Below, piece after piece: positions 1 through 44,157 of a DNA stretch of 44,157 nt; position 1 is the stretch's first letter; each line of letters starts with the position of its first letter. The notes under the pieces were generated by a model. That model worked only from the letters and a program-made list of their open reading frames with translations. It made no database searches and was not told where the DNA came from. The position numbers and the translations under genes were made by a program. Origin of the DNA: Candidatus Gastranaerophilales bacterium (GTDB lineage Bacteria > Cyanobacteriota > Vampirovibrionia > Gastranaerophilales > Gastranaerophilaceae); the NCBI GenBank assembly GCA_944325655.1, contig CALVAW010000015.1, forward strand, positions 1 to 44,157, given 5' to 3'.

Positions 1-351
1 TCCGCCGCTCAAGAAATCTGCGCTAAATTTAATTATGCGGGTAAAACTTGGAGATTAGCTACTTTAAATGAAGCTCAAAATTGGCTAATAAACACATCAG
101 GTCTTAAAAATAACGGTTTAATGTTATGCACCAATATTTCGATAAACAGTAATTTAATTTCAAAATGTAATTACAGTTCATATTGTTTGGGTACGTATAA
201 TAATGCTTGTGTTTCTTATTATATTTGGTTATCAGGATATAATGGCGAATCAAGAGCTTATGTTGCGCAGTTATTAGAAGGGAATTACAGTCTTTCAAAT
301 GCCCCTTCAACTCATGCTTCTTCTGTAAGATGCGTAACTGAAATGGAATAA
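1..351 (+). CDS. C-terminal part of a FISUMP/DUF1566-like surface protein (5' truncated)
   Basis: Frame 1 is open from the first base of the window to the TAA at 349-351, so the gene starts upstream and only about 116 residues are visible. The fragment has WRLATLNEAQ near its start and SSVRCVTEME at its end. This layout resembles the C-terminal domain of Lcl/DUF1566 and FISUMP-type proteins (WRLPT...VRCV). It is rich in Asn, Ser, Tyr and Cys, fitting an extracytoplasmic domain. Such domains often sit at the end of pilin-like or lipoprotein-like surface proteins; that N-terminal part would lie outside the window. The family assignment rests on motif resemblance only. Two tandem terminators follow. 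Confidence 0.7.
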   Translation, partial: SAAQEICAKFNYAGKTWRLATLNEAQNWLINTSGLKNNGLMLCTNISINSNLISKCNYSSYCLGTYNNACVSYYIWLSGYNGESRAYVAQLLEGNYSLSNAPSTHASSVRCVTEME

Positions 352-380
352 GTTTCATATTATTTTTTTGTGTTTTAGTT

Positions 381-406
381 TGGGATGTTTTTCATCCCAT
401 TTTTTT
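381..406 (+). terminator. Rho-independent terminator
   Basis: TGGGATG (381-387) pairs with CATCCCA (393-399) around a five-T loop, and a run of T follows at 400-406. It lies 30 bases after the stop codon of the truncated first gene and should end its transcript. Confidence 0.85.
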
Positions 407-418
407 ATTTTTTAAAAT

Positions 419-458
419 AAAAAAGGCATGAATTTTTATTTTGGGGCATGCCTTTTTA
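419..458. terminator. Second, bidirectional-looking terminator
   Basis: AAAAGGCATG (421-430) and CATGCCTTTT (447-456) form a perfect 10-bp stem with a 16-nt loop. A-rich sequence lies on the left and T-rich on the right, so it could terminate from either side. It backs up the terminator at 381-406. Confidence 0.7.
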
Positions 459-502
459 TTGTATTTTTTACATTTGTTTACAGCATTAACTTATTTTACA
501 AC

Positions 503-538
503 ATGCTCTATCATGCTTACTGCATGGTTTTAGAGCAT
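503..538. other. Nested hairpin in a gene-free stretch
   Basis: ATGCTCTA (503-510) pairs with TAGAGCAT (531-538), and inside it CATGC (512-516) pairs with GCATG (522-526). No T-tract follows, so it does not look like a terminator. It is the first of two hairpins ahead of a short ORF with a strong ribosome binding site. Confidence 0.5.
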
Positions 539-547
539 AGTCATTTA

Positions 548-576
548 TTAAAACCCATGATATATCATGGTTTTAA
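548..576. other. 12-bp hairpin abutting a strong Shine-Dalgarno sequence
   Basis: TTAAAA-CCATGA pairs with TCATGG-TTTTAA around a TATA loop, with one bulged C at 554. The right arm runs into AAGGAGG at 575-581, so the stem touches the ribosome binding site of the ORF at 588. It could affect translation of that ORF. No T-tract follows. Confidence 0.5.
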
Positions 577-587
577 GGAGGTCTTAC

Positions 588-647
588 ATGCAAAACAAGC
601 TCCTTGAAAGCATTATCATGATTGTTAAAACTCGTAATAATTCCTGA
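588..647 (+). CDS. Possible 19-aa leader or small peptide
   Basis: A perfect AAGGAGG (575-581) lies six bases before an ATG that opens a 19-codon frame ending in TGA at 645-647. The peptide begins MQNKLLESIIMIV and ends KTRNNS; its middle is hydrophobic and its tail basic. The strength of the ribosome binding site and the paired hairpins just upstream are the only support. It could be a leader peptide for the gene at 759, a small membrane-active peptide, or a chance ORF. No homology is recognised. Confidence 0.35.
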   Translation: MQNKLLESIIMIVKTRNNS

Positions 648-655
648 AAAATTGC

Positions 656-683
656 TTGATTATTGAAACTGAAACGATATAAT
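656..683 (+). promoter_or_regulatory. Candidate sigma-70 promoter for the Cys-rich protein gene
   Basis: TTGATT (656-661), a 16-nt spacer and TATAAT (678-683) predict a transcript start near 690, immediately before the hairpin at 693-730 and about 70 nt upstream of the GTG at 759. Confidence 0.5.
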
Positions 684-692
684 TATATTAAA

Positions 693-730
693 TCCAAGGG
701 GCAGTAAGATATAACTGCTTTTGTTTTGGA
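693..730 (+). promoter_or_regulatory. 5'-UTR hairpin before the Cys-rich protein gene
   Basis: TCCAA (693-697) pairs with TTGGA (726-730). GGGGCAGT (698-705) pairs with ACTGC and the following T residues (714-721, using G-U pairs), leaving an eight-base AAGATATA loop. The structure would sit at the very 5' end of a transcript started at about 690. It matches no riboswitch class I know. The GCAGT/ACTGC stem followed by TTTTGTTTT could also act as a weak terminator or attenuator. Confidence 0.45.
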
Positions 731-758
731 ATTTTAGACATATTGGGAGAGTTTATAA

Positions 759-980
759 GTGTTAAAAAGTAGAGATTTTGGCAGAGCAACCGCAGTTAGA
801 AGATGGACACAAACTGCAATTGAATGCTATAAGAGAGGTTGTAATTGCGAAGGATGTTTTTATACCGACTTTTTTAATAATTCGAGTCAAAAATGTCAAA
901 TGAAAGCTTCGGTTTTAGAATTAGTAAGAGTTTTGGGTAAACCTGATATAGAATTAAAACAAATTTTAACTGACGAGTAA
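759..980 (+). CDS. Small cysteine-rich protein, function unknown
   Basis: 73 codons from a GTG start with GGGAGA 8 nt upstream. The protein has a compact Cys cluster (C23, C28, C30, C33, C46; pattern C-x4-C-x-C-x2-C-x12-C), including CNCEGC. The spacing suggests a bound metal, zinc or an Fe-S cluster. A basic N-terminal half (RRW) and a helical end (SVLELVRVLGKP) suggest a small nucleic-acid or protein-binding factor, but I do not recognise the family. It stands alone behind its own promoter and 5'-UTR hairpin. Its last codons (GAC GAG TAA) form half of a palindrome shared with the end of the convergent cytidine deaminase gene. Confidence 0.7.
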   Translation: MLKSRDFGRATAVRRWTQTAIECYKRGCNCEGCFYTDFFNNSSQKCQMKASVLELVRVLGKPDIELKQILTDE

Positions 981-996
981 TTAATAATTACTCGTC
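972..996. terminator. Perfect palindrome joining two convergent gene ends
   Basis: GACGAGTAATTA (972-983) and TAATTACTCGTC (985-996) are perfect inverted copies around one base. The left arm holds the last two sense codons and stop of the Cys-rich gene; the right arm holds those of cdd on the other strand. It probably folds as a shared bidirectional terminator, although the T-tracts are weak. Confidence 0.5.
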
Positions 997-1389
997 GAAT
1001 TTAAACCCGTATGGAAATATATCTTTTAATTTTAGAATAGCGGGTTTTTCATTTTTATCTTCAAGAATAATTTCAATATTTTCATTTTTAGCAAATTCAC
1101 AAAGCCATTGCCTGCAAGCACCGCAAGGCAGACACATTTTTTGTTTGGGAGAATAGATTGCTATGGCTGTAATTTTTGTCTTTTCTCCTGCTGAAATTGC
1201 ACTTGACATTGCATTTCTTTCTGCGCAAATAGATAATCCGTAGCTTGCATTTTCTACGTTGCAACCTGAATATATATTGCCGTTTTCATATAAAATACAA
1301 GCACCGACAGGAAAATCTGAGTATGGTGAATATGCGTTTTTGCTTACTTCTTTTGCTTTTGAAAGTAAATTTTCTTGCGTGTCTTTCAT
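988..1389 (-). CDS. cdd: Cytidine deaminase
   Basis: Homotetrameric-type cytidine deaminase, converting cytidine and deoxycytidine to uridine and deoxyuridine in pyrimidine salvage in the cytoplasm. The zinc site is complete: C55-A-E57 in CAERNA, with the proton-shuttling Glu, and C89/C92 in PCGACRQ. The substrate-binding NVENAS segment is present. I start it at the ATG whose complement is 1387-1389, because AGAGG lies just upstream and the 133-aa length fits the family; a longer frame opens at 1428. It stands alone, convergent with the Cys-rich protein gene. Confidence 0.93.
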   Translation of the reverse strand: MKDTQENLLSKAKEVSKNAYSPYSDFPVGACILYENGNIYSGCNVENASYGLSICAERNAMSSAISAGEKTKITAIAIYSPKQKMCLPCGACRQWLCEFAKNENIEIILEDKNEKPAILKLKDIFPYGFKFDE

Positions 1390-1536
1390 TTTAACCTCTT
1401 TTAAAAGATTTTTATTATCGAGTATCAAATATTATAACTCGAAAAATTAAAAATTGAATATATTTTGTTAGTTTTTTTTGAAAAAAGGGAACTAAGTTCA
1501 TGTAAGTGTAATCACACGAAGGATAGCGTGAGAACT

Positions 1537-2028
1537 ATGTCTGTTAATGCAATAACAAGTCTTTCATTATATGAGTATTATTATCAGATAAATAAAGACA
1601 AAAAAGAAAAAGAAGAATCTCCAATTGCAAAAGAACTGCGTGAATACGGTATAGAACCTACGGACAGTGAGCAGTTAAATATAGCTATGTTAAAAAAAGC
1701 AAAAGAAACAGAAGAAAATCAAAATAGTAATTCCGAGGCTGATATTCCGAATTCTGATCGTCCTTGGGCAGATTTGATGTATCAATTAAATTTGCCTTTT
1801 AATGATGATCCTCGTGATGATATACAAGATATAAAAGATGAGCTTCAGATTTTAATTCGAGGTCTTAATGACGAAGAATTAGAACAGGAGATAGAAGATT
1901 TGCAAAGTTACGTAGAAGATTTGTACGTAAGTTTTACAAAAAATTACAGCGAAGGCACTAATTTATCAAGTGTATTAACCAGTCAGTTAAATAATTTGTC
2001 TGTATTAAACAGAGCTAACTTTTTCTAG
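1537..2028 (+). CDS. Hypothetical acidic helical protein
   Basis: 163 residues from the ATG at 1537. AAGGA at 1519-1523 is rather far from this ATG, and an in-frame GTG at 1528 is an alternative start. The N-terminus (SVNAITSLSLYEYYYQIN) is aromatic and uncharged, then comes a highly charged region (KDKKEKEE, acidic linkers) and a helical part rich in Glu, Asp and Leu (DDIQDIKDELQILIRGL). There is no signal peptide or membrane segment, and I recognise no domain. Its short N-terminal motif recalls lineage-specific proteins that carry conserved N-terminal tags; this is impression only. The last 24 nt overlap the end of the convergent radical SAM gene. Confidence 0.75.
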   Translation: MSVNAITSLSLYEYYYQINKDKKEKEESPIAKELREYGIEPTDSEQLNIAMLKKAKETEENQNSNSEADIPNSDRPWADLMYQLNLPFNDDPRDDIQDIKDELQILIRGLNDEELEQEIEDLQSYVEDLYVSFTKNYSEGTNLSSVLTSQLNNLSVLNRANFF

Positions 2029-3564
2029 TCTGGTTCGTTCTTTATCTTTAAATTTATTTGCACCTGTTATAATAAAATTCCATTTAGGAGCTTTGGTGTT
2101 ATCAAAAGGGGTTTTAGCGGTTGAATCAAGCGGCGGCAAAATCCCTTTTTTGTTATATTCTCTCCAAGTTTTTTTGAATGCTCCTAAATTTCCGCCGTTT
2201 TTTTCCACTTCTATTAAAAAATCCGCCAGACTATTGTCATATCTTGATAAAATGCTTTGTATAGTGTCCCATTCAATGCTTGGAATTCTGAAATTTATTC
2301 CGAGTTTATGAAGATTTTTTTTGAGAAAATTTATTCTTTTTTCAAGAATATTTTTTTCTTCCCTTTGCGTTCTTTCAAACGGTGTATGAGCTTTTGGTAT
2401 GAAAGTTGAAGTTGAAAAAGTAACTTCAAAATTTCCTTTAGTTTTTTTAATTTCGTTTTTTATTTTTTTTGCAAGTTCTATAAAATCCTCTATATCTTTT
2501 TCAGTCTCCGTAGGAAGTCCTATCATTGTATATATTTTAATACCTTTGAGGCCGCCTTCCTTGCATATTTTTACCGTATTTAAGATTTGCTCTTCATTTA
2601 AGTCTTTGCCTATAAAATCCCTTAATCTTTGGCTTGCGGCTTCAATAGCTATTGTTGCCGTTCTTTGTCCGCAATTTACAAGTGTTTTTACTAATTCAAC
2701 ATCCGTTAAATCTGCTCTAAGGGAAGATATGGAAAGTTCTATCGGATGTTGTTCGAATTTTTTTGCAATATAGTTTAATATTTCTTTAAATTTAGGGTGC
2801 CCTGCCACATAAGCTCCTAAAAGAGCTATTTTATTTGTATATTTAAGACCAAAATCAATTGTTTCTATAATTTTGTTGTAATCAACAAATCTTACCGGTA
2901 TATTTAACCAACTTGCAAGGCAAAAATTGCACATTTTCGGACAACCTCGTTCAAGCTCAATAACAAAAGTGTCTTTGAAAAAACTTTTGTCGGATAATAT
3001 TGGTGTAAATACGGGTTCATTTGTGATTTCATCTCTTATGATTTCAATTTTTTCTTTTTTATATTTTGGTACATAAATCCCGTTAATTTTTGAAAGTTCT
3101 TTTAAAAGTTCATCTCTTTTGCAGTTTTTTTTGTTTTTTAAAATTTTAAAAGCATTTTTTAGAGCGGTTTTTTCGCCTATAGAAATAAAGTCAAAAAATT
3201 CTTCATAAGGAAGAGGATTAGACATTAAAACCGGACCTCCGGCAAAAATTATAGGGTCATTTTCTTTTCTTTGGTTTGATTTTAGAGGTATTTCATATTT
3301 TTTTAGCATTTTTATTATTGTTAAAATATCTATTTCAAAGCTTGTGGAAAATCCTATAAAATCCACTGTATTTTTTGATAAAAAAGTTGTTTTTGTGTCA
3401 GAATATATTCTTTCAACAAAAATTTCTTCATCACAATCAAACATTTGAAAAATTGTAAGAAAACCCAAAGAGGACATTGCAAAACTTTCAATTGCAGGAT
3501 AAGCGAACCAAATATTAATTTTAGGATTTTTGGTTTCGCATTTTTTATATAAAAATTTTTCCAT
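2005..3564 (-). CDS. B12-binding-domain radical SAM protein (TIGR03960-like)
   Basis: 519 residues. Residues 1-190 look like a degenerate B12-binding (Rossmann) domain, with GFSTSFEID and IIFAGGPVLMSNPLPY. A radical SAM core follows with the iron-sulfur motif C208-x3-C212-x2-C215 (ERGCPKMCNFC). IGLPTETEKDI is typical of the MiaB/B12-radical SAM superfamily. The best match by order and length is the large member of the TIGR03960 group, often paired with a DUF2344 protein, which is not next to it here. The reaction is unknown; a methyl- or thioether-forming modification of RNA or protein is possible. The start codon overlaps the stop of the upstream permease gene (TAATG), so the two are translationally coupled. 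Confidence 0.85.
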   Translation of the reverse strand: MEKFLYKKCETKNPKINIWFAYPAIESFAMSSLGFLTIFQMFDCDEEIFVERIYSDTKTTFLSKNTVDFIGFSTSFEIDILTIIKMLKKYEIPLKSNQRKENDPIIFAGGPVLMSNPLPYEEFFDFISIGEKTALKNAFKILKNKKNCKRDELLKELSKINGIYVPKYKKEKIEIIRDEITNEPVFTPILSDKSFFKDTFVIELERGCPKMCNFCLASWLNIPVRFVDYNKIIETIDFGLKYTNKIALLGAYVAGHPKFKEILNYIAKKFEQHPIELSISSLRADLTDVELVKTLVNCGQRTATIAIEAASQRLRDFIGKDLNEEQILNTVKICKEGGLKGIKIYTMIGLPTETEKDIEDFIELAKKIKNEIKKTKGNFEVTFSTSTFIPKAHTPFERTQREEKNILEKRINFLKKNLHKLGINFRIPSIEWDTIQSILSRYDNSLADFLIEVEKNGGNLGAFKKTWREYNKKGILPPLDSTAKTPFDNTKAPKWNFIITGANKFKDKERTRLEKVSSV

Positions 3565-4583
3565 TACTTTTCATTAATCCTATTCAAATATAATTCATCC
3601 ACCAAAACGCATATAACAGAAGCAATCGCAGGAGAAAGTATAACTCCCCAAAAGCCGAGAAATTTAGCACTTACTAACAGAGCAACTATAATAACTAAAG
3701 GGTGCATATTTAACAGTTTTCCAAAAACAATTGGTCTTAAGAGCTGATTTTGTGCCCATTGTGCGACCATAAATATCATGAATGTTAAAAGTACATATAA
3801 TATTCCGCCTGATAAACTCGTTAAAAGACCTAATCCAACCGCTATTGCCGGTCCGATAACAGGTATAATATCAAAAATACAAGTAATAAAACCAAGAAGA
3901 AATGCGTGATTATTATGTATTAATAGTAGTCCAAGTGTTGTTAAAGCGCCTACAAATATCATTGCAATGCCTTGTGCAAGCACATAGTTTCCTACTTTGG
4001 AAGATATGTTATTTAAAATATTCAGCGCTTTTTCTTTTTGATTTGGTGCAAAAAATTCGATAAACTTATCTTTTAGTCTTTTTTCGTCGTATGCAAAATA
4101 AAATACCATAATTGTAATTGCAAAGAATGTTGTTAAAAAATTAGCTATCCATTTTCCTGCGGTTATGGAATTTTCAAGTAAACTTTGCGCCCCTTGAGCT
4201 AACGGTTCTTTTAGCGAATCCAGTGTTATAAGGCTTGATATTGTTCTGTCAAAAATTTTAAAATTTAAGAATTTATCAATATTGTCAAATGCATTTGTAA
4301 ATTGTCCGATAAGACCTGCTGCTTCTCTTACGCTTATTGAAATAAGAGGTATAAGAATTAATACGGCAGCTAAAATCATAACCAGAAGAACTATGGTTAC
4401 TGACCAAACGCGGGGAATATATTTTTCCATTTTGTCGATTATCGGGTTAATTGCACAGGTTATAACAAAAGATGCAAAAAGCATCATTAAAATATCGAGT
4501 GAAAAAATTGCAAGTGTTACAATGCCTGCTACAATCAAAAAAACAATTATATTTTTTAAGCTCAATACTTTTACGTTTTCCAT
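3564..4583 (-). CDS. AI-2E family transporter (UPF0118) membrane protein
   Basis: 339 residues with about eight hydrophobic segments: a helix pair at the N-terminus, a soluble stretch (about residues 130-180), then a C-terminal bundle containing DIIPVIGPAIAV and GFWGVILSPAIASV, which are characteristic of the PF01594 family. Members have been linked to autoinducer-2 export, sodium/proton exchange and other transport, so the substrate is not predicted. I chose the ATG complementary to 4581-4583 because AAAAGGAG lies 8 nt upstream; a longer frame begins at 4640. It forms a two-gene operon with the downstream radical SAM gene and diverges from lysA. Confidence 0.88.
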   Translation of the reverse strand: MENVKVLSLKNIIVFLIVAGIVTLAIFSLDILMMLFASFVITCAINPIIDKMEKYIPRVWSVTIVLLVMILAAVLILIPLISISVREAAGLIGQFTNAFDNIDKFLNFKIFDRTISSLITLDSLKEPLAQGAQSLLENSITAGKWIANFLTTFFAITIMVFYFAYDEKRLKDKFIEFFAPNQKEKALNILNNISSKVGNYVLAQGIAMIFVGALTTLGLLLIHNNHAFLLGFITCIFDIIPVIGPAIAVGLGLLTSLSGGILYVLLTFMIFMVAQWAQNQLLRPIVFGKLLNMHPLVIIVALLVSAKFLGFWGVILSPAIASVICVLVDELYLNRINEK

Positions 4584-4612
4584 CAAAAACTCCTTTTGGT
4601 TTAATATCTTTA

Positions 4613-4621
4613 TGTTATAAT
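4613..4621 (+). promoter_or_regulatory. Extended -10 promoter for lysA
   Basis: TGTTATAAT is an extended -10 element (TGnTATAAT). It predicts a start near 4628, leaving a 20-30 nt leader that contains AAGGAG before lysA. No good -35 is visible, which fits an extended -10 promoter. Confidence 0.6.
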
Positions 4622-4648
4622 TCTTTAAGAAAATAAGCAAGGAGTAAA

Positions 4649-5971
4649 TTGTATAATATGAGTTTCGTAAATCAAAATGTTAAGCCCCTTAATACTAAAA
4701 GAAACGAAGCGGGTAATCTTGAGATTTCCGGATGTGATTTATCGGAGCTTGCAAAAAAATATTCTACTCCTTTATATGTTATGGATGAAGTGACTTTAAG
4801 AAAAATGGCACTTGATTATAAAGAGGCATTTTCAATTTATAAAAATATGAGAATGATGTATGCTTCAAAGGCCCTTATGACAACAGCTATAGCTTCTATT
4901 TTTTATAATTTGGGTTTTGGTTTTGATGTTGTTTCACTGGGGGAGATGTATATCTTAAAAAATGCGGGAGTTGATTTTTCTCATGCAACATTTAACGGCA
5001 ATAATAAGGGAAAAGATGAACTGGAATATGCTCTTGAAAATGACATTGCAAGGATTAGCGTTGATAATTTTTATGAATTGGAATTATTAAATGAAATTGC
5101 TCATGAAAAAGGCAAAATTCAAAAAATTCTTTTAAGGGTTACTCCAGGAATAGAATGTCATACTCATGAATACATACAAACCGGTCAATTGGATTCAAAA
5201 TTCGGATTTGATTTGAATATGGTTGATGAAGCGGTAAGTTTGATTATAGAAAAATATAAAAATATTGAATTAAAAGGACTCCATGCTCATATTGGTTCGC
5301 AAATATTTGAAACTCAAGTTTTTGAAGATGAAATACAAGTTCTTTTGGAAGAAATTAAAAGAATTAAAGATAAGTTTAATATTGAATTAAATGAAATCAA
5401 TGTTGGAGGCGGTCTCGGAGTTACTTATGTTGATACCGACGCTCCGCCTGATGTATATAAAATTGCGGATATAACGGTTAAAGCTATAAAAAAATATTGT
5501 AATTTATATAATTTAAAAGAACCGATTTTATATATTGAGCCCGGGCGTTCTTTGGTTGCTACTGCGGGAGTTACTTTATATACGATAGGGTCTTCAAAAA
5601 ATATTGAAGGTATAAGAAAATATATTTCGGTAGATGGGGGTATGGCTGATAATCCTCGACCTTCAATGTATAGTGCTGAATATTTCGGAGAAATTGTAAA
5701 TGCAAAAACTGAATATATACCGCAGAAAGTTACCGTTGCGGGAAAGTTTTGTGAATCAGGCGATATTTTGATAAAAGATATTGAATTAAATTCTCCAAAA
5801 GCAGGTGATATTCTTTGTATTTATGATACAGGTGCTTATTGTTATTCGATGTCTTCTAATTATAATGGTGTATTAAAACCTGCCATGGTATTAATTAATA
5901 ATGGAAAATCGGATATAATTGTACGAAGACAAACTTTAGAACAATTAATTCAAAATGATGTTATTGTGTAG
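4649..5971 (+). CDS. lysA: Diaminopimelate decarboxylase
   Basis: PLP-dependent fold-type III decarboxylase converting meso-diaminopimelate to L-lysine, the last step of lysine synthesis. The PLP lysine is K74 in YASKA. HIGSQ, GGGLGVTY (phosphate-binding glycines), EPGRSLVA, CESGD and GAYCYSMSSNYN of the active site are all present, and the length of about 440 aa is normal. The TTG at 4649 lies four bases after AAGGAG; the ATG at 4658 is an equally plausible start although 13 nt from it. First gene of a run with cdaA (10 nt gap) and a UvrD-type helicase. Confidence 0.95.
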   Translation: MYNMSFVNQNVKPLNTKRNEAGNLEISGCDLSELAKKYSTPLYVMDEVTLRKMALDYKEAFSIYKNMRMMYASKALMTTAIASIFYNLGFGFDVVSLGEMYILKNAGVDFSHATFNGNNKGKDELEYALENDIARISVDNFYELELLNEIAHEKGKIQKILLRVTPGIECHTHEYIQTGQLDSKFGFDLNMVDEAVSLIIEKYKNIELKGLHAHIGSQIFETQVFEDEIQVLLEEIKRIKDKFNIELNEINVGGGLGVTYVDTDAPPDVYKIADITVKAIKKYCNLYNLKEPILYIEPGRSLVATAGVTLYTIGSSKNIEGIRKYISVDGGMADNPRPSMYSAEYFGEIVNAKTEYIPQKVTVAGKFCESGDILIKDIELNSPKAGDILCIYDTGAYCYSMSSNYNGVLKPAMVLINNGKSDIIVRRQTLEQLIQNDVIV

Positions 5972-5981
5972 GGGTTAAATA

Positions 5982-6893
5982 ATGAATTTTACAAATTTTG
6001 ATATGATGTTGATGGCGCAAATACAACATTTTTTTGCAGAAATGGATAGAGTTGCGCTGATTATTAATATTTTTGAAATTTGTGTACTTGCTTTTATTTT
6101 ATACTACCTTTATTGCAGGTTTATTAAAGGAACACAAAGCGAAAATCTTGTGAGAGGTTCTTTGACTTTGGTTGTAATGTGGGGAATATCTGAATTATTA
6201 ATCAGGATTAATCTTAATATTTTTGGTGTCTTTTTAAAAACCTTGGTTTCAATTGTAGCTTTTGCTTTAATTGTTATTTTTCAGCCTGAATTAAGACGTT
6301 TTTTGGGTTATATAGGTCAAGGAAATTTATTTGAAAAACTTTTTATAAGCGGAAGCGATGAGTTTGATAATGCTAAAAAAATTGATGTAGCGAAAGAATT
6401 AATTGAAACAATAAAATATTTATCAAAGTCTAAAACAGGCGGTTTGATTGTTCTTCAAAAAGATAAAACTTCTCTTGCTCAGTCGGATGTCGGAGTTAAA
6501 TTGAATGCTGATATATCACAAGAATTATTATTAACTATATTTTTTCCTAAAACTCCGTTGCATGACGGTGCGGTTGTAATTCGTGACGATAAAATAATTT
6601 CTGCCGGAGTTTTGCTTCCGTTGACGGAAGATCCTAAGCTTTCTTGGCGTTATGGAACCCGTCACAGAGCTGCTATAGGTGTATCGGAAGTATATCCTGA
6701 TTGCGCGTGTATAGTTGTTTCGGAAGAAACAGGGGATGTTTCTGTCGCAATTGACGGTATTTTGAAGAAGTATGATGATTTGGGAAAATTAAAAAGCGAT
6801 TTAGTAAGAATATTGGGTTACAGACAAGAAGAAAAATCATCTAATGAAAAAAGTTTTATAAAATTTGATAATATTTTTGGAAAAAATAATTAG
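5982..6893 (+). CDS. cdaA: Diadenylate cyclase CdaA
   Basis: Makes the second messenger c-di-AMP from two ATP. Three N-terminal membrane helices (about residues 24-48, 56-76 and 79-100) are followed by a DAC/DisA_N domain with both catalytic motifs: D195-G-A and R227-H-R. The 303-aa length is that of membrane CdaA. AGGGG lies 7 nt before the ATG, and lysA ends 10 nt upstream. The usual Firmicutes partner cdaR (YbbR domains) is absent; a helicase gene follows instead. From memory, lysA next to cdaA is also seen in cyanobacteria, which would fit the suspected lineage but was not verified. Confidence 0.95.
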   Translation: MNFTNFDMMLMAQIQHFFAEMDRVALIINIFEICVLAFILYYLYCRFIKGTQSENLVRGSLTLVVMWGISELLIRINLNIFGVFLKTLVSIVAFALIVIFQPELRRFLGYIGQGNLFEKLFISGSDEFDNAKKIDVAKELIETIKYLSKSKTGGLIVLQKDKTSLAQSDVGVKLNADISQELLLTIFFPKTPLHDGAVVIRDDKIISAGVLLPLTEDPKLSWRYGTRHRAAIGVSEVYPDCACIVVSEETGDVSVAIDGILKKYDDLGKLKSDLVRILGYRQEEKSSNEKSFIKFDNIFGKNN

Positions 6894-6912
6894 TTTTATA
6901 TTTTAGAGAAAA

Positions 6913-8916
6913 ATGCAGTTAGAAGAAAAAAATGAAATAATTAATAAAAACAGTTCCTCTGTAGCAAGAAAAAAGTTTGTTTTAAAAAAAAGGATAAATT
7001 TAAATCAAGAATACAAGGTTGATTATGAAAACGAGCTAAATTTAAAACAAATGGAAGCCGTTTTGGCGAAGGATGGTGCTTATCTTGTCATTGCGGGCGC
7101 AGGGAGCGGAAAAACAAAAACTTTAACATATAGAACGGCAAGATTGATTGAAGATGGTGTTAATCCTCAAAATATTTTACTTTTGACATTTACAAAAAAA
7201 GCAAGTGCTGAAATGCTAAACAGAGCTTCTCTCGTTCTGGATGAAAGATGTGAAGATGTTGCCGGCGGAACTTTTCATAGTTTTGCAAATATGATTTTAA
7301 GAAAGTATTCGAAATTATTGGGTTTAAAAAATAATTTTACCATAATGGATCAATCAGACGCACAGGATGTTATTCAACATTTAAGCGGCATTTTATATCC
7401 AAAAAAAGAAAAACGTTTTCCAAAAAAATCAACAATTCTTGAAATTTATTCTAAAAGTGTAAATAAAGAAATTCCGGTTAAAGAAATAATTGAAAAAGAA
7501 TATTTTAATTTTGTTGATGTTCAAGATAAAATAATTGAAATTCAAAAAGCATACGTTAAATATAAGCGTGAAAAATCTTTATTGGATTATGATGATTTGC
7601 TTTTATATTTGAAATTTTTATTGAGTGAAAATGAAGCTGTAAGAAGAAAGCTTTCAAATAATTATAAATATATAATGATAGATGAATATCAAGATACTAA
7701 TACTTTACAAGCAGATATAATAAAACTTTTAGCCAGCGAGCATAATAATGTTATGGCTGTCGGTGATGATTCTCAAAGTATTTATGCATTTAGAGGTGCA
7801 AATTATAAAAATATTCTTGATTTTCCAAATGTTTTTGAAAATGTGAAAATAATTAAGCTTGAACAAAATTATCGTTCCAGTCAAAATATTTTAAATTTAA
7901 CAAATAAAATTATTTCGAAAGCTCGTGAAGGATATTCTAAAAAACTTTTTTCCGAGATTGTTGATGTCAAGATGCCTGTTTTGATAAGGGCAAAAAATTC
8001 GCAAATTGAAGCTGAGTTTGTTTGTCAAAAGGTGCTTGAACTTTTAGAAGAAGATATTTCCCTAAATGATATTTGCATTCTTATAAGAAATGCCAGAATG
8101 AGTTATAATCTTGAAATTGAGCTATCAAAGGCAAATATTCCTTTTCAAAAATTTGGCGGTCCGAAATTTATGGATTCTGCTCATATTAAGGATATAATTG
8201 CTCATTTGAGAGTTATTTTAAATCCTGATGATACGGTGAGTTTAAATAGAATTTTGCTGCTTTTAAAGGGAATAGGCTCTAAAGCTGTTAATTCCATTAT
8301 TCCTATAATGCAGCAAGGTGCTTATAATCATAAATTAACAGGTGTGAAATATTCTAATTCCTTGAAGCCGTTGTTTGATGTTTTATCGAATTTAAGAGAA
8401 GAAATCGATTTGCAAAAAATAATTGAAAATATTGTTTCTTATTATAAACCGATTTTGAAGGATAAATATGATGATTGGCAAAAGCGCGAAAAAGATTTGG
8501 AACATTTTATATATTTATCAAAACAATATAAAAAGCTGGATTCTTTTTTATCGGATTTAGCTTTAGAACCGCCTGAAGCGAGTGTTGAAGGTGTTTATAA
8601 GAGAAATATTAAAGATGATTGTTTAACAATTTCAACCATACATAGTGCAAAAGGTCTTGAATGGAATAGTGTTTTTATAATAGGAGCGGTGGATGGACGC
8701 TTTCCGAGTGCATATTCTTTCAATTCACCCGAGGAATTGGATGAAGAGTTAAGATTAATGTATGTTGCAACAACAAGAGCGAAATCGGATTTGTATATAA
8801 GTTACCCTATAGATATGTATGATTATGCTTCAGGCATGATACTTTCGAAGCCTTCCAGATTTTTGGATGATATAGATGAAAGTTTGCTTGAACCTTGGGA
8901 TATAGAAGAAGAATAA
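6913..8916 (+). CDS. UvrD/PcrA-type ATP-dependent DNA helicase
   Basis: Superfamily 1A helicase, 667 aa, a little shorter than typical UvrD/PcrA (about 720). Visible motifs: Q-motif region near residue 43, Walker A AGAGSGKTKT (61-70), TFTKKASAEM (Ia), Walker B YIMIDEYQDT (II), VGDDSQSIYAFRGA (III), QNYRSS (IV), STIHSAKGLEW (V) and YVATTRAK (VI). It should unwind DNA 3'-5' in repair or replication restart. The N-terminal 30 residues are basic and unusual. Nineteen bases separate it from cdaA; AGAG precedes the ATG. Whether it is the main PcrA/UvrD of the cell or a paralogue cannot be told here. Confidence 0.93.
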   Translation: MQLEEKNEIINKNSSSVARKKFVLKKRINLNQEYKVDYENELNLKQMEAVLAKDGAYLVIAGAGSGKTKTLTYRTARLIEDGVNPQNILLLTFTKKASAEMLNRASLVLDERCEDVAGGTFHSFANMILRKYSKLLGLKNNFTIMDQSDAQDVIQHLSGILYPKKEKRFPKKSTILEIYSKSVNKEIPVKEIIEKEYFNFVDVQDKIIEIQKAYVKYKREKSLLDYDDLLLYLKFLLSENEAVRRKLSNNYKYIMIDEYQDTNTLQADIIKLLASEHNNVMAVGDDSQSIYAFRGANYKNILDFPNVFENVKIIKLEQNYRSSQNILNLTNKIISKAREGYSKKLFSEIVDVKMPVLIRAKNSQIEAEFVCQKVLELLEEDISLNDICILIRNARMSYNLEIELSKANIPFQKFGGPKFMDSAHIKDIIAHLRVILNPDDTVSLNRILLLLKGIGSKAVNSIIPIMQQGAYNHKLTGVKYSNSLKPLFDVLSNLREEIDLQKIIENIVSYYKPILKDKYDDWQKREKDLEHFIYLSKQYKKLDSFLSDLALEPPEASVEGVYKRNIKDDCLTISTIHSAKGLEWNSVFIIGAVDGRFPSAYSFNSPEELDEELRLMYVATTRAKSDLYISYPIDMYDYASGMILSKPSRFLDDIDESLLEPWDIEEE

Positions 8917-8929
8917 GCATAAAAATTTA

Positions 8930-8938
8930 TGATATAAT
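8930..8938 (+). promoter_or_regulatory. Extended -10 promoter predicting a leaderless rimM mRNA
   Basis: TGATATAAT is a full extended -10 (TGnTATAAT). Only six bases separate it from the ATG of rimM, so the normal +1 position (seven bases after the hexamer) is the A of the start codon at 8945. No Shine-Dalgarno sequence is present. Confidence 0.6.
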
Positions 8939-8944
8939 TTTTCT

Positions 8945-9457
8945 ATGAATAATAAAGATTACATTTCAATTGGAAAAATAATTAATTTTTTTGGAATAAA
9001 AGGCGAAGCAAAGATTGGATATGACAGTCAGTCCCATTTAAAAAATGCTAAAAGAGTTTTTCTTATGGATGATATTTCAAAACGTGAACTTGAAATTCAA
9101 TCTGTAAGATTTCATAAAAATTTTGCAATAGTTAAATTTTTACAAATAAATGATATCAATGAGTTAATTCAATATAAGGGTCAGAGAATTTTTGTGTTTA
9201 AATCCGATATATTGAAGAATTTGAAAGAAAACGAATACTTGGTTTCTGATTTAATCGGATGTTCTGTTTATACCGAAGATGAAGAAAAGATAGGTGAAGT
9301 TGTGAGTATTTCGGCAAATTCGTCTCAAGATTTGTTAAATATAAAAAATTATATAGGTCAAATTAGTCAGGTTCCTTTTGTAAATGAATTTTTTCCTTCG
9401 GTTGATATAAAAAATAAAAAAATTATAATAAAACCCATAGAAGGACTTTTAAGTTGA
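8945..9457 (+). CDS. rimM: Ribosome maturation factor RimM
   Basis: 170 aa, normal for RimM, which binds ribosomal protein S19 and helps mature the 30S head. The N-terminal barrel has IGKIINFFGIKGEAKI (matching the family's G-x-I-x2-x-G-I-K-G-E pattern). The C-terminal PRC barrel has YLVSDLIGCSVY, GEVVSI and a final PFVNEFFPSVDI. No ribosome binding site precedes the ATG, but an extended -10 ends six bases upstream. The stop codon overlaps the TTG of trmD (TTGA), the usual rimM-trmD coupling. Confidence 0.94.
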   Translation: MNNKDYISIGKIINFFGIKGEAKIGYDSQSHLKNAKRVFLMDDISKRELEIQSVRFHKNFAIVKFLQINDINELIQYKGQRIFVFKSDILKNLKENEYLVSDLIGCSVYTEDEEKIGEVVSISANSSQDLLNIKNYIGQISQVPFVNEFFPSVDIKNKKIIIKPIEGLLS

Positions 9458-10143
9458 GATACGATGTAATTACGCTTTTTCCCGAAATTATTCAATCATA
9501 TTGCAGTCAATCTATTACAAAAAGAGGGATTGAAAACGGTATTATAACCGTTAATACGCATAATCCGAGGGATTTTTCAAAAGATAAGCGCAAAAAAGTA
9601 GATGACACTCCTTATGGCGGCGGTGAAGGAATGGTTCTTATGTGCCAGCCTATTTTTGATTGTTATAACAGTATAGAAAAAATTCAAAATTCGGATGATT
9701 TTGAATTTATAATGCTCACCCCTCAAGGAGAAAAATTTAATCAAAAAAAAGCGGTTGATTTATCGATGAAAAAACAGATAGTTTTTCTTTGCGGACATTA
9801 TGAGGGTTTTGATGAAAGAATAAGATTAGCTTTAAAACCAAGAGAATTTTCAATAGGTGATTATATTTTAACAGGGGGTGAGTTACCTTGTCTTGTTATG
9901 ATAGACAGTATTTCAAGAAATTTAAAAGATTATCTTGGTAAAGATGAATCTGCGTGTAATGATAGTTTTTCTGAGGGACTAAAAGGATTATTGGAATATC
10001 CTCACTATACAAAACCAAGAGAATATATGGGTTTAAGAGTTCCTGATGTATTGTTAAACGGCAATCATAAAGAAATAGAAGAATTCAGAAAGCAAGAAAG
10101 TATAAAAAGAACAAAAACAAGGCGCCCTGATTTGTTTAATTAG
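9454..10143 (+). CDS. trmD: tRNA (guanine-N1)-methyltransferase TrmD
   Basis: Makes m1G37 in tRNAs reading CNN and some other codons, with SAM as donor, to prevent frameshifting. 229 aa with hallmark SPOUT-knot sequences: VDDTPYGGGEGMV, FLCGHYEGFDERI, SIGDYILTGGE and PHYTKPREYMGLRVPDVLLNG. Starts at TTG 9454, eight bases after AAGGA, overlapping the rimM stop. The usual following gene rplS is not here; the transcript probably ends at the hairpin at 10242-10270. Confidence 0.96.
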   Translation: MRYDVITLFPEIIQSYCSQSITKRGIENGIITVNTHNPRDFSKDKRKKVDDTPYGGGEGMVLMCQPIFDCYNSIEKIQNSDDFEFIMLTPQGEKFNQKKAVDLSMKKQIVFLCGHYEGFDERIRLALKPREFSIGDYILTGGELPCLVMIDSISRNLKDYLGKDESACNDSFSEGLKGLLEYPHYTKPREYMGLRVPDVLLNGNHKEIEEFRKQESIKRTKTRRPDLFN

Positions 10144-10241
10144 TTTTCTTTGCTTTGCCTGGACCATCCCTCCTTTGTTTTAATAATGGGTAAATATATT
10201 GTAATATAACAGATTTTTGTTTAAAAAGCTTGTTTTTTGGT

Positions 10242-10270
10242 AAAAATTTGTAAGGTCTTGCAATTTTTTT
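10242..10270. terminator. Terminator between trmD and the convergent zinc-ribbon gene
   Basis: TTGTAA (10248-10253) pairs with TTGCAA (10258-10263) around GGTC, with one G-U pair. Seven T follow on the plus strand, and AAAAA at 10242-10246 gives a U-tract on the minus strand, so it may work both ways. About 100 bases upstream of it (10144-10241) hold nothing I recognise. Confidence 0.55.
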
Positions 10271-10279
10271 GGAGTTTTG

Positions 10280-10308
10280 TTGAGATTTTAAGGGTTTTGT
10301 GCTATAAT
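10280..10308 (+). promoter_or_regulatory. Strong sigma-70-like promoter pointing into an opposite-strand gene
   Basis: TTGAGA (10280-10285), exactly 17 nt, then TATAAT (10303-10308) preceded by TGC (extended -10). The predicted start is near 10315, the stop-codon end of the minus-strand zinc-ribbon gene. The RNA would run antisense through that gene toward the TIM-barrel gene at 10554. Confidence 0.6.
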
Positions 10309-10314
10309 GGCAGT

Positions 10315-10515
10315 TTATTCAAAAGGATTTACTTCTCCTTTTTTAAGTTTATAAATTTCTCCGCATTTTGAACAAGCTAAAATTCTGCCGGTTGAATCAA
10401 TAGGAACAAAAAGATGATCGCATTTTTCAATTTTTTCTTTTTGAATATCATTTTTTTGATATTTTTTATTTTTTATATCATTTTTTAGTTTTAAAAATAA
10501 TTCAATTATATACAT
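10315..10515 (-). CDS. Small zinc-ribbon protein
   Basis: 66 codons from the ATG complementary to 10513-10515 (or 70 from a TTG at 10527). The N-terminal half is a basic amphipathic helix (LFLKLKNDIKNKKYQKND). The C-terminal half holds a C-x2-H ... C-x2-C cluster (CDHLF ... ACSKCGEIY), the pattern of a zinc ribbon. The function is unknown; similar small proteins often bind nucleic acid or other proteins. No Shine-Dalgarno sequence is visible. Its probable -10 is the symmetric ATTATAAT at 10537-10544 that also serves the divergent gene at 10554. Confidence 0.7.
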   Translation of the reverse strand: MYIIELFLKLKNDIKNKKYQKNDIQKEKIEKCDHLFVPIDSTGRILACSKCGEIYKLKKGEVNPFE

Positions 10516-10536
10516 TTTAAAATTCAACGTTTTTAA

Positions 10537-10544
10537 ATTATAAT
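10537..10544. promoter_or_regulatory. Symmetric -10 element shared by two divergent genes
   Basis: ATTATAAT reads TATAAT on both strands (10539-10544 on plus, 10542-10537 on minus). Predicted starts are about 10551 for the plus gene (ATG at 10554) and about 10530 for the minus gene. Both mRNAs would have very short or no leaders, and neither gene has a Shine-Dalgarno sequence. Confidence 0.5.
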
Positions 10545-10553
10545 TTTATTAAG

Positions 10554-11366
10554 ATGAAAAATAAATTACAAAGATTTATATCCTCTACTGTATCATACCA
10601 TGATTTTAAAAAAGCTTGTGAAATAGCTTCTAAATTGGACTGCGGTATTGAGATTTCACGCTTTGGCAGATTAGCTGATATTGAAGATAATTTTGAAAAA
10701 AATAAAATTGAATATAGGGCAATTTTGGCTGATTTTGATAAGGAAGTAAGCCTTCATGGGTTTTTTTCAAATTTAAATATAGCAGCTAAAGACCCTTTGA
10801 TATGCGAAATAAGTAAAAAAAGGTATTTTCAAAGTTTGGAGCTTGCAGAAGAGTTTGATGTTTCCGTTGTAATATTTCATACTTGTTATAATAATTTATT
10901 AAAACATCGTCAGTATCAAGAAATGTTTTTCTTAAAAAACATTGAGTTTTATAAAGATTTTGTGAAGAATTTTGAGCGCTTAGGGATAATGCTTACTATG
11001 GAAAATGTTCACGAGCCTAATTCGGATTTTATAAGAAATTTGATTGCTGCCGTCAATTCTCCGTATTTTGGTGCAACTATAGATATAGGACACTGTAATT
11101 TACATTCCGATATTGCGCCTTCTTCTTGGATAAGAGAATATGGGATAATGTTAAAACACATGCATTTTCATAATAATTTTAAAGACGAAGATTCTCATTC
11201 AAGCTTATTAAAAGGCAGTGTGGATATAAAAGAAATTTTAAAAACTTTAAAAGAAATGCATTTATATCCTACTATTACTTTTGAAATTTTTGATGAAAAT
11301 GATTTGTTGGAGTCTGTAAAGTATTTTAATTCATTGTGTGACGAGCTTGGTTTGGAATATTGTTAA
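10554..11366 (+). CDS. Xylose-isomerase-like TIM-barrel protein (sugar phosphate isomerase/epimerase family)
   Basis: 270 aa with the AP_endonuc_2/xylose-isomerase-like barrel pattern. Likely metal ligands follow the family order: His in VIFHTC, Glu in TMENVHEP, Asp and His in TIDIGHCN, the HMHFHNN histidines, and Glu in TFEIFDE. LHGFFSNLNIAA is a typical early strand. The family includes sugar isomerases, endonuclease IV and inositol catabolism enzymes. The lack of carbohydrate genes nearby prevents a substrate call. No ribosome binding site is seen. The gene ends one base before the end of the convergent FliI-type ATPase gene. Confidence 0.85.
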   Translation: MKNKLQRFISSTVSYHDFKKACEIASKLDCGIEISRFGRLADIEDNFEKNKIEYRAILADFDKEVSLHGFFSNLNIAAKDPLICEISKKRYFQSLELAEEFDVSVVIFHTCYNNLLKHRQYQEMFFLKNIEFYKDFVKNFERLGIMLTMENVHEPNSDFIRNLIAAVNSPYFGATIDIGHCNLHSDIAPSSWIREYGIMLKHMHFHNNFKDEDSHSSLLKGSVDIKEILKTLKEMHLYPTITFEIFDENDLLESVKYFNSLCDELGLEYC

Positions 11367-11367
11367 A

Positions 11368-12714
11368 TTATAATTCAACATTTCTCATCATGTCTTTAAG
11401 GGATTGAATTGTTGTATCCATAGATACTATATCGGTTGTTTTTTGTTGTAAAAAGGCATTTATTTGAGGCATTAGTTCAATTGCAACATCGAGTTTAGGG
11501 TTTGTACCTGTTTGATACATTCCGACATCTATTAAATCTTTGTTTTCTCTATACAGCGCCATTAAGTTTCTCATTTTTCCTGCTGCTTCTTTATGTTCAG
11601 GGTCAGCTATAGAGCTCATTAATCTTGATATGGAGCCAAGTGCATCTATTGCCGGATAGTGATTTTGTTCTGCAACTTTTCTTGAAAGAAAAATGTGACC
11701 GTCTACTATACCTCTTACAATATCTACAATCGGGTCTGTAATATCATCACCTTCCATCAGAACGGTATACAATGCAGTTACTGAACCTTTTTCGGAATTT
11801 CCCGTTCTTTCCAGTGCTCTTTGCAGCCATGAGAATATGCTTGGCGGATAACCTTTCATAGTTGGGGGTTCACCGAGAGAAAGACCCACTTCACGACCTG
11901 CCATAGCACAACGTGTTATTGTATCGGTCATAAGAAAAACTTTTTTTCCCTGATCTCTGAAATATTCGCATACTGTTGTTGCTGCAAGCAGACATTTCAT
12001 TCTTATAAGGGGCGGTTGGTCACCTGTTGCACAGACTATAACAGATTTTTTCATTCCTTCTTCTTGAAGTGCATCAACTATAAATTCTTTAACTTCTCTG
12101 CCGCGTTCACCGATAAGTGCAACTACATTTACGTCGGCATCTGAATTTCTGGCAATCATACCCAGTAAAGTTGATTTTCCTACCCCGGAACCTGCAAAAA
12201 GCCCCATACGTTGTCCGGTACCCATAGTTAAAAGGCCGTCTATTGCTCTTATTCCTGTTGATATTTCTTCGGTTATGATTGGTCTGTGAAAAGCGTCAGG
12301 TATGGTACCGTTTATGTTCATATACTTGGCATTTGTTAAATCTAAAGGTTTTGAATCCATTGGTTCGCCGAGAGGATTAACCAATCTTCCCAGAAGAAAA
12401 TCCCCCACGGGAAAAAGAATAGGGGCGCCGGTTGTTTCAACTAACGAGCCTTGTCCTATGCCTTCGCCGTCATATAAGAGAAGTAATTGTGCGACATCTC
12501 CTTTGAAGGCTTGGACTTCCGCTGCTTTTTTTTCACCGGTATATGTTTGGATGTAACATAAATCACCAATTTTGAGTCCCGGAAGTTTTACTTCAACCGT
12601 TAAACCCAAAAGTTTAGATACAACACCTTTATATTTATACAAATTTGTATTTTCAATTGTATTTAGTGCTTTTTGTTTCAGGTTATGAATTTTATATTCT
12701 AATTCTTCGTTCAT
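11368..12714 (-). CDS. fliI: FliI/SctN-type secretion ATPase (flagellar or type III export family)
   Basis: 448 aa, the size of FliI. It has the N-terminal beta-barrel, Walker A AGSGVGKST (about 174-182), VALIGERGREVKEF, LMTDTITRCAMAGREVGL and GEPPTMKGYPPSIFS. The last two are typical of FliI rather than of F1 subunits. FliI drives export of flagellar subunits and SctN drives type III effectors. No fliH, fliJ, hook or ring gene is nearby, so the assignment to a flagellum is open. I start it at the ATG complementary to 12712-12714; a TTG lies directly upstream. There is no Shine-Dalgarno sequence, but TATAAT ends eight bases before the ATG. Confidence 0.88.
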   Translation of the reverse strand: MNEELEYKIHNLKQKALNTIENTNLYKYKGVVSKLLGLTVEVKLPGLKIGDLCYIQTYTGEKKAAEVQAFKGDVAQLLLLYDGEGIGQGSLVETTGAPILFPVGDFLLGRLVNPLGEPMDSKPLDLTNAKYMNINGTIPDAFHRPIITEEISTGIRAIDGLLTMGTGQRMGLFAGSGVGKSTLLGMIARNSDADVNVVALIGERGREVKEFIVDALQEEGMKKSVIVCATGDQPPLIRMKCLLAATTVCEYFRDQGKKVFLMTDTITRCAMAGREVGLSLGEPPTMKGYPPSIFSWLQRALERTGNSEKGSVTALYTVLMEGDDITDPIVDIVRGIVDGHIFLSRKVAEQNHYPAIDALGSISRLMSSIADPEHKEAAGKMRNLMALYRENKDLIDVGMYQTGTNPKLDVAIELMPQINAFLQQKTTDIVSMDTTIQSLKDMMRNVEL

Positions 12715-12722
12715 CAAAAATA

Positions 12723-12728
12723 ATTATA
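12723..12728 (-). promoter_or_regulatory. -10 element predicting a nearly leaderless FliI-type mRNA
   Basis: On the minus strand TATAAT (12728 to 12723) places +1 near 12716, two bases before the ATG. No Shine-Dalgarno sequence intervenes. Confidence 0.5.
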
Positions 12729-12829
12729 ACATTTTTTAGCTAAATTGTTTTTTATTTGGCATTTTTAAAAAATCTTAATAAAATTATATGAATTTTTTTT
12801 AACACTACCTTATTTTGTTTATTCTATTG

Positions 12830-12835
12830 TATAAT
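12830..12835 (+). promoter_or_regulatory. -10 element for the PxpA-like/yvcK/pan operon
   Basis: TATAAT preceded directly by ATTG; predicted start near 12842. The 12718-12829 stretch upstream is AT-rich with no other visible feature. The leader (about 65 nt) contains the hairpin at 12845-12862 and AAGGAAG at 12893-12899. Confidence 0.5.
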
Positions 12836-12844
12836 TTAGGTGTG

Positions 12845-12862
12845 ATAACCTGATAAGGTTAT
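12845..12862 (+). promoter_or_regulatory. Hairpin at the 5' end of the operon leader
   Basis: ATAACCT (12845-12851) and AGGTTAT (12856-12862) pair around GATA, three bases after the predicted transcript start. It could stabilise the mRNA or be an operator half-site pair. There is no T-tract good enough for a terminator. Confidence 0.4.
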
Positions 12863-12906
12863 TATTTGTTAAAAAACATACTGTTAAATTATAAGGAAGT
12901 TATAAA

Positions 12907-13545
12907 TTGTTTGATTTTAATTCTGACGTAGCGCAAGGCTACGGTGTGTATAAAAATACCGATGAACTTGAGATAGCTAAGTATGCAAGTTCAATAAATA
13001 TTTCAGCCGGTTTGCATTCGGGCGATCCTATCAGTATACGTGAAGCATTGCTGTTTGCAAAAGAAAGAAATGTTGCGATAGGTGCGCATATAGGTTATCC
13101 TGATATTCAGGGTTTCGGAATGCGAAAAATGAATTTATCAAAACCTGAATTAGAGGCTGTTGTTATATATCAGATTGGTGCAATTGAGGCTTATGCAAAA
13201 ACAATGGATATGTCAATAGAACATATAAGATGTCATGGAGCTTTAAAAGATAGTGTTAATTCTGATGAAGAGATTGCTTTGACTGTTGCTAATGCCGTAA
13301 AAAAAGTTAGCCCTTGGCTGAATTTGTTTGTGCAAAGTTATGAAATAAAACAGTTGATTGAAAATACCGGTTTGAAAGTGGCTTATGAAGTTGATTTTGA
13401 TGAGAATACTTCAATAAGACAAATCAGAGAATTACCAAATAAACCTGATACAATACATTTTAGAAAACTCGAGGATATTAAAAGAGCGTATGATGTTATA
13501 AAACCCACACCTATAAATTATAACAGAGTACAAAGTCAAATATAG
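12907..13545 (+). CDS. LamB/YcsF (PxpA)-family protein, short form
   Basis: 212 aa, against about 250 for YcsF/PxpA, the 5-oxoprolinase subunit that works with PxpB and PxpC. The N-terminal two thirds match well: DFNSDVAQGYG (family: DLNCDLGEGFG), SINISAGLHSGDP, IGAHIGYPDIQGFGMRKM, VIYQIGAIEAYA and RCHGALKD. The C-terminal segment that normally carries EAFADRxY and a final HGD is absent or unrecognisable. pxpB and pxpC are not nearby, so 5-oxoprolinase activity is doubtful. TTG start, seven bases after AAGGAAG. Fourteen bases separate it from yvcK. Confidence 0.82.
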   Translation: MFDFNSDVAQGYGVYKNTDELEIAKYASSINISAGLHSGDPISIREALLFAKERNVAIGAHIGYPDIQGFGMRKMNLSKPELEAVVIYQIGAIEAYAKTMDMSIEHIRCHGALKDSVNSDEEIALTVANAVKKVSPWLNLFVQSYEIKQLIENTGLKVAYEVDFDENTSIRQIRELPNKPDTIHFRKLEDIKRAYDVIKPTPINYNRVQSQI

Positions 13546-13559
13546 AGGCAAAAACGAAG

Positions 13560-14897
13560 ATGAAAATGTTTAATAAAAAAGTTAAAATGCCCAAGGATGC
13601 CATTTGGCTTGTTCCGGGATTAAAGATTAAACGCTGGTTTGCTTTGAGTGTGGTAGGTTCAATTCTTGCTTTTGTCGGTGCAACTTTTGTTTTTAAATTG
13701 GAGCCTTTGTATTATATAGTTAAAACCGCAAAAGAATTATTTCATGTTGTTCCGCCGGAACCTGTGGGAATTTTATTTATTTTTGTCGGTGCGGTTTTGT
13801 TTATTTTAGCTTGGAAAAAAACCAATATTTCGATGATGGAAACAGGAAGCATTGATGAAAAGCGCAAAAGACAATCTATGGGTGAGGTTTTATATCGCAG
13901 AATGAAACTCGACCATGGACCTAAAATTGTTGCAATTGGCGGCGGAACCGGATTATCCATGTTGCTTAGAGGTATTAAAAAAATTACAAATAATATAACC
14001 GCTGTGGTTACTGTTGGAGATGACGGCGGTTCGTCAGGTCGTTTGCGTGAACAAATGGGAGTTTTGCCTCCCGGGGATATTAGAAATTGTATAGCGGCTT
14101 TAGCTGACGATGATGATATAGTTACAAAACTTTTTCAATATAGATTTAAAACAGGTGAGGGACTTGAAGGGCACAGTTTCGGTAATCTTTTTATAACTGC
14201 AATGACTGCTATTTGCGGTGATATGGTCACTGCAATTAAAGAATCTTCTAAGGTTTTATTGATACGAGGAAGGGTATTGCCTGCCACTTGCGATGATATG
14301 AAATTGTATGCAAAAATGGAAGATGATTCTATAGTAAGAGGTGAAAGTAATATTCCCGAAGCAGGAAAAAGGATTATGCAGCTTTGCTGCGAACCTTCCG
14401 ATTGTAAACCTACTCCTGATGTGGTTGATGCTATTCATAATGCGGATTTAATTATAATGGGGCCCGGTAGTTTATATACTTCAATTATTTCTAATTTTTT
14501 GGTGAAAGATATTACGCGTGCAGTTTGGCAATCTAAGGCAAAAAAAATATATGTATGTAATGCAATGACTCAGGTGGGAGAAACGGACAATTATTCTGTT
14601 TCTGACCATGTTAAGACAATTTTTGATCACGTAAGACTTCCGGAAATTGATGACAGTAATAAAAATTTCTTCGATGCAGTTTTGGTAAATAATTATATGC
14701 CGAGAAATTTAGCTGAAAAATATGAACAAGCAGGTTCGCTCCCTGTGGAGATTGATATAACCGAACTAAGAAGATTAAAAGTTGAATTGGTTGAGCGAAA
14801 TTTATTGGAAGATAATAAAGATGGATTAGTGCGACATAGTTGCTCAAAAGTTGCAAAAGCTATATATTATTGGTATAAAAGAGCTGTAAAAAAATAA
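13560..14897 (+). CDS. yvcK: YvcK-like (gluconeogenesis factor/CofD-like) protein with N-terminal membrane anchor
   Basis: 445 aa. Residues about 25-46 and 66-85 are membrane helices, a feature of cyanobacterial-type and actinobacterial-type long forms. The cytosolic Rossmann domain follows: VAIGGGTGLS (124-133), TVGDDGGSSGRLR, LPPGDIRNC, GHSFGNLF and MGPGSLYTSI. YvcK/GlmR proteins bind UDP-sugars and affect carbon flux into cell-wall precursors; catalytic activity is not established. The gene is coupled with the PxpA-like gene upstream and panB downstream (20 nt). Confidence 0.92.
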   Translation: MKMFNKKVKMPKDAIWLVPGLKIKRWFALSVVGSILAFVGATFVFKLEPLYYIVKTAKELFHVVPPEPVGILFIFVGAVLFILAWKKTNISMMETGSIDEKRKRQSMGEVLYRRMKLDHGPKIVAIGGGTGLSMLLRGIKKITNNITAVVTVGDDGGSSGRLREQMGVLPPGDIRNCIAALADDDDIVTKLFQYRFKTGEGLEGHSFGNLFITAMTAICGDMVTAIKESSKVLLIRGRVLPATCDDMKLYAKMEDDSIVRGESNIPEAGKRIMQLCCEPSDCKPTPDVVDAIHNADLIIMGPGSLYTSIISNFLVKDITRAVWQSKAKKIYVCNAMTQVGETDNYSVSDHVKTIFDHVRLPEIDDSNKNFFDAVLVNNYMPRNLAEKYEQAGSLPVEIDITELRRLKVELVERNLLEDNKDGLVRHSCSKVAKAIYYWYKRAVKK

Positions 14898-14917
14898 AGA
14901 ATTAGTATTATTAAAAC

Positions 14918-15754
14918 ATGAGAAAAAGTATTCAAAAAATACAAAATTATAAAAAAGACGGTAAGAAAATTACGGTTTTGACTGCATACGATTATTCGAC
15001 CGCAAAATATATCGATGAAGCAGGGGTTGATGTTATACTTGTCGGCGATTCTCTTGCTCAGGTTGCCCTTGGTTATAACAGTACTACAGATATTGGTATG
15101 GATGAAATGTTGATTTTTGTTCGTGCGGTTTCTCGTGCTGTTGAGAATGCTCTTTTGGTTGCTGATATGCCTTTTATGAGTTTTCAATTGGATAAAGTTG
15201 AAACCATGAAAAATGCTTGTCAATTTATTAAAGCAGGCGCTAATGCTGTGAAAATTGAGGGTAGTTCGGATTTTATAATTGAAAATATTAAACATCTCAC
15301 TCAAAACGGCATCCCTGTTATGGGGCATTTAGGTTTTACTCCGTTGAGTATAAATACCATTGGCGGTCATAAAATTCAGGGGAAAGATGCGGATAGAACA
15401 ATAGAGATACTTAAAGATGCACTAAGATTGCAAAATGCAGGATGTTTTGCGGTTGTATTAGAGATGGTGCCTTTGCAATCAGGTCAATTTATTTCTCAAA
15501 GGCTTAGAATACCCACAATAGGAATTGGCGGGGGAAAATTTTGTGATGGACAAGTTCTTGTTTCGGACGATATTTTGGGAAAATATGACAGGTTTAAACC
15601 AAAATTTGCAAGACAATATTCAAGTTTAAAGGATATAATTTTAAATGTTGCGAAGGCTTATTGTGCTGATGTTGAAGAAGGTAACTTTCCAAGTACGGAT
15701 GAGTCATTTGTTCTTGACGACAAGGAGATAGAGAAACTTGAAAATTATAGATAA
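14918..15754 (+). CDS. panB: 3-methyl-2-oxobutanoate hydroxymethyltransferase
   Basis: First committed enzyme of pantothenate synthesis: alpha-ketoisovalerate plus methylenetetrahydrofolate gives ketopantoate. 278 aa with TAYDYSTAKYIDEAG, VGDSLAQV, ADMPFMSF, VKIEGS, GHLGFTPLSI and IGIGGGKFCDGQVLV, all family signatures. There is no good ribosome binding site. TATTAT at 14906-14911 lies six bases before the ATG, so an internal leaderless promoter is possible. It overlaps panC by 17 nt. Confidence 0.95.
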   Translation: MRKSIQKIQNYKKDGKKITVLTAYDYSTAKYIDEAGVDVILVGDSLAQVALGYNSTTDIGMDEMLIFVRAVSRAVENALLVADMPFMSFQLDKVETMKNACQFIKAGANAVKIEGSSDFIIENIKHLTQNGIPVMGHLGFTPLSINTIGGHKIQGKDADRTIEILKDALRLQNAGCFAVVLEMVPLQSGQFISQRLRIPTIGIGGGKFCDGQVLVSDDILGKYDRFKPKFARQYSSLKDIILNVAKAYCADVEEGNFPSTDESFVLDDKEIEKLENYR

Positions 15755-16586
15755 TATCAAAGAATTAAAAGAAGAAATAAAAAATTTAAAAGGTTCGATT
15801 GGACTTGTGCCTACAATGGGGGCGCTCCATGAAGGTCATCGCTCTTTAATCAAAAAAGCTGCACAACAGAATGATAATGTTGTTGTGTCAGTTTTTGTAA
15901 ATCCCATACAGTTCGGTGTAAATGAGGATTTGGATAAATATCCAAGACAGCTTGATAAAGATTGTGCTTTATGTCAAAAAGAAGGGGTGAAAATAGTTTT
16001 TGCTCCCAAGATTTCAGAAATGTACAGCGAAAATAAAGATAATCTTACTTTAATTTGTCCTCCTTATGATATTGTCAATAAATTGTGCGGTAAAGCCCGT
16101 CCTGGGCATTTTGACGGTGTATGCTCCGTTGTTGCCAAGCTTTTTAATCTGACAAAGGCTAGTCGTGCTTATTTTGGACAAAAAGATGCACAGCAGCTTT
16201 TTATAGTTAAAAAAATGGTTCTTGATTTAAATTTTGATGTAGAAATCGTATCTTGTCCTATTATAAGGGATTTTGATAATCTTGCTGTTTCAAGCAGAAA
16301 TCAGTATTTAACCGAAAAAGACAGGAAGCTTGCTTTAAATATTTCAAAGTCACTTTTTAATATGAAAAAGCTTTTTAAAGAAGGAATAAAAGACACAAGA
16401 ATTTTGATTGATGCTTCTTTAAAAATTATGGAAGGGCTTGATGTTGAATATATAGAATTTGTTGATAAAAATACGTTTGATTTTCAAAAAGAAGTAAATA
16501 ATAATACACTTGTTTTAATTGCGGCAAGAGTGCCTGAATCGTCTACAAGATTAATTGATAATATGTTTTTATGGGAAGCGGAATAA
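15738..16586 (+). CDS. panC: Pantothenate synthetase (pantoate-beta-alanine ligase)
   Basis: Joins pantoate and beta-alanine with ATP. 282 aa with VPTMGALHEGH (HIGH-type nucleotide-binding motif), FVNPIQFG, YPRQLDKD, KLFNLTKA, YFGQKDAQQ and SSRNQYLT (KMSKS-like). The start is TTG at 15738, ten bases after AAGGAG and inside the end of panB. panD, for beta-alanine, is not in the window. The last 16 nt overlap the next gene. Confidence 0.95.
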   Translation: MKIIDNIKELKEEIKNLKGSIGLVPTMGALHEGHRSLIKKAAQQNDNVVVSVFVNPIQFGVNEDLDKYPRQLDKDCALCQKEGVKIVFAPKISEMYSENKDNLTLICPPYDIVNKLCGKARPGHFDGVCSVVAKLFNLTKASRAYFGQKDAQQLFIVKKMVLDLNFDVEIVSCPIIRDFDNLAVSSRNQYLTEKDRKLALNISKSLFNMKKLFKEGIKDTRILIDASLKIMEGLDVEYIEFVDKNTFDFQKEVNNNTLVLIAARVPESSTRLIDNMFLWEAE

Positions 16587-17494
16587 AAAACTTAATAATT
16601 ATTTTTCAAATTTTAAAAATCTTTTCTCCTTTTATGGCGTTAATTTATTTAATTGTATGGGTGACCGGGATTTTTAGCGGGAATATTTTTTCTTTTTTAG
16701 ATAAATTTTTTGGTCTTTTGCCTAATCTTATTGAGAATTTTTTATATATAGAAACAAATATTGCCGGTAATAAAATAACCATGGGTTATGTATATGCGGC
16801 GTGTTTTATGATTTTTCTTTCGTTTGTAAGTAAAAAAGTTTTAGTTCAATTGGACAAATTAAGAAGAATTCATGAAAACAAAGAGCTTGAAAAACGTTTG
16901 CTTGCTCAAAAAGAGCTAAGAAAAATGAAAGAAAAGAGAAAAAAAGAAAAAGTATTTAAAAGAAATGTTTTTTTTGGACTTTTTGAGTTTAAATTGGATT
17001 ACTTTAATTATTACGGAAAATATAAAAACGAAGCACAAGAACTTAAAAAATTAAAAATGGAATACTGTAAAATGATGGCAGAAAGGTTGGAGTTAAAGTA
17101 TCCAAAAATAAAGTTTTTAATAGCCGAAGAACTGTATTTTATGTGTGATGATTTTTCTGTTTTTTCAGGTGTAACCAGGGATATAGTAAAATTATTTAAG
17201 GGCTTTTTAAATATAGGTGATAAAAAAGGAATAAAAACAGAAATGCTGCTGTCATATTGGGCAGGCGATAAAAAAACAAATGCAAAGGAAACATATAATA
17301 TTTTATCCAGAATAAACAGATTTAATTATGTAAATAAAGTTGTTGTTGCAAGCGGGATTTATTTTAGATATTTAGAAGAACACGAAAATGATGCTTTTGA
17401 ATTTGTTCCTCTGGGGGCTTCAAAGTTAATGGGTGTTATACTGGATGGAGTTGATTTAGACATTAATTTGTATATTGTAAAAGAATCTAAATAG
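16571..17494 (+). CDS. Membrane protein with a possible degenerate nucleotide-cyclase-like domain
   Basis: 307 aa. Two hydrophobic regions (about 8-34 and 70-90) are followed by a Lys/Glu-rich coiled coil (92-128) and a globular domain (131-307). The domain's order of elements resembles a class III cyclase homology domain: FFGLFEFKLDYF at the first strand, LIAEELYFMCDD where the second metal site would be, IKTEMLLSYWAG at the next strand, NKVVVASGIYFRYLE near the end, then FEFVPLGASKLMGV and LYIVKE. Canonical metal and base-contact residues are not clear, so it is probably inactive if related. The start overlaps the end of panC; the stop abuts the convergent prepilin gene. Confidence 0.7.
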   Translation: MGSGIKNLIIIFQILKIFSPFMALIYLIVWVTGIFSGNIFSFLDKFFGLLPNLIENFLYIETNIAGNKITMGYVYAACFMIFLSFVSKKVLVQLDKLRRIHENKELEKRLLAQKELRKMKEKRKKEKVFKRNVFFGLFEFKLDYFNYYGKYKNEAQELKKLKMEYCKMMAERLELKYPKIKFLIAEELYFMCDDFSVFSGVTRDIVKLFKGFLNIGDKKGIKTEMLLSYWAGDKKTNAKETYNILSRINRFNYVNKVVVASGIYFRYLEEHENDAFEFVPLGASKLMGVILDGVDLDINLYIVKESK

Positions 17495-18064
17495 TTATTT
17501 TATATTTCTTTTACCAAGAGCAATTGTAAATAAATCACGTGCAAATTCACCTTTTGAATCTTTTAATCCGTATAAAATTCTGCCGCAGGCTGTATCTGTT
17601 GTTCTTATATTTTGATTATCCGAATAATATTCTTTAATATTTACGCTAAGATCACAATCAGTGTCAAGATAAAAAGCGGCGACTATGTTTGGAGTAAACA
17701 TAGCACATTGAGCATCCGTGAGATAATCTTTTGTTTGAGTTGAGTTATTTGTTAAATCGCTACAAGGCGTTTCTTCGCCATCTAAATATTTTAAAAAGTA
17801 ATCTCTTAAATCTTGTGAGTTAATTTCTTTGTCATTATTTTTATCCAGCAGACCCGTAATGGATCCGTTTGACGTATTATCGTATAAAATTCTTATGTAT
17901 GTATTTTCTACATTTGAGTAAAAATTTTGACTTAGGGATTGAATTTTTTTCTCTTTGGCTTGATCAAGATTTGAGGTAGAAAGTACCGTAATAACTATCA
18001 TTAAGGCTAAAACAACCAATACAATAAGTGTTTCTGTAAGTGTAAAAGCTTCTAATTTTTTCAT
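17495..18064 (-). CDS. Type IV prepilin-like protein with an EF-hand-like loop
   Basis: 189 aa from the ATG complementary to 18062-18064 (a TTG at 18076 would add four residues). MKKLEA precedes the pilin helix FTLTETLIVLVVLALMIVI, with Glu at +5. Cleavage would be Ala-Phe rather than Gly-Phe. The secreted part has LDKNNDKEINSQDL, which fits a calcium-binding EF-hand loop (D-x-N-x-D...D), and several Cys that could form disulfides. It lacks the FDxN...PNxxGxDQ tail of the three plus-strand prepilins nearby. Transcribed alone, divergent from them. Confidence 0.85.
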   Translation of the reverse strand: MKKLEAFTLTETLIVLVVLALMIVITVLSTSNLDQAKEKKIQSLSQNFYSNVENTYIRILYDNTSNGSITGLLDKNNDKEINSQDLRDYFLKYLDGEETPCSDLTNNSTQTKDYLTDAQCAMFTPNIVAAFYLDTDCDLSVNIKEYYSDNQNIRTTDTACGRILYGLKDSKGEFARDLFTIALGKRNIK

Positions 18065-18178
18065 ATATTTATCCAATATTTTCTTATCTAATAATACATT
18101 TTTTTTAAAAATATTACAAAAAAATCATATATAAATAGTAGTTATTTAATTTTATAATTAAATTTTTATAATACATAT

Positions 18179-18184
18179 TATAAT
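18179..18184 (+). promoter_or_regulatory. -10 element of the prepilin operon
   Basis: TATAAT seven bases before the ATG at 18192; predicted start at about 18191, giving a leaderless mRNA. No Shine-Dalgarno sequence is present. The intergenic region to the divergent prepilin gene is AT-rich. Confidence 0.5.
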
Positions 18185-18191
18185 ATATTTT

Positions 18192-18827
18192 ATGAAGTTT
18201 AGTGATAAAAAGACGGCTTTTACATTTGCGGAAGCAATGATTGTTATGTCAATATTGGGTATTTTAATTGTACTATCTGTATCTGCAATAAAGTTGTATA
18301 ACCCTGCGGAAAAAGGCTATGAAACTATGTCGGTAAAAATGGCTGAAAATATTGAAGCTGCAACACTTCATATTCTTTTAAATAATTCGGTTTATGATGA
18401 TTTTTTGAGAATAAAGGATAAGGAAGGCTATTTTTCTATTGAAGATAAAGATATTACAAAAAGAATGTCTGATTTGTATTCAAATTATCTGTCAGATATT
18501 ACTTATGGCATAGATTTATCAACGGAATATTTTTCAAATGAGATTTTAGATTATGACAGAACTTCTGTCGGCGAGAAATTAAAAGATACATATTCTGATT
18601 TTTTCTATGTGGCAGACGGTACCCTTGTGGGATTTAGGTTTTATAACAGTTGTAAAGCAGCTGAAAAAAATGCAAATCCTCCCCATAGCAAAGGAAGATA
18701 TTCTGTAGATGAGGTGTGCGGTTCTGTATTTTTTGATGTCAATTCTTTTAAGGAACCTAATAAGTTAGGGTCTGATCAATATATTTTGCCTATTTACAAA
18801 AGAGGAATTAAATATGATAATGAATAA
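18192..18827 (+). CDS. Type IV prepilin-like protein 1 of 3
   Basis: 211 aa. Short leader MKFSDKKTA, then FTFAEAMIVMSILGILIVL, the class III signal helix with Glu at +5 and Ala at -1. The globular part is mostly acidic, and the C-terminus has the motif FFDVN...EPNKLGSDQY shared with the next two genes. It would be processed by a prepilin peptidase and assembled into a pilus or type II secretion pseudopilus. First gene of a three-gene operon; it precedes the next gene's real start by 19 nt. Confidence 0.87.
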   Translation: MKFSDKKTAFTFAEAMIVMSILGILIVLSVSAIKLYNPAEKGYETMSVKMAENIEAATLHILLNNSVYDDFLRIKDKEGYFSIEDKDITKRMSDLYSNYLSDITYGIDLSTEYFSNEILDYDRTSVGEKLKDTYSDFFYVADGTLVGFRFYNSCKAAEKNANPPHSKGRYSVDEVCGSVFFDVNSFKEPNKLGSDQYILPIYKRGIKYDNE

Positions 18828-18846
18828 TAAGAAGGAGTTAATAAAT

Positions 18847-19422
18847 ATGAGAATTAAAAAAGCTTTTACAATGGCTGAGGCTATACTTGTAATGACAATC
18901 CTCGGTATCATTGCAACTATTATGATTACAACCTTGAAGCCTGCTGAATATAAGGATAAAGGTCTTGCTATTATGGCAAGAAAGGTATTATCCGAAATTG
19001 ATACTGCAACGACACAGATTTTAATTAATAATTCTGCTTCAGGGAATACTTCTTCTTTGTATGAACCGGGTACTGCAAATTTATTTTCATTGGAAAATTC
19101 AGGCATGGATGATAAAATTGGCAAACTGTATAAAAGATATTTAACCGTTACAAGACAAGAATGTAATGATGCAAATTGTCCTTGTAATGATTATACAAAT
19201 AAATTTTATTTAAAAGATGGTGCTTGTATGGGTATAACAACAGGTACACAAGCGTCGGATGTCAATACTTGGTTCCCCGGAGAAACAAACTTTACAAGTA
19301 TGAAGCCCACGCATGGTATAATTTTCTTTGATACCAATGGGGAAGGTGAACCTAATGTTATGGGCAAAGACCAATTCTTGTTGCCTGTGGGTTCTGAAGG
19401 CGTGCAATATGCAACAGATTAA
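18847..19422 (+). CDS. Type IV prepilin-like protein 2 of 3
   Basis: 191 aa from the ATG at 18847, chosen because AAGAAGGAG lies eight bases upstream and because it gives a normal short leader (MRIKKA). A longer in-frame start at 18814 overlaps the previous gene. The pilin helix FTMAEAILVMTILGIIATI has Glu at +5 and Ala at -1. It has a Cys cluster (ECNDANCPCND) and the tail IIFFDTN...EPNVMGKDQF. Likely exported and disulfide-bonded. Confidence 0.87.
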   Translation: MRIKKAFTMAEAILVMTILGIIATIMITTLKPAEYKDKGLAIMARKVLSEIDTATTQILINNSASGNTSSLYEPGTANLFSLENSGMDDKIGKLYKRYLTVTRQECNDANCPCNDYTNKFYLKDGACMGITTGTQASDVNTWFPGETNFTSMKPTHGIIFFDTNGEGEPNVMGKDQFLLPVGSEGVQYATD

Positions 19423-19442
19423 TCTCGTTAAGGAATAAGAGA

Positions 19443-20057
19443 TTGAATTTTAAGTTAGCTTATACTCTTGTTGAAACTATAGTGGTAATGACCGTCGTGG
19501 CTGCTATATGCATAGTGATGGTTGTAGTGCTGCGTCCTAAGGATGTTAAAAAAGAAGTTTTACAAAAAGCGGGCAGTAATATATTATACCAATTGGATTT
19601 TGCGTCAAAACAAATATTGGCAAAAAATACGGTAAATTACAGTCTTAAATATTTAAAAGCGGATGATGGCAGTGAATTTGATATAACATCAGATGATGCA
19701 GAGCAAAAACTCATAAGTATATATAAAAAATATTTAAAGGGTTTGAATAAAAAATCTTTAAGTTCTGAATATTTATCAAAAGTTTTAGTTGATGAAAATA
19801 ATATGGCTTTAACGGGCATTAGTGCAAATAGTTTTAATTATGGATTTTTTTTGAATAACAATGCGTATATAGCAATAAAATTGAATAAAAATTGTACAAC
19901 TCATGAAACTTATATATATAGTCCCATCCAAATTCAAAAAAGGGAAAGAAACAACAGTTGCGGTTTGTTTTTTTTCGATGTTAACGGAGATATGCTTCCT
20001 AACAAACTGGGAGTCGACCAATATATTGTTTCAATAGGAGAGATGGGAATAAAATAA
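19443..20057 (+). CDS. Type IV prepilin-like protein 3 of 3
   Basis: 204 aa from TTG 19443 with AAGGA eight bases upstream. The leader MNFKLA precedes YTLVETIVVMTVVAAICIV; the residue after cleavage is Tyr, not Phe, which is unusual. Glu at +5 is kept. The tail has LFFFDVNGDMLPNKLGVDQY. Last gene of the prepilin operon. A GCAAAA/TTTTGC palindrome at about 20077-20090 may end the transcript weakly. Confidence 0.85.
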   Translation: MNFKLAYTLVETIVVMTVVAAICIVMVVVLRPKDVKKEVLQKAGSNILYQLDFASKQILAKNTVNYSLKYLKADDGSEFDITSDDAEQKLISIYKKYLKGLNKKSLSSEYLSKVLVDENNMALTGISANSFNYGFFLNNNAYIAIKLNKNCTTHETYIYSPIQIQKRERNNSCGLFFFDVNGDMLPNKLGVDQYIVSIGEMGIK

Positions 20058-20074
20058 TAATTTAAAAATATAGC

Positions 20075-20102
20075 TTGCAAAAAATTTTGCTTATTATAAA
20101 AT
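20075..20102 (+). promoter_or_regulatory. Candidate promoter for the rpsE-secY-adk operon
   Basis: TTGCAA (20075-20080), 16 nt, TAAAAT (20097-20102) would start transcription near 20109, just before the structured leader. Other AT-rich hexamers nearby (TATAAA at 20095) are possible. Confidence 0.4.
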
Positions 20103-20117
20103 AATTCATGTCAGAAA

Positions 20118-20196
20118 TCCCAACATCGAACATAGAAATTAAACTTTTGAAAAAAAGTTTGTTTTGATGTTCTTTTTTGCTTGTGGGAAACTCCCA
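20118..20196 (+). promoter_or_regulatory. Structured leader with alternative pairings upstream of rpsE
   Basis: A perfect 8-bp stem AAACTTTT/AAAAGTTT (20141-20148 with 20153-20160) is capped by a GAAA tetraloop. GAACAT (20128-20133) pairs with ATGTTC (20167-20172) around it. TGGGA (20184-20188) can pair either back to TCCCA at 20118-20122 or forward to TCCCA at 20192-20196, so two exclusive folds exist. This is the layout of an autoregulatory or attenuator leader. It matches no ribosomal-protein leader I know. Confidence 0.5.
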
Positions 20197-20232
20197 AAAT
20201 GATTATTATTCACAATAAGAAAGGTAATAAAC

Positions 20233-20871
20233 GTGGAAGAAAACAAAGAAATCCAAGAGCAAGAAACAGTTGAAACAGTAGAAGTTGTTGAAGAAACTGT
20301 TGCACAAGATGCTCAGGAAGAAGTTAAAGAAGAAAAGAAACCTCAAAGAAAAAGCAGAAGAAGAAAAATTGAAACTGTTGAACCGGTTGAATCGGAATGG
20401 AAAGAACAAGTTGTTCAAATTCGTCGTGTAACAAAAGTTGTAAAAGGTGGTAAAAAACTTTCTTTTAGGGCAATTGTTATAGTCGGAAATAAAAAAGGTT
20501 CTGTTGGAATGGGTGTAGCGAAGGCTGCTGAAGTTATTATTGCTATTCAAAAAGCTGTTGCTGATGCAAGAAAGAACTTAATTAGCGTGCCTTTGTTTAA
20601 TACAACAATCCCTCATATGATTACCGGTCGTTCGGGTGCGGGTTCTGTTGTGTTGAAACCTGCTTCAAAAGGTACCGGTGTTATTGCCGGCGGTGCAGTT
20701 CGTGCTGTATTGGAACTTGCAGGTGTTGAAAATATTTTATCAAAATCTTTAGGTTCAAAATCTCCGCTTAATGCCGCAAATGCTACATTAAATGCTTTAA
20801 AATCTTTAAGAACATTTAAAGATGTAGCTGCTGTAAGAGGTATTAGTGTAAAAGATATGTTACAAAAGTAA
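20233..20871 (+). CDS. rpsE: 30S ribosomal protein S5 with acidic N-terminal extension
   Basis: 212 aa against about 166 for typical S5. From about residue 54 the protein is standard S5: [35 protein letters not shown], SAGKxxKA-type region and a C-terminal KSLRT. Residues 1-50 are an added low-complexity Glu/Val tract followed by a basic patch (QRKSRRRK). S5 lies at the mRNA entry channel, so the tail may contact mRNA or other factors. GTG start with AGAAAGG nearby. It heads its operon, with prepilin genes upstream instead of rplR, so the usual spc order is broken here. Confidence 0.95.
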
Positions 20872-20887
20872 TTAAAGGTATATAAAA

Positions 20888-21070
20888 ATGGCAAATAAAA
20901 AGATAAAAATTAAACAAGTTAAAAGCACAATTGGTGCCAGCGAAAAGCAAATAAAAGTTGTGAGAGCATTAGGATTAACTAAAAAAGATCAAGTGGTAGA
21001 ACACGCTGCAAGCGCTACAATTCTTGGTATGGTTAATAAAGTGCCACATATTGTTGAAATTGTTGAATAA
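20888..21070 (+). CDS. rpmD: 50S ribosomal protein L30
   Basis: 60 aa, full length. IKIKQVKSTIGASEKQIKVV and RALGLTKKDQVVEH...MVNKVPHIVEI match L30 along its whole length. It sits between rpsE (16 nt gap) and rplO (14 nt gap), the standard order. Confidence 0.96.
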   Translation: MANKKIKIKQVKSTIGASEKQIKVVRALGLTKKDQVVEHAASATILGMVNKVPHIVEIVE

Positions 21071-21084
21071 GAAAGGTAAATAAA

Positions 21085-21528
21085 ATGCTAAGTTTAGAAG
21101 ATATAAGACCGGCCGAAGGTGCTACTCATGCTAAGAAACGTAAAGGCAGAGGCATAGCTTCAGGACATGGAAAAACATCTTGCAGAGGAAATAATGGTGA
21201 AGGACAAAGATCCGGTAATTCACATAAACGTGGGTTTGAAGGTGGTCAAATGCCATCATACAGACAAATGCCAAAGTTGAAAGGTTTCAAGAATAAATTT
21301 AGAGAAGAATCTTTTGCAATCAATATCGCAAGATTAGCTGAATTAGACACAGAAACAGTTGATTTAGCTTATTTGCAAGAAAATAAGAAAGCCTCATCAT
21401 CTGCTGTCGCGTTAAGAATACTTGGAAATGGCGAAATATCAAAAGCTATCGTAGTTAGAGCTTCGTATTTTAGCCCAAGTGCAAAAGAAAAAATAGAACG
21501 TGCTGGCGGAAAGGCAGAATTGGTATAA
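21085..21528 (+). CDS. rplO: 50S ribosomal protein L15
   Basis: 147 aa. N-terminal basic glycine-rich part (KKRKGRGIASGHGKTSCRG, SGNSHKRGFEGGQMP) and the C-terminal globular domain ending in ERAGGKAELV. Ribosome binding site AAGAAAGG. The stop TAA overlaps the secY ATG by one base (TAATG), coupling translation. Confidence 0.96.
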   Translation: MLSLEDIRPAEGATHAKKRKGRGIASGHGKTSCRGNNGEGQRSGNSHKRGFEGGQMPSYRQMPKLKGFKNKFREESFAINIARLAELDTETVDLAYLQENKKASSSAVALRILGNGEISKAIVVRASYFSPSAKEKIERAGGKAELV

Positions 21529-22868
21529 TGCAACAAAACATTGATTCGGAAAAAGTTGTACAAAATTTAATGGCAAGTTGGCAAGCAAGTGGATTAAAGC
21601 AAAAGCTAATATTCACTTTTGCCATTATTGCTTTATTTAGATTTGGTGCACAGTTGCCAATTTATGGCATAAATAATGAAGTATTTTTAAATTTAGCAAG
21701 CGGAAATAATTTAATAGGATTTTTGGATATGTTTTCCGGCGGTGCTTTGGGTAAAGTTTCTATATTTGCTCTTGGTATCGGTCCTTATATTACATCTTCA
21801 ATTATCATGCAATTAATGGCTGTTATTGTTCCCAGCTTAGAGAAAGCTCAAAAAGAAGAGGGTGAAGCAGGAAGACGTAAAATACAACAGTTAACCAGAG
21901 TTTTTGCTGTGTTTTTAGCATTATTTCAGTCTGTTATATTTGCTCTTGCTTTGTATAAACTCCCTGGTGCTATAATGCATGGCGTTAATCCTGTAATGTT
22001 TTTTGTAGGTTCTGCTGTATCTTTAACAGCAGGGGCAATAATTGTTATGTGGCTTGCCGAATTGATTACCGAGAAGGGAGTCGGAAACGGTGCTTCTTTA
22101 TTGATTTTTGTCGGAATTATTGCAGGTATTCCTTTGTATTGTGATAGAACGGCTACTCTTGTAAGTCAGGATCCGATGTTGCAATTGGGATTGGCAGCTC
22201 TTATTGCAATATTTCTTGCCACTATAATTTTTATTATTGTGTTACATGAAGCTGCAAGAAAAGTTCCTATTGTATCTGCAAGACGTCAAGTGGGAAATAA
22301 GGTTTACGGCGGACAAAATACAAATATTCCGTTTAAATTAAATCCCGGCGGAGTTATGCCGATTATTTTTGCCGTAGCAATATTATTGTTTCCGGCGACG
22401 GTTCTTGGCTTCGTGCAACAGATGCATGTTGAAAATCCTATATTAGCAAGCATATTTGAAAGATTAAATTTGTTATTTAGTGCAAATTCTTTAAGTTATT
22501 ATGTAATTTATTTTGTATTGATTGTAACATTAACATTCTTTTATGCTTCAATTATTCCTTCAATGCAGCCTAAAGAAATTTCAAATAATCTGAAAAAATA
22601 CGGTTCTGCAATTCCGGGAGTGAAGCCGGGCAAACCCACAGCGGATAAATTAAATGAAATTCTGACAAGAATTACTTTAATTGGTGCTTTAGCGCTTGGC
22701 ATTATTGCTTTAATACCTTCAATTGCTACAAAAATTACGAATATAACAACTTTTCAAGGTATTGGTGCTACAAGTTTGATAATCCTTGTGGGTGTGGCAT
22801 TGGATTTTATAAATCAGATAAAAACTCATATGTTAGCTAAAAATTATGAAAGTTTTTTACAACAGTAA
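21528..22868 (+). CDS. secY: Protein translocase subunit SecY
   Basis: 446 aa with ten membrane helices. Family signatures: FRFGAQLPIYGIN, GIGPYITSSIIMQL, QLTRVFAV, LITEKGVGNGASLLIF, HEAARKVPI, GGQNTNIPFKLNPGGVMPIIFA and the cytoplasmic loop before GLRPGKPT-like GVKPGKPTADKL. It is the channel of the SecYEG translocon. Ten bases separate it from adk. Confidence 0.97.
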   Translation: MQQNIDSEKVVQNLMASWQASGLKQKLIFTFAIIALFRFGAQLPIYGINNEVFLNLASGNNLIGFLDMFSGGALGKVSIFALGIGPYITSSIIMQLMAVIVPSLEKAQKEEGEAGRRKIQQLTRVFAVFLALFQSVIFALALYKLPGAIMHGVNPVMFFVGSAVSLTAGAIIVMWLAELITEKGVGNGASLLIFVGIIAGIPLYCDRTATLVSQDPMLQLGLAALIAIFLATIIFIIVLHEAARKVPIVSARRQVGNKVYGGQNTNIPFKLNPGGVMPIIFAVAILLFPATVLGFVQQMHVENPILASIFERLNLLFSANSLSYYVIYFVLIVTLTFFYASIIPSMQPKEISNNLKKYGSAIPGVKPGKPTADKLNEILTRITLIGALALGIIALIPSIATKITNITTFQGIGATSLIILVGVALDFINQIKTHMLAKNYESFLQQ

Positions 22869-22878
22869 AGGTTAAAAA

Positions 22879-23547
22879 ATGAAGAAAGTATTTATATTTT
22901 TGGGACCTCCGGGTTCAGGAAAGGGTACACAAACTTCAAGATTATCGGATAAACTTTCAATCCCTCATATTGATACCGGTTCTTTATTAAGAAAGAATAT
23001 TCAAGACGGTACCGAGCTGGGTGTGATTGCAAAGAGCTATATCGATAAAGGACAACTCGTTCCTTTGAATGTTGTATCTGCTGTCATAAAAGACAGATTA
23101 CAAAAAGAAGATTGTTTAAACGGCTACATTTTGGATGGTTTTCCTCGTTCGGTGGAACAAGCGGAAGCTTTGAAAAATATTATGGAAGATCTCAACACTT
23201 TCGATTTAAAAAATGATGCTCTTGCGATTTATTTCGATATTCCGACTGACGTTTTAGTACAAAGGCTTGTTAACAGAAGAAGTTGTCCAAAATGTGGAAC
23301 TATATATAATCTTATCTCAAATCCTCCTAAAATTATGGATTATTGCGATATTTGTGATACAAAATTAACTCAAAGAAAAGATGATAACGAAGAAACCGCA
23401 AGGCTCCGTTTTGAGACTTACGAAAAAGAAACAGCTCCTTTGTATGACTATTTTAAACAAATGGGAATATTAAAGGAATTGGATGCAAATAAGCCAATAA
23501 GTGAGATTTGGGAAAATTTAAAAGGAATAATTTTTGAAGAAAAATAA
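22879..23547 (+). CDS. adk: Adenylate kinase, zinc-lid long form
   Basis: 222 aa. P-loop GPPGSGKGT (9-17), GFPRS (87-91) and a LID with four cysteines (C136, C139, C156, C159) that should bind structural zinc, as in Gram-positive enzymes. It balances AMP, ADP and ATP. AAAGG precedes the ATG. A very strong terminator follows at 23561, so map is not in this operon, unlike in many bacteria. Confidence 0.96.
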   Translation: MKKVFIFLGPPGSGKGTQTSRLSDKLSIPHIDTGSLLRKNIQDGTELGVIAKSYIDKGQLVPLNVVSAVIKDRLQKEDCLNGYILDGFPRSVEQAEALKNIMEDLNTFDLKNDALAIYFDIPTDVLVQRLVNRRSCPKCGTIYNLISNPPKIMDYCDICDTKLTQRKDDNEETARLRFETYEKETAPLYDYFKQMGILKELDANKPISEIWENLKGIIFEEK

Positions 23548-23560
23548 TTATGTCGAAATA

Positions 23561-23592
23561 AAAAGAAGCTCCGTAACAGGAGCTTCTTTTTT
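23561..23592. terminator. Strong terminator after adk
   Basis: AAAAGAAGCTCC (23561-23572) and GGAGCTTCTTTT (23579-23590) form a perfect 12-bp stem with a GTAACA loop, followed by T. The A-rich left side makes it bidirectional. Confidence 0.9.
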
Positions 23593-23630
23593 AATAAACC
23601 AAACAGTCTGAGCATAACATATTAATAAAT

Positions 23631-23716
23631 TTAATATAAGTCCATTAGAATGTATTTTTAACTATACAATTTTTTTATAATCAAGTCAATAATACATTCT
23701 ATTAGACTTATATTAA
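23631..23716 (+). promoter_or_regulatory. 26-bp inverted repeat bracketing a -10 element (probable operator)
   Basis: Arm one (23631-23656) and arm two (23691-23716) match as inverted copies at 24 of 26 positions; the mismatches are at the 13th and 15th bases. The 34-bp spacer contains TATAAT at 23676-23681, predicting a start near 23688. Arm one therefore covers the -35 region and arm two covers about +4 to +29. A dimeric or tetrameric regulator bound to both arms would block the promoter. The gene downstream encodes a tandem AbrB-type protein, the natural candidate for autoregulation. Confidence 0.75.
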
Positions 23717-23733
23717 CATTTTAAAGGGCATAT

Positions 23734-24054
23734 ATGAAGAAAAAGCTAAATTCGAGTGGAAATGGTTGGGTGCTTTATTTTCAAAAGTCTTTATTGAAAC
23801 TCTTGGGCTATAATCCGGATGAGGTTAAAATTTTGATAACTTCTAAGAATAATTCTCTTTATTTTTCACCGGTTAATGAATGTGAGCTTGATAAGTATAA
23901 GAATAATATGGTAAGAAATTTTCAAAAAAGCGGCAGCGGTTATGGAATTTACTTGCCGGCTGCTTTGATTGAAGTAATGGAAGTTGATCCGGCGAATGAT
24001 TTAGTTGATGTATTAATAGATGAAAATAAATTAATAGTAAAAAAAGCTTATTAA
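23734..24054 (+). CDS. Tandem SpoVT/AbrB (MazE-like) domain DNA-binding protein
   Basis: 106 aa made of two similar halves. Residues 8-48 (SGNGWVLYFQKSLLKLLGY...) and 66-104 (SGSGYGIYLPAALIEVM...) each show the swapped-hairpin AbrB pattern: a G-rich turn, an aromatic strand, then P/S-x-x-L-I-E-V/L-L-G. Each ends in a strand (LYFSP, LIVKKA). Such proteins are antitoxins or transition-state regulators. No toxin ORF is adjacent, so a stand-alone regulator is more likely. AAAGGG lies six bases before the ATG. The large inverted repeat upstream is its probable operator. Confidence 0.78.
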   Translation: MKKKLNSSGNGWVLYFQKSLLKLLGYNPDEVKILITSKNNSLYFSPVNECELDKYKNNMVRNFQKSGSGYGIYLPAALIEVMEVDPANDLVDVLIDENKLIVKKAY

Positions 24055-24069
24055 TTCTTCTTTTAATTG

Positions 24070-24075
24070 TATAAT
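24070..24075 (+). promoter_or_regulatory. -10 element for map
   Basis: TATAAT preceded by ATTG; predicted start near 24082, 17 nt before the ATG, with GAGGT as ribosome binding site at 24088-24092. Confidence 0.5.
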
Positions 24076-24098
24076 AATGTTGAAGCAGAGGTAAAATT

Positions 24099-24848
24099 AT
24101 GATAAATAAAAAATCAAGAGAAGAAATTAAAATTATGCGACATGCAGGCTCTATTGTAGCTCTTGTGCATGAACAGATGGCCCGAGTTATTGAACCCGGT
24201 ATTTCTACTCTTGAATTGGATAAAATTGCTTTTGATATTATTAAAAAAAACAAAGCATTCCCTACTTTTTTGGGATATCAAGGTTTTCCTAATTCTATTT
24301 GTGCTTCAATCAATGAAGAGGTGGTGCATGGAATTCCTTCTCCGGATAGAATTTTAAAAGAGGGCGATATTGTCTCAATTGATGTTGGCGCTACATATCG
24401 AGGCATGGTAGGAGATGGAGCCTGGACATATCCTGTAGGCAAGGTTTCTTTAGATGTTCAAAATCTTTTAGAGGCAACAAAAAAGGCATTATATGCCGGT
24501 ATAGAAAAAATGATTCCAGATACTTTGCTTGAAAATGTTTCTGCTGCTATAGAAGATGTTGCTCTTGAAAATAAACTCGGAATTGTAAGACAATATGGCG
24601 GACATGGCGTAGGAAAAGAAATGCATGAAGAACCATTTTTATTTAATTACAGGACAAATTCAAATATAGTTATAAAGAAAAATTGTGCAATTGCGATTGA
24701 ACCTATGTTGAATTTGGGTTGTGATGAGGTACATTCATTGGCTGACGGTTGGACGGTCGTTACTGACGATAAAAAACCGTCTGCACATTTTGAACATACT
24801 GTGGTTGCAAGCGAAGACGGTCCTTTAATTATGACTCAATTATTATAA
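24099..24848 (+). CDS. map: Type I methionine aminopeptidase
   Basis: Removes the initiator Met from new proteins. 249 aa with all metal ligands and the substrate His in place: H78, D95, D106, H169 (GGHGVGKEMHEEP), E201 (AIEPMLNLG) and E232 (HFEHT). The order fits the family exactly. It has its own promoter after the AbrB-like gene. One base separates its stop from the end of the convergent EF-hand gene. Confidence 0.96.
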   Translation: MINKKSREEIKIMRHAGSIVALVHEQMARVIEPGISTLELDKIAFDIIKKNKAFPTFLGYQGFPNSICASINEEVVHGIPSPDRILKEGDIVSIDVGATYRGMVGDGAWTYPVGKVSLDVQNLLEATKKALYAGIEKMIPDTLLENVSAAIEDVALENKLGIVRQYGGHGVGKEMHEEPFLFNYRTNSNIVIKKNCAIAIEPMLNLGCDEVHSLADGWTVVTDDKKPSAHFEHTVVASEDGPLIMTQLL

Positions 24849-24849
24849 T

Positions 24850-25497
24850 CTATTCAGCTTCCATAAGATTTTTCTCAATAGCTGCTCTTAATGTTTCGTA
24901 AGTTTCTTGTCCTATTATGTTATCGATTAAGAAAAGCATCATTTCGCTTGCGGAATCTATATTGATTTTTCCGTCAAATTCTCCTGACATGTAGCCTTTA
25001 AAATTTTCATCAATTTTAAATTGATCCAAATTTTTGTAATAACTTGCAAATTCTTCCGCACTTAATTTTCCTGAAGAATCTGAAGCGCCCATTCCTTCAT
25101 CAATTATTTGAAACATAATTGAGGATACTGTATATGCATCTACAATTCTGTTAAAATCATCGTATTGTGTTAAATCTTTGGTTTGCTCAAGAGTATATTC
25201 TGAAAGGCTAACTTCTCCGTCACCATCTTTATCCATTGTAAGAATGTCGCCTTCGCCAAGTTTTAAAAGTTGTTCATTATAATCTTTTTCATTATTTGGG
25301 TCTTTACCTTCCATAAAGTCATATTCATAACCTATTTTATCGCTTTGTTTAAAATATTCTCTATAAATTTCTTCTTCTGAAAAATTCAGTTCATCTTGTT
25401 TTTTTAATAAATTTAGAAGGGTTAAGTCGTTTATTTCGTGCTGTTGTCGCCAATTAATCATATTGTCGTATGATTGAATGCCTGTAATGTTTGTCAT
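24850..25497 (-). CDS. EF-hand protein, function unknown
   Basis: 215 aa, acidic, with no signal peptide. A canonical EF-hand loop is at residues 89-100 (DKDGDGEVSLSE: acidic residues at positions 1, 3, 5 and 12). Two weaker loops follow: ASDSSGKLSAEEF and GEFDGKINIDSASE. Calcium binding is therefore likely. The N-terminus (MTNITGIQSYDNMINWRQQ) is a short uncharged segment before a helical region. GGAG lies ten bases before the ATG. It diverges from the coiled-coil gene at 25650. The role is unknown. Confidence 0.8.
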   Translation of the reverse strand: MTNITGIQSYDNMINWRQQHEINDLTLLNLLKKQDELNFSEEEIYREYFKQSDKIGYEYDFMEGKDPNNEKDYNEQLLKLGEGDILTMDKDGDGEVSLSEYTLEQTKDLTQYDDFNRIVDAYTVSSIMFQIIDEGMGASDSSGKLSAEEFASYYKNLDQFKIDENFKGYMSGEFDGKINIDSASEMMLFLIDNIIGQETYETLRAAIEKNLMEAE

Positions 25498-25583
25498 TAT
25501 ACTTTTCTCCTCTTGTTTGTATAAAAATAAAAAGAAATATATAAAAAATATTGCTATTTATGTTAAGAAATGTAACTAATTTA

Positions 25584-25589
25584 TATAAT
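25584..25589 (+). promoter_or_regulatory. -10 element for the coiled-coil protein gene
   Basis: TATAAT in the 152-nt region between two divergent genes, predicting a start near 25596 and a 54-nt leader before 25650. Confidence 0.4.
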
Positions 25590-25649
25590 TTTGAAATCAT
25601 GTTTATATATTTGTTTTTATTAATATGTAAGTAAAAAAGGTTTAAAATT

Positions 25650-26069
25650 ATGTTAATAGATCTTCTAAATATCATGAATAATGACGCTTCGGCAAATGAA
25701 ATTGAAACACAGATGACTAAAAATAGCATGGCCATTCGTTTAAGACAAAAGCAGTCATCTTCAAAAATTTCTGAAATTCATGCAAAATATGATGTCGAAA
25801 AAGAAAGAATAAGAAATGAGATAAATAGTCTTGATGATGATGCATCAAGTGATGAATATCAAGATTTGATGTCTGAATTGAATGACATTAAAGATGCAGA
25901 AGAAAGAGAAGTTGAAGTTGAAGAAAATGCCGCAAATGACTATGAAACAGGCGTTCAACTGGAAAATGATAATCTTTCAACCAGATTAGAAGCACTAAAA
26001 GCAGATAATGAATCTTTAAAAGAAATGCATCAGCAAAACATTGAAAGCAGTTTCGGATATTTTAAATAG
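25650..26069 (+). CDS. Small coiled-coil protein, function unknown
   Basis: 139 aa, almost entirely predicted alpha-helix: charged heptads at residues 40-80 (SEIHAKYDVEKERIRNEI) and 85-130 (EREVEVEENAANDYETG, LSTRLEALKADNESLKEM). No Cys, no signal peptide, no membrane segment. Such all-helical small proteins include secretion chaperones, needle/filament subunits and nucleoid or scaffold factors; nothing discriminates here. AAGG lies nine bases upstream of the ATG. A good terminator follows. Confidence 0.75.
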   Translation: MLIDLLNIMNNDASANEIETQMTKNSMAIRLRQKQSSSKISEIHAKYDVEKERIRNEINSLDDDASSDEYQDLMSELNDIKDAEEREVEVEENAANDYETGVQLENDNLSTRLEALKADNESLKEMHQQNIESSFGYFK

Positions 26070-26087
26070 AGAGAATAAGTAAATTTT

Positions 26088-26116
26088 AAGCCCTGCTCAA
26101 GACGAGAGGGCTTTTT
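26088..26116 (+). terminator. Rho-independent terminator
   Basis: AAGCCCT (26088-26094) pairs with AGGGCTT (26107-26113). CTC/GAG extends the stem inside after a bulged G, the loop is AAGAC, and the T-tract is 26112-26116. Confidence 0.85.
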
Positions 26117-26244
26117 GATGTTAAAAAAATAAAAATCTGCTATTATGTTGTTAACAAAACTTAATTAAAAAATTAAAGAATTTATAAATAATGTCGATAA
26201 AAAAGTGTAAGCTGTAAAATTTACGGCATAAGAGGATATTCATT

Positions 26245-27360
26245 GTGTTAAATGTAAAAAATGATTTGTTTTTGAATAGCGTTGGAGATTTAATAAGTGC
26301 TACTTCAGTTAATCACGAACACACTATTTTAATAGTTGATGATGAAATAAATAATTTACAGCTTTTAAAGAGAACCCTTCGAGGTAAATATAATGTTTTA
26401 ACCGCTTCAAATGGGCTTGAGGGTCTTGAGATTTTAAAAAGAAATATAAATGATATTTCTTTAATAGTTTCAGATCATAAAATGCCAATAATGGAAGGAA
26501 CTAAATTTCTTGAAGAAGCTAATGATATTGCACCAGATGTAATAAAAATTCTTTTAACGGGATTTTCTGATATCGAAATTTTAACTGATGCTGTAAATAA
26601 ATGTAATTTGTTTCAATATATTTTAAAACCTTTTGATCCTGATGAGCTGAAGGAAGTTGTAAAAAACGGATTGGATAAATTTGATCTTGCAAGTTCGAAA
26701 TCAATGATTTTAAAGGATTTAAAGGAATTATTTTATAAAACAATAAAATCTATTGCTTCTGCTCTTGATGCAAAAGACCCGTATACACATGGTCATTCTA
26801 TGCGTGTTACTTTATATTCTATAATTCTTGCAAAGGAATTAAATGTACCTGATGATCAACTTGAATTAATAGAAACAGCCGGTTTGTTGCATGATATCGG
26901 TAAAATTGCAATTCCTCAAGCTATTTTGTGTAAACCGGGAAAACTTACAGATACTGAATTTGTTGTTATGAAATCTCATCCTTCAAATTCTGAAAAGCTA
27001 ATAGCAAGTATTAAAAAGCTTCATGAGGTTTCTCCGGGGGTTAAACATCATCATGAAAGATGGGATGGAAGAGGATACCCTGATGGCTTAAAAGGAGAAG
27101 AAATACCTTTTGCTGCAAGAGTTATAGCTCTTGCGGATACTTATGATGCGATGACATCAACTCGTTCATATAGGGTTGCGCTTTCACATGAAACTGCAAT
27201 TAATGAGATAGAAAAATGTGCAGGAAGTCAATTTGATCCGCAATTGGCAAGAAAATTTGTTGAAATACAAGATATTATAAAGGCTGCAAAAGAAAATCCC
27301 GAAGAATATTATCTAAAATATTCAACTTTATATAAAGAGATTAATGTAGGGCATGATTAA
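26245..27360 (+). CDS. Response regulator with HD-GYP c-di-GMP phosphodiesterase domain
   Basis: 371 aa. A receiver domain (about 27-145) has ILIVDDE, phospho-acceptor D77 in IVSDHKMP, T105 and K128. An HD-GYP domain (about 160-350) has GHSMRVT, HDIGK (216-220), KSHP, HHHERWDGRGYPDGL (GYP intact) and LADTYDAMTS. The output should hydrolyse c-di-GMP under control of phosphorylation. No cognate kinase is adjacent. GTG start with AGAGGAT about seven bases upstream; a GCTGTA/TACGGC hairpin (26211-26227) precedes it. The stop region overlaps the convergent PHP gene by 20 nt. Confidence 0.93.
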   Translation: MLNVKNDLFLNSVGDLISATSVNHEHTILIVDDEINNLQLLKRTLRGKYNVLTASNGLEGLEILKRNINDISLIVSDHKMPIMEGTKFLEEANDIAPDVIKILLTGFSDIEILTDAVNKCNLFQYILKPFDPDELKEVVKNGLDKFDLASSKSMILKDLKELFYKTIKSIASALDAKDPYTHGHSMRVTLYSIILAKELNVPDDQLELIETAGLLHDIGKIAIPQAILCKPGKLTDTEFVVMKSHPSNSEKLIASIKKLHEVSPGVKHHHERWDGRGYPDGLKGEEIPFAARVIALADTYDAMTSTRSYRVALSHETAINEIEKCAGSQFDPQLARKFVEIQDIIKAAKENPEEYYLKYSTLYKEINVGHD

Positions 27361-27994
27361 GCAGGTCCTTGTGTTCGTCTGAACCGCCTGTTTCTATGAG
27401 GTTAAAGTTTTTTGCTATTTTGAAGGGCAGTTGCCTTGAGCTGAATTTTATTATACCTCTGAAACGGTCGTAGGGGTAATATGTTTCAATTCCGTCTAAA
27501 CCAAGATTTTTCAGACTTTTAACAAAATTATTTAAAGAAAATACGTTACAACAACAAGGATGCGCAAGAACGGCAATTCCTCCGGCTTCGTGTATAATTT
27601 CTATTACTTTTTTGGGGTGTCTTGATTTAAAGAGGCGAATTAAATCGTTTTTTGTTTCTTTTTCATTTTTTGCGCAGATTTCTTTTAGTTTTTCATTTTT
27701 TATATCAATCCCGTAGCCCAAAATGTGCAACAGAGACATTTTATAAAAACAATCAAATTCTACACCTTTAATCAAAATCGGATCATTTTCGTATTTAGAA
27801 TTTAGGTATCCTTTTATTGTATTATGATCGGTAATTGAAATATATTTCATGTTGAGTTTTTTTGCTTGCTCAACAAGAAAATCAAAATCCTTTTCGCCAT
27901 CAGAAAAATTTGAGTGTATATGCAAATTTATTTTTGAAAAAAAATCTTCTTTTTGAAAATTTAAAAATAATTCTTTAATGTTCATTTGTTGCAT
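27341..27994 (-). CDS. PHP-domain phosphoesterase (TrpH/RNase AM-like)
   Basis: 217 aa. PHP metal-binding motifs in order: NLHIHSNFSDG, SITDHNT, GVEFDC, LAHPCCC and GGSDEH. The family includes the 5'-3' exonuclease RNase AM (YciV/TrpH), which degrades short oligonucleotides and 3',5'-nucleotide bisphosphate, and histidinol phosphatases; length and motif order favour the former. Start complementary to 27992-27994, with AGAGA upstream. It overlaps the HD-GYP gene end to end, which may couple their levels through antisense RNA. Confidence 0.88.
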   Translation of the reverse strand: MQQMNIKELFLNFQKEDFFSKINLHIHSNFSDGEKDFDFLVEQAKKLNMKYISITDHNTIKGYLNSKYENDPILIKGVEFDCFYKMSLLHILGYGIDIKNEKLKEICAKNEKETKNDLIRLFKSRHPKKVIEIIHEAGGIAVLAHPCCCNVFSLNNFVKSLKNLGLDGIETYYPYDRFRGIIKFSSRQLPFKIAKNFNLIETGGSDEHKDLLNHALH

Positions 27995-28012
27995 AAATGT
28001 CTCTAAAAATAG

Positions 28013-28018
28013 TATAAT
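28013..28018 (+). promoter_or_regulatory. -10 element for the membrane-protein pair
   Basis: TATAAT with predicted start near 28025, just at AAAGGAG, which serves as ribosome binding site for 28039. Confidence 0.4.
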
Positions 28019-28038
28019 CCGATAAAGGAGATTTTAAT

Positions 28039-28803
28039 ATGTTTGTTAATTATTTTCAAGATTTGTTTAAGATTTTAGCTGAGTCTTTTTTATTTTCTTT
28101 TAAAAAGTTTAAAGCATTAATGCCTTATATGTGGATAATGATTATAATTCAAGTTATTTCTTATATGTCTATTTTATGGTCTGTATCTTTATTTGAACAA
28201 AATTTAATTAATATAAAAAATATTTTAGTATTTATTTTTGCTTTAATTTTATATTTTGTTGCAATGTTTTTTATGTATAAAAAAGTTTTATCTTTTCTTG
28301 CATTAGAGCAAAATGAAGAAGAATTTTCATGTTTAAAAACTCTTAAAGCTCTTTTGACTCTTACAATATTTAATTTAATTCCGGTATTGGTTTTTATTTT
28401 GGGAATTTTTGCTTCAAGTTTCTTTTTCAATTTAAGCAAAGTTTTTATGAGATGTGTTAATATTTTTTCGATAGTTTTTTATATTTCCATGAGTCTTGCG
28501 TTGGTTGAAATTGCAAGACAGAAAGCAAATAATTTCGTTGCGGTTCTTAAATCGATTAAGTTCTTTTTCAAAAATATTTTCTATACTTTGCCTTTATTTC
28601 TTGTTGTTTATGTATTAGCTTTTGTTTTAAAATTTATAGTCTTGGCGCTGGTTATATATGTGTTTTGGCATTTAAAAGTTTTGTTTGTTATAAATAATTT
28701 AAACTTTCTTGATTCAATTTTAAGTGTACTTTCAATATATTTTTATGCGGTTTTATATCTTGGTGTTCAATTAAATTTAGTAAAAAATCTTGAAAGGAAA
28801 TAA
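28039..28803 (+). CDS. Polytopic membrane protein A, function unknown
   Basis: 254 aa with about six membrane helices separated by short loops. No enzymatic motif is seen. AAAGGAG lies eight bases before the ATG. It ends one base before the next gene, which encodes a protein of the same size and topology, so the two may be subunits of one complex or products of a duplication. Possibly related to small DUF975/GPDPase-type membrane domains, but I cannot place it. Confidence 0.75.
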   Translation: MFVNYFQDLFKILAESFLFSFKKFKALMPYMWIMIIIQVISYMSILWSVSLFEQNLINIKNILVFIFALILYFVAMFFMYKKVLSFLALEQNEEEFSCLKTLKALLTLTIFNLIPVLVFILGIFASSFFFNLSKVFMRCVNIFSIVFYISMSLALVEIARQKANNFVAVLKSIKFFFKNIFYTLPLFLVVYVLAFVLKFIVLALVIYVFWHLKVLFVINNLNFLDSILSVLSIYFYAVLYLGVQLNLVKNLERK

Positions 28804-28804
28804 A

Positions 28805-29560
28805 ATGGTAAATACAAAAAATTTGCTTAAAATAAGTTTTGAATTTTATAAAAAATATATAAAAGAATATTTGTTAATGTTAATAAAACCTATATTAGTC
28901 GGGGTATTGGGTATTATTTTAATGCCTTTAATGTTTATTAATCCTGTTTTTGCGCTTTTAACCATTTTTATTACTTTGCCTTGCATTTTTTATTCTTTTT
29001 GGCGCGGTATTATGATAACTTATACATTAAATTATGCTGCGCATGGTATGTATAAAAAAAGTACTTACCATAGTTTAAAAGAGCTTTTTATTTTGACTAA
29101 AAAAAATGAAAAAGAACTTGCTTTATGGATAACTTATATTGCCATATTGTCGATTATAGGCTATATTCCGGCATTTATTTTATCATTTTTATTTTTGCCT
29201 GTGAATTTTGTCGATTTTTTGAATTTTCCGTCAGGAACAATGAGTTTTTTGCAAGAACTTTTATCGGCAAAGATTATGGTCATTTATGTTATTAATACCC
29301 TTATTTTAATACCTTTTTTAAATTATTCTCAACAAGCTTTTTATTTTAAAAAACCCGAAGAGAAATTTTTTAATTTAATCGTGAATTGTTATAAAAGAAT
29401 AAATCTGCAGGGTTATTTAATTGCCTTGTTTGTTGTTTTGGCGGGATTTGTTTTAACTTCAAATTCTCTTTTGATATTTTTGGTGTTATTTTTCAATGTA
29501 TTTATATACGGATTAAATATGTTTTGGTGGGAAAGTGGGAATAATTTGTCTCAATCATAG
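28805..29560 (+). CDS. Polytopic membrane protein B, function unknown
   Basis: 251 aa from the ATG at 28805, chosen because GAAAGGAAA lies just upstream (an in-frame TTG is at 28790). About six membrane segments, including the double segment IKPILVGVLGIILMPLMF. Same size and layout as its upstream neighbour, with a similar start (LLKISFEFYKKYIKEY) and a C-terminal membrane segment. Its last ten bases overlap the end of the convergent GGDEF gene. Confidence 0.75.
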   Translation: MVNTKNLLKISFEFYKKYIKEYLLMLIKPILVGVLGIILMPLMFINPVFALLTIFITLPCIFYSFWRGIMITYTLNYAAHGMYKKSTYHSLKELFILTKKNEKELALWITYIAILSIIGYIPAFILSFLFLPVNFVDFLNFPSGTMSFLQELLSAKIMVIYVINTLILIPFLNYSQQAFYFKKPEEKFFNLIVNCYKRINLQGYLIALFVVLAGFVLTSNSLLIFLVLFFNVFIYGLNMFWWESGNNLSQS

Positions 29561-30933
29561 ATAACAACTTTATTTCTTCCTGTTTCTTTTGCTTTGTAGA
29601 GGGCTTCATCGGCTTTTTGATACAATATGTGAGGGTCTTTATCATTTTTATTGTACTCGCTTACCCCTATTGAAATTGTAACGGAAATTTCTTTAACATC
29701 TTTAATATTATATTCTTCTATATTGATTTTTTTCTTTTCAACTTGTTTTCTTAATCTTTCTGCCACAATTATTGCTTCATCAAGTTTGGTATGAGGAAGC
29801 AGGAATATAAATTCTTCTCCGCCATATCTTGAGGCTATATCTTCTTCTCTTAATTCTTTTTTGATTGTTTTTGCTATAGTCTTTAAAACACAATCTCCAA
29901 CTGCGTGTCCGTATGTGTCATTTACTTTTTTGAAAAAATCAATATCGGACATAATGCAACATAGCGGTTGATTTTGTCTTTTTGCGGCTGCTGTTGTTTC
30001 TTTTAATCTTTTTTCGAATTGATGTCTGTTGTTATAACCTGTTAGAGCATCAAGCGTTGCATATTCCAATACTTCTACGTATGATTTTGCTCTGGATAGT
30101 GTAATTTGTGCTTGTTGTTTGATTTCTTCCAGATATTCTATTTCTTTTTTTGTTATTTTGTCAAAATGATTGTATGCAACTATTGCCCCATAAGCTTTTG
30201 AATCAACTATAAGAGGAAAAATCCCCATTTTTCCGTCTTGTTTAATAATTGTTTGAGATTTTGGCGTAATTTCTTCTAAATATTCATATATTTTGTTGTC
30301 GGAACAGTTTTTTGGCCATATTAGTTTATATTCTTTTTTGTTTTTATTTTTTATAAAAATATAAATTAAATGTTCTGAGATAAATTGGTCTATCATTTCG
30401 CCCATAATAGGCAGTATATAATCTAATTCATATTGGGTTTCGGTTATTTTTGCAATGTTTCTTACGGTTTGATGAAATTTGGAGCTTATTTTTATCATTT
30501 CTTTATTTTTTAACGTAGCCGTAAGCATTGATATTTGGGCTATAACAAGAGGTAAAATTTCAAAAAAATTGTTTTTGGGGTTAATTTTCTCACAGGATTT
30601 TAATTTAACTATTCCTAAGGTCTTATTTTTTTGACATATAGGAAAATATAGCGTATTTTCGTCTATTTCGTATGTGCTTTTTTGTATTAAAAAATTATCG
30701 AATTGTTTTTTAATTTTTAAATTTTCTTCACTGTGTGCAAGGTTTTCCCAAGGTTTTGTAAAATCTTTTAAAAGAAAAGAATATTCATCCATCATATAGA
30801 TTTTTAATTCATCTATTGTAAAAAAAAGCCTCAGGGCTTTAGAAAAGTTTTCCAAAAGATCATTTCTGTCTTTTGCTTCTTCAAAAGATTTAACTAAAGT
30901 GTATGAAAAATTATAGAGAATTTCTGATTCCAT
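29551..30933 (-). CDS. GAF-like sensor diguanylate cyclase (GGDEF)
   Basis: 460 aa. A C-terminal GGDEF domain (about 290-460) starts with DALTGYNNRHQFE and has DIDFFKKVNDTYGH (metal and GTP contacts) and an intact GGEEF active site. RxxD lies five residues before it (REED-IASRY-GGEEF), the allosteric c-di-GMP inhibitory I-site. The N-terminal 280 residues look like one or two divergent GAF domains with a linking helix, giving cytoplasmic sensing; there is no membrane segment. Its start follows directly on the stop of the TPR gene upstream (TAGATG), so they are coupled. Confidence 0.93.
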   Translation of the reverse strand: MESEILYNFSYTLVKSFEEAKDRNDLLENFSKALRLFFTIDELKIYMMDEYSFLLKDFTKPWENLAHSEENLKIKKQFDNFLIQKSTYEIDENTLYFPICQKNKTLGIVKLKSCEKINPKNNFFEILPLVIAQISMLTATLKNKEMIKISSKFHQTVRNIAKITETQYELDYILPIMGEMIDQFISEHLIYIFIKNKNKKEYKLIWPKNCSDNKIYEYLEEITPKSQTIIKQDGKMGIFPLIVDSKAYGAIVAYNHFDKITKKEIEYLEEIKQQAQITLSRAKSYVEVLEYATLDALTGYNNRHQFEKRLKETTAAAKRQNQPLCCIMSDIDFFKKVNDTYGHAVGDCVLKTIAKTIKKELREEDIASRYGGEEFIFLLPHTKLDEAIIVAERLRKQVEKKKINIEEYNIKDVKEISVTISIGVSEYNKNDKDPHILYQKADEALYKAKETGRNKVVIYD

Positions 30934-31998
30934 CTATAAATCACCCATAAAAACTTTTCTTCCTTCACAAATTTTAAAATCATTAATGATTTTTTCTTCT
31001 GTATTTTTATTTGAATCGTCTAATATTAATTTTCCTGCTTTGTATTTTGTATGAATATTATTCTCTTCATCTTCTTTTAATTTTTCAAAATATTCACTGT
31101 CGCTAAAAAGTGCTATTTTTTGGTTAACTTCAGACAATACATCGAATATGTATCTTGTTTTTTCAGGATTGTTTTTTAAATTAAGTATTAAAGCTGCTTT
31201 TTTAAATTCTTCTGCAGCGCCTTTGTAATCTTTCATATCTTTTAAAATTATAGCAAGATTAAAATGTGCTTCATATTCAAAAGGCTCTATTTCCATCGCT
31301 TTGCAATAGTAATATCCGGCTTGATTTTGGTTCTTTAAAAGTTGGTGAATTAAACCAAGATTGTAATTTGAGTTGTAGGATTTTAAAATATTAACAGCTT
31401 CTTCATAGGAATCGCTTGCTTTTTGAAGATAATGCCTGCTTGAATTTTTATTAAGACCGGCGAGCAAGGATTTGGTTCTATATGCAATTCCCATGTTGTA
31501 GTATGCAACGCCTCTGTTGTGAATATATGATTTTTTGCTGTCTACTAAAAAAGGAATTTTTATGAAATGGGGTTTGTTTGCAATAACTTTTTTGTATTGT
31601 TCAATGGCTTCATCTGTTTTATATGTTTCTGCAAGTATTATTGCATAATCTATTCTTGCAACTTCATAATCAGGGTTTACTTCAAGTGCTTTTTCATAGT
31701 TTTTTAGAGCAGAGTAATAATCTTCATAAACAACATAAATGTTTGCAAGGTTATACATTGCTCTATAGTGTTTTGGATGGAGTTTTATTCCTTTTTCATA
31801 GAAATATATTGCCTTGGATAAATCTTGTTTTTTAAAGGCTTTATCTCCTTTATATACCCAATAATATCCTCTGAATTTATTTATCTCTCTTTTATAGAAG
31901 TCAAAAAATATAAAAATACTTAATGCAAAAATTGTGATGAGCACTGCACTTATCACTTTTGCAAGAGTTGATTCAAAGATTTTTTTCAATTTTTTCAT
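30934..31998 (-). CDS. Membrane-anchored TPR protein
   Basis: 354 aa. One N-terminal membrane helix (about 13-31), then at least six tetratricopeptide repeats (AFKKQDLSKAIYFYEKGI, HYRAMYNLANIYVVYEDYYSA, and so on) to about residue 280, and a charged tail. The repeats would face either the cytoplasm or periplasm as a protein-binding scaffold. Lies between another TPR gene (20 nt upstream) and the GGDEF gene, with which it is translationally coupled; a link to c-di-GMP signalling is inferred from that. Confidence 0.9.
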   Translation of the reverse strand: MKKLKKIFESTLAKVISAVLITIFALSIFIFFDFYKREINKFRGYYWVYKGDKAFKKQDLSKAIYFYEKGIKLHPKHYRAMYNLANIYVVYEDYYSALKNYEKALEVNPDYEVARIDYAIILAETYKTDEAIEQYKKVIANKPHFIKIPFLVDSKKSYIHNRGVAYYNMGIAYRTKSLLAGLNKNSSRHYLQKASDSYEEAVNILKSYNSNYNLGLIHQLLKNQNQAGYYYCKAMEIEPFEYEAHFNLAIILKDMKDYKGAAEEFKKAALILNLKNNPEKTRYIFDVLSEVNQKIALFSDSEYFEKLKEDEENNIHTKYKAGKLILDDSNKNTEEKIINDFKICEGRKVFMGDL

Positions 31999-32018
31999 TT
32001 TGGTGAAGGTTATTTATT

Positions 32019-33686
32019 TTAAGCTTCAAAAAGTTTGTAGAGTCTTTCTTCTATTATTTTAGAGTCGAGTTCTGTTTTTTCTTTGTTTAAATTTAGGGCT
32101 TTTTGATATTGTTTTGCTGCTGCTATTTTTTCTCCCAACATTTCGTGACTTCTTGCGAGGTTGAAGTGCGCAAGAACATAATCAGGATTAATTTCTACTG
32201 CGGTTTTGAAGTATTCTGATGCTCTTGTAGCATCTCCAAGTCCGTCTAAGAATACGACTCCAAGATTATTATATGCTATATCATAACTGGAGTCCAGCTC
32301 TATTGCTTTAGAATAAAATATAATAGCTTTTTCTATGCAGTCTTTTTCCCAATATGCCATTGCAAGGCGTGAATATATTTTAGGATTATTTGTATCTTCA
32401 TTTAATGCAAGATTGTAGTATTCTATTGCACTATCCAAATTTTCTATGTCATAGTATATGTCTGCTATCGCTTCGTGAATTTGAGCTTTATTTTTGGTCA
32501 AAAGTAAGCTGTTTTGTAACATTGAAATAGCTGCTTCCGAATTTCCTTTTATTTGATGATATATTGCTGCCAGAGCTTGAGCGACAACAGATGACCATTC
32601 ATCATTCGGATTTGCTTCAAGTGCTTTTTTATATAGTTCAATTGCACTGTCATATTGTTCTAATTGAACATAGGCATAAGCAAGGGAATTTTGATAATAA
32701 GGGTTGTTTTCATCATATTTAAGAGCAAGCTTAAAAGCGCTGAGGGCATTTATTTTTTCGTCTTTTTTTAAATATAAATGCCCCAGCTCATAGTAACATT
32801 TGGAAAGTTCGGGATATTTGTTAGCTAAGATTGTATAGTAGTCAATTAATTCATCTGTTTTGTCATTTTGATATTGTTCAATGTATTCAATTGCATTAAC
32901 TATTTTCATAGGATCGTTATTTGACAAAATAACCACATTATTCAGACAGTCAAATGCTATATCATGACGATTTTTCTTTATTGCAATTTTTGCCATTCTT
33001 TCATATAAGCTTATTGATTTTTTAGAATTGTCAACAGCATTTAGATATATATCGTAAGCTTTCTTTTCGGAATTTATTTTTTCGTAAAATTCTCCGACTG
33101 CTTTATATTTTGCAAAATTTATATCATCAATTATGTTTCTTGCAAGCATTCTAATGCTTGCTTTGTCAAATATGCTCATTAATGTTCCCGTAAAACCGTA
33201 ATAAACGGCACCCGTAAAATCTTTTAGGGAACTTTTTTGATTGGAATTTTTAATTTTTTCAAGACAAGTCAAAGCAAGAACCAAGCGAGTTCTTGAAGTT
33301 GCAGGTTTTAATTTGATTGCTATTTTAAATTCTTCTTTTGCTCTGTCAAATTCGGAATTTAAAGATAAAAAATACCCCAAATACATGTGGGCATTGGCAT
33401 CTTTAGGATTCATTCTCACTGCTTTTGAACATTGTTCAATAGCACTTTGAATTCCTATTTGTCCGTTTTTATGCAAAAGAGTCGCAAGACGGTAATAAGC
33501 ACTTGCTTGTTCGGGGTTTTCTTTAATGGTTTCTATATAGCAGTTAATAGCAGTGGTTAAATCTTCATTTGTTGCCTTCAGAAGGTATCTTTGATGTGCT
33601 TCAACCGCTAATTCCAGTGTCTTTTGAGAATTCGTCATGGTTGCATCGTCTTTTCTTTGGGGAAATTTTGTTTTTTGTTTTAACAT
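32019..33686 (-). CDS. Multi-TPR protein
   Basis: 555 aa, about twelve tetratricopeptide repeats from residue 22 to about 540, with consensus units such as AYAYVQLEQYDSAIELYKKAL and AYNNLGVVFLDGLGDATRASEYF. No signal peptide or membrane helix. AAGGA lies six bases before the ATG. First gene of the minus-strand operon TPR-TPR-GGDEF. Large soluble TPR proteins often organise complexes or glycosylation and pilus systems; the partner is unknown. Confidence 0.9.
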   Translation of the reverse strand: MLKQKTKFPQRKDDATMTNSQKTLELAVEAHQRYLLKATNEDLTTAINCYIETIKENPEQASAYYRLATLLHKNGQIGIQSAIEQCSKAVRMNPKDANAHMYLGYFLSLNSEFDRAKEEFKIAIKLKPATSRTRLVLALTCLEKIKNSNQKSSLKDFTGAVYYGFTGTLMSIFDKASIRMLARNIIDDINFAKYKAVGEFYEKINSEKKAYDIYLNAVDNSKKSISLYERMAKIAIKKNRHDIAFDCLNNVVILSNNDPMKIVNAIEYIEQYQNDKTDELIDYYTILANKYPELSKCYYELGHLYLKKDEKINALSAFKLALKYDENNPYYQNSLAYAYVQLEQYDSAIELYKKALEANPNDEWSSVVAQALAAIYHQIKGNSEAAISMLQNSLLLTKNKAQIHEAIADIYYDIENLDSAIEYYNLALNEDTNNPKIYSRLAMAYWEKDCIEKAIIFYSKAIELDSSYDIAYNNLGVVFLDGLGDATRASEYFKTAVEINPDYVLAHFNLARSHEMLGEKIAAAKQYQKALNLNKEKTELDSKIIEERLYKLFEA

Positions 33687-33796
33687 TTATAATCCTTGCT
33701 TTGACAGAAAAATATCATACTATCAAGCTATCGATTTTACATGATTATGCTTTAATATGAACGGCAATAAATCCTCTATTTGTATGAAAATTTTAT

Positions 33797-33823
33797 TAAA
33801 AAAAGCCGCTTTTTAAGCGGCTT
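33797..33823 (-). terminator. pgk terminator
   Basis: AAGCCGCT (33803-33810) pairs with AGCGGCTT (33816-33823). On the minus strand the hairpin is followed by seven U, a strong terminator for pgk. The 33687-33796 stretch has no other recognised element. Confidence 0.85.
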
Positions 33824-33841
33824 AATTTTATTTATTGTAAA

Positions 33842-35041
33842 TTAATCATCTAATGCGTCAACACCGGGTAGGACTTTTCCTTCTATGAATTCAAGAGAAG
33901 CTCCTCCGCCTGTTGATACGTGGGTGAAATCTTCAGCTTTTGCGAATTTTTTAGCCGCAGAAACCGAGTCTCCTCCGCCTATAACAGATGTTGCGCCTTG
34001 TTTAGTGGCTTCTACAATTGCTTTAAGTACTGCTTTTGTTCCTTCGGCGAATTTAGGATTTTCGAAAGCTCCCACAGGACCGTTCATTAATATTGTTTTA
34101 GATGATTTAATTACTTCTGCGAACGCTTTTTGAGTATTTGGACCTGCATCTACGCCTTCAAATCCGTCAGGTATATTATTTACATCTACTACTTTATTTT
34201 CGCCGTTGCCTGAAAAATCATTTGTAACAAGCACATCTGTTGCAAGAATAAGGTTTACGCCTTTTGCTTTTGCTTTTGCTTCGATTGCTTTAGCTGTCTC
34301 CAATTGGTCGTCTTCACAAATCGAGTTTCCTATTTTTCCGCCGTTTGCTTTTACAAATGTATATGCCATTCCGCCGCCAATTATTAAATTGTCAACTTTA
34401 TCAATTAAGTTTTCTAAAACCCCGATTTTAGTTGATACTTTTGCTCCGCCGACAATAGCCGTAAAAGGATGAGCCGGATTATTAAGAGCTTCTCCCAGGC
34501 ATCTTAATTCTTTTTCCATTAAGAGTCCTGAAACTGCCGGTTTAAGTATATGTGCAAGTTTAGCTGTTGATGTGTGTTTTCTGTGAGCCGCACCAAATGC
34601 ATCATTGACGTAAAAATCACCTAATTTCGCCAATTCCTTTGCAAAAGTCATATCATCATCTTTTGCTTCTTCTTCTTTATAAAATCTGATGTTTTCCAAA
34701 AGTGCAACTTCACCGTCTTTTAGCGCTTCAAGTTCTTTGTCTGCTCCTTTACCTATAAGAGATTTAACAAATAAAACATTCTGACCCAACACTTTTGACA
34801 TGTGACGTGCTACCGGTTCAAGTGAAAATTCAGGTTTAACTTCTCCTTTAGGACGTCCAAGATGTGCCATTAAAATTACTTTTGCGCCACGTTCCGTTAA
34901 ATATTTAACCGTAGGAATAATTGCTTGAATTCTTGTATCATCAACCACATTGTTGTTTTCATCCAAAGGAACATTAACATCAACCCTTACCAGAGCTTTT
35001 TTCCCTTTGATGTCATTTAAGTCTTTAATTGATTTTTTCAT
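33842..35041 (-). CDS. pgk: Phosphoglycerate kinase
   Basis: 399 aa, full length. RVDVNVPLD, HLGRPKG, LLENIRFYKEEE, NDAFGAAHRKHTS, VGGAKVSTKIGVLENL, GGGMAYTF and the nucleotide-binding VIGGGDSVSA/STGGGASLEFIEGK are all present. It transfers phosphate from 1,3-bisphosphoglycerate to ADP in glycolysis. AAGGAG lies nine bases before the ATG and partly within the right arm of a 7-bp inverted repeat (35052-35072). A promoter is predicted at 35075-35103. Confidence 0.97.
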   Translation of the reverse strand: MKKSIKDLNDIKGKKALVRVDVNVPLDENNNVVDDTRIQAIIPTVKYLTERGAKVILMAHLGRPKGEVKPEFSLEPVARHMSKVLGQNVLFVKSLIGKGADKELEALKDGEVALLENIRFYKEEEAKDDDMTFAKELAKLGDFYVNDAFGAAHRKHTSTAKLAHILKPAVSGLLMEKELRCLGEALNNPAHPFTAIVGGAKVSTKIGVLENLIDKVDNLIIGGGMAYTFVKANGGKIGNSICEDDQLETAKAIEAKAKAKGVNLILATDVLVTNDFSGNGENKVVDVNNIPDGFEGVDAGPNTQKAFAEVIKSSKTILMNGPVGAFENPKFAEGTKAVLKAIVEATKQGATSVIGGGDSVSAAKKFAKAEDFTHVSTGGGASLEFIEGKVLPGVDALDD

Positions 35042-35051
35042 ATCTTAAACT

Positions 35052-35072
35052 CCTTATGTATCAAACATAAGG
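35052..35072 (-). promoter_or_regulatory. Inverted repeat covering the pgk ribosome binding site and start region
   Basis: On the minus strand CCTTATG and CATAAGG pair around a seven-base loop, and AAGG of the Shine-Dalgarno AAGGAG lies in the stem. The predicted transcript start (about 35068) falls inside the first arm. Only longer transcripts from upstream would therefore carry the whole hairpin. It may also be an operator at the start site. Confidence 0.5.
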
Positions 35073-35074
35073 TA

Positions 35075-35103
35075 ATTTTAGAATAAAGATAAACATTCTT
35101 CAA
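35075..35103 (-). promoter_or_regulatory. Promoter for pgk
   Basis: Minus strand TTGAAG (35103 to 35098), exactly 17 nt, TAAAAT (35080 to 35075). It overlaps nothing coding and lies right after the end of the upstream gene. Confidence 0.55.
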
Positions 35104-35105
35104 CT

Positions 35106-35363
35106 TTATTTAGTGAAGAAATTTTTAATAGCGTTTATAAAATCCAAGATAAGATTTTTGATAATTGAAATGAAGCTTTCTTCTTCAATCGGTTCATAAC
35201 CTTGCTTTTCAAAGCTGTCTTCAGGGTAATCTTTTGCAAATTCTATGGGTTCTTCTTCCTGATTGCGTTGAAAATAACCGGTATTACCGCCGCCACCGGC
35301 TGTCGTCTTGGATGAAGCTTGCACGTTAGATAAATTTCTATTCGGATTTATATCAAATGACAT
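35106..35363 (-). CDS. Small protein with C-terminal amphipathic/hydrophobic helix
   Basis: 85 aa from the ATG complementary to 35361-35363, chosen because AAGAAGG lies eight bases upstream (a longer frame starts at 35414). The N-terminal half is polar and disordered (MSFDINPNRNLSN, glycine run), then an acidic middle (EEEPIEFAKDYPEDSFE), then a C-terminal helix FISIIKNLILDFINAIKNFF with a basic end, likely membrane-associated. I do not recognise the family. Its promoter is bracketed by a perfect 12-bp inverted repeat. Confidence 0.7.
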   Translation of the reverse strand: MSFDINPNRNLSNVQASSKTTAGGGGNTGYFQRNQEEEPIEFAKDYPEDSFEKQGYEPIEEESFISIIKNLILDFINAIKNFFTK

Positions 35364-35365
35364 AA

Positions 35366-35411
35366 AATTACCTTCTTTTACTATGATTATAGCACATTTA
35401 AGAAGGTAATT
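35366..35411 (-). promoter_or_regulatory. Extended -10 promoter bracketed by a perfect 12-bp inverted repeat
   Basis: AATTACCTTCTT (35366-35377) and AAGAAGGTAATT (35400-35411) are perfect inverted copies. Between them, on the minus strand, is TGCTATAAT (hexamer 35391 to 35386), predicting a start near 35379. The downstream arm, read on the minus strand, contains the AAGAAGG Shine-Dalgarno sequence of the gene. A transcript from this promoter lacks the upstream arm; a read-through transcript has both arms and would hide the ribosome binding site. Confidence 0.65.
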
Positions 35412-35436
35412 CAATTATTTGTTATTATCAGTAATT

Positions 35437-36141
35437 TTATTTTACGGGTAATTTTAAATTATCTTGAAGTTCAAGCATAACTTTTTCGCCTTTTTTAGCT
35501 TTGTAATGTAATCCCGGAGAGACTACACCGGTTACAAGACCTACACCGCCGCCGATTGAGCCGCCAATTATTAATCCTGTGATTGTATGCCCTGCCGCAA
35601 CACCTATTGCAGCACCTAATCCTGAACCTACACCGCCTATTGCAATTGTGTAAGCTGCAATTTTACCTGCTGTTTCTTTTGCTCCTTCTTGGAGATATTT
35701 CTTTTTATTTGCAAGTTCAACACATACAGGAATGTTTGTTCCGTCGGGAAGTAAAATATGAGTGAATTCCATAAATACTTTTGCATTTCTCGAGAACCAT
35801 TTTGGAGGTTCAATACAAGTAATTTTCGCAATTAAGGAAGAATTGCAAGGAATTAAAAGTGTTCCTTCGGTTGTTTTTAGGTCATTATCAAATACAAATT
35901 GAACGTAATCACCGGTTTTATAATATTTTGAATTAAAATTTTGTGCAAAATTTACAACAAGATTATTTTCTTTTTGTATTACATTGCCGCCCGGTGTAAT
36001 TTTTACAAGATCAATTTTAGCATTTTTTGTTGTTTGCAAATGTTCAACATCTGTATCTTCATAGCTATAGGCAAGTGTTTGTAAGGGCATGGATGCCATA
36101 AATGCAGACAGTAGTCCAATAGATAAAACTTTTTTAAACAT
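35437..36141 (-). CDS. Exported glycine-zipper protein
   Basis: 234 aa. Sec signal peptide MFKKVLSIGLLSAFMASM...LAYS. A beta-rich domain (30-140) follows with YVQFVFDNDL, ITCIEPP and LLPDGTNIPVCVELANKK. A glycine-rich region (about 160-205) with GGVGSGLGAAIGVAAGH and GGSIGGGVGLVTG repeats forms likely membrane-inserting glycine zippers. Probably lies in the periplasm or outer membrane. GAGGAT precedes the ATG. It is 32 nt downstream of the glycosyltransferase gene. The function is not known. Confidence 0.8.
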   Translation of the reverse strand: MFKKVLSIGLLSAFMASMPLQTLAYSYEDTDVEHLQTTKNAKIDLVKITPGGNVIQKENNLVVNFAQNFNSKYYKTGDYVQFVFDNDLKTTEGTLLIPCNSSLIAKITCIEPPKWFSRNAKVFMEFTHILLPDGTNIPVCVELANKKKYLQEGAKETAGKIAAYTIAIGGVGSGLGAAIGVAAGHTITGLIIGGSIGGGVGLVTGVVSPGLHYKAKKGEKVMLELQDNLKLPVK

Positions 36142-36173
36142 AAAAGATATCCTCGTAAATCTTCTTTCGACTT

Positions 36174-38270
36174 TTATATATTACCAGAAAAATTGATATT
36201 CTTAAAGTAGTATATTTTAATTCCCGTTTTTTTCGGTTTTAATTCAAAGTTTTTAATTAAATTTTGTTTAAAATTTTTGTTATTTATCAGATAATGATAA
36301 CCTAAGCATCTTCTTGATATCGCTTCTTTTGGATTTGTATTTTGGGCTATGAAACAACAATTTAAATTATTTGTGTTGTTAAAAATAATTTTTTGATTTT
36401 TGATTTTATATTCAATTTTAACATCTTCCGGATTAAAGACGTTATCTTCTTGACTTTCTCCTTCCATAACAATTATATCGTATTTTTTGAGGTTATATTT
36501 ATTAAGTTTTGAAGCATTTAAAAAATCAACTTTAAATTTTTTATTGTTAGGATTTTTTAAATATAATGCTGGTGTATCATTTGTTTTAATAAAGCCGATT
36601 TTTTTAGCTTTCGGATATTTGAGAATAATTGTGTCATATATTTCAGGAGCAATTTTATATATATTAATGATTTTTCCTCTAAAACAGTCATCTTCAAATT
36701 TATTTATATTGAAATTATTTTTTTCTAAATTATGAAAAACATTAAAAAAGGGCATTCTTTTTATATGTGTTGAAATTAATGTCATATAAAAAATCATAAA
36801 AAATATTATAAAAGGTTTAAAAAAGCTTTTTTTTCGATATGAATATATTGTGCAGATGTTTGCCAGGCATACGAAAGTTACAATAAATCTTATTGAAAAA
36901 ACCATATAAGCTATAGAAAAAGATAAAAAGATAATGTTGATTAAAAATGTTGCAGCCGTAAAGAATAGAAAAATTGTTCTTTTATTTTTACTGAATGAAA
37001 TTTTAAATAGTGAAGAAAAAATTGAGGGGAGAAATATAAGAAATCCTAAAATCCCAAAACCGACTATTTGTTCGTCTGCTGTTATGTTAATTTTATCCAT
37101 TGCTACATTGCAGCCTATTTTTGGATTAATATTGATTGCTTGAAATATTGAATTTTTTATCAGTAAGATTTTGTCATTTAAGTAATAACCCCATTTAAAT
37201 CCCGTAAAATCAAAAGATTGAAAGAAAAAATGTATTAAATTTGCAATAAAACCTTTATATCCTCCCCAAAATTTATGTCCTAAATATGCTGCATGGTTTG
37301 AAAAAGGATTGTGAAAATCAATAAAATTTAAAATATAGTTATAAGAAGAAAAAATTAAGAAATTGATGATTAAAAATCCGAAAAATATTAAAATATTTTT
37401 TAATTTTTTTTCTTTTTTTATAAAATATGAAGTTGCAAAAATTAAAATTAAAAAACCAAAAAGCGATATAAAAGCTGAAGTTTTAACACCAAGAGCTAAT
37501 GCCAGAGAAAGTGACGAAAAGTATAAACTTGGTATATCTTTGTTAAAATATAATGCCAGTGAACAAATTAATAGCGCTCCTGTGAGTATGTTTGTTTGCA
37601 TGCTTGGAATTTGAACAATTATTGCCGATAAGGAAGAAAAAATATAAATTGCCCACAAACGTTTTCGATAGGAGATTTTAAGCTTAGACATTATGTTCCA
37701 GCTTGAAATGATTGTTAAAATGTATGAAAAGAATGATAAAATCCCAAAACCATAAAAATTTTTTTTCAAAACAAGCATCCAGGTATAAAATATTTCCGAA
37801 TTTATGGGCATGATTAATGCACGTATATCGTTTGTGTCAAAATGAGCCAGATTTTTATTTGAAGCAAATTCAACAGCTCTTAAAAAATGATATGTTTGAC
37901 TGTCCGGTTCTAAAGGCGGCATTACAAGCGCCAGAAATAATGTTGCCATTATTAATATTAAAAAGGATAAGGTTAGAATAATTAAGGATTTATCAAGTAT
38001 TAGAGCATTTTTCAATTTGCTTAAATTAATAGAATTTTTTATGTTTAAATTTTGAAAATTTATTTTTTTCCAAAGAAGAATTAATATTATTATCTCTCCT
38101 AAATTCATCAAAATTATGTTTTTTGCTTCAATAGAGTTAAAAAGAGATAAAATCTCCATATTAAAAATTATTATTCCGAAAAATACGGGAAAAATTATAA
38201 GAGCATTTCTTGTAAGGCATGCAATTATATAAGAAGAAAGAAGGTTTAAAAAAAATCCCCAAAAAAGCAT
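36174..38270 (-). CDS. GT-C (GT39/PMT-like) membrane glycosyltransferase-like protein
   Basis: 698 aa with about twelve membrane segments and a C-terminal soluble part (about 480-698). The first large outer loop has acidic residues typical of GT-C catalysis (PPLEPDSQTYH). This places it with the PMT/ArnT/GT39-like and related uncharacterised families, which use lipid-linked sugars on the outer face of the membrane. The C-terminal domain (FKTNDTPALYL, DIIVMEGESQ) is unfamiliar. The start ATG is at 38268-38270, with no ribosome binding site and a TATAAT 15 bases upstream. Confidence 0.75.
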   Translation of the reverse strand: MLFWGFFLNLLSSYIIACLTRNALIIFPVFFGIIIFNMEILSLFNSIEAKNIILMNLGEIIILILLWKKINFQNLNIKNSINLSKLKNALILDKSLIILTLSFLILIMATLFLALVMPPLEPDSQTYHFLRAVEFASNKNLAHFDTNDIRALIMPINSEIFYTWMLVLKKNFYGFGILSFFSYILTIISSWNIMSKLKISYRKRLWAIYIFSSLSAIIVQIPSMQTNILTGALLICSLALYFNKDIPSLYFSSLSLALALGVKTSAFISLFGFLILIFATSYFIKKEKKLKNILIFFGFLIINFLIFSSYNYILNFIDFHNPFSNHAAYLGHKFWGGYKGFIANLIHFFFQSFDFTGFKWGYYLNDKILLIKNSIFQAININPKIGCNVAMDKINITADEQIVGFGILGFLIFLPSIFSSLFKISFSKNKRTIFLFFTAATFLINIIFLSFSIAYMVFSIRFIVTFVCLANICTIYSYRKKSFFKPFIIFFMIFYMTLISTHIKRMPFFNVFHNLEKNNFNINKFEDDCFRGKIINIYKIAPEIYDTIILKYPKAKKIGFIKTNDTPALYLKNPNNKKFKVDFLNASKLNKYNLKKYDIIVMEGESQEDNVFNPEDVKIEYKIKNQKIIFNNTNNLNCCFIAQNTNPKEAISRRCLGYHYLINNKNFKQNLIKNFELKPKKTGIKIYYFKNINFSGNI

Positions 38271-38285
38271 ATTACAATTCTACAA

Positions 38286-38291
38286 ATTATA
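38286..38291 (-). promoter_or_regulatory. -10 element for the membrane glycosyltransferase gene
   Basis: Minus-strand TATAAT predicts a start near 38279 and a nine-base leader before the ATG. No Shine-Dalgarno sequence is present. Confidence 0.4.
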
Positions 38292-38297
38292 TAAAAA

Positions 38298-38633
38298 TTA
38301 AGCAACCAAAAAGGAACGTTTTATTAATTCTCTTTTGTTATCAATAAAATCTTTTTCGCAAATAAATGATTTTAGGGAACCTTTTTTAATAATAAGAAAA
38401 AGATATAAAAGTACTTCACTGTTAAGATTAAATAATTTGAATTTATTTTTGAGCAGTGAAATAATAAATTTTTCAGAAGAAATTGACTTAACATTTTTCA
38501 TGTTGAGTCCTATTTTTTTACTTTTTTTTGTAAATTCTAATATTTTATTCGTTAAATTATCATCAATTTTGTTTTCATTGATAATTAAAACAATCTTGCC
38601 TTTGCAAATTGTTTTATTGATAGTATTTTTCAT
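38298..38633 (-). CDS. Small protein, possibly STAS-like
   Basis: 111 aa. KGKIVLIINENKIDDNLTNKI, KKIGLNMKNVKSISSEKFIISLL and the later FKLFNLNSEVLLYLFLIIKKG follow the strand-helix order of an anti-sigma-antagonist (STAS) domain, but the usual DLS/DxS phosphorylation segment is replaced by KSISSE. GGAT lies before the ATG at 38633. The opposite strand is also open here, but its product has no recognisable pattern. It lies 27 nt upstream of the membrane glycosyltransferase gene. The family call is tentative. Confidence 0.6.
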   Translation of the reverse strand: MKNTINKTICKGKIVLIINENKIDDNLTNKILEFTKKSKKIGLNMKNVKSISSEKFIISLLKNKFKLFNLNSEVLLYLFLIIKKGSLKSFICEKDFIDNKRELIKRSFLVA

Positions 38634-38759
38634 AAGTCATCCGGTCTTTTACCTTATATCTTAAGCTTTTTCAAATTAAATGTTAATTATTACAAAGAAT
38701 GATATTGTTATAACTTTTGTTTGATAAAAAAACATGATAGTATAGTTTTAAGAAAGATT

Positions 38760-38765
38760 TATAAT
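38760..38765 (+). promoter_or_regulatory. -10 element predicting a leaderless PAS-kinase-like mRNA
   Basis: TATAAT ends six bases before the ATG at 38772, so +1 is predicted at the A of the start codon. No Shine-Dalgarno sequence is present. Confidence 0.55.
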
Positions 38766-38771
38766 AAATAA

Positions 38772-39899
38772 ATGAAGATACTAGAATATTTTAAAAGCCA
38801 AAAAGAAGATAATAATTTTAATTTATTGCCTGACGGTATTTTTACTTTGGAACAAGACGGTAGGGTAATCGATGTTAACGATAAGGTCTTGGAGATTTAT
38901 AAAACAACACGTTTTAATGTTTTGGGACGTTATTTTTCTGATTTTGTAGAAAACGGCACCGAGATTTTAAATAAAATAGTTAAAGATGGCTCTTCTGAGC
39001 TTGTCAGGGCTTCTATGAAAGGAAAAGATGCTCCCTTGCTTTATTTGGAAATAACGGCAAAAAGAAATGCGGATTCAAATAAAGTTTATGTTGTTGCAAG
39101 AAATGCCACAGAAAGACAAAGCGAATATAAAACAATTAAAGGGCAATTTTCTGTTGTGCAAAAGATAATTGATGAAAAAAATGATTTTCTTTTGGATTCA
39201 TCCGGAGTCATCTTGTCAAACCTTGTTTCTATAAGTGGTTTTTCACGTGCGCTTTTGGATGGTATTGGAGGTGCTTTATCGGAAAAACAGCAAAAATATT
39301 TAAACATAATTAATATTAATGCAAGAGATTTGAATTATGATTTAGAAAAGTTGTTTACTCTTTTTAAACTTGAATCAAAGAAAATTGAATACCAAAATAA
39401 ACCTTTTGATTTAATTAGTCTTTTAAAATCAATTAACAGGGTTTACGAGAAAGATTTTAGAGACAGAAAAATTATTTTTTCCATGGATTATTCTTCCTTA
39501 ACGGAAAGAGATTGTTATTTGGATAGCGAGGTTGTTGAATATATGCTTCGCTCTATTATGGACATTTTTTTCAGATTTGCAAATTTAGGTAAATGTTATT
39601 TGAATATTGGTCATCCTCCTATGGATTTTCTCAAAACAAGAGAATTTGCTGCCAATGATTTTTTTGATACAAAAAAATATGTATTATTTGAAGCTAAGAT
39701 AGCTGATTTGGTATTTAGTAAAGATGAATTAGATAATATTTTTGATACTTATTACAAAGGTGCAACTAAACGTCCTATAGGGTTGAGAGCTTCTTTAAAT
39801 TTATTAAAAATTTATATTACAGATTTAAAAGGTGATATTTGGGTATATTCAAAAGAAAATTTTGGTACAATGTTTACATTTGTACTGCCTTTGAGGTAG
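38772..39899 (+). CDS. PAS-domain pseudo-histidine kinase
   Basis: 375 aa. A PAS domain (about 18-115; LLPDGIFTLEQDGRVIDVND, ARNATERQ) precedes a region that aligns with HisKA and HATPase_c of sensor kinases. At the dimerisation helix, FLLDSSGVILSNLVSISGF replaces FLAxxSHELRTPLxxIxGF, so the phospho-acceptor His is Gly145. The N-box reads MLRSIMDIFFRF instead of the NLLxNAxKF pattern. DxGxG is absent, and GLGL reads GLRAS. The GTMFTFVLP end is kept. The fold is likely preserved without ATP binding or phosphotransfer. The gene precedes an ABC ATPase gene by 22 nt. Confidence 0.85.
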   Translation: MKILEYFKSQKEDNNFNLLPDGIFTLEQDGRVIDVNDKVLEIYKTTRFNVLGRYFSDFVENGTEILNKIVKDGSSELVRASMKGKDAPLLYLEITAKRNADSNKVYVVARNATERQSEYKTIKGQFSVVQKIIDEKNDFLLDSSGVILSNLVSISGFSRALLDGIGGALSEKQQKYLNIININARDLNYDLEKLFTLFKLESKKIEYQNKPFDLISLLKSINRVYEKDFRDRKIIFSMDYSSLTERDCYLDSEVVEYMLRSIMDIFFRFANLGKCYLNIGHPPMDFLKTREFAANDFFDTKKYVLFEAKIADLVFSKDELDNIFDTYYKGATKRPIGLRASLNLLKIYITDLKGDIWVYSKENFGTMFTFVLPLR

Positions 39900-39921
39900 A
39901 TGGATAAAAGAGAAAAATTTG

Positions 39922-41016
39922 ATGGCAGGAGTAGTTTTAGAAAATATTTCAAAAAGTTTCGGCAAAAAAGAAATATTGAAAAATATAAATTTGGAAATAA
40001 ATGACGGAGAATTTATTGTTTTAGTCGGTGCTTCGGGTTGCGGTAAATCTACTTTATTAAGGATGATAGCAGGTCTTGAAACACCAAGTTCCGGTAATAT
40101 ATTTATAGATGATAAATTGGTAAATAATGTTGCGCCAAAAGATAGAGATATAGCCATGGTTTTTCAAAATTACGCCTTATATCCTCATCTTTCGGTAAAA
40201 GATAATATTGCTTTAGGTTTAAAAGTCAGAAATGTTGCCAAGTGTGAAATTCAAAGAAGAGTTAGCAGGGCTGTTGAAATTTTGAAATTAGAAGATTATA
40301 TAAATTCTAAGCCGAAAGAGCTATCAGGCGGACAAAGGCAGCGTGTTGCTCTGGCAAGAGCAATAGTCAGAGAACCTAAAGTTTTTTTAATGGATGAACC
40401 GTTATCGAATCTTGACGCTAAATTAAGAAGTGAAATGCGCTCAGAGATTAAAAAACTGCATAAAAAACTTAAAACAACATTTATATATGTTACTCATGAC
40501 CAAACAGAAGCTTTGACTATGGGCGATAGAATTGTTGTTTTAAATAACGGTGAAATTCAACAAACAGATACCCCCGGCAATATATATAATTATCCTCAAA
40601 ATGTTTTTGTTGCGACATTTATGGGCGCAAATCCGATGAATATTGCAAAAGCGGAGATTAAAAATGAAATATTGGTTATGGGTAATGTTTCATTAAGCTT
40701 AAGTTCTTTGCCTGTTGTAATTAAAAATAAAAGCGATATATTGGTGGGCGTTCGTCCTGAAAATATAGTCCCTGAAGGCAGTCCTTTATATCCTTTTAAT
40801 TTAATTAAATTTGAAGCAAAAATTATATTTGAAGAAAATTTGGGCGCACATAAAAATGTATATTTTAAAGTTGGTGAAAGTGAATTTTGTGCAATTGTGG
40901 ATTCTCAAATATCGTTATCTCAATCAGTTAAATTTTCAATAAATCCAAGAGATTTATATTTCTTTGATGTTGATACAAAAGAACCTTTGTATAGAATCGT
41001 TAATTTTAGTATTTAG
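39922..41016 (+). CDS. ABC transporter ATP-binding protein (UgpC/MalK/MsmX-type)
   Basis: 364 aa from the ATG at 39922. Walker A GASGCGKST (36-44), Q-loop QNYALYPHLSV, signature LSGGQRQRVALARA (134-147), Walker B FLMDEP (155-160) and H-loop YVTHDQTEALTM. A C-terminal TOBE/OB region (about 240-360) has VGVRPENIV. It is typical of sugar importers. No permease or binding-protein gene is nearby, so it may energise several sugar importers, as MsmX does. AGAG precedes the start. It overlaps the convergent leuA-type gene by four bases. Confidence 0.92.
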   Translation: MAGVVLENISKSFGKKEILKNINLEINDGEFIVLVGASGCGKSTLLRMIAGLETPSSGNIFIDDKLVNNVAPKDRDIAMVFQNYALYPHLSVKDNIALGLKVRNVAKCEIQRRVSRAVEILKLEDYINSKPKELSGGQRQRVALARAIVREPKVFLMDEPLSNLDAKLRSEMRSEIKKLHKKLKTTFIYVTHDQTEALTMGDRIVVLNNGEIQQTDTPGNIYNYPQNVFVATFMGANPMNIAKAEIKNEILVMGNVSLSLSSLPVVIKNKSDILVGVRPENIVPEGSPLYPFNLIKFEAKIIFEENLGAHKNVYFKVGESEFCAIVDSQISLSQSVKFSINPRDLYFFDVDTKEPLYRIVNFSI

Positions 41017-42560
41017 ATATAAATTTGATTAAGTGCGTTAAATATAGCTTTTACGTTTGCTTGAGCGGTTGAAGTATCTATAGCTCTTCCTATGATTTCT
41101 TTTCCTTCGTTATTCAACATTGATATAGCACTCATTGCCCTTGCCGATGAGCCTTTTGTGTCGCCGTCAAGAGAGTATTGTTTATAATTAGACAATTTAG
41201 TTTCATACCCCAGTTTTTTCAGTCCGTTTAAACAAGCATCCAAGGGACCGTTGCCTTGACCTATTACTTCTTTTCTTTCTCCTTTAAAATTAAAGAATAA
41301 ATCATAAACACCTTTTTCTATTTCTTTGAATGAAATGAGTTCAAAGGCGCCTTTTATGTTGCATATTTTATCAAAATATAATTCTAAAATTTCGTTTTCG
41401 CTTAATTCTCCTTTTGTTTCTGCAATTTTCTTTGCAATTGGAGTTAGATGAATCGATTCTTGTATTGTAATCGGGTATTTAAGAGCTTTTATAATGTCGT
41501 ATATTGCGGTTTTACCGGATTGAGAAGTGAAACCTATTTTTTCATCGTCAAATCTTCCTATTAAATCAGGATGTATAGGTCTGTATGCACCAAAATCCAT
41601 GTCTTTTGTTTTTATTGCTCCGTCTTGGTGAATGCCGCTTCTGTGCGCCAAGGCTTCAGGGCCTATTAGGGGTGCTTTTTCATATATTTTTATTTTTGAC
41701 ATTTGAGAGATTATTAAAGATGTTTCATATAATTTATCGAGATTAATTCCGGTGTTAATTCCTGAATTGTGCAGAGCAACTGCGACTTGCATAAAGTCTG
41801 TATTGCCGGCACGTTCACCCAATCCGTTTAAGCAGCATTCCAGTTGGACTGCACCTCTAAAATAGCTTTCCACCGTTGTTGCTGTCGCCATTCCGAGGTC
41901 ATTATGGTTGTGTACCGAGATAATTATATTATCCGGCAAATTTTCTTTTACTTTTGAAATCATATCCAAAAATCTTTTTGGTCGATATCTTTCAACCGTA
42001 TTTGGCAGGTTTATGGTTGTTGCCCCGTTTTTTACAATGTCTTTTAAAACATCTATCACAAAATCAAGATTTTCAAGACAATCGCCGAAATGTTCGACTG
42101 AAAATTCTATATCTGCGTTTTTATTTTCTTTTAACAGATTTTTATATCCGTATTCGACAGCATCGATTGCAAGAGTTGCCGCTTCATCCGGTTTTTTATT
42201 TAAAACATGTTCCATATGAAAAGGAGATAGTGTTATAAAAGTGTGCAATCTTGGTTTTTTAGCATTTTTTACTGCAAGAATTGCTTTATCAATATCTTCT
42301 TTGTGGGCTCTTGCAAGGACAGATACGAGAGTGTTTTTTGATCGTTCCGCCAGAGCTTTGCAAGATAAAAAATCCATTTGGGATGAAGCAGGAAAACCTA
42401 TTTCAATAGCCGGTATATTAAGTGCAACAATTTTATCAAAAATAAATTCTTTTTCTTCAAGACTCCAAGGTTTTTTTAGAGATTGATTGCCGTCTCTTAG
42501 CGTTATATCATAGAAAAAAGGTTTTTTTAGATTTTGTGGCATTTTTTCATTTCTTTGCAT
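41013..42560 (-). CDS. leuA: 2-isopropylmalate synthase (LeuA family)
   Basis: 515 aa. A catalytic barrel with DITLRDGNQS (18-27), EIGFPASS, HTFITLSP, HNHNDLGMATA and GLGERAGNTD (metal and substrate residues of the LeuA/homocitrate/citramalate family), then the linker with HRSGIHQDGAIK. A C-terminal LeuA-dimer domain includes GQGNGPLDACLNGL and GRAIDTSTAQANVKA, the leucine-sensing region. LeuA is favoured over citramalate synthase by the total layout, but substrate choice is not certain. The region 42561-42602 upstream is a low-complexity T-rich stretch. Confidence 0.88.
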   Translation of the reverse strand: MQRNEKMPQNLKKPFFYDITLRDGNQSLKKPWSLEEKEFIFDKIVALNIPAIEIGFPASSQMDFLSCKALAERSKNTLVSVLARAHKEDIDKAILAVKNAKKPRLHTFITLSPFHMEHVLNKKPDEAATLAIDAVEYGYKNLLKENKNADIEFSVEHFGDCLENLDFVIDVLKDIVKNGATTINLPNTVERYRPKRFLDMISKVKENLPDNIIISVHNHNDLGMATATTVESYFRGAVQLECCLNGLGERAGNTDFMQVAVALHNSGINTGINLDKLYETSLIISQMSKIKIYEKAPLIGPEALAHRSGIHQDGAIKTKDMDFGAYRPIHPDLIGRFDDEKIGFTSQSGKTAIYDIIKALKYPITIQESIHLTPIAKKIAETKGELSENEILELYFDKICNIKGAFELISFKEIEKGVYDLFFNFKGERKEVIGQGNGPLDACLNGLKKLGYETKLSNYKQYSLDGDTKGSSARAMSAISMLNNEGKEIIGRAIDTSTAQANVKAIFNALNQIYI

Positions 42561-42599
42561 AATCTTAATATCCGTTTTTATTTATTTTTTTATTTTTTT

Positions 42600-42608
42600 T
42601 GCTATAAT
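42600..42608 (+). promoter_or_regulatory. Extended -10 promoter for the membrane-protein pair
   Basis: TGCTATAAT, with a predicted start near 42615 and a 124-nt leader. The T-rich sequence upstream has no clear -35. Confidence 0.5.
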
Positions 42609-42614
42609 AAAATT

Positions 42615-42738
42615 CTATTCTAAAATGTTGAAAGAGGTCAACGGGGATTTTGTAAAAAAATGTTAAATGCAATTGCCAAGAGAGCAAAATATTTTGTTTA
42701 GCATTTTTGAAGTAAATGGTTAAATATAGAAGTTTTAT
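42615..42738 (+). promoter_or_regulatory. Long leader with possible hairpins and mini-ORFs
   Basis: GTTGA/TCAAC (42627-42642) forms a hairpin with AAGAGG in its loop. AAATGC (42665-42670) can pair with GCATTT (42701-42706), enclosing TTGC/GCAA. Two 13-codon frames start with ATG at 42625 and 42659. The leader is unusually long for this window, but the pairings are weak. Confidence 0.3.
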
Positions 42739-43374
42739 ATGAGAATAAACAGCGTTAACAATCAAAATAATTTTAAAGGCAATCTGGGTGAAAAAACTGT
42801 CACTTTTATTACGAAGCACCCGAAATTTTTAGCTTGTTTGGCAGGTTCATCAGTAATTGCGCAAAAAATAGTTATGTCTTCTTCTGAAGCTGTTGTTGGA
42901 CCTGTTATGGATGTTGGAATAGGAAAGGTAATTACAAAGGCTGCAAAAGAAAAGGACGGCAGGACAAATAAAAGTGCTAAAGTTCAAGCGGTAAGAACTT
43001 TTTCACAGGCGATTGGCGGAACAATTGTCGGTATTGTTGTTCGTGGAGCTTGCATTGCTGCTGCTACGGCTGCTTGTATGAAGTTAGGAGAAAAGGCAGG
43101 TCAGCTCGTAGGCAATAAGTTTAAAGATAGAGCCGCTAAAGTAGTTAATGAATCAGTTGATTCAAAAAATTTATATAAATTAACTGAAAATGCTTCTGCT
43201 TGGGGCAAAAATATCGGTGGTGCTGTTGCTTTGTTGGTGATGCTTGTTACTAATTTTTTAGTTGATGCTCCCGTTATAAATTGGATAAATAAAAAATCTG
43301 CGGAATATGTTAAAAATTTCAGAAAAAACCCTGTGCAAAATGCGGATAAAGAAGTTGCAAAGGGGGTTAAATAA
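42739..43374 (+). CDS. Glycine/alanine-rich membrane protein A, function unknown
   Basis: 211 aa. The N-terminal tag MRINSVNNQNNFKG precedes a basic region. About four hydrophobic, Gly/Ala-rich segments follow (FLACLAGSSVIAQKIVMSSS, AIGGTIVGIVVRGACIAAAT, IGGAVALLVMLVTNFLV). It resembles small channel- or scaffold-like membrane proteins but I do not recognise it. Its stop overlaps the ATG of the next gene (TAATG). AGAAG lies upstream of the start. Confidence 0.78.
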   Translation: MRINSVNNQNNFKGNLGEKTVTFITKHPKFLACLAGSSVIAQKIVMSSSEAVVGPVMDVGIGKVITKAAKEKDGRTNKSAKVQAVRTFSQAIGGTIVGIVVRGACIAAATAACMKLGEKAGQLVGNKFKDRAAKVVNESVDSKNLYKLTENASAWGKNIGGAVALLVMLVTNFLVDAPVINWINKKSAEYVKNFRKNPVQNADKEVAKGVK

Positions 43375-44105
43375 TGGCTACAATTCAAGATAAGGCAATA
43401 AATTTATTGCAAAGTTTATCTCCTAACCCCGAAAAAGCCGGAAATACTTTGTTAATCCTAAATGCACTCGGCATGGTTTTTGCTGCAATAAGTAATACTG
43501 TTGCTGCCGGCATAGATAAAAATACTTCACAAGAAGATAAAAAGTTTCTTATTCCTGCCGGTATAGTAACGGGATTTGCAAATATCGGTTTGTATTTTGC
43601 AATGACTAAAAAGATTATGGCAGGTCTTGAAAAAGCTGCCGGTAGTGTTGTAAGTAAAATGAGCCAGGATGAGCTTAGCAACAAAGCTAAAGATTTTGCT
43701 AAAAGAGTAATTGAAAAGAAAAGCAAAGCTTTATTTAAAAAACCGGAATTGCTCGAATCTATGAAGCAGAATTTATTTGATGGCGGTAAAATCGAAAATG
43801 GTATAACAGAAGCTGCAAAAAATTTATATAAAGATAATGTGAAAGCTGCTGCAAGTGTTGCAGGTGCGTTTATAGGCGCTGTTATAGGATGTTCTATTTT
43901 AACTCCTTTAATTAGAGATATTGGGGCTTATTTTATTCAAAAGAAAATGGAAAAAAATAACCCCAAATTAGCTGAAAAGCCTTATAGACCTTATTATGAT
44001 CCTTCTCGTGTAGGAACGGGTATTTATAATAGAAAGCAACCTTTATCAATGACGAGTTTTATGGCGTTCACAAATAGCGGTATGAATGGCAGGATGAAGG
44101 TTTAG
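43374..44105 (+). CDS. Glycine/alanine-rich membrane protein B, function unknown
   Basis: 243 aa. Hydrophobic segments are at about 22-45, 58-80 and 160-185, separated by a charged helical region (DELSNKAKDFAKRVIEKKSK). The C-terminal tail has a distinctive motif, PLSMTSFMAFTNSGMNG, and a Pro/Tyr-rich stretch YRPYYDPSRVGTG. AAAGGGGG precedes the start, which overlaps the stop of protein A, so both are made together. Function unknown; a partner of protein A is likely. Confidence 0.78.
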   Translation: MATIQDKAINLLQSLSPNPEKAGNTLLILNALGMVFAAISNTVAAGIDKNTSQEDKKFLIPAGIVTGFANIGLYFAMTKKIMAGLEKAAGSVVSKMSQDELSNKAKDFAKRVIEKKSKALFKKPELLESMKQNLFDGGKIENGITEAAKNLYKDNVKAAASVAGAFIGAVIGCSILTPLIRDIGAYFIQKKMEKNNPKLAEKPYRPYYDPSRVGTGIYNRKQPLSMTSFMAFTNSGMNGRMKV

Positions 44106-44129
44106 CAAATAAATTTTGTTATTTTGATT

Positions 44130-44149
44130 ATCCTACGTCGCTGTAGGAT
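44130..44149 (+). other. Hairpin at the window edge
   Basis: ATCCTAC (44130-44136) and GTAGGAT (44143-44149) pair around GTCGCT, 24 bases after the last gene. GGTTGCGC follows instead of T's, so it may not be a terminator; the window ends before this can be judged. It could be part of a repeat element. Confidence 0.45.
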
Positions 44150-44157
44150 GGTTGCGC

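Follow-up and report, generated by a model that had tools for sequence, protein, structure and literature searches.

A PAS-linked pseudo-histidine-kinase of Gastranaerophilales bacteria, encoded beside the gene of a shared sugar-importer ATPase

The gene at 38772..39899 on the + strand of the window, by which we mean the whole stretch of 44,157 nucleotides analysed here from a 1.69-Mb Candidatus Gastranaerophilales genome, encodes a PAS-DHp-CA pseudo-histidine-kinase of 375 residues, assigned from profile matches and an AlphaFold2 model, and although its catalytic motifs are gone the gene is under strong purifying selection. Pseudo-histidine-kinases are already known from a few model cases, namely DivL, RetS, NifL and RocA, and what is new here is an order-wide graded series, total motif loss under strong selection and an invariant pairing with the gene of a sugar ATPase; neither the gene nor this pairing was found in the openly available literature searched. 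It is possible, though we would stop short of calling it probable, that a kinase was stripped stepwise of catalysis and recruited as a direct PAS-gated regulator of a shared ABC ATPase, and if this is true, a dead kinase would exert post-translational control over sugar uptake.

Fold and catalytic motifs of the window protein

The open reading frame comprises 375 codons and has no internal stops, and the segments SISGF, ALLDG and GTMFTFVLPL, in which the initial annotation had recognised a histidine-kinase scaffold, are all found in its product. Pfam returns PAS_9 (7e-9), HATPase_c (1e-4, below cut-off) and HisKA (0.012, sub-threshold), and in NCBIfam the kinase models ArcB (9e-16) and PnpS (4.5e-15) align with it over long stretches. 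The AlphaFold2 model, built from a 33-sequence alignment and having a pLDDT of 88.9, consists of a PAS domain, two long DHp helices and a CA-like alpha/beta domain, and thus returns the architecture expected from that scaffold. The top VIA match among solved structures is RetS (Z 21.1, rmsd 2.5, 212 residues), although this closeness may partly stem from a common degenerate ATP site, and DivL comes third behind two RetS entries (Z 19.6). Many active kinases rank after RetS and DivL, Z being 16-21 to many kinases, and the Foldseek matches include NifL (9qq6). The window protein is therefore predicted to have the DHp and CA fold of a sensor histidine kinase (HisKA/HATPase_c).

The PAS domain covers residues about 14-112 (38811..39107, + strand), as judged from the PAS_9 match and the strands of the model, in which it extends over residues 21-111. 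Read directly, its residues include no His and no Cys, so that neither a flavin adduct of LOV type nor a heme with a His ligand is likely in this copy. It is followed by a DHp-like two-helix hairpin (39108..39374, + strand), the helices of which span residues 113-162 and 171-201 according to the alignments and AlphaFold2, and by a CA (GHKL)-like domain (39399..39896, + strand) in which the alignments reveal no N-box Asn, no DxGxG and no GxGxG. Compared with intact orthologues, the phospho-acceptor His of the H-box is replaced by Gly145 (39204-39206, + strand), the N-box Asn by Ile265 and DxGxG by Ile310/Asp312/Val314, while the sole Gly remaining of GxGxG is 337. The lid stretch from F-box to G2 has furthermore 14 residues where an intact orthologue of family group f4 has 17. 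The alignment thereby bears out what had been claimed from the window alone, that is the loss of the His, the N-box and DxGxG and the degradation of GLGL. From these substitutions we would conclude that the protein cannot bind ATP in the canonical manner and cannot autophosphorylate.

The gene was found in all 28 genomes examined of the window's genus (g1), with 59-84% identity to the window copy, and all four motifs are missing from every one of them, the loss being thus consistent among orthologues. The phospho-acceptor His is kept in none of the 28 and in 5 of 91 rows in the order as a whole. A loss specific to the window copy was considered and is ruled out, since the remaining 42 rows of the family group to which the genus belongs (f1) all lack the G2-box glycines as well.

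Orthologues across the order and selection on the gene

The 91 rows were scored for the His, the N-box Asn, DxG and GxG, and orthologues were inspected singly in 48 genera, which fall into six family groups. In f4 (2 rows, two genera) all four motifs are kept and the kinase is apparently complete; in f2, f3 and f7 (15 rows) the His alone is lost; in f6 (4 rows) both the His and GxG (the G2-box) are lost; and in f1 beyond the window's genus (42 rows) GxG is retained in 0/42, with the His and the N-box Asn usually missing. One gene can in other words be followed from an apparently intact kinase in f4, by way of f2, f3 and f7, where only the His has gone, to the loss of everything in f1, most extreme in the window's genus, and this series lets the steps from kinase to scaffold be compared within a single gene.

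In the tree f2-f7 form one group separate from f1, and its unrooted topology calls for at least four changes of the His and two of the N-box Asn. That the ancestor was active is the simplest view and a likely one, given that two f4 orthologues keep complete motifs. The His is present in 3 of the 42 f1 rows outside the genus, namely L175 (g26), L169 (g30) and L168 (g31), in all of which the N-box and the G2-box are lost; it was either retained or regained and is possibly phosphorylated in trans, and regain in g26, g30 and g31 may have occurred, the unrooted tree giving no direction.

In f2 and f4, as well as in one genus of f7, the kinase gene adjoins rsmI; in f7 and f1 it adjoins ugpC. Since the gene order rsmI - kinase - ugpC of f7 links the window gene to the intact genes of f4, the two are positional orthologues. 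A match in 286/286 genomes was rejected as a measure of presence, because other kinases also match at that threshold; in the 286-genome search no stand-alone orthologue was found in G148, G171, G173, G203, G289, G292 and G038, and for genus g44 (G171 and G173, 98-99% complete) the absence appears real. Outside the order, all matches at a limit of E 1e-50 lie in larger ORFs of 533 aa and more, and there is no stand-alone equivalent of ~380 aa among them.

Between near relatives the pseudokinase gene has dN/dS values of 0.02-0.12, as low as those of the adjoining ATPase gene in the same genomes. When eight pairs are pooled, the values by domain are 0.125 for PAS, 0.060 for DHp and 0.061 for CA, and the catalytically dead CA domain is therefore still under selection. 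The most constrained stretch, residues 156-190 (GFSRALLDGIGGALSEKQQKY..., 39237..39341, + strand), runs from the last part of DHp helix 1 through the loop into the first part of helix 2; here the pooled value for the eight pairs is 0.037 and 57% of the positions are invariant in the 28 genomes. Furthermore, K172, Q173, K175 and Y176 are unchanged in 33 order-wide sequences, and the conserved hairpin end is common to the intact f4 kinases. The absence of the catalytic motifs might in principle reflect a kinase gene that is decaying recently into a pseudogene, but the frame is intact in every genus member examined, the dN/dS values are low, and the loss is common to the whole genus and, in part, to most of the order, so that ongoing decay is extremely improbable and can be set aside, in agreement with the earlier claim that the loss is not one of simple decay.

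The paired ATPase gene and possible modes of action

The downstream gene (39922..41016, + strand) encodes a UgpC/MsmX-type (CUT1) ABC importer ATPase, which matches NCBIfam NF008653 (UgpC subfamily) with E 3.4e-132 and 440.8 bits against a curated cut-off of 432, and in which Walker A, LSGGQ and Walker B are intact. Its ATG at 39922 begins 22 nt past the pseudokinase stop, exactly the spacing initially given. The window genome has no other close CUT1-type ATPase, and elsewhere in it two CUT1 permease pairs are found without an ATPase of their own, so that the earlier description of this ATPase as an orphan is well founded; one CUT1 ATPase together with two permease pairs devoid of one is indeed how multitask ATPases of the MsmX kind are arranged. 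MsmX and MsmK are described as orphan multitask sugar ATPases (PMC7658222), and a lone orphan CUT1 ATPase for several permease pairs is what the window genome shares with MsmX, MsmK and UgpC, whereas a pseudokinase operon mate does not figure in the passages on MsmX consulted (PMC7658222).

The link between the two genes is far stronger than had been claimed from one locus. In all of the 72 f1 and f7 loci with enough context, representing 36 genera (34 of f1 and 2 of f7), the gene is followed directly, on its own strand, by one of UgpC/MsmX type, while the upstream neighbour of the pseudokinase gene changes from genus to genus. The two genes overlap in 23 of 45 loci outside the genus, and many of these overlaps are an 8-nt stop/start, ATGAGTAA. 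That stop and start overlap in roughly every second locus outside the genus would also fit a protein that merely stabilises or chaperones the ATPase, or a gene that acts only on expression through translational coupling, with no signalling involved. A conserved PAS domain and 375 residues under strong selection exceed the needs of a leader cistron, however, and orthologues without UgpC linkage exist, which makes either of these roles quite improbable.

Where the ATPase was found in f2, f3, f4 and f6, it is encoded away from the kinase orthologue. Genus g44 presents a separate situation, in that UgpC is kept at L187 and L189 and the pseudokinase was not found, a frame of ~490 aa or longer resembling DNA polymerase III alpha being located upstream of UgpC; the genus thus offers a natural knock-out with which others can be compared. 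When linked and unlinked genomes are set side by side, no distinctive conservation is seen in the UgpC regulatory domain, the ratio of its identity to that of the NBD being 0.57-0.67 in linked and 0.55 in unlinked genomes, and a co-evolution signal in this domain did not emerge.

Since the protein appears unable to phosphorylate and is yet kept intact, it presumably works by binding, and since the downstream gene is invariant and often overlapping, the ATPase is the first candidate partner. The reading to which we lean, although it falls somewhat short of an even chance, is that of a non-catalytic, PAS-gated dimer that binds a partner, most likely the coupled ATPase, in a manner resembling NifL. 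A cytosolic pseudo-histidine-kinase gated by its PAS domain and maintained for binding would in f1 be co-produced, and we infer co-translated, with the shared sugar-importer ATPase from a two-gene operon, the 8-nt overlap often providing translational coupling. The PAS domain would sense an intracellular signal, the nature of which is conjectural, and the ensuing change would run along the DHp helices, such that the DHp/CA body of a putative dimer would hold or free UgpC through a presumed direct contact. The amount of free UgpC would thereby be set, and with it the power available to the two permease pairs, the sign of the effect being as conjectural as the signal. The invariant pair with a shared sugar ATPase thus provides a concrete candidate partner, and it suggests a new control of sugar import in uncultured gut bacteria. 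Against the ATPase model count the orthologues in f2, f3, f4 and f6 that have no adjoining UgpC, according to which ATPase control is not the sole possible role, the retention of UgpC in g44 without a detectable pseudokinase, and the lack of distinctive conservation in the UgpC regulatory domain; nor is operon membership by itself proof of contact.

Response regulators dock on true kinases at the DHp hairpin end. As the constrained part of the window protein is this very docking part, an alternative fits as well, namely that the protein, in the way of DivL or RetS, uses the hairpin to bind a response regulator or to form a heterodimer with an active kinase, coupling or inhibiting a two-component pathway through its most constrained part, with the ATPase being merely co-regulated. 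This we consider a possibility to be taken seriously, if a rather doubtful one. RetS and DivL are the closest solved structures, the genome has 20 response-regulator (receiver-domain) matches and 14 other HATPase matches over the cut-off, and precedents exist in RetS, an inhibitor of GacS whose HATPase is degenerate and lacks G-boxes (PMC5992135), and in DivL, which senses DivK~P (PMC4211667). On the other hand, no adjoining response regulator or kinase was recognised in the lineages examined while the ATPase is always present in f1 and f7, and the RetS phosphatase motif HExxT is missing from the window protein. An adaptor, in which the hairpin would read a phosphorylated response regulator or another signal protein and the output would fall on UgpC, leading from two-component signalling to sugar import, has the merit of joining the conserved docking hairpin with the invariant gene pair, but it requires two interactions that are both hypothetical, and we regard it as unlikely.

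The likeness to NifL on which the ATPase model draws begins with gene order. In their common operon nifL immediately precedes nifA, just as the window gene and its orthologues immediately precede an ATPase gene in all 72 loci of f1 and f7. NifL differs in having two PAS domains. Like the window protein, it combines PAS with a histidine-kinase-like DHp/GHKL body without phosphotransfer, and it blocks NifA in a 2:2 complex via the ATPase domain of the latter, which is AAA+ (PMC12998174). NifL inhibition depends on nucleotide status (PMC12998174), however, whereas the ATP motifs of the window protein are gone, and its neighbour and candidate target is an ABC importer subunit of UgpC/MsmX type and not an AAA+ protein; for these two reasons the window protein is not filed as NifL.

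DivL likewise has PAS and a histidine-kinase core in which the phospho-acceptor His is replaced (Tyr550), but it keeps the H-box (with Tyr for His), N, G1, F and G2 boxes (PMC4211667), whereas all boxes are lost in the window's genus; the orthologues of f2, f3 and f7 do fit the DivL pattern. DivL also differs in that it has several PAS domains and that the response regulator with which it partners is known. The shared feature of RetS is the HATPase degeneracy already mentioned, but RetS, a hybrid kinase, is larger and carries both REC domains and HExxT, and the window protein is short and has neither. Finally, RocA is a histidine-kinase homologue and a pseudokinase that acts by interaction (PMC7028121), and to this extent it is similar, although it resides in the membrane and acts on CovS, and no link to an ABC ATPase is known for it.

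Upstream region and other features of the window

A promoter-like element, ACTTTTGTTT-N10-CATGATAGTAT (38713..38743, + strand), is conserved in the genus with fixed spacing; its genus form is ACTTTTGTTT-N10-CATGrTArtAT, it lies between two divergent genes, and a perfect copy occurs once in the genome. Taken as an extended -10 promoter, it would imply a short leader, some 20 nt in length. The TATAAT motif at 38760, which had suggested a leaderless start, is by comparison not conserved in relatives, and such a start was rejected as unsupported. The initial annotation's picture of a PAS-linked scaffold accordingly stands as regards the histidine-kinase fold, the loss of all motifs, the PAS domain and the absence of decay, but not as regards a leaderless transcript.

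The divergent gene (38298..38633, - strand) encodes a 111-aa protein of STAS fold, as judged from an AlphaFold2 model (pLDDT 87.4) with VIA Z scores of 9-11 to STAS proteins such as SpoIIAA, and Pfam and PDB sequence searches with it gave no convincing matches. The STAS-like gene adjoins that of the pseudokinase throughout genus g1 and also in g37 and g45. Because STAS proteins elsewhere bind GHKL proteins (SpoIIAB), a link between the STAS protein and the pseudokinase is by analogy conceivable.

Among genes read from sequence elsewhere in the window, a response regulator whose output domain is HD-GYP-like (26245-27360, + strand) and a GGDEF-like protein (29551-30933, - strand) are indicative of signalling of cyclic-di-GMP type in the same window. 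A cluster at 17495-20057 is likewise read as encoding four short proteins, one on the - and three on the + strand, whose N-termini resemble those of type IV pilins.
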